From: a virus
Virus record (IMG/VR): IMGVR_UViG_3300012005_000055
Location: 1,401-22,239 of that record
Length of the DNA: 20,839 nt
Reading direction: 5' to 3' (one strand)
The number at the start of each line of letters is the position of its first letter. Position 1 is the first letter of the stretch. The notes under the pieces are model-generated. The model worked only from the letters and a program-made list of their open reading frames with translations, was not told where the DNA came from and did not search any database. Made by a program: the position numbers and the translations under genes. Below, one piece after another: positions 1 to 20,839 of the stretch.

Positions 1-3
1 CAT
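1..3 (-). other. Possible start codon of the next gene
   Basis: Positions 3 to 1 read ATG on the minus strand, 20 nt after the stop of the large fibre gene and after a purine-rich stretch. The next gene downstream may begin here, but its body lies outside the window. Confidence 0.25.
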
Positions 4-23
4 ATTTCGTTCGTGTTTTTCGT

Positions 24-3000
24 CTAAAATTGTAACACGCTACCTCCAATAAGTAAATTTAAATTATTAGGGTAAAATGTCTGCCACCCGTCTCTTGCGT
101 TACTAGCTAGTAATAATAAAGAATCTGTAGAATATACTTTTGTACCTACTGATCCGGCATTATCATTATAAATTGCAAGCTGTATTAAATGATTTGAAAC
201 ACTAGAATTTATAATATAAACAGATAAAGCAGTTACAAGTCCTTGACTTGCTAGACTATATTTAGCTGCATAAGCATTAGTTCCTAATGTATGTCCTACG
301 TCATCTCTAGTTACTTGCCCGAAGGTACTCTCCGCTGGACTTGGACTAGCTGATAGAGAACTACTAGGACTGATACTCGCTGATGGTGATACTGAAGCAG
401 ATGGACTAATAGAAGCTGAAGGACTTACTGAAGGTGAATTTGAACTAGACGGACTGACTGAGGCTGAAATACTACTTGAGGGTGAAATAGATGCCGATGG
501 ACTGACAGAAGCTGATGGACTTACAGATGCACTTACTGAGCTTGATGGTGAGACTGAAGCAGATATAGAACTTGAAGGAGATGTAGAAGCTGAAGGACTG
601 ACGGAAGCTGATAGAGAACTACTAGGTGAAACAGAAGATGATACCGATGCCGATGGACTGATAGAAGCACTAGGACTGATACTCGCTGATGGACTAATAG
701 AAGCGGAAATACTACTACTAGGACTAACTGAAGCGGAAATAGAACTACTAGGTGAGACTGAAGCAGATGGACTTACTGAAGCCGAAGGTGAAACAGATGC
801 AGATATACTACTAGAAGGAGATATACTTGCACTGATAGAACTAGAGGGTGAGACAGAAGCTGAAGGACTGACTGAGGCTGACGGACTGACAGAAGCTGAG
901 ATTGAACTAGAAGGACTAACAGACGCTGAGATTGAACTACTTGGTGACACTGACGCAGAAGGACTGACTGAGGCTGAAGGTGAGACTGATGAACTTATTG
1001 AACTAGAAGGACTGACTGAGGCACTTACTGAACTCGAAGGAGATGTAGAAGCCGAAGGACTGACTGAGGCTGATGGACTTACCGAAGCCGAACTACTAGA
1101 TGAAGGTGAAATTGACGCACTTATGCTACTACTAGGACTAACTGAAGCAGATGGTGATACAGAAGCACTAGGACTGACAGACGATGAGGAACTACTACTT
1201 GGTGATACGGAAGCTGAGATACTACTAGAAGGTGAAACTGACGCAGATGGACTAACTGAAGCAGATGGTGATACTGATGCTGAGACTGAAGACGAAGGTG
1301 AGATAGAAGCTGAGATACTACTAGAAGGTGAAACTGACGCAGATGGACTCTTAGATGCTGATGGACTTACCGATGCACTTGAACTACTCGATGGTGAGAC
1401 TGAGGCTGAGATAGATGCTGATGGACTTACCGATGCACTAGGGCTGACTGACGCAGAAGGAGAGACGGACGCACTTACTGAACTAGAAGGACTAACAGAC
1501 GCTGAGATACTACTACTTGGAGAGACCGAAGCCGAAGGAGATTGACTTGCTGAAGGTGAGACTGATGCACTTACCGAAGCACTCGGACTAGATGCAAGGA
1601 TTGACCATAGATCAGTCTGAAGAGTATAGATAGCATTTGATGGACTAATTGAACTAGATGGTGAGACAGATGCAGAAGGTGAGACTGAAGAAGATATACT
1701 ACTTGATGGACTAATTGAACTAGATGGTGAGACAGATGCAGAAGGACTAATTGAAGGTGAAATAGAACTACTAGGTGAGACTGAAGCCGAAATACTACTA
1801 CTAGGACTGACTGAAGCGGAAATACTACTACTAGGTGAGATAGAAGCAGATGGACTAATTGAAGCTGATGGAGACTTACTAGCTGAAGAACTACTAGATG
1901 GGCTGATACTAGCCGAAATAGAACTACTAGGTGAGACTGATGCTGATGGAGACTTACTAGCTGAAATAGAACTACTAGGTGATACAGATGCTGAAATACT
2001 ACTGGAAGGACTGATTGATGCGGAAGGACTTTTACTAGCTGACGGACTGACTGAAGCTGAAATACTACTTGAAGGTGAAACAGAGGCAGAAATACTTGAT
2101 GACGGGCTAACAGAAGCTGATGGACTAATTGAACTAGAAGGTGAGACTGATGCACTTATAGAACTAGACGGTGAAGTAGATGCAGAGATACTACTACTAG
2201 GTGAGACTGATGCTGAAGGTGAGACTGATGCACTTATAGAACTACTCGGAGATACTGAAGCACTAGGACTGATACTTGCAGAAGGTGAGATAGAAGCTGA
2301 AATAGAACTACTAGGTGAGACTGATGCGGATACAGATGATGACGGACTAACAGAAGCAGACGGACTAACAGAAGCAGATGGTGAGACTGAAGCAGATATA
2401 CTACTTGATGGTGAAATTGACGAACTAACAGAAGCAGAAGGACTGATAGAAGCAGAAGGTGAAACAGATGCGGATATAGAACTTGATGGAGATACTGACG
2501 CAGAGATAGAACTTGATGGTGAAATAGATGAACTAGGACTAACAGAAGAAGAAGGAGATATGGAAGCACTTATACTACTACTTGGTGAAGTAGAGGCACT
2601 TACTGAACTAGATGGACTGACAGAAGCACTAGGACTGACTGAGGCTGAAATACTACTAGATGGACTGACACTAGCTGAAGGACTTACTGAAGGTGAATTT
2701 GAACTAGACGGACTGACGGAGGCTGACGGACTAACTGAAGCTGAGATACTAGCTGATGGACTTATAGATGCTGAAGGAGAACTGCCACTTACTGTTGTAA
2801 AACTTCTGGTTGTTGACCACGCCCCGTAGGTATTAGATCCTGTAGGGTCTGTTCCTGCTACTCTCCAATAATAAGTAGTTGAACCAGCTAGAATATCGCC
2901 TATTTGAACCGTATATTTAATCTGGTCGCCTGAAGCAAAAGGGTGGGTATCTGCTCCGTTAGTTACATCAGTAAAGGTAGCATCAGGAGTAACGGAGAGT

Positions 3001-4247
3001 TTGGAGAGGACTACTGGAAACGATATGGTGTTATCAAAAACTCCAAAATCCAAATCGAGCCCACTCCCCACTGTCCAGGTACCTGTATTATCAAGTATCG
3101 ATTGATTGCCTGGGTGACCGGAACCCCAAGATAAATTCACGCCATTAGGGTAGGTTTCAGATGACATTTCAAGGCTAAGACAATAATGAGTCCCAGCAGT
3201 AAGCGATATTTGATTTCCTCCAGAAAATATAAAATTCACCCAAGAAGGTGAGGTAGATAATCCTGAACTACTGACAGCATCTGATGTAGCCAGGGCTGCT
3301 CCAGTTGGTATACTAGATGTCCCGTAAGTCCCTGAATGGGTATATACTTTCAATACTATGTTGCCAGTGGGAGAACTAGCTTTAGCAATATTAAATAACG
3401 CACTCCCAAGCGTAATTGAAGCTGAAGGTGTGAATGACATTGCCTGTCCAGGATTGGCGGCATTACCTACATATTGATTTGCTGCCAAAACCTGACCAAA
3501 AAAATCTACTCCATTTGACAAGCTGACGTTGTATTCAATCGTATCTGCATCTGCATCCGTACCTGTAAAGACTAAATCAGGAGTAGTTGAAACTCCTGTT
3601 GCGGTATCTGTAGGAGTATTGAGGGCAACAGTAGGTGGAGTATCTGGGAAAAAAGAAGCTACTACATGAGCATAAGTATCAGAACCAGCAGCTGCCCAAG
3701 TCATCGCTTTTGAAGCATGAGTCCCTTGGATAAAATATTGAGCACCACTATTCCAGGTACCATCATCTATAGCAAATAAACTTGTTTGACCAGGTGTAGA
3801 TACGTTAGTTTGCTCATGGGCAAGACCAGAAAGGATTAATTCTCCATCAACTGTTGGAACAACAGCATCACTTATACTTGCTGTTGTTCCTGTACTTCCA
3901 CCAACTTGATCCAATATAGTTGCTTGACTAACTCCTGTAAAACTTGCTATATAAAAATGCCATCCACCTGTTCCAGAACTAGTAACAGAAACAGTATTGG
4001 CTCCACTTGCAGGGTTTATTAAATACCATATCTCCCCGTACATTTGAACACCATCATTAACATTTTTAGCTTTTGTTAAAGCAACTCCATTATAAGTAAC
4101 AGCCGTAGCGGTTCTGTTACTCTGTCTTCCATCTATAATGACAAAAATAGCTCTATCATTTCCCGTACCAACTGTGTGACTGATAGTAAACGGTCCTGCA
4201 CCAGACCTAGCTAATCCATCTGTTTTTGCATCTAGTAATATTGCCAT
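24..4247 (-). CDS. Giant serine-rich-repeat fibre or adhesin-like virion protein
   Basis: 1407 residues. Residues 1-200 form a predicted beta-rich domain (motifs [10 protein letters not shown] and EIWYLINP) of a kind seen in secreted and fibre proteins. Residues 205-485 look like an Ig/FN3-type domain ([12 protein letters not shown], then [15 protein letters not shown]) with another beta domain inserted (from FGQVLAANQ to about DFGVFDN). Residues 486-1306 are (Ser-X)n with X mostly P, A, V, I or S. Residues 1308-1407 are globular and resemble the inserted domain. The start is supported by an AGGTGG site 9 nt upstream. No signal peptide is visible, as expected for a virion protein made in the cytoplasm. 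It probably forms a long stalk with end domains. An exact tail, fibre or head role cannot be assigned. The repeats and the neighbouring glycosyltransferases suggest it is an O-glycosylation substrate (inference). Confidence 0.85.
330..2795 (-). repeat. Protein-level (Ser-X)n repeat array, about 820 residues
   Basis: Serine occupies nearly every second residue, with recurring words such as [14 protein letters not shown]. At DNA level the period is 6 nt, but serine codons from both the TCN and AGY families are mixed, so the DNA is much less repetitive than the protein. The lack of stops creates long open frames on both strands; these are by-products. One 15-residue non-repeat island interrupts the array at 1593-1637. 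Confidence 0.9.
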
Positions 4248-4267
4248 ATTAAATTACCACCTGTCTC

Positions 4268-4337
4268 CAATCCTCAACACTACATCTGGAACTCATGCAG
4301 GAAAGCCAGAGAGTTCCAGATGTAGTGTTGAGGATTG
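4268..4337. repeat. Perfect 27-bp inverted repeat with 16-nt loop
   Basis: The arms at 4268-4294 and 4311-4337 are exact reverse complements around the loop 4295-4310. It lies between two (Ser-X)n genes, just upstream of the ribosome site of the 1407-residue protein. No T-tract follows on either strand, so it is not a standard intrinsic terminator. The mRNA would form a very stable hairpin. Confidence 0.9.
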
Positions 4338-4368
4338 AGCCTAAGAGGGTTACTGCTGCTGCCATATA

Positions 4369-5562
4369 TTAGATTGCTTGCTGATATACTCGGCTTGCAA
4401 TCACATTTGAGGCATCTTTATAGTTAGTTAAATCTGTTAGCGTTCCTTCTATAACAAAATCTGTGCCGGGTGAAGAAGTATTATCACTAGCTACATTATC
4501 CCATGTAGTCGTATTTCTATTATAGATCTGTAGGTAAACAGTTGATGATGATGGGGCTAAATCTGTCTGACCTTCCCAATGAAGCGTAGCAAATGAAGCT
4601 GTACCTACAAAGTTTTTATACTCATGAACCATATATTCTAATGCACCAGTTTGCCCTACTCGTACATTATTACTTGTTCCTACATCTATAATGTCTTGAG
4701 CCGAATAAACTGTAAGTAAATCATTATCATTTGTCGGAAGAGCTGCATAATGACCTCGTGAATAGTCTGTATAACCGGCACTAGGTGAAGGACTTACTGA
4801 ACTAGAAGGACTGATAGAGGCGGAAGGTGATGCTGAACTAGAAGGACTGATAGAGGCGGAAGGTGATGCTGAACTAGAAGGACTGATAGAGGCGGAATAT
4901 CCTAAGAATAAAAGACTTACATCACTAGCTGTTAATGCTCTATTAAATACTCCTACATCATCAATAATTGCACTAGCAGTAACTATAGTTCCATCTGTAG
5001 ATTCTCCTATAGTAAATCCATCAGTTCCGTTGATATTCCCATTACCTGTTGACGCTCCCCCACCTTTATCTACATTGTCTATATAAACTTTATAGTTAGA
5101 TCCGTCATAAGAATAAACTATATGATGAAAAGTTCCATCAGATAAAGAACCATTGTAAATTGTTCTGTCATTTGCTACTCCAAGTCGAGTTCTTCCTATT
5201 AAAAGCCCAATCGTACCTCCGTTATATTGATAATCAATATCTGTTCTAGTTTGAGTTACATTACTATTGTGAGCTATCAAACCCCAAAGAGATGTAGTTA
5301 TTTCTGTTGGTATTTTAATCCAGAATGAAATAGATATTGCCCCGCCATCTATTCCTAGTTTATTTGTGGTAGTTAAGAATTTAGTTGTATTACCTGAACC
5401 AAAATCTGCTCCATTATTGAACTTAGCAGCATTAAAAGGAGTTGTACCATTATTAGTTAAATTACGAGCATTAGCAGTGCTATCATTTACATCTTCTAAC
5501 TTATAATAAGCTTGTAAGTTAGCATCGCTAATTAAATGTGTTGAACCTAGTTCTAATGCCAT
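4369..5562 (-). CDS. LamG/concanavalin-like fibre protein with short (Ser-X)n linker
   Basis: 397 residues. Residues 10-222 look like a LamG_3/concanavalin-type jelly roll: LQAYYKLEDVNDSTANARNL opens it, ISISFWIKIP and HHIVYSYDGSNYKVYIDN are typical inner strands, and IDDVGVFNRALTASDV is the usual closing motif. Such domains often bind carbohydrate. Residues 224-262 are (Ser-X)n. Residues 263-397 form a second beta-rich domain (DLAPSSSTVYLQIYNRNT) of a type seen in other metagenomic fibre proteins. It begins 22 nt after the large glycosyltransferase. The nearest AGG is too close to the ATG to be a good ribosome site, so translation may depend on the upstream gene. Likely a virion surface or receptor-binding protein; the specific sugar cannot be predicted. 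Confidence 0.8.
   Translation of the reverse strand: MALELGSTHLISDANLQAYYKLEDVNDSTANARNLTNNGTTPFNAAKFNNGADFGSGNTTKFLTTTNKLGIDGGAISISFWIKIPTEITTSLWGLIAHNSNVTQTRTDIDYQYNGGTIGLLIGRTRLGVANDRTIYNGSLSDGTFHHIVYSYDGSNYKVYIDNVDKGGGASTGNGNINGTDGFTIGESTDGTIVTASAIIDDVGVFNRALTASDVSLLFLGYSASISPSSSASPSASISPSSSASPSASISPSSSVSPSPSAGYTDYSRGHYAALPTNDNDLLTVYSAQDIIDVGTSNNVRVGQTGALEYMVHEYKNFVGTASFATLHWEGQTDLAPSSSTVYLQIYNRNTTTWDNVASDNTSSPGTDFVIEGTLTDLTNYKDASNVIASRVYQQAI
4801..4897 (-). repeat. Perfect 36-bp tandem repeat, about 2.7 copies
   Basis: Copies at 4801-4836 and 4837-4872 are identical and 4873-4897 is a partial third copy. Each encodes 12 residues of (Ser-X)n in the LamG protein linker. The identity at DNA level contrasts with the codon-scrambled array in the large fibre gene and suggests recent duplication. 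Confidence 0.92.
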
Positions 5563-5584
5563 ACCTAGAGCTTAGTATACTAGT

Positions 5585-7210
5585 CTATATGTTGGCAAGT
5601 AATGAGGCTAAATCTGTAGTATTCCAGCCGGGTATCTCACTAATTTTCTTTTCAGTCCAGCCTTCAGTATATCGTTTATTCCTAAACTCTTCTTTTGTCC
5701 AGCGTGAAGCAGTAGCATTTGTCTCATGTCTAATATCTAGGTTAGGAAATGCTGAAAAGTAACTCTCTGCTTTAAGATCATCAACTCGTTCTTCTCTTCC
5801 ATGTGTACCGGGCTCAAAGCCTTGTGCATTACTAAAGCCCTTCTCATAGATCATTTTGAGTCTTTTTCTATAATGAGTAAGAAGTGTCTCTCTATAGGCA
5901 CAAAGTCCGGATAATTGTTGTAAGTTATCAGTATATAAAGAGTGTCCATCACTTGCCCTAACTCTCCATACATTTGTATTGTAGTAGTACATATCCTTAC
6001 TAGGAGGGATAAAGTCGAAATGACTTGGGTGATAAAGTACATCATGTTCGCAAAAGAAAATGATATCAGCAGTTGTAGCTTCTAAACCTAAGAGGATTCG
6101 TTGAAACATATCTAAAAATCCACCTACTTCTAGACGAGGGAAGACAATATTCTTACCAAAATCTAGAGAATTAGTAGAGATAGACACAATATGTTTAGTC
6201 TTCATACCTTTAGCTAGTTGTCTTCTGCAAGCTTCTAGAAGTTGGTTATCCCCTACTCCATGCGTATAGTAGACAACTTCTTTTTTAGGCTTTACTACTG
6301 CCGGAGTATCATCATGCCATTCAGGTACAGGATAGAATTTTTGTAATACGTCATTAAAGGTCATAATAGCTTGAGACCATTTGTCCTTAATAAAGAGTTC
6401 ACGTGAAAACTCCCTAGCATGATCTGTCTGTCTACCGGATATCGGGTAAGGAAAGCCGAAGTCTCCGCCTTGTGTTCTAAACATGTGAGCGTACCACGTT
6501 GTTTGATTACAAACTACTCTTCCACCACTTAACCATGTCTTTAGAGCTACTTCTACACCTTGCTGACCCCAACTCCCAAACTCCGGATCACAAATATTTA
6601 ACTCCCAGTACTTATCCCTGGTCAACATAAAACATGATCCCTGTATAGTTAGTGTATCTGTAAGTTCTCCTTGGCCTTCCGGTCTCTTCTTAAAGTCATT
6701 CCAGTATTGAAAGTGAAGCGTCTTATCAAAACGAAAGGCTGTAGATTTAGGAGAATCCTTACCTATCCATAAGATATCCTTTGTTGTCTCTTTACCACAC
6801 TCTTTACAGACACCACTAGGCCCTTGATATCTCCTATGGCCTTCCGGACATACCCAGTCAAAAGCATGGAGATTCCGCATTAGAGGAACTAGAGTATAGT
6901 TATCTTTCATCTTGTCCATCATCTTGACATCAAAGCCTTCATCTAAAGCACAATGACTATCCAGCTTCATAACATACTTAGACTTAGAAAGTCTACACAG
7001 TTGGTTTGTCATTTCTCTTTGTCCTAGTGATACCGGAGAGTAGAATATGGTGACATCATCAAAATCACCTATAGGGGGGTTGCTCCATTGACCATCTAAG
7101 CCAACTATTACTTCTGTATTTCCACGTCTATTTTTAAGAATGTCCTCTACTGTTCGAGATAGGAACATTTCATTTCTTGCGGGTATTAATATAGATAAAT
7201 CATATTGCAT
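5585..7210 (-). CDS. Two-domain GT-A glycosyltransferase, polypeptide-GalNAc-transferase-like N-terminal half
   Basis: 541 residues. The N-terminal GT-A domain (1-290) opens with LSILIPARNE, the family 2 nucleotide-binding start. It has a DxH metal motif (D84-S85-H86, in KLDSHC) and a WGQQGVEVALKTWLSGG segment (214-230) followed by a histidine near AHMFR (242). These match in layout the DxH and WGGEN/Gal-GalNAc-T motifs of GT27 enzymes that add GalNAc to Ser/Thr. A four-ligand zinc-ribbon-like insert lies at C121, H125, C135 and C138. The second half (310-541) looks like another GT-A domain with EHD at 388-390 (FFCEHDVLYHPSHF). The start has an AGAGG site 9 nt upstream and overlaps the HNH gene by 11 bp. 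The likely target is the (Ser-X)n proteins nearby. Donor and acceptor are inferred, not shown. Confidence 0.82.
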   Translation of the reverse strand: MQYDLSILIPARNEMFLSRTVEDILKNRRGNTEVIVGLDGQWSNPPIGDFDDVTIFYSPVSLGQREMTNQLCRLSKSKYVMKLDSHCALDEGFDVKMMDKMKDNYTLVPLMRNLHAFDWVCPEGHRRYQGPSGVCKECGKETTKDILWIGKDSPKSTAFRFDKTLHFQYWNDFKKRPEGQGELTDTLTIQGSCFMLTRDKYWELNICDPEFGSWGQQGVEVALKTWLSGGRVVCNQTTWYAHMFRTQGGDFGFPYPISGRQTDHAREFSRELFIKDKWSQAIMTFNDVLQKFYPVPEWHDDTPAVVKPKKEVVYYTHGVGDNQLLEACRRQLAKGMKTKHIVSISTNSLDFGKNIVFPRLEVGGFLDMFQRILLGLEATTADIIFFCEHDVLYHPSHFDFIPPSKDMYYYNTNVWRVRASDGHSLYTDNLQQLSGLCAYRETLLTHYRKRLKMIYEKGFSNAQGFEPGTHGREERVDDLKAESYFSAFPNLDIRHETNATASRWTKEEFRNKRYTEGWTEKKISEIPGWNTTDLASLLANI

Positions 7211-7655
7211 GATAAATAACCTCTGCTTTCTTTCTGGCCTCTATTGCTTCTTCTATTGTCTTAAATGATCCCAAACTTATCTTCTTATTATTTATAGATA
7301 TTGCTGAACGCCAATTATTATTGCTTTTATTCCAAAATACTCCCCTTACTCCATATGTATTATCTTTCCTTAACTTTGAATTAATAATGTTAAAACTCCT
7401 AACGACTGACCTTAGGTTAAGCTTACGATTATCTAATTTATTTCTATTGATATGATCTGTGTCATATCCGTTAGGAGTTTTATTAATAACTCTATGCATA
7501 AGAACTTTAACCATTTTCCTATTTTTCCTACCAGTTCCTACATAGATTCCTCTAATTGCGTACCCTGCATTATAATGCCATTTCCATTGACTAAGATATT
7601 TATAATCTTCATCATCAACGATAGCTTCATATCCTTGAGTAAGCTTAATAGTCAT
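7200..7655 (-). CDS. HNH homing endonuclease with AP2 DNA-binding domain
   Basis: 151 residues. The HNH core is seen as MHRVI (H54), TDHINRN (D67-H68) and NRKLNLR (N80). The C-terminal 100-150 is an AP2-type three-strand DNA-binding domain (GVRGVFWNK, WRSAI, LGSFKTIEEAIEARKKAE). HNH-AP2 proteins are typical free-standing homing endonucleases of phages. The ATG overlaps the stop of the upstream membrane peptide (TAATG) and the end overlaps the glycosyltransferase start, so it sits inside the sugar operon without visibly breaking a gene. It is probably selfish rather than part of the pathway. Confidence 0.9.
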   Translation of the reverse strand: MTIKLTQGYEAIVDDEDYKYLSQWKWHYNAGYAIRGIYVGTGRKNRKMVKVLMHRVINKTPNGYDTDHINRNKLDNRKLNLRSVVRSFNIINSKLRKDNTYGVRGVFWNKSNNNWRSAISINNKKISLGSFKTIEEAIEARKKAEVIYHAI

Positions 7656-7831
7656 TAGATAAACCTTACTCCTTGTAGTACTGCTAGAAGAACTAGTAAT
7701 ACTCCTAAGACTAGTTTAAATACATCTACTGATTTACTATACGTCACCGGCGTAGTTAGTTGTCTTGCAACGGCAATAGACACACCTATAAAATAGATCC
7801 CTAATAAAAACTCAATTAATACACTTGTCAT
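7655..7831 (-). CDS. Small two-helix membrane protein (58 residues)
   Basis: The frame runs from ATG at 7831 to TAA at 7655. The ATG overlaps the stop of the dehydrogenase gene (ATGA), and the stop overlaps the ATG of the HNH gene (TAATG). This double coupling supports a real gene. It has two hydrophobic stretches, residues 4-21 (VLIEFLLGIYFIGVSIAV) and 37-52 (VFKLVLGVLLVLLAVL), split by a short polar loop, and almost no soluble part. No family is recognised. The size and two helices would fit a small holin-like protein or a membrane anchor for the sugar enzymes, but nothing decides between these. Confidence 0.75.
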   Translation of the reverse strand: MTSVLIEFLLGIYFIGVSIAVARQLTTPVTYSKSVDVFKLVLGVLLVLLAVLQGVRFI

Positions 7832-8700
7832 TTGTTATCACCTTCTATCCAATCCTTATTCTTTTCTAATAAGGCTCTTGTTATTTTAGGCTCATATTCT
7901 AATGATTCAGCCCAAGCACACCAAGCATAGACATCTTTTGGTATACACTTACTATTAAACCCTCTTTTATCAGGATATACAAGAGTCCACCATAAGTTAA
8001 ATCTAGGATCGTCACCATAGACTGCTTGGACTATTTCATAATAATCTTCTTTTCTATGATCTGCTTCTAATACATCATAGAGTTCTTGACATTGAGCTAC
8101 TTTAAAGGCTATAGCTCTATTCTCAGTTAGTTTAATGATCTCTGCTGTCCTAGCTGAAACTTGCCTTATCTTAGTATTCGCATTATAAACAGTGGCATAA
8201 AGATCTATGAGCTTCCTAGTAGCATGTGTCCAGCCACCAAGTATCATGAAGTTAGTTTGAGTTACATCTAGTAATGGGTGTTGAGGAGACTCCCCTAAGT
8301 ATTCAGGTTGAAATACTATCTCTTTCTCATATTTACTACTCCACCTATCACAGTCTCCAGGATTAACAGTAGATCGAATAACGATAATAGGACATTCACA
8401 CCACTTGATACACTCTTCAACTGCTGAAGTATCTAATTTACCTTCTCCTTTAAGACTAGGATAATCACCTCTCAGAACAGGAGTATTTTCACTTATGTAA
8501 TTAGGAGTAGGAACACAAATAAAGGCAAATTCACATGTATTTACTGCATCCTTCAATGAAGTATAAAGATTAGTATTGTCCGGATTAAGATTATGAAGAT
8601 ATACTTTTTCTTCATCCCTTAAATAAACTATAGCATCGGGAAAAAGTGACTGCATCGCTTTACCCAACCACCCATTACCGATAATTGCTACTTTAGTCAT
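7828..8700 (-). CDS. Short UDP-glucose/GDP-mannose dehydrogenase-family enzyme
   Basis: 290 residues from ATG at 8700, which overlaps the preceding stop (ATGA) and fits better than a TTG 12 nt earlier. It shows a Rossmann start (VAIIGNGWLG, 4-13), FICVPTP (60-66), STVNPG (110-115), the PEYLGES block (132-138, matching NPEFL in the family), AEIIKLTENRAIAFK (186-200) and the catalytic cysteine region GFNSKCIPKD (C252). These enzymes oxidise a nucleotide sugar to the uronic acid with two NAD+. Typical members have about 400 or more residues; this one stops soon after the cysteine motif and lacks most of the C-terminal nucleotide-sugar domain. It probably supplies or modifies a sugar donor for the neighbouring transferases. 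The exact substrate is unknown. Confidence 0.82.
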   Translation of the reverse strand: MTKVAIIGNGWLGKAMQSLFPDAIVYLRDEEKVYLHNLNPDNTNLYTSLKDAVNTCEFAFICVPTPNYISENTPVLRGDYPSLKGEGKLDTSAVEECIKWCECPIIVIRSTVNPGDCDRWSSKYEKEIVFQPEYLGESPQHPLLDVTQTNFMILGGWTHATRKLIDLYATVYNANTKIRQVSARTAEIIKLTENRAIAFKVAQCQELYDVLEADHRKEDYYEIVQAVYGDDPRFNLWWTLVYPDKRGFNSKCIPKDVYAWCAWAESLEYEPKITRALLEKNKDWIEGDNK

Positions 8701-8921
8701 ACGATAACCCAATCATTAGCTTCTATGTCTCCTACAACAACTATCCAATTATTGAGTTTACCTTGAATCATGATACTTAAGGTCTCACCATTAAGTAGGC
8801 CGTAGGTCTCCGGATCTTGCCAGGAAAGCCTAGTAATCTTTCTACCTTCTAAGACAAAGCTTAAGGCTTCATCAAAAGACATACCAGCTTGACTTAGTTT
8901 CTCAGGAATAGGACTAGGCAT
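8697..8921 (-). CDS. DUF2829 / Tad2-like small protein
   Basis: 74 residues. The pattern MSFDEALSFVLEGRKITRLSW (14-34) followed by the C-terminal DIEANDWVIV matches the DUF2829 signature of an F-x-x-A-L helix, G-x-x-I-x-R-x-x-W strand and a closing D-x-x-A-x-D-W strand. Some members of this family are Tad2 proteins, which block Thoeris defence by holding its nucleotide signal. It has an AGAAAGG site 6 nt upstream of the ATG, overlaps the regulator gene by 8 bp and overlaps the dehydrogenase by 4 bp. It is somewhat shorter than usual. The family call is fairly good; the anti-defence role is inferred from the family and may not apply to this copy. Confidence 0.6.
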   Translation of the reverse strand: MPSPIPEKLSQAGMSFDEALSFVLEGRKITRLSWQDPETYGLLNGETLSIMIQGKLNNWIVVVGDIEANDWVIV

Positions 8922-9099
8922 GTGCTACCTTTCTTGATGGAGAATATGAAGATTTACCTAACTCTTTACGCTTCTTAGTGACGTATTCATTAATAGCTAT
9001 TCGTATATGCTCTGAAGCAGTACGATCATCGAAGTTACTTAAGAAGACATTATCAGTTCGGGTTATATAGAAGTTCTTGCGTACTAGATCTGAAGACAT
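8914..9099 (-). CDS. Ribbon-helix-helix DNA-binding regulator
   Basis: 61 residues from ATG at 9099. An upstream in-frame ATG at 9114 would add five residues, but it lies inside the predicted promoter. A short strand (LVRKNFYITRTD), a helix (NVFLSNFDD) and a second helix (ASEHIRIAINEYVTKKRKEL) match the MetJ/Arc/CopG ribbon-helix-helix layout. Such proteins bind as dimers to palindromic operators. The predicted promoter at 9135-9106 puts the transcript start exactly on ATG 9099, and a 21-bp dyad covers the -10 box and the start codon, so it probably represses itself. The same half-site recurs in the sugar-cassette promoter near 11790. Confidence 0.7.
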   Translation of the reverse strand: MSSDLVRKNFYITRTDNVFLSNFDDRTASEHIRIAINEYVTKKRKELGKSSYSPSRKVAHA

Positions 9100-9117
9100 G
9101 TGTATATCATACACATG
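9097..9117. promoter_or_regulatory. 21-bp operator-like dyad over the regulator's start
   Basis: Arms CATGTGTAT and ATACACATG are perfect reverse complements around a 3-nt centre. The dyad covers the predicted -10 box and the start codon of the ribbon-helix-helix gene. The same 9-nt half-site occurs once at 11783-11791. Confidence 0.75.
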
Positions 9118-9135
9118 CTAACTATTATTTGTCAA
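9106..9135 (-). promoter_or_regulatory. Sigma70-like promoter for regulator/DUF2829/dehydrogenase genes
   Basis: TTGACA at 9135-9130, an 18-bp spacer and TATGAT at 9111-9106. The predicted first base is 9099, the A of the regulator's ATG, so the mRNA would be leaderless. Confidence 0.65.
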
Positions 9136-9817
9136 GATTAGTTTCGTATCCGGGTACTACTCGTCTATCTTCCGGCTTAACAAAGAACCATGATCGAGGG
9201 CTATCGCGTCTTTCACCTTCTATTTTAGCTTTACTACCTAGTATAAAGAGTGGTTTAACTTGGTATGCATCCATGTAACCATGAATAGCCGGGATTACAT
9301 GCATTAAGTACTCTTGCTTCTGGTGTGTAGTCTTTCGTCTTACATAGTCGTGACCCGCTACAATCCCCCCAGGGCGTACCTTCTTAGTCCATTGAGTGAT
9401 ATCATCCACAACGTGCTGATACTCATGATTGCCGTCAATGTAGACGAAATCAAAGTAGTTATCAGGGAAAGACTTTACAACATCCATAGAGAATCCTTTA
9501 ATCAGTTCTGCATTATATGGTTTAAGTCTTGCTTTTGCTTCCTCATAGATACCATCTAGTTTAGTTTGAGTTACATGATCTCTATATTCTTTATACGCAG
9601 TCCAGGCATCGACACTAAATAAGTGGACTCCGGGATTATTTCTACAGAGTACTTCTGAATACAAACCTCTTTCTACTCCTATCTCTACTCCTTTAGTAAA
9701 GCCTAAGTCTTTGAAGATACTAGCTAGAAACTCTCTATCTGTATTAGGGATTTCAACTAACTGATCTTTTAAGTTGACTCTAAATGACTTCTGTAAATAT
9801 TCTAGTGTTGGGTTCAT
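9125..9817 (-). CDS. Class I SAM-dependent methyltransferase (Methyltransf_24 type)
   Basis: 230 residues. The SAM-binding motif is VEIGVERGLYSE (44-55), followed by an acidic residue in FSVDAW (67-72). FVYIDGNHEYQHVVDDITQW (124-143) and GGIVAGHDYV (150-159) are the hallmark of the Methyltransf_24 group, found in sugar and small-molecule O-methyltransferases and in many glycan clusters. It lies between the GT4 gene and the regulator, with the end of this gene just 10 nt before the regulator's promoter -35 box begins its reading direction. No clear Shine-Dalgarno site precedes its ATG. It probably methylates a sugar or a protein-linked glycan (inference from context). Confidence 0.8.
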   Translation of the reverse strand: MNPTLEYLQKSFRVNLKDQLVEIPNTDREFLASIFKDLGFTKGVEIGVERGLYSEVLCRNNPGVHLFSVDAWTAYKEYRDHVTQTKLDGIYEEAKARLKPYNAELIKGFSMDVVKSFPDNYFDFVYIDGNHEYQHVVDDITQWTKKVRPGGIVAGHDYVRRKTTHQKQEYLMHVIPAIHGYMDAYQVKPLFILGSKAKIEGERRDSPRSWFFVKPEDRRVVPGYETNLDK

Positions 9818-9837
9818 AAGTATGTTATAGCAGATGA

Positions 9838-10716
9838 TTATATTAAAAGTCTATCCCAAAAACCTTTGATGATAGTCTCCCAGTTAAAGATCTGTTTAGC
9901 TCTTTGTAGTTCTGCCTCTGTTACTTCCCGAGAACCCTTTTTAAATACTTTCTCTAGGCTTGTTTGTACTTGCTCTCTATTGCCTTCCTCTATATAGACA
10001 GCCATATTTTCAAACCAGGCTCTATAATGGGGCTTATTGAACATAATCGGCCTTGCTCCACACATTAACCCTTCTGCTGCCGGTAGTTCAAAGCCTTCTA
10101 TGCGTCTTAAGCCGGAGACAAATTCACTAATAGAATAGTAATAGGCTAACTCATCATCAGTTATGTTTGTTTTACAAAAGACTCCGGGGATATTTACCTC
10201 TTCACCTAGAAAGAATACTTTTCTATCTAGTGATGTACCAGCCTGTATACACTCTTTCGCTGACTCAGTAAGTAATCCTCTACTATTTGTCGCTATAACG
10301 GCTGCTTTATGACCCTTACTACTCTTTCTATCATAGAAAACGCTTGTATCAACTCCTAATGGGGCATAGTAGAAAGGAAATTGCTCATGTACTTTATCCT
10401 CAAAGCATAGTTCGGGTAGATAGTAATAACTCCATACTAGCCTCGCATTTTGCCACATATCTAACCAATCGGAAGTACTAGGATTCTTAGTACTTCGCAA
10501 AACGTACTGAATCATAGCATAGGGTTTATTGTACTTATTAAGAAGATCTATTTGTGCTTTTATACCATCATGCCTACCGGTTATATGGAGAATAACTAGA
10601 TCTGAATCACTAGGACTATCAGTAATCTCTAAACCTTCCGGCTTATACATAACTAACGCATCTCGTACTCTTTGTAAAGCTCTATCTTCTACCGGTAACT
10701 CTAAGTAAACTTTCAT
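9838..10716 (-). CDS. GT4-type glycosyltransferase
   Basis: 292 residues. The C-terminal half carries the EX7E motif EGFELPAAE (E207 and E215) followed by GLMCGARPIMFN, the donor-binding signature of GT-B family 4 enzymes. YYAPLGVDTSVFYDR (116-130) is the usual linker before the second Rossmann domain. The N-terminal acceptor domain is short compared with typical 350-400 residue members. The ATG overlaps the stop of the upstream 49-residue gene (ATGA). GT4 enzymes are retaining and use UDP- or GDP-sugars. It probably extends the glycan begun by the GT-A enzymes in the same operon. Confidence 0.82.
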   Translation of the reverse strand: MKVYLELPVEDRALQRVRDALVMYKPEGLEITDSPSDSDLVILHITGRHDGIKAQIDLLNKYNKPYAMIQYVLRSTKNPSTSDWLDMWQNARLVWSYYYLPELCFEDKVHEQFPFYYAPLGVDTSVFYDRKSSKGHKAAVIATNSRGLLTESAKECIQAGTSLDRKVFFLGEEVNIPGVFCKTNITDDELAYYYSISEFVSGLRRIEGFELPAAEGLMCGARPIMFNKPHYRAWFENMAVYIEEGNREQVQTSLEKVFKKGSREVTEAELQRAKQIFNWETIIKGFWDRLLI

Positions 10717-10862
10717 TTATAATGAATAACTATATTCCATGTACCATTGTTAGGGTGCATTTCTATCATATCAACTGTCTCTTTACTAATAGATTGAGTA
10801 TTAAAGATATTAAGAAACGCTTGTAAGGTCTTAACAGTTATCTTTTGATGTTTGTCGCTCAT
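10713..10862 (-). CDS. Small hypothetical protein (49 residues)
   Basis: The start is ATG 10862, which overlaps the TGA of the upstream glycosyltransferase (ATGA); an earlier in-frame start would lie inside that gene. The stop overlaps the next ATG (ATGA). This tight coupling on both sides supports expression. The sequence has a predicted helix (TVKTLQAFLNIF) and a C-terminal strand (TWNIVIHYK). No family is recognised. Confidence 0.6.
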   Translation of the reverse strand: MSDKHQKITVKTLQAFLNIFNTQSISKETVDMIEMHPNNGTWNIVIHYK

Positions 10863-11779
10863 TTGCTTCGTATACTTTCTATTAATTCTGGTGTCCATCC
10901 TGGTACAGGACTGAACTTCTCAATAAGCCAAGCTAGATCGTGGATTGCTTTAGGATACCTGTTATTAAACCAGTAGTCATCACAATATTTCTCTCCATCC
11001 ATCATACCAAACTTATCTATAAAGTACATTCGACCAGTAATCTTACCTTTATGAAGATGTGCATACCATGTCTTTTTATTAACCATTACTTGCCCGCCAC
11101 TTAACCAGCACTTAAGGCCTAGCTCTTGAGCCTCTCTGACAAATTCACCATATCCTTCTATCTGCATACCTTCTAATTGATTCCAGAAGTAATCTTTAGT
11201 CATAAACCAGCATGATCCTTGAAAAGATAGGTCTTCATCTATATCATACTCCGGTTTATTAAGGCGTTCTTTGATTCGTTCGTTCCAGACTTGGCCTTTA
11301 GCTCCGTCATGACTAGGACTAGATAGAAATTCGTAATCAACATCTGGCTTACCGACATCTAAGATAGCCCAATTCTCTGCATCTAATCGCTTTCGTCTAG
11401 GTATAACTATCCAGTTAGGCTGCATATCTGCCTTAAGTTTAAGATCAAAGCCTTCATCATACATACAATGAGCGTCTGACTTAAGTAAGTATTCTCCGGT
11501 TGCTATTGAAGCTGTAGCGTTTATTCCTGATCGCATGCCTCTACCCTGTCCTCTATGAATGTAGTTGACTCTTGGATCATTAATCATCTCTTGATGATAG
11601 GTAGTTCCTTTAATCTCTCCTGATGTAACGGTAAATTCTGTAGGCCAGTAACCGTCTAGATTGACGATGATCTCTATATCTCCTCTAGCATTATCTAAAA
11701 TACCTTTAATAGTTTGATTAAGAAAGATCTCATTTTTAGCAGGGATAATAATAGATACTTTACCTTTAATCGTGGTCAT
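10859..11779 (-). CDS. GT-A glycosyltransferase, polypeptide-GalNAc-transferase-like
   Basis: 306 residues from ATG 11779 (a GTG 9 nt earlier is in frame but falls within the predicted promoter). VSIIIPAKNE is the family 2 opening. DAH in LLKSDAHCMYDEGFD is a DxH metal motif like that of GT27 enzymes. EAQELGLKCWLSGG and then TWYAH match the region equivalent to WGGEN and the following histidine in GT27. It is a paralogue of the first half of the 5585-7210 enzyme (shared GSCxxxT and WLSGGxV blocks) but lacks the zinc-ribbon insert and the second domain. It is the first gene of the sugar cassette, beginning 3 nt after the predicted transcript start. It probably starts O-glycosylation on the nearby (Ser-X)n proteins (inference). 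Confidence 0.8.
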   Translation of the reverse strand: MTTIKGKVSIIIPAKNEIFLNQTIKGILDNARGDIEIIVNLDGYWPTEFTVTSGEIKGTTYHQEMINDPRVNYIHRGQGRGMRSGINATASIATGEYLLKSDAHCMYDEGFDLKLKADMQPNWIVIPRRKRLDAENWAILDVGKPDVDYEFLSSPSHDGAKGQVWNERIKERLNKPEYDIDEDLSFQGSCWFMTKDYFWNQLEGMQIEGYGEFVREAQELGLKCWLSGGQVMVNKKTWYAHLHKGKITGRMYFIDKFGMMDGEKYCDDYWFNNRYPKAIHDLAWLIEKFSPVPGWTPELIESIRSK

Positions 11780-11788
11780 ACTATACAC

Positions 11789-11818
11789 ATGCTAATAGAC
11801 TAGGCTATTATCTGTCAA
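11789..11818 (-). promoter_or_regulatory. Promoter of the sugar cassette
   Basis: TTGACA at 11818-11813, an 18-bp spacer and TAGCAT at 11794-11789. The predicted start is 11782, 3 nt before ATG 11779. It shares 13 nt exactly with the regulator promoter (including half-site CATGTGTAT), and a TTGACA-RATAATAG block, separated by a 9-nt insertion relative to that promoter. Confidence 0.6.
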
Positions 11819-12556
11819 CTAAACAAAGGGAAAGGAAGGACTTGGAGACATAGAAGGTGAATTAGAACTACTTGGTGATGCAGATGATGAAGGACTCTGT
11901 GAAGCACTAGGACTCTTTGAAGGTGACGAACTGGCACTAATAGATGCAGACGGAGATTGTGAAGGCGAAGAACTACTACTGACTGACGCAGAAGGACTAA
12001 CAGAACCACTAGGACTGACAGAAGCACTAGGACTTTGTGAAGAACTAGCTGAAGCTGAAGGCGATACGCTCAAACTCATACTAACAGAAGGTGATTGTGA
12101 AGCAGAAGATGAACTACTTGGTGATACTGACGCAGAAGGACTGACAGAAGCACTAGGACTCTGTGAAGCTGAAGGTGATACAGATGATACGGCGGTTGTA
12201 TTAGCTAACTGCCATAAAGCCGAACTAGTTGTACCTACATTAATATAGAGATTACGCCCTACTGTCTTAGATGATAACCAGAAGAAAGCTCCTAGTTTAA
12301 ATCCTGAATAACTTGTAGGTAATGTATCCCCTTCAGCTTCTAAGATGAGATCAGTTGTATTAAGTGGTGCGGGATTTTGTGCTGTAACATACCCTAATGT
12401 ATCGTAACGAAGTACTCTATTATTAACGTAGATAGATAGTGCTGCTAAAAATGCAACTTCTGAATTATTACGGGATACACTAGGTAAAGCATTAACTCTA
12501 TCTATCTCTTTCTGTGTCTCTATTGGTAGCTGTGATTTGATTTCAAATGATGCCAT
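11819..12556 (-). CDS. (Ser-X)n protein after the capsid gene, possible head fibre
   Basis: 245 residues. Residues 1-122 form a small globular domain (AFLAALSIYVNNRVLRYD, then RNLYINVGTTSSALWQLANT). Residues 124-242 are (Ser-X)n with Q, M, K and G among the X residues, and the protein ends in SPSFPFV. It directly follows the major capsid gene and precedes the sugar cassette. A head-decoration or head-fibre role would fit this position, with a serine-rich stalk exposed at the C-terminus; a tail role is possible. The ATG follows a T8 run and an AGAGGG site. No family is recognised for the N-terminal domain. Confidence 0.75.
   Translation of the reverse strand: MASFEIKSQLPIETQKEIDRVNALPSVSRNNSEVAFLAALSIYVNNRVLRYDTLGYVTAQNPAPLNTTDLILEAEGDTLPTSYSGFKLGAFFWLSSKTVGRNLYINVGTTSSALWQLANTTAVSSVSPSASQSPSASVSPSASVSPSSSSSASQSPSVSMSLSVSPSASASSSQSPSASVSPSGSVSPSASVSSSSSPSQSPSASISASSSPSKSPSASQSPSSSASPSSSNSPSMSPSPSFPFV
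11831..12187 (-). repeat. (Ser-X)n repeat, about 119 residues
   Basis: Serine at nearly every second residue, as in the large fibre protein, with P, A, V, Q and S common at the other positions. DNA copies differ by synonymous changes. Confidence 0.88.
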
Positions 12557-12645
12557 AAAAAAAAGCCCTCTTTCTTTAAAACCTACTGCTTATATTAAAC
12601 TTTAGGTTCTAAAGCTTTAGGCTTTAATTAATGTTTCCTATCTCT
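12557..12645 (-). other. Intergenic region with two weak hairpins
   Basis: Between capsid and (Ser-X)n genes. One hairpin has 9-bp arms at 12597-12605 and 12609-12617 with a 3-nt loop and no U-run. The other (12558-12577) pairs AAAGAAAG with CTTTTTTT and carries AGGG, part of the ribosome site, in its loop. Both include one G-U pair. Neither is a convincing terminator. Confidence 0.4.
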
Positions 12646-13755
12646 TTAGGCGAAGGTAAAGAATCCTTCTGCTGCATAGTGGCGTCTGGAATCAGTTACT
12701 TTAGCCCCATAGACGAACAAATCCTTATAGGCCGTTCCGAAGTCTCCGATAATATCTTCTTCCATACGAGCATCAATTACTTTTTCTGCCATAGTGATCC
12801 AGTTCTTTTGAACTGCTAAACAGTGATAGCCGTTAGTATTATCTCCGGTAAGTCTATTAGATACATAGACATGGAAGCCTAGCAAGTCTCCAACGTATCC
12901 CTTTTGAATAAGCTGTGAATATACTTCTGGTACATGAAGAGCGATACCGGTTGCTCGAACTACTGTATTCATAAACTCTGGTGGAACTACGAGTACACGG
13001 TCAGTATCCGGTACAGATGAATGACTGAACTTTTCAGCCTGATCTAACTTAAGTCTAAGTGAAGCGACATATTGGAGTAAGTTAGTAGTAGTAATTGATA
13101 CGACTGTAGCTGCTTCGATTGTGTAACTTGCTCCTGCTGCAATAGCTCCTCCTGTGTAAGCTGAAGTTGCATCATCTTTATCATCTTCAATGACTATTGT
13201 AGTTGCATCAGTATACGTCTTTACTCTGTACCACTTAGTATGACCAGTTGCTTTGAAGCCCTTACCAACCATAGCTGAAGTAAATGTAGTTCCTGATCCT
13301 GTTACTGCTCCTGTTGTAACATCTACTGTAACTGTACCAGTCGTGTAGTCTGTACCAACTCTATTCCCTGCTGCTACGTCTCCATAGAAGCCAAGTAAGA
13401 AGGTTTCTTTATTCTTGTTACGTTCATTAGCAACCTGGCTAACGATAGTAGGGTGTGGATCTTTGATATATGAGAGCCAGTTAGCAAGATCTTTTTCTTT
13501 CCAATAGAATGATTTGTACTGGTCAATAACTAATGTAGCGTTGTTTTCTGTGAGGTCATCTGCTGAAAGAGCAGAATTTGCATAGGTTTTTTCTGAAAGC
13601 CTATCGAAGTTAAGAATGTTTAGTTTACTACCTACTGCGTTGATTTCTCCCTGATAATTGCGGTTAGCGATAATGTCTGTTAAATCTCTATCATACATTT
13701 CTAACATTAGTTTGTTAGAAAATCCTTGTGCTATTGTTGTTGCTCGTGTTGCCAT
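12646..13755 (-). CDS. HK97-fold major capsid protein
   Basis: 369 residues. Its place after a scaffold-like gene, its length and its content fit a major capsid protein: an N-terminal helix-rich arm (FSNKLMLEMYDRDLTDIIAN), a long basic and aromatic helix region (SFYWKEKDLANW), a late-domain segment (DRVLVVPPEFMNTVVRATGIAL) and GDLLGFHVYVSNRLTG near the A domain, all typical of HK97-type coats. A beta-rich insert at about residues 134-214 (GSGTTFTSAMVGKGF, then TTIVIEDD) looks like an added surface domain. It has its own strong promoter and a 66-nt leader. There is no ribosome site at the usual distance; AGAGG lies about 25 nt upstream. No protease gene is seen near it. Confidence 0.82.
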   Translation of the reverse strand: MATRATTIAQGFSNKLMLEMYDRDLTDIIANRNYQGEINAVGSKLNILNFDRLSEKTYANSALSADDLTENNATLVIDQYKSFYWKEKDLANWLSYIKDPHPTIVSQVANERNKNKETFLLGFYGDVAAGNRVGTDYTTGTVTVDVTTGAVTGSGTTFTSAMVGKGFKATGHTKWYRVKTYTDATTIVIEDDKDDATSAYTGGAIAAGASYTIEAATVVSITTTNLLQYVASLRLKLDQAEKFSHSSVPDTDRVLVVPPEFMNTVVRATGIALHVPEVYSQLIQKGYVGDLLGFHVYVSNRLTGDNTNGYHCLAVQKNWITMAEKVIDARMEEDIIGDFGTAYKDLFVYGAKVTDSRRHYAAEGFFTFA

Positions 13756-13827
13756 ATTTGTTTAAAGTTTTGTGTAATTTCCTCTTACAGATTTCTTAAA
13801 CTTCTCTGTAGTTGTTATTACTTACTC

Positions 13828-13857
13828 AGTATATGTACTCAGCTTATATAGTGTCAA
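13828..13857 (-). promoter_or_regulatory. Strong promoter of the capsid gene
   Basis: TTGACA at 13857-13852, an 18-bp spacer and TATACT at 13833-13828. This is the best match to the sigma70 consensus in the window. The predicted start is 13821, which gives a 66-nt leader. Confidence 0.7.
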
Positions 13858-13879
13858 TAATCTTGTTTGAAGCTAAGTG

Positions 13880-13909
13880 TTGACAAGTGATAATAGTAGT
13901 TTATAGAAT
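13880..13909 (+). promoter_or_regulatory. Promoter of the plus-strand gene
   Basis: TTGACA at 13880-13885, an 18-bp spacer and TAGAAT at 13904-13909. The predicted start is 13916, the G of the GTG start codon, which suggests a leaderless mRNA. Confidence 0.6.
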
Positions 13910-13915
13910 GATATA

Positions 13916-14242
13916 GTGACTGATCGAGAAAAGAAGCAAATGAGTAGGTTATTCAATGAGGATAGATATTCTTTTGCTGAACTAGGTAGGCTTTATGGCT
14001 TAAGTAGGGAAAGAGCAAGGATCATTGTTCATGGAGATAATAAAGATAACTATCTACTGCCTAGCATATTAGTAAATCGTGGTATTTGTACTATGTGTTT
14101 ATATAAAGGTATAACAGATATCCATTATATAGATGGTAACGTAGATAATACATCCCCTCGTAACCTCATAGCCTTATGTGATTTCTGTATTAAGAATACG
14201 AAGAAGCGAATGAAGAATAAGCCTACTCAATTTCAGTTCTAA
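13916..14242 (+). CDS. HTH and HNH-like zinc protein, possibly catalytically changed
   Basis: 108 residues. The N-terminal part (18-38, YSFAELGRLYGLSRERARIIV) resembles the helix-turn-helix of sigma factors and resolvases. The C-terminal part has zinc ligands CTMC and CDFC around DIHYIDGNVDNTSPRNLIAL, which is HNH-like. The usual HH at the start of the HNH core is HY here, so the general-base histidine seems replaced by tyrosine, and the final CxxCH lacks its histidine. It may be a DNA-binding regulator rather than a nuclease. A GTG at 13916 fits a leaderless mRNA; an ATG at 13940 would give 100 residues. It is the only plus-strand gene in the window and overlaps the end of the scaffold gene by 20 bp tail to tail. 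Confidence 0.68.
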   Translation: MTDREKKQMSRLFNEDRYSFAELGRLYGLSRERARIIVHGDNKDNYLLPSILVNRGICTMCLYKGITDIHYIDGNVDNTSPRNLIALCDFCIKNTKKRMKNKPTQFQF

Positions 14243-15029
14243 TTTTACCGGCCTTTAGAAGTCTAACATATTCATTATAATCACTATTTCTAATCCTTAC
14301 AGATTCTTGAACACTAATCTTATCATCTCTTGGCTTCATTATCTTCTTATCCCCGCCTTGTCCAGTCTCTAGCATCTTACCGGTATGCTTTACTTGTGAC
14401 TTACTGACATCATAGAGAAAAGATTTAAGAATTAGATCCATAGATTGCATACGTCTAGTCTTATCTTTTGCATACTCTTTGAATTGTGTTTGCTTACCTT
14501 CTAGTTCCGGATTATGATTAAGTGTTTTAGGATTATCTATAAACTCGTCTACCTTATCATTCCATTCTTCTACTACTACTCTTTGTTCATCTGCTTTAGC
14601 CAATACCTCAAAGCGTCTTCTATTAGCTAGATTATCTTTAGCTAGTCGCTTTTCAGTATCAGACATTAACTCCCAGTCTGTATACTCACTCTTTAACTCT
14701 TGATCTGTAGGTTCCGGTAGATTATTAGCCTCAATAAAGGCACTATTAATCTTCTTCTTATCTTCATTAAGCTTCTGTACTTCATCTATTGCCCGTTCTT
14801 CTTTAGTATCAACTGGTGTAACTTTCTCTTCCTCTTCGACTATTTCTTCCTCTTCAACTGGTTCATCTACTACTTCCTGTTCTTGGGATTCTTCTTCTTG
14901 AGGCTGTGAGGGTTCATCTACTACTTTCTCTTCAGGTTCTTCTTTATCTTCCATTACTTCGAGGGCTTCTGAAGTTTGTTTGAGTTGTGCTTCTAATTCT
15001 TCTCTGGTTAAGTGATGGTCATCTGGCAT
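14223..15029 (-). CDS. Probable capsid scaffold protein
   Basis: 268 residues. The first third is very acidic, with runs of Glu, Pro and Val (EEEEIVEEEE). The middle is rich in predicted helix and coiled coil (VQKLNEDKKKINSAFIEANN, EKRLAKDNLANRRRFEVLAKADEQR). The C-terminal end is basic (MKPRDDKISVQESVRIRNSDYNEYV). An acidic helical protein lying between portal and capsid genes is the usual position for a scaffold. No protease domain is seen, and family homology cannot be judged by eye. The leader has an AAGGA site 12 nt before the ATG and matches the terminase leader. Confidence 0.6.
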   Translation of the reverse strand: MPDDHHLTREELEAQLKQTSEALEVMEDKEEPEEKVVDEPSQPQEEESQEQEVVDEPVEEEEIVEEEEKVTPVDTKEERAIDEVQKLNEDKKKINSAFIEANNLPEPTDQELKSEYTDWELMSDTEKRLAKDNLANRRRFEVLAKADEQRVVVEEWNDKVDEFIDNPKTLNHNPELEGKQTQFKEYAKDKTRRMQSMDLILKSFLYDVSKSQVKHTGKMLETGQGGDKKIMKPRDDKISVQESVRIRNSDYNEYVRLLKAGKIRTEIE

Positions 15030-15057
15030 AGTTTAATCCATTCCTTACGGGTGTAGG
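15030..15057 (-). promoter_or_regulatory. Leader shared with the small terminase gene
   Basis: CCTACACCCGTAAGGAATGG lies before this ATG and the same sequence with one fewer C lies before the small terminase ATG. CCTAC can pair with GTAAGG (one bulged A), which would cover the AAGG ribosome site. Confidence 0.6.
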
Positions 15058-15062
15058 ATTCC

Positions 15063-15302
15063 TTATTCTTCTATTTCATCTTGACCATCATCAGGTGATG
15101 AGGGAAAAGGGTTAGTATCTGCTACTTGTTCCTCTGGTTTATCTATAATAATCTTTTCACCTAATACTTCTTTATATTGTTCTTTAGTCTTACGACCCAT
15201 ATAGGATTGTCTTGCTTGAAGAAAGCCTTTATCTTCCGGAGTTAGTTCACCAATAGGCTTACTGAGGATTCTATTAAATTCGTTTGTTGTCTGTTCGTCC
15301 AT
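15063..15302 (-). CDS. Small acidic protein of the head module
   Basis: 79 residues. The N-terminal half is helical (EFNRILSKPIGELTPEDKGF, then LQARQSYMGRKTKEQYKEVL). The C-terminal quarter is acidic and likely disordered (NPFPSSPDDGQDEIEE). Its promoter places the predicted first base exactly on ATG 15302. Similar short proteins with a FLxARxxYL-like motif next to portal genes are seen in environmental phages, but I cannot assign a function. Confidence 0.65.
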   Translation of the reverse strand: MDEQTTNEFNRILSKPIGELTPEDKGFLQARQSYMGRKTKEQYKEVLGEKIIIDKPEEQVADTNPFPSSPDDGQDEIEE

Positions 15303-15308
15303 ACAGTT

Positions 15309-15338
15309 ATGTTAGTTGGCTAGTCTATTACTTGTCAA
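15309..15338 (-). promoter_or_regulatory. Promoter for the 79-residue gene and scaffold
   Basis: TTGACA at 15338-15333, an 18-bp spacer and TAACAT at 15314-15309. The first base is predicted at 15302, the A of the ATG. It shares a TTGACA-RRTAATAG block with the sugar-cassette promoter. Confidence 0.62.
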
Positions 15339-15340
15339 GT

Positions 15341-15655
15341 TTACTTCTTCTTAAGATTTCCTAGAGCTTGCTCTAATGCTTGTCTAGCTTTCTCCGGACT
15401 TTGTAACATTCCTTCTAATAACATATAGTTGCGAAGTCTAGCTTTCAAGAACATATCTTGCTTACTGCCTAGATCATAAGTAGTTAATTCTTGTTCAACT
15501 GAAGCCCGCATAGATGTAATAGAATCTCTTATCTTCTCTATAGTAAGGACAGATTCTTGAACTGCTTGAGCCATAGATAGATAGGTCTCTCTTTCAACTG
15601 CGTTGAGTTCTTCATACTTATAACCTAACGCTTCGAGTAGTCTATCCCCTGTCAT
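15341..15655 (-). CDS. Hypothetical helical protein downstream of portal
   Basis: 104 residues, almost all predicted helix, with coiled-coil-like stretches (VLTIEKIRDSITSMRASVEQ, then MFLKARLRNYMLLEGMLQSP) and a basic end. The ATG overlaps the portal stop (ATGA), so translation is coupled to the portal. Family not recognised. A small helical protein coupled to the portal could be a scaffold accessory or adaptor; this is a guess from position. Confidence 0.65.
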   Translation of the reverse strand: MTGDRLLEALGYKYEELNAVERETYLSMAQAVQESVLTIEKIRDSITSMRASVEQELTTYDLGSKQDMFLKARLRNYMLLEGMLQSPEKARQALEQALGNLKKK

Positions 15656-17454
15656 TGCTGACCTCCAACACTTGCCGGACTAATTTGCATAGGTTTAGGT
15701 GGTACAGGTGGGGCAATTTGTGCCTGTGGTACCATTTGTTGACCCGGCTGAACGCCTTGAGCCATAGGATTACCCATACCATTGACCATAGCATTTTGTT
15801 TTTGTTGTTCATAGTTCATAGCTTCACTTACTTCATCCGGTGAATAGTCTCCAAATTCTAGAAGCTTACGTTTAAATACCATATCCACGATAGGATTATC
15901 CGGCATATTCTGCTTAATAGCTGACGCTTTCTCTATACTCTTAGTATCTTGATCGTTCTTATCTTCTTGACTCCATACCTTAACAGAGTAACCTAGCTTA
16001 GCTTTCCAATCTTCAGGGGTTACATCTCTTGAATACATTGAGTCAGATGTCTTACCCTTCTTAAAGAGTGTTACTGCATCTATCTTGTCGGGTGCTGCTT
16101 CTAATAACTTACAAAACTTGTATGCTCTTTCAATCCAGACCTGGGTATAGAACTTAGACATACCCTTGATACGTTCTTTTGCTTCACCTAATGCAAGTTG
16201 AACTTCACCAAGTGTTACTTGTCTGTCCTGTTGTGCGCCTTGACTTGTTGCGGTTGCTCCGGTTGCTTTCTCTATCATACTGATAGCAAAGTTCATTTCA
16301 TTAAGTGAATCACCTAATCCCGGAATCTCTATTTGCTTATAAACTTCATCAAGTGTTTTTCCCTGTGGAAGTGGTACACCATACCAACCCCACGGCTTAG
16401 CTTCCCATGTTTGTGGCTGCCAGCCTTCTATACCGGAGTTATAAAGGTTCATTCCAAATGATCGCATGGTGCGATTCTCTACTAACTGAGACCACCAGAC
16501 ATTTACTACTCTTGCCGTAGGTCTGACGATATCGGCAATACTATCGCTATACCAGTCTTGCTTTTCAGGTTCATCAGCCCAAGAGTCATAAGGGAAATGA
16601 TTATCCCAAAAGTTATCCTTAGTACCTCCGATAATATCTGCTAAAGGTTTACGCCCTAATATCTTCATATTCTCTGCAACTGTATAAACATATAAACGTT
16701 CTTTACTATCTCCGGGCATCTTCCTATAAACTAGTTGTTGCTCTAGCTCAACCCAGGTCTCGCCAAGAATAGGACTCTGCACATTCATATCGCCCATATT
16801 AGCAAGTAATCTTTCTTTCTCTATTAGCTTGCCTTGATTATCTGCTAACCTAACTAGTCCATCTTTCGATTGATACCAGGTAGCTAAATCCCGTACTGCT
16901 GTCCTATCATATTGCGGGTTATTTGCTACTACTTCCAGAGGCACGAAGATATGACCATGAATCATAGATCTATTGTTATCTATATTCGTAGGATCATTAT
17001 AACGAGGCACCCAGATATCACGACTATCCATGATGTTAAATACCGGCATACCATCTATAATTTGCCATTGACCGTAGGATCTACCAAACCCGAAGATCTG
17101 ACGTTTATCTATAATATCCTGTAACACAAACTTACTGTGCATCTCATCTCCGACAAACTTCCAGTATTCGTTCTTAATGATCTCGGCTTCTTTATTGTTA
17201 TCTAAGTTCTGAAGATAGACTACCGGCATATCATCAACATCCTTAATAAGAGTTCTTAGTACTGTCTTCATTACGGGAAGGTTAACTGTCTGTCGTTGAG
17301 TCAAGCGATTAGTAATGATCTTATCTCTAGATAATGTATAGTTCTCAATCCAGTCGTTATCACGTCTATATCTATAGTCATGTTGTTCCATAGAGTTATG
17401 CTGCAACATGAGGAGTTCAGGATCGGGGGCTATAACTTGTAACTGATCGGGCAT
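15652..17454 (-). CDS. Portal protein
   Basis: 600 residues. It sits directly after the large terminase and before the scaffold and capsid genes, and its length fits a portal. The N-terminal part has the clamp-like RDNDWIENYTLSRDKIITNR and NLPVMKTVLRTLIKDVDDMP. The central region is rich in Trp and Tyr. The C-terminal helix region (MIEKATGATATSQGAQQD, then RQVTLGEVQLALGEAKERIK) resembles the portal stem and wing region. The last 60 residues are rich in Gln, Pro and Met, probably a disordered crown. The -35 box lies 36 nt upstream of the ATG, so the mRNA is predicted to be leaderless. Confidence 0.82.
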   Translation of the reverse strand: MPDQLQVIAPDPELLMLQHNSMEQHDYRYRRDNDWIENYTLSRDKIITNRLTQRQTVNLPVMKTVLRTLIKDVDDMPVVYLQNLDNNKEAEIIKNEYWKFVGDEMHSKFVLQDIIDKRQIFGFGRSYGQWQIIDGMPVFNIMDSRDIWVPRYNDPTNIDNNRSMIHGHIFVPLEVVANNPQYDRTAVRDLATWYQSKDGLVRLADNQGKLIEKERLLANMGDMNVQSPILGETWVELEQQLVYRKMPGDSKERLYVYTVAENMKILGRKPLADIIGGTKDNFWDNHFPYDSWADEPEKQDWYSDSIADIVRPTARVVNVWWSQLVENRTMRSFGMNLYNSGIEGWQPQTWEAKPWGWYGVPLPQGKTLDEVYKQIEIPGLGDSLNEMNFAISMIEKATGATATSQGAQQDRQVTLGEVQLALGEAKERIKGMSKFYTQVWIERAYKFCKLLEAAPDKIDAVTLFKKGKTSDSMYSRDVTPEDWKAKLGYSVKVWSQEDKNDQDTKSIEKASAIKQNMPDNPIVDMVFKRKLLEFGDYSPDEVSEAMNYEQQKQNAMVNGMGNPMAQGVQPGQQMVPQAQIAPPVPPKPMQISPASVGGQQ

Positions 17455-17460
17455 AGTTCA

Positions 17461-17490
17461 ACACTACAACACTATACTATATTATTGCAA
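17461..17490 (-). promoter_or_regulatory. Candidate promoter of the portal gene
   Basis: TTGCAA at 17490-17485, an 18-bp spacer and TAGTGT at 17466-17461 (a weak -10). The predicted start is 17454, the A of the portal ATG. It begins just after the large terminase stop. Confidence 0.45.
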
Positions 17491-17497
17491 CTCTAGG

Positions 17498-18685
17498 CTA
17501 AGCAAGCATACCTTCTATAAATGGCTGAATACCGCCTACATCTGTTGTTTGATTATATATAGTAGGTCTATTAGTGTAGTCCTCGGCATAGCGTATAGCA
17601 TCCATAGTATGATTAAGAAAGTCTTGAGCTTCGTTGATTATCTTTCCATCCGGGTTAGTCATCCACAAGTAATTTCTGTACTCTTTCATAATGTTAGTAC
17701 TTCGCTTAGTAATAAAGACATTCTGCGATTGAACATATTGTATACCCTGTAAGATACTATCCTTACCTTTCTTAGCTCCGATGATGTTAACTCCATAACT
17801 AGCGATTTCATCTATGCTTTTTGGTTCTGAACTATCCCCGATTACTAATGCTTTCTCCGGTTGACTCAAGATGATATCCGCTATGTCCTTATTACTTAAT
17901 CGCTTCTGATAGATGATCTCATCATAGATTCTTGCATCATTCCACTTATATACTCCGACTATTGCTGTTGGATCATTTGTATAACCAAAGTCTAGGCCGT
18001 ATCTCACTAGTTTTACTTCCTGTGGTAATTCGTCTAACTCTTTCCAGGATGTATAGATCCTTCCTTCAGCTTCTCCAAGTTGTCCTTCACCATAGACAAG
18101 CCACCAATTTTTATTATTTCTACGCGACTCTATAGAGTCTATAATAGATTTCTCTAAGGCTTCATTATCCTTATAGGTAAGGATCATAAAGTCCACATCA
18201 CTTGCACCCTTTACATCAGTATAGAACCAGAACTCCGATACCGGATTCCAGTCTAACCACACAATCTTTCTTGTACGAATTTCTAATTGCGTATAGGTCT
18301 CATAGCTGACATTATTTGCTTCATTAATAAAGAGTATGTCACGTCTCGGCCCTCTTACTTTGTCCGGTTGATCTGCACTAAAGAACTCCATTTGTATCCC
18401 GGTCTCAAATGTATAAACGGAGTTAGTAGCGTTCCAACATGAGTCCTTCCAGTAGTTATGTGTCTTCATAATACTAGCAAAGTCACGCATAGCACCCTTG
18501 CGAAGATGTGGCATAGTCTCAGATACTACACTGATTAACTCCGTACTCTTATGAGATTGAGCATAATCTATGAGCCATAGAAGAATAGAAATAGTTTTAC
18601 TTGCTGAAGTTCCTCCTGAAATACCTCTAATTCGTTTAGTAAGTCCTAAGACTTTTCTAGTTGCTGTTGTCGCTTGATATAGCAC
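17498..18685 (-). CDS. terL: Terminase large subunit
   Basis: 395 residues. The ATPase half has a Walker A variant GGTSASKT (24-31), Walker B with its acid pair DILFINEANN (116-125, where N-E-A replaces D-E-A, as in many Terminase_3 proteins) and LDWNP (144-148). The RNase H-like nuclease half has the expected three acids in YGLDFGYTNDPT (D232), VIGDSSEP (D284) and HTMDAIRYA (D362). It cuts and pumps phage DNA into the head through the portal. GTG 18685 is chosen because AGGAGG lies 8 nt upstream. It overlaps the small subunit gene by 29 bp. Confidence 0.95.
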   Translation of the reverse strand: MLYQATTATRKVLGLTKRIRGISGGTSASKTISILLWLIDYAQSHKSTELISVVSETMPHLRKGAMRDFASIMKTHNYWKDSCWNATNSVYTFETGIQMEFFSADQPDKVRGPRRDILFINEANNVSYETYTQLEIRTRKIVWLDWNPVSEFWFYTDVKGASDVDFMILTYKDNEALEKSIIDSIESRRNNKNWWLVYGEGQLGEAEGRIYTSWKELDELPQEVKLVRYGLDFGYTNDPTAIVGVYKWNDARIYDEIIYQKRLSNKDIADIILSQPEKALVIGDSSEPKSIDEIASYGVNIIGAKKGKDSILQGIQYVQSQNVFITKRSTNIMKEYRNYLWMTNPDGKIINEAQDFLNHTMDAIRYAEDYTNRPTIYNQTTDVGGIQPFIEGMLA

Positions 18686-19331
18686 TTGCTGACCCTCCTA
18701 GTATCGGTACTATCTTATCTCCTTTGGTAGTGTGGTCGATCTTATCTATAATACGTTGCTGTAGTTTGTTATAGTCATTGATAGCCCCTCTTTTAGTAGA
18801 TAAATCCTCGTTTTGCTTAACTAAGTAGAGTAATTGACTATCTATGAACTCATTATTAAACCCTTGAGCCTGTAATATCTCGTTCATGCGAACCTTAATG
18901 CTAAGATTCGCTAATAAATTGGAAGAACTAACTCTAGCATTATGATAGTCCTTCTCATTACTCTGATCTAACCCATAAGCCTTAATATAACATTGAGTAG
19001 CATTACCACAAATAGCTGCATCTGTAACATATAACAGACAGAATAACTCTTGCTTAGTAGTAAACGATTCCGGAGTATCTTCTTTCTCTAACTTATCTAA
19101 CTTAGTCAATCCTTCATGAAACTTAGGCCGGGATAAATCATCTGTAACATTTCCCTTATCATCTTTCTTCTTCTTATCAGCCCAAGCCCATAAATCATAA
19201 ACATCACAACCAATTTTCTTAGCAAATCCCTTAACAGTTATCTTAGTCTTGGAAGCTTTACACTCTTCTATATAGGATTCTATAAGAGGCGTAAAGGATA
19301 GATCGAATTTAACAGGGGGCTTAGTATCCAT
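18657..19331 (-). CDS. terS: Terminase small subunit (Terminase_2 type)
   Basis: 224 residues from ATG 19331. An ATG at 19343 is in frame but sits inside the ribosome site, and the matching leader of the scaffold gene supports 19331. The N-terminal part has a helix-turn-helix-like stretch (VKGFAKKIGCDVYDLWAWAD). The core TKQELFCLLYVTD with AAICGNATQCYIKAYG is the Terminase_2 signature, for the DNA-binding subunit that recognises the packaging site. The C-terminal part is helical and ends in a Ser/Gly-rich tail. It overlaps the large subunit gene by 29 bp, as is common for this pair. Confidence 0.9.
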   Translation of the reverse strand: MDTKPPVKFDLSFTPLIESYIEECKASKTKITVKGFAKKIGCDVYDLWAWADKKKKDDKGNVTDDLSRPKFHEGLTKLDKLEKEDTPESFTTKQELFCLLYVTDAAICGNATQCYIKAYGLDQSNEKDYHNARVSSSNLLANLSIKVRMNEILQAQGFNNEFIDSQLLYLVKQNEDLSTKRGAINDYNKLQQRIIDKIDHTTKGDKIVPILGGSASAISSDNSN

Positions 19332-19342
19332 AGTGTTTACCA

Positions 19343-19358
19343 TTCCTTACGGTGTAGG
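19343..19358 (-). promoter_or_regulatory. Shared leader of the small terminase gene
   Basis: CCTACACCGTAAGGAA matches the leader at 15041-15057 apart from one C. CCTAC and GTAAGG can form a small hairpin with a 3-nt loop over the ribosome site. The AAGGA lies 12 nt before ATG 19331 in both copies. Confidence 0.6.
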
Positions 19359-19365
19359 TATCTAT

Positions 19366-19395
19366 AGAATAACAAAGAAGTGTATATAGTTGCAA
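19366..19395 (-). promoter_or_regulatory. Candidate promoter of the terminase genes
   Basis: TTGCAA at 19395-19390, an 18-bp spacer and TATTCT at 19371-19366. Predicted start 19359, at the beginning of the shared leader. Confidence 0.5.
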
Positions 19396-19396
19396 G

Positions 19397-19454
19397 TAAG
19401 TCTCTCTATAGTGTTGATTATTATATAGCAATAACCAACACTAACAAAGGCTTA
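19397..19454 (-). repeat. Intergenic stem-loop element, copy 1
   Basis: It begins right after a gene stop with AAGCCTTTG, then a 14-bp stem (arms 19409-19422 and 19430-19443, one G-U pair) with a 7-nt loop, then GAGAGACTTA. The terminase promoter follows directly, so no ribosome site is next to this copy. Confidence 0.8.
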
Positions 19455-19649
19455 TTACTCATTATTCTTTAACATCTCAATTACGTCGTCTGTATCTTCA
19501 AACTCAGTAACTTCTAATATGTTTGGTTCATTACCGTCCATGTCCATACCTCCACCTCTAAGCATAGGTACAGCCATTAAGAATCCGTCAATTAATTTAT
19601 AGTAATTTCCGTGCTTTTCTACTGGATACCATTTGTTATTTGTTTTCAT
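19455..19649 (-). CDS. Small hypothetical protein (64 residues)
   Basis: It starts at ATG 19649 after a strong AAAGGAGGTGAAT site. The sequence starts basic and aromatic (KWYPVEKHGNYYKLIDGFLM), has a Gly-rich turn (LRGGGMDMDG), and ends acidic (EVTEFEDTDDVIEMLKNNE). Family not recognised. It is the last gene before the terminase promoter and lies between two copies of the stem-loop element. Confidence 0.7.
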   Translation of the reverse strand: MKTNNKWYPVEKHGNYYKLIDGFLMAVPMLRGGGMDMDGNEPNILEVTEFEDTDDVIEMLKNNE

Positions 19650-19666
19650 ATATATTCACCTCCTTT

Positions 19667-19723
19667 TAAGTCTCTCTATAGTGTTGCTTACGCCTTTTGG
19701 TAAACAACACTAACAAAGGCTTA
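19667..19723 (-). repeat. Intergenic stem-loop element, copy 2
   Basis: It begins at the stop codon with TAAGCCTTTG. A 13-bp stem (arms 19679-19691 and 19700-19712, one G-U pair) has an 8-nt loop, followed by GAGAGACTTA and the ribosome site. The inner stem differs from copy 1 but still pairs. CCTTT of the 5' side could also pair with AAAGG of the ribosome site. Confidence 0.82.
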
Positions 19724-19921
19724 AATAGTTAGTTCCGGTAATTCTGTCTCTTCCTGGGATACTTCTATTACTTCATGGCCTAACGCTTTTAAGATAGCCA
19801 GATCCATTGTACTTACAGTAATAGTTCCGGTTAAAGATGTTATAAGAACTGCTGTCCTTGTATCTTTAATATAAAACTTATCTAATCCGTATATTTGTTT
19901 TTTGTAGTATTCTATCTTCAT
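19721..19921 (-). CDS. Small hypothetical protein (66 residues)
   Basis: It begins at ATG 19921 after GAAGGAGGTGAAT. Predicted mostly strand with a helix (YYKKQIYGLDKFYIKDTRTA; TMDLAILKALGHEVIEVSQE) and an acidic end. No membrane segment. Family not recognised. It sits between stem-loop copies 2 and 3. Confidence 0.68.
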   Translation of the reverse strand: MKIEYYKKQIYGLDKFYIKDTRTAVLITSLTGTITVSTMDLAILKALGHEVIEVSQEETELPELTI

Positions 19922-19947
19922 AATTATTCACCTCCTTCCTATTCTTT

Positions 19948-20001
19948 TAAGTCTCTCATCTACGCTTACTTTTACCCTCTTAGTAAGCATAGTCAAAGGC
20001 C
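19948..20001 (-). repeat. Intergenic stem-loop element, copy 3
   Basis: It begins at the preceding stop with GGCCTTTGA. The 11-bp stem (arms 19960-19970 and 19982-19992) has a different sequence from copies 1 and 2 and includes one G-U pair in the RNA, with an 11-nt loop. GAGAGACTTAA follows, then the ribosome site. Conserved flanks with changed but paired arms point to RNA structure. Confidence 0.8.
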
Positions 20002-20420
20002 TATCCCCAGATTGCGTTATCGTACTCCGGCATATCTGAAACTATTTGATATGCTAAACCATGTGAAAGACTTGTTAGAACTTTAAATAGATCTAATTTG
20101 TCATTCTCCCCTTCATTACATTGATAAAGGAAGCATCTTAAACTCTTTAGGACTTGGATCTTTTTAGTATTCATTTCATAAGAATACTTATAGTCTAAAG
20201 GTCTGAACCCTTGAGCATTGCCATATCGCTCGGACACTCCACCTATATTTAAGATAAACATAGCTTCACCCAATTTCTGCTCGAAGTTTGAATCTTCAAC
20301 ATTAAAGCCCAACTCTTCTAATTGACTTAATGTGTAACTATGATCCCCTCTGAATCTAGTAGCCTTTAAATAGGTAACTACTCGATTGATTGTTTTATCT
20401 TCTACTAAAAATGCACTCAT
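20001..20420 (-). CDS. Conserved phage protein of unknown function
   Basis: 139 residues from ATG 20420, chosen because CAAAGGAGGTGAATAAT lies just upstream; a longer TTG start at 20489 has no ribosome site and overlaps the promoter. It begins MSAFLVEDKTINRVVTYLKA, then EQKLGEAMFILNIGGVSERY, and NAQGFRPLDYKYSY and SLRCFLYQCNEGEN later. This resembles a protein of similar length found in many phages and prophages, usually labelled hypothetical. The pattern of helices and buried aromatic residues suggests a soluble fold. Function unknown. Confidence 0.78.
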   Translation of the reverse strand: MSAFLVEDKTINRVVTYLKATRFRGDHSYTLSQLEELGFNVEDSNFEQKLGEAMFILNIGGVSERYGNAQGFRPLDYKYSYEMNTKKIQVLKSLRCFLYQCNEGENDKLDLFKVLTSLSHGLAYQIVSDMPEYDNAIWG

Positions 20421-20434
20421 ATTATTCACCTCCT

Positions 20435-20482
20435 TTGTATTAGGATAAATACAATATACAGTACATACGCTTGTATTGTCAA
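20435..20482 (-). promoter_or_regulatory. Promoter with three alternating 7-mers
   Basis: TTGACA at 20482-20477, an 18-bp spacer and TATATT at 20458-20453. AATACAA (20477-20471), TTGTATT (20454-20448) and AATACAA (20441-20435) alternate in direction on the minus strand, so the middle copy can pair with either neighbour. The last one abuts the ribosome site. This may be an operator or an RNA switch. Confidence 0.55.
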
Positions 20483-20497
20483 TAGGCAATATTGAGG

Positions 20498-20704
20498 CTA
20501 ATTCTTGGGAAGTATGACGTTTTGCTCTTCATCTGCTACGCCATAAACAATAAATGTATTCTTTAAACCTTCTACCGCTTCTATAATGATAGTTGCCGGC
20601 ACGAAGCCGAAGCTCTTAAGATTAATAGTCTGTTGATTCTTTCCCTTGACGTTCTTTAACTTAAAAGCTCCGGTACTTCGTATCCTTAAATCTGTATTAC
20701 TCAT
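20498..20704 (-). CDS. Small hypothetical protein (68 residues)
   Basis: It begins at ATG 20704 after an AAAGGAGG site 7 nt upstream. It is basic at the N-terminus (LRIRSTGAFKLKNVKGKNQQ) and mostly predicted beta strand (TINLKSFGFVPATIIIEAVE, then TFIVYGVADEEQNVIL). No membrane segment or known motif. Family not recognised. Confidence 0.65.
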   Translation of the reverse strand: MSNTDLRIRSTGAFKLKNVKGKNQQTINLKSFGFVPATIIIEAVEGLKNTFIVYGVADEEQNVILPKN

Positions 20705-20724
20705 GTTTATCCTCCTTTCTTATC

Positions 20725-20838
20725 TTAATAGTTAAGACCTCTTAACTGTACGTATGACACTCTGTTAGTTGTTGAGCAAGCTTTCCTGATATATCCCTTC
20801 TTAATCAATGCCATGAGAGCATTGATAGTTGTAAAGTC
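20725..20838 (-). CDS. C-terminal end of a truncated gene, possible winged-helix protein
   Basis: An open frame enters from the right edge and ends at TAA 20727-20725, giving 37 residues. TTINALMALIKKGYIRK followed by RVSYVQLRGLNY resembles the recognition helix and wing of a winged-helix DNA-binding domain. The start is outside the window. The gene ends 21 nt before the next ATG, and a dyad overlaps its last codons. Confidence 0.5.
   Translation of the reverse strand, partial: DFTTINALMALIKKGYIRKACSTTNRVSYVQLRGLNY
20730..20747. promoter_or_regulatory. 18-bp perfect dyad
   Basis: AGTTAAGA and TCTTAACT are exact reverse complements around a 2-nt centre. It overlaps the end of the truncated gene and lies upstream of the 68-residue gene's ribosome site. 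An operator is more likely than an RNA hairpin because the loop would be very small. Confidence 0.55.
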
Positions 20839-20839
20839 T

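Follow-up and report, generated by a model that had tools for sequence, protein, structure and literature searches.

A 20,839-nt stretch of an uncultured phage (hereafter the window, i.e., the whole stretch analysed, whose contig runs on to 42.5 kb) raises the question of why proteins with alternating serines, written (Ser-X)n or (SX)n, are encoded around a group of sugar-related enzymes next to a capsid gene. Three (Ser-X)n ORFs flank two GT-A glycosyltransferase (GT) genes, a weakly GT4-like gene, a dehydrogenase-like gene and a methyltransferase gene, and the whole group follows immediately on the downstream side of the gene for the major capsid protein. The initial annotation had read this arrangement as (Ser-X)n proteins on both sides of an enzyme set, and the coordinates and order are confirmed, all three (Ser-X)n ORFs being on the minus strand. 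The features are as follows.

24–4247, minus strand: SX3, large (SX)n protein of 1407 aa
4369–5562, minus strand: SX2, with a Laminin-G/concanavalin-like domain (PF13385, E 7e-16)
5585–7210, minus strand: GT-b, two fused domains (PF00535)
7200–7655, minus strand: HNH endonuclease (phrog_99, E 2e-34)
7655–7831, minus strand: 58-aa ORF, hydrophobic in appearance when its sequence is judged by eye
7828–8712, minus strand: short UDP-sugar dehydrogenase-like protein with NAD and central domains (PF03721/PF00984)
8697–8921, minus strand: small ORF, recurring in 21 of 43 GT loci
8914–9114, minus strand: small ORF, recurring in 19 of 43 GT loci
9125–9817, minus strand: class-I SAM methyltransferase (PF13578)
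9838–10716, minus strand: weakly GT4-like glycosyltransferase, accessory (PHROG 9e-6)
10713–10898, minus strand: small ORF, found in only one of 43 GT loci, that of the window's own phage
10859–11788, minus strand: GT-a, single-domain polypeptide-GalNAc-transferase-like GT-A enzyme (PF00535, profile and fold)
11819–12556, minus strand: SX1, conserved N-terminal domain of ~124 aa and (SX)n tail of ~118 residues
12646–13755, minus strand: major capsid protein (MCP; phrog_267, E 3e-15), the next gene upstream of SX1
L266, 4423–6075, outside the window on the 42.5-kb contig: SX4, the fourth (SX)n protein (run score 19)

Two GT-A Enzymes Related to Polypeptide GalNAc-Transferases

The presence of two GT-A enzymes, claimed from the start, is borne out by Pfam PF00535 matches for both GT-b and GT-a. 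Their class needs refinement: they are GT-A enzymes, yet resemble polypeptide glycosyltransferases of the GT27/GT60 type rather than generic GT2. When a profile built from 42 members of the family was compared with PDB sequences, the best matches were polypeptide GalNAc-transferases (ppGalNAc-Ts; E 1.5e-11), whose alignments span most of the GT-A domain, whereas those of other enzymes stop by profile position 125. The AF2 model of GT-a (pLDDT 92.9) points to the same relatives, since every one of the 50 Foldseek matches listed is a ppGalNAc-T and the best 29 VIA entries are all ppGalNAc-Ts (Z 24.2–27.8; next entry 18.7), with 13–19% identity in the fold alignments. Judged by profile and predicted fold, the ppGalNAc-Ts (GT27) are thus the closest relatives of known structure for the family that includes GT-a and GT-b, and this kinship is new.

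GT27 enzymes usually carry a C-terminal ricin-type lectin domain. Such a domain is absent from the Pfam matches of GT-a, GT-b and the 42 members, most rows of which cover the GT domain only, and the two enzymes are therefore filed as GT27-like rather than as GT27 members. The metal motif of GT-a, D105-x-H107 together with H244, is conserved: DxH and the C-terminal His are invariant in the 42 aligned rows, and D, H and H are kept in 217 of the 220 domains with letters at those positions. E222 is also invariant in the 42 rows, yet in the wider set just 202 of 224 domains have E there. According to excerpts of PMC7185993, GT27 and GT60, both of which perform polypeptide Ser/Thr O-glycosylation, have DxH where other enzymes have DxD; DxH is common to the two families. 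GT-a is the proposed initiator of serine O-glycosylation. In GT-b, residues ~1–300 form a GT27-like GT-A domain, while residues ~306–541 are predicted to fold as another GT-A-like domain, in which an ExD motif is invariant.

Core and Accessory Genes of the Cassette

The methyltransferase announced by the initial annotation matches PF13578 and is a core cassette gene, present in 34 of 43 GT loci and in 0 of 75 GT-negative terminase (TerL) loci; it is a probable sugar O-methyltransferase. The nucleotide-sugar dehydrogenase was correctly recognised to the extent that PF03721/PF00984 match, but the protein is short and the C-terminal domain of UDP-sugar dehydrogenases is unmatched. Its C-x-P-K-D stretch aligns with that of a UDP-glucose dehydrogenase, in which the Cys is catalytic. 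The claimed GT4 enzyme retains weak PHROG glycosyltransferase matches (9e-6, 5e-5) but no Pfam match, and a PDB search gave nothing under E 0.27. Neither of these two genes is core, the dehydrogenase-like gene occurring in 16 of 43 GT loci (0/75 GT-negative TerL loci) and the GT4-like gene in four of 43, although many loci are cut by contig ends. The HNH endonuclease, whose Pfam AP2 and HNH_3 matches fall under Pfam's cut-offs, is probably a passenger.

The (Ser-X)n Proteins

SX3 comprises an N-terminal part of ~489 aa, two (SX)n blocks (alternating-Ser runs at residues 490–871 and 887–1304) and a short C-terminal part, and is likely a surface or tail fibre as well as a glycan acceptor. SX2, with a short run at residues 223–262 followed by a C-terminal part, is likely a fibre or adhesin and an acceptor. 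In SX1 the run covers residues 125–242 and the tail ends in SFPFV. Since its gene comes straight after the one for the major capsid protein, SX1 may belong to the head and not be a tail fibre; a capsid-attached flexible fibre serving as acceptor is probable. More generally, the position of the (SX)n genes argues for structural proteins. The alternation is far from what composition would give: scores are 209 (SX3), 20 (SX2) and 59 (SX1), against maxima of 13, 5 and 10, respectively, in 1000 composition-keeping shuffles. No LPXTG anchor was found at the C-terminal ends of SX1, SX2 or SX3.

Co-occurrence of (SX)n Genes and Glycosyltransferases across Genomes

Absence of a link between (SX)n genes and GTs across related genomes had been named beforehand as refuting the glycosylation idea; a link was found, which supports that idea. 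Among non-redundant viral GT loci that continue for 2.5 kb or more past the last GT, 49 of 52 contain an (SX)n gene; when room is ignored, the count is 79 of 94. Both counts leave out the window's own phage. Three loci (L303, L341 and L346) have GTs and room available with no (SX)n gene in view. Conversely, a GT was found in 24 of 27 records of at least 19 kb picked by the (SX)n pattern; G051, G062 and G077 have (SX)n with no GT27-like match. By eye, G051 has other GT-like genes close by.

Among terminase relatives, (SX)n genes (score 20) occur in four of five GT-positive loci, the fifth carrying (SX)n on another part of its contig, and in none of 37 GT-negative loci. At a looser threshold (score 10 or 15), a 57-aa ORF of SWSR type brings one of the 37 (L097) into the (SX)n count, and the comparison then gives p 2.2e-4. 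An MCP gene followed by (SX)n within 14–548 bp is found in 22/22 first-scan GT loci with the window's capsid family and in 0/5 GT-negative loci with that family; in L046, which is GT-positive, (SX)n lies 6.9 kb off the capsid gene. The link also appears in fetched stretches unmatched to the window phage's capsid and terminase families (e.g., viral L003, L004 and L008; cellular L139 and L153), and a tree-controlled test gave just three supported independent pairs. Phage-encoded GTs are genomically tied to these putative structural (SX)n proteins, and their pairing recurs across many related viral sequences as well as on contigs of the ultra-small Patescibacteria. It suggests that viruses with this pairing sugar-coat their own particles.

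A Model for Virion Glycosylation and Its Alternatives

Altogether, it appears likely that the block is a dedicated, phage-encoded, mucin-like protein O-glycosylation system for the phage's own virion surface proteins. In this model, GT-a, apparently soluble, would initiate glycans on (Ser-X)n serines in the host cytoplasm with what is probably a hexosamine (GalNAc, GlcNAc or the like). The acceptors would be SX1, beside the capsid gene, and SX2, SX3 and SX4 in the tail/fibre region. The GT-b tandem and the GT4-like enzyme would extend the glycan, the methyltransferase would probably cap it, and the dehydrogenase-like protein may provide an oxidised sugar. The outcome would be a bottle-brush coat around the particle, whose benefit could be shielding, stiffening, adsorption or mimicry of the Patescibacterial surface.

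The same enzymes could instead remodel the host surface, through O-antigen/S-layer or teichoic-acid-like conversion leading to superinfection exclusion or adhesion, with the (SX)n proteins as unmodified flexible fibres. Excerpts of PMC12911398 report that phages of Patescibacteriota carry O-antigen nucleotide-sugar genes and genes for concanavalin-like lectins, interpreted there as host-adhesion aids, and the enzymes recur at apparently chromosomal Patescibacterial loci. We nevertheless find host remodelling unlikely: their DxH motif is one described in families that modify polypeptides, and they are not lipid-linked membrane GTs, a GtrB-like family is matched by just three of 42 members (E 0.029 or worse), and the cassette, set between capsid and fibre-like genes, closely tracks the (SX)n genes. 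An O-antigen conversion (gtrABC) cassette would combine a flippase with a bactoprenol GtrB-type GT; among the ten proteins scanned, which do not include the 58-aa ORF 7655–7831, no GtrA match appeared. The GTs might also modify capsid or tail proteins elsewhere, as reported for mycobacteriophage Che8, the (SX)n regions being linkers that travel in the same structural module. Major-capsid glycans are reported for F1 mycobacteriophages (summarised in PMC11256854), and the three roomy GT loci lacking (SX)n would fit; but strict Ser alternation suits an acceptor array and the link persists beyond the window phage's capsid and terminase families, which makes this reading quite improbable.

Glycosylation or methylation of phage DNA or another small molecule has in its favour the PHROGs label "DNA methyltransferase" on the cassette methyltransferase family, and phage DNA glycosylation is a known phenomenon. 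Such a role is very improbable, as the enzymes are linked to (SX)n genes and neither PF13578 methyltransferases nor DxH GT-A enzymes are known to be of the DNA-glucosyltransferase kind. Finally, the (SX)n tracts do contain imperfect arrays (TRF periods such as 18, 30, 48 and 96 bases), as functionless tandem-repeat expansions at the DNA level would. Yet the serines in the runs of SX1–SX3 are encoded by an intermixture of TCN and AGY codons, 18 SX1 homologues keep Ser almost without change in many alternate columns while X varies, and the tracts track GT genes, so that mere expansion is hardly credible.

If the virion glycosylation model is true, phages have mucin-type initiation enzymes with mucin-like acceptors, GT genes unrecognised by PHROGs acquire a role, and protein O-glycosyltransferases that are compact and follow a simple acceptor code become available. 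The little-known Patescibacteria would also gain a genetic marker for their phages and surface biology, and glycan coats on viruses of ultra-small bacteria become a testable question.

Comparison with Known Systems

The CAZy GT27 enzymes that initiate mucin-type O-glycosylation, among them those of animals (and the related GT60), resemble the phage enzymes in profile and fold best matches and in their DxH and C-terminal His metal ligands, and Pro/Ala-rich, acceptor-like Ser repeats are encoded near the phage GTs. In contrast, GT-a is a single domain of ~300 aa devoid of the lectin domain and the repeats are almost pure Ser; ppGalNAc-Ts often prefer Thr as acceptor. Gram-positive serine-rich repeat glycoproteins share the alternating-Ser, acceptor-like repeats beside GTs, in loci with GtfA/GtfB, which are GT-B enzymes, and accessory Sec (SecA2/Y2). 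Here, the initiator candidate is a GT27-like GT-A enzyme, the phage locus is structural, and LPXTG is lacking at the ends of SX1–SX3. A Pfam scan of ten proteins of the window showed no accessory Sec genes.

In the F1 mycobacteriophages Che8 and Rita, phage GTs are proposed to act on structural proteins of the phage itself (Freeman et al. 2023, cited in PMC11256854). The present system shares this feature and differs in its dedicated (SX)n tails as likely acceptors, its GT27-like enzymes and its methyltransferase; tblastn, the sole sequence comparison bearing on the F1 GTs, gave no match. A candidate bacterial GT27, surprising to its authors, is reported for Bacillus firmus GB1 in excerpts of PMC3178493; compared by description only, it is alike in its GT27 assignment and is described there with neither an (SX)n partner nor a phage link. 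The auxiliary metabolic genes of Patescibacteriota phages, as excerpted from PMC12911398, also comprise lectin-like and sugar-related ones, in viruses of what is probably the host group, and are described there with neither (SX)n nor a GT27-like system.

Relatives in Patescibacteria

Relatives in cellular genomes come mostly from Patescibacteria-named bins (32 of 40), and a Patescibacterial host for the phage is probable. Some Patescibacterial GT loci are apparently chromosomal. A broader, still tentative idea, to which we give somewhat less than even credence, is that mucin-type O-glycosylation is widespread outside eukaryotes and common to Patescibacteria (CPR) and their phages: GT27-like enzymes would modify (Ser-X)n surface proteins, tatC could export pre-glycosylated proteins, and the virion glycan brush would mimic the host surface.

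On cellular contigs, (SX)n lies within 10 kb at only 10 of 40 GT loci, and these enzymes therefore probably have other substrates too. In a 286-genome sample of one phylum, four genomes have the GT, in each case on a contig that also carries (SX)n. Some bacterial chromosomal GT loci lie near tatC.

Gene order of the cassette region

The window comprises bases 1401-22239 of a 22.2-kb virus record, and a 42.5-kb IMG/VR contig encodes GT-a, terminase large subunit (TerL) and GT-b proteins identical to those of the window (100%; loci L001, L045 and L125). The following fetched loci represent the phage of the window itself or its longer contig: L044, L045, L125, L242, L265 and L266. The genes are arranged as follows:

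Minus strand, first in order: terminase large subunit (PHROG matches)
Minus strand, after TerL: portal-like gene, named from its position (without PHROG match)
12646-13755, minus strand, after the portal-like gene: major capsid protein (phrog_267)
11819-12556, minus strand, downstream of the capsid gene: SX1, alternating-serine (Ser-X)n protein
10859-11788, minus strand: GT-a, single-domain GT27-like GT-A enzyme
Minus strand, next in order: small ORF, weakly GT4-like gene, methyltransferase, then small ORFs
7828-8712, minus strand: dehydrogenase-like gene
7200-7655, minus strand: HNH endonuclease
5585-7210, minus strand: GT-b, GT27-like domain plus a second domain
4369-5562, minus strand: SX2, (Ser-X)n protein
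24-4247, minus strand: SX3, (Ser-X)n protein

The initial annotation had placed proteins with (Ser-X)n, or (SX)n, runs on both sides of a glycosyltransferase (GT) set, and the order SX1-GT-a...GT-b-SX2-SX3 bears this out. It had also listed a GT4 enzyme; the likeness of this gene to GT4 is weak. Further along the 42.5-kb contig, one more protein, the fourth, has an (SX)n run.

The HNH endonuclease gene overlaps the start of GT-b and could mobilise the cassette; an ORF of similar look, judged by eye, lies between the GTs of another locus (L303:3314-3775). The UDP-sugar dehydrogenase-like protein is without the C-terminal domain of such enzymes, and relatives in L144, L163 and L285 align over the same ~285 residues with 55-60% identity. 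Residues 137-217 of the capsid protein match the phage tail-fibre family phrog_2712 (5e-8), perhaps as an inserted surface domain.

The (SX)n repeats

The (SX)n repeats are real at the protein level. The three proteins reach alternation scores of 209, 20 and 59 (1000 shuffles: at most 13, 5 and 10), and serine codons of the TCN and AGY types are intermixed within the runs. Across 18 SX1 homologues, whose N-terminal domain is merely 39-53% identical to that of the window, many alternate Ser columns are almost invariant while X varies. Serine purity (26,718 of 26,836 positions) is partly produced by construction, as segments were picked for alternating Ser, and was not used as a test; a profile column, SX3_N, was discarded as invalid, the profile having drifted onto the repeats. 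When the SX1 group was compared with PHROGs, one of its 18 members matched (phrog_15511, 0.0012). Antisense open frames within the SX3 repeats, on the plus strand at 1123-1545 and 2560-2829, are probably by-products of repeat composition.

Family and fold of the GT-A enzymes

A 42-row alignment of the GT27-like domain contains four invariant residues, D105, H107, E222 and H244. When the corresponding profile is compared with the PDB, polypeptide GalNAc-transferases (ppGalNAc-Ts, family GT27) rank best (E 1.5e-11); in these alignments DxH pairs with DxH and the late His with the C-terminal His, while matches to other enzymes stop by position 125. For the AF2 model of GT-a (pLDDT 92.9), ppGalNAc-Ts alone appear among the 50 Foldseek matches listed, and in VIA a clear Z gap follows them (24.2 vs 18.7). 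Over the domains of the loci examined for this, D, H and H are kept in 217 of the 220 with letters at all three positions, and E222 in 202 of 224. According to a GT-A survey, GT27 and GT60, two families that share polypeptide Ser/Thr O-glycosylation, have DxH in place of DxD, and the C-His binds metal in ppGalNAc-Ts (PMC7185993). An ordinary GT2 identity of both GT-A enzymes was rejected on profile, fold and DxH/His evidence.

In the C-terminal domain of GT-b, an ExD motif is invariant across 33 rows, and the fold predicted for this domain (pLDDT 93.7) is GT-A-like. Because GT-A enzymes and nucleotidyltransferases are intermixed in its VIA table (best Z 12.6), we call it no more than a GT-A-like fold; in the window's GT-b it has no Pfam match. 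Elsewhere this domain (5588-6295 in the window) is encoded by a gene of its own, e.g., L139:14146-14862, with the invariant ExD and the GT-A-like fold.

Stretches that encode relatives of the family number at least 511. The GT-a of the window has no match in PHROGs at 0.1. Neither GT-a nor GT-b has a tblastn match in 50,697 phage records, which leaves no model among these phages. Terminase matches in these records rank highest for Flavobacterium phages, at 46.5% identity, and all 1245 matched records remain below 60%.

Association of GT27-like genes with (SX)n genes

Co-occurrence across genomes, proposed earlier as a check, was examined in five ways, starting from the GT, from (SX)n, from the terminase, from the capsid gene and from cellular genomes, and the link was found. 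At score 10, (SX)n is present in 41 of the 43 GT loci of the first scan, which include the window's phage (L001) and the near-copies L005/L006 and L032/L033. Without L001, L005 and L032, it is found in 20/20 loci that extend 2.5 kb or more past the last GT, and the enlarged scan adds 31 of 34 such loci; loci cut closer than 2.5 kb yield 18/20 (first scan) and 16/30 (enlarged scan). In a non-redundant recount (107 GT loci, 95 clusters at 90% GT identity, L001 left out), (SX)n accompanies the GT in 49 of 52 loci with at least 2.5 kb of room and in 79 of 94 irrespective of room. Counting against the reading, no (SX)n was found in the GT-bearing loci L303, L341 and L346. Room on both sides is available in 19 of the 42 loci with at least two GTs; of these 19, 9 have (SX)n on both sides and 18 on at least one.

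Conversely, records picked by their (SX)n pattern carry a GT in 30 of 50 cases, and in 24 of 27 when at least 19 kb long, usually in two copies (23/26 without G001, the window's own phage). These 50 records derive from 80 loci listed (96 stretches matched), after removal of loci that lack an (SX)n ORF, of second loci on a contig and of shorter contigs. At score 15, an (SX)n ORF is found in 77 of the 96 pattern loci; a GT lies within the short stretch examined in 31 of these 77 vs 0 of the 19 others. Also against the reading, three records, G051, G062 and G077, have (SX)n and no GT27-like match; in G051, other GT-like ORFs adjoin the repeats, as judged by eye. The GT-based and (SX)n-based counts are not independent, because several loci and records are the same contigs.

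The link is also seen from the terminase. When terminase relatives with 8 kb or more downstream are compared at score 20, 4/5 loci with a GT27-like gene have (SX)n vs 0/37 without (Fisher p 4.5e-5); at score 10 or 15, one locus without a GT (L097) gains (SX)n through a 57-aa SWSR-type ORF (p 2.2e-4). For the fifth GT-bearing locus, L046, the contig carries (SX)n at another place; loci without a GT were read for (SX)n in the downstream stretch. A whole-record search covering the larger contigs (38 of 80 terminase loci) revealed strong GTs in 5 of the 38 and one weak partial match. A terminase tree of 60 rows, which leaves out L001, rows with less than 6 kb after TerL and TerL below 250 aa, requires five changes of the GT label, and supported branches force three of these. 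In the three supported independent pairs, (SX)n goes in the same direction in 2.8/3 and never in the opposite one, pairs too few for significance.

Starting from the capsid gene, (SX)n begins 14-548 bp downstream of it in 22/22 of the first-scan GT loci that have this capsid family, whereas loci with this capsid family and no GT have (SX)n downstream in 0/5 (3.4-6.2 kb in view). Exceptions to this close spacing are L107, L127 and L231 (0.8-1.4 kb) and L046 (6.9 kb).

As to core and accessory genes, of the 43 first-scan GT loci, 34 carry the methyltransferase, 22 the GT-b C-terminal domain, 16 the dehydrogenase and 4 the GT4-like gene. Each is absent from terminase loci without a GT (0/75, of which 29 are at least 15 kb).

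Proposed mechanism and comparison with known systems

Alternating-Ser glycoproteins occur in Gram-positive bacteria. Virion glycosylation is already known in mycobacteriophages, as summarised in PMC11256854. For Bacillus firmus, a possible GT27 of bacterial origin has been described (PMC3178493). Among the papers listed from the open-access literature, none was found to report a phage with GT27-like enzymes or with acceptors of the (SX)n kind, nor the combination proposed here.

No membrane-bound, lipid-linked glycosylation enzyme was found among the ten cassette-region proteins scanned, which makes cytoplasmic modification before assembly the simplest route. Glycosylation would thus precede virion assembly in the cytoplasm: GT-a would start the glycan on Ser, GT-b and the accessory GTs would lengthen it, and the methyltransferase would cap it. 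The position of SX1 next to the capsid gene suggests capsid-attached brushes, and SX2, with its Laminin-G domain, and SX3 are suggestive of fibres. The genomic tie between polypeptide-GT-like enzymes and (SX)n proteins is observed; we infer each further step of this mechanism.

Host and cellular relatives

A scan of cellular genomes yielded 40 GT loci, of which 32 (counted by eye, a few sharing a genome) have titles that we take to be Patescibacteria/CPR names. One of them is the phage contig L144, binned as Woesebacteria, whose capsid, portal-like protein and SX1 domain are 66%, 49% and 50% identical to those of the window. A Patescibacterial host for the window's phage is likely, with the caveat that mis-binning is possible.

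Other cellular loci appear to be chromosomal. In L139, an ABC ATPase, FtsX and TsaE are encoded on one side, and TatC and CorA past its (SX)n gene; TatA and TatC are encoded at the G090 locus, and a chaperonin farther along that contig. A further point against the reading is that on cellular contigs (SX)n lies within 10 kb in just 10 of the 40 GT loci; for one of the others, L151, it lies just past 10 kb (L287). The GT family is rare in genomes drawn from two phyla: it is found in 4 of 286 genomes of the phylum of G087, named WWE3 by the L139 title (G087, G175, G189 and G361, all four with (SX)n on the same contig), and in 1 of 199 genomes of the phylum of G092, named Sedimentisphaerales by the L155 title, which is G092 itself. 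In a spacer-like/prophage search, 8.2 kb of the window matched 11 of 379 genomes of G087's phylum, mostly by short or weak matches; the best has E 1.2e-12 and 66% identity over ~290 bases, and the search yielded no link to a host. GT-a relatives also occur in L155, L166 and L168, contigs titled Sedimentisphaerales, Heimdallarchaeota and Nitrosotalea.

The TatC profile matches 8 of the 40 cellular loci (L130, L138, L142, L143, L147, L149, L154 and L163) and the extension of L139, and has no match in the viral loci examined. Genes for TatC near GT27-like cassettes, including L280:4490-5254, are on cellular, mostly Patescibacteria-titled contigs, and their proximity possibly reflects a link to the export of glycosylated surface proteins. 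Two ORFs (L283:9980-10282 and L284:3664-4182) that by eye resemble phage tail-fibre modules lie on a Patescibacterial contig that also encodes TatA/TatC and an (SX)n protein; they are possibly domesticated phage fibres.
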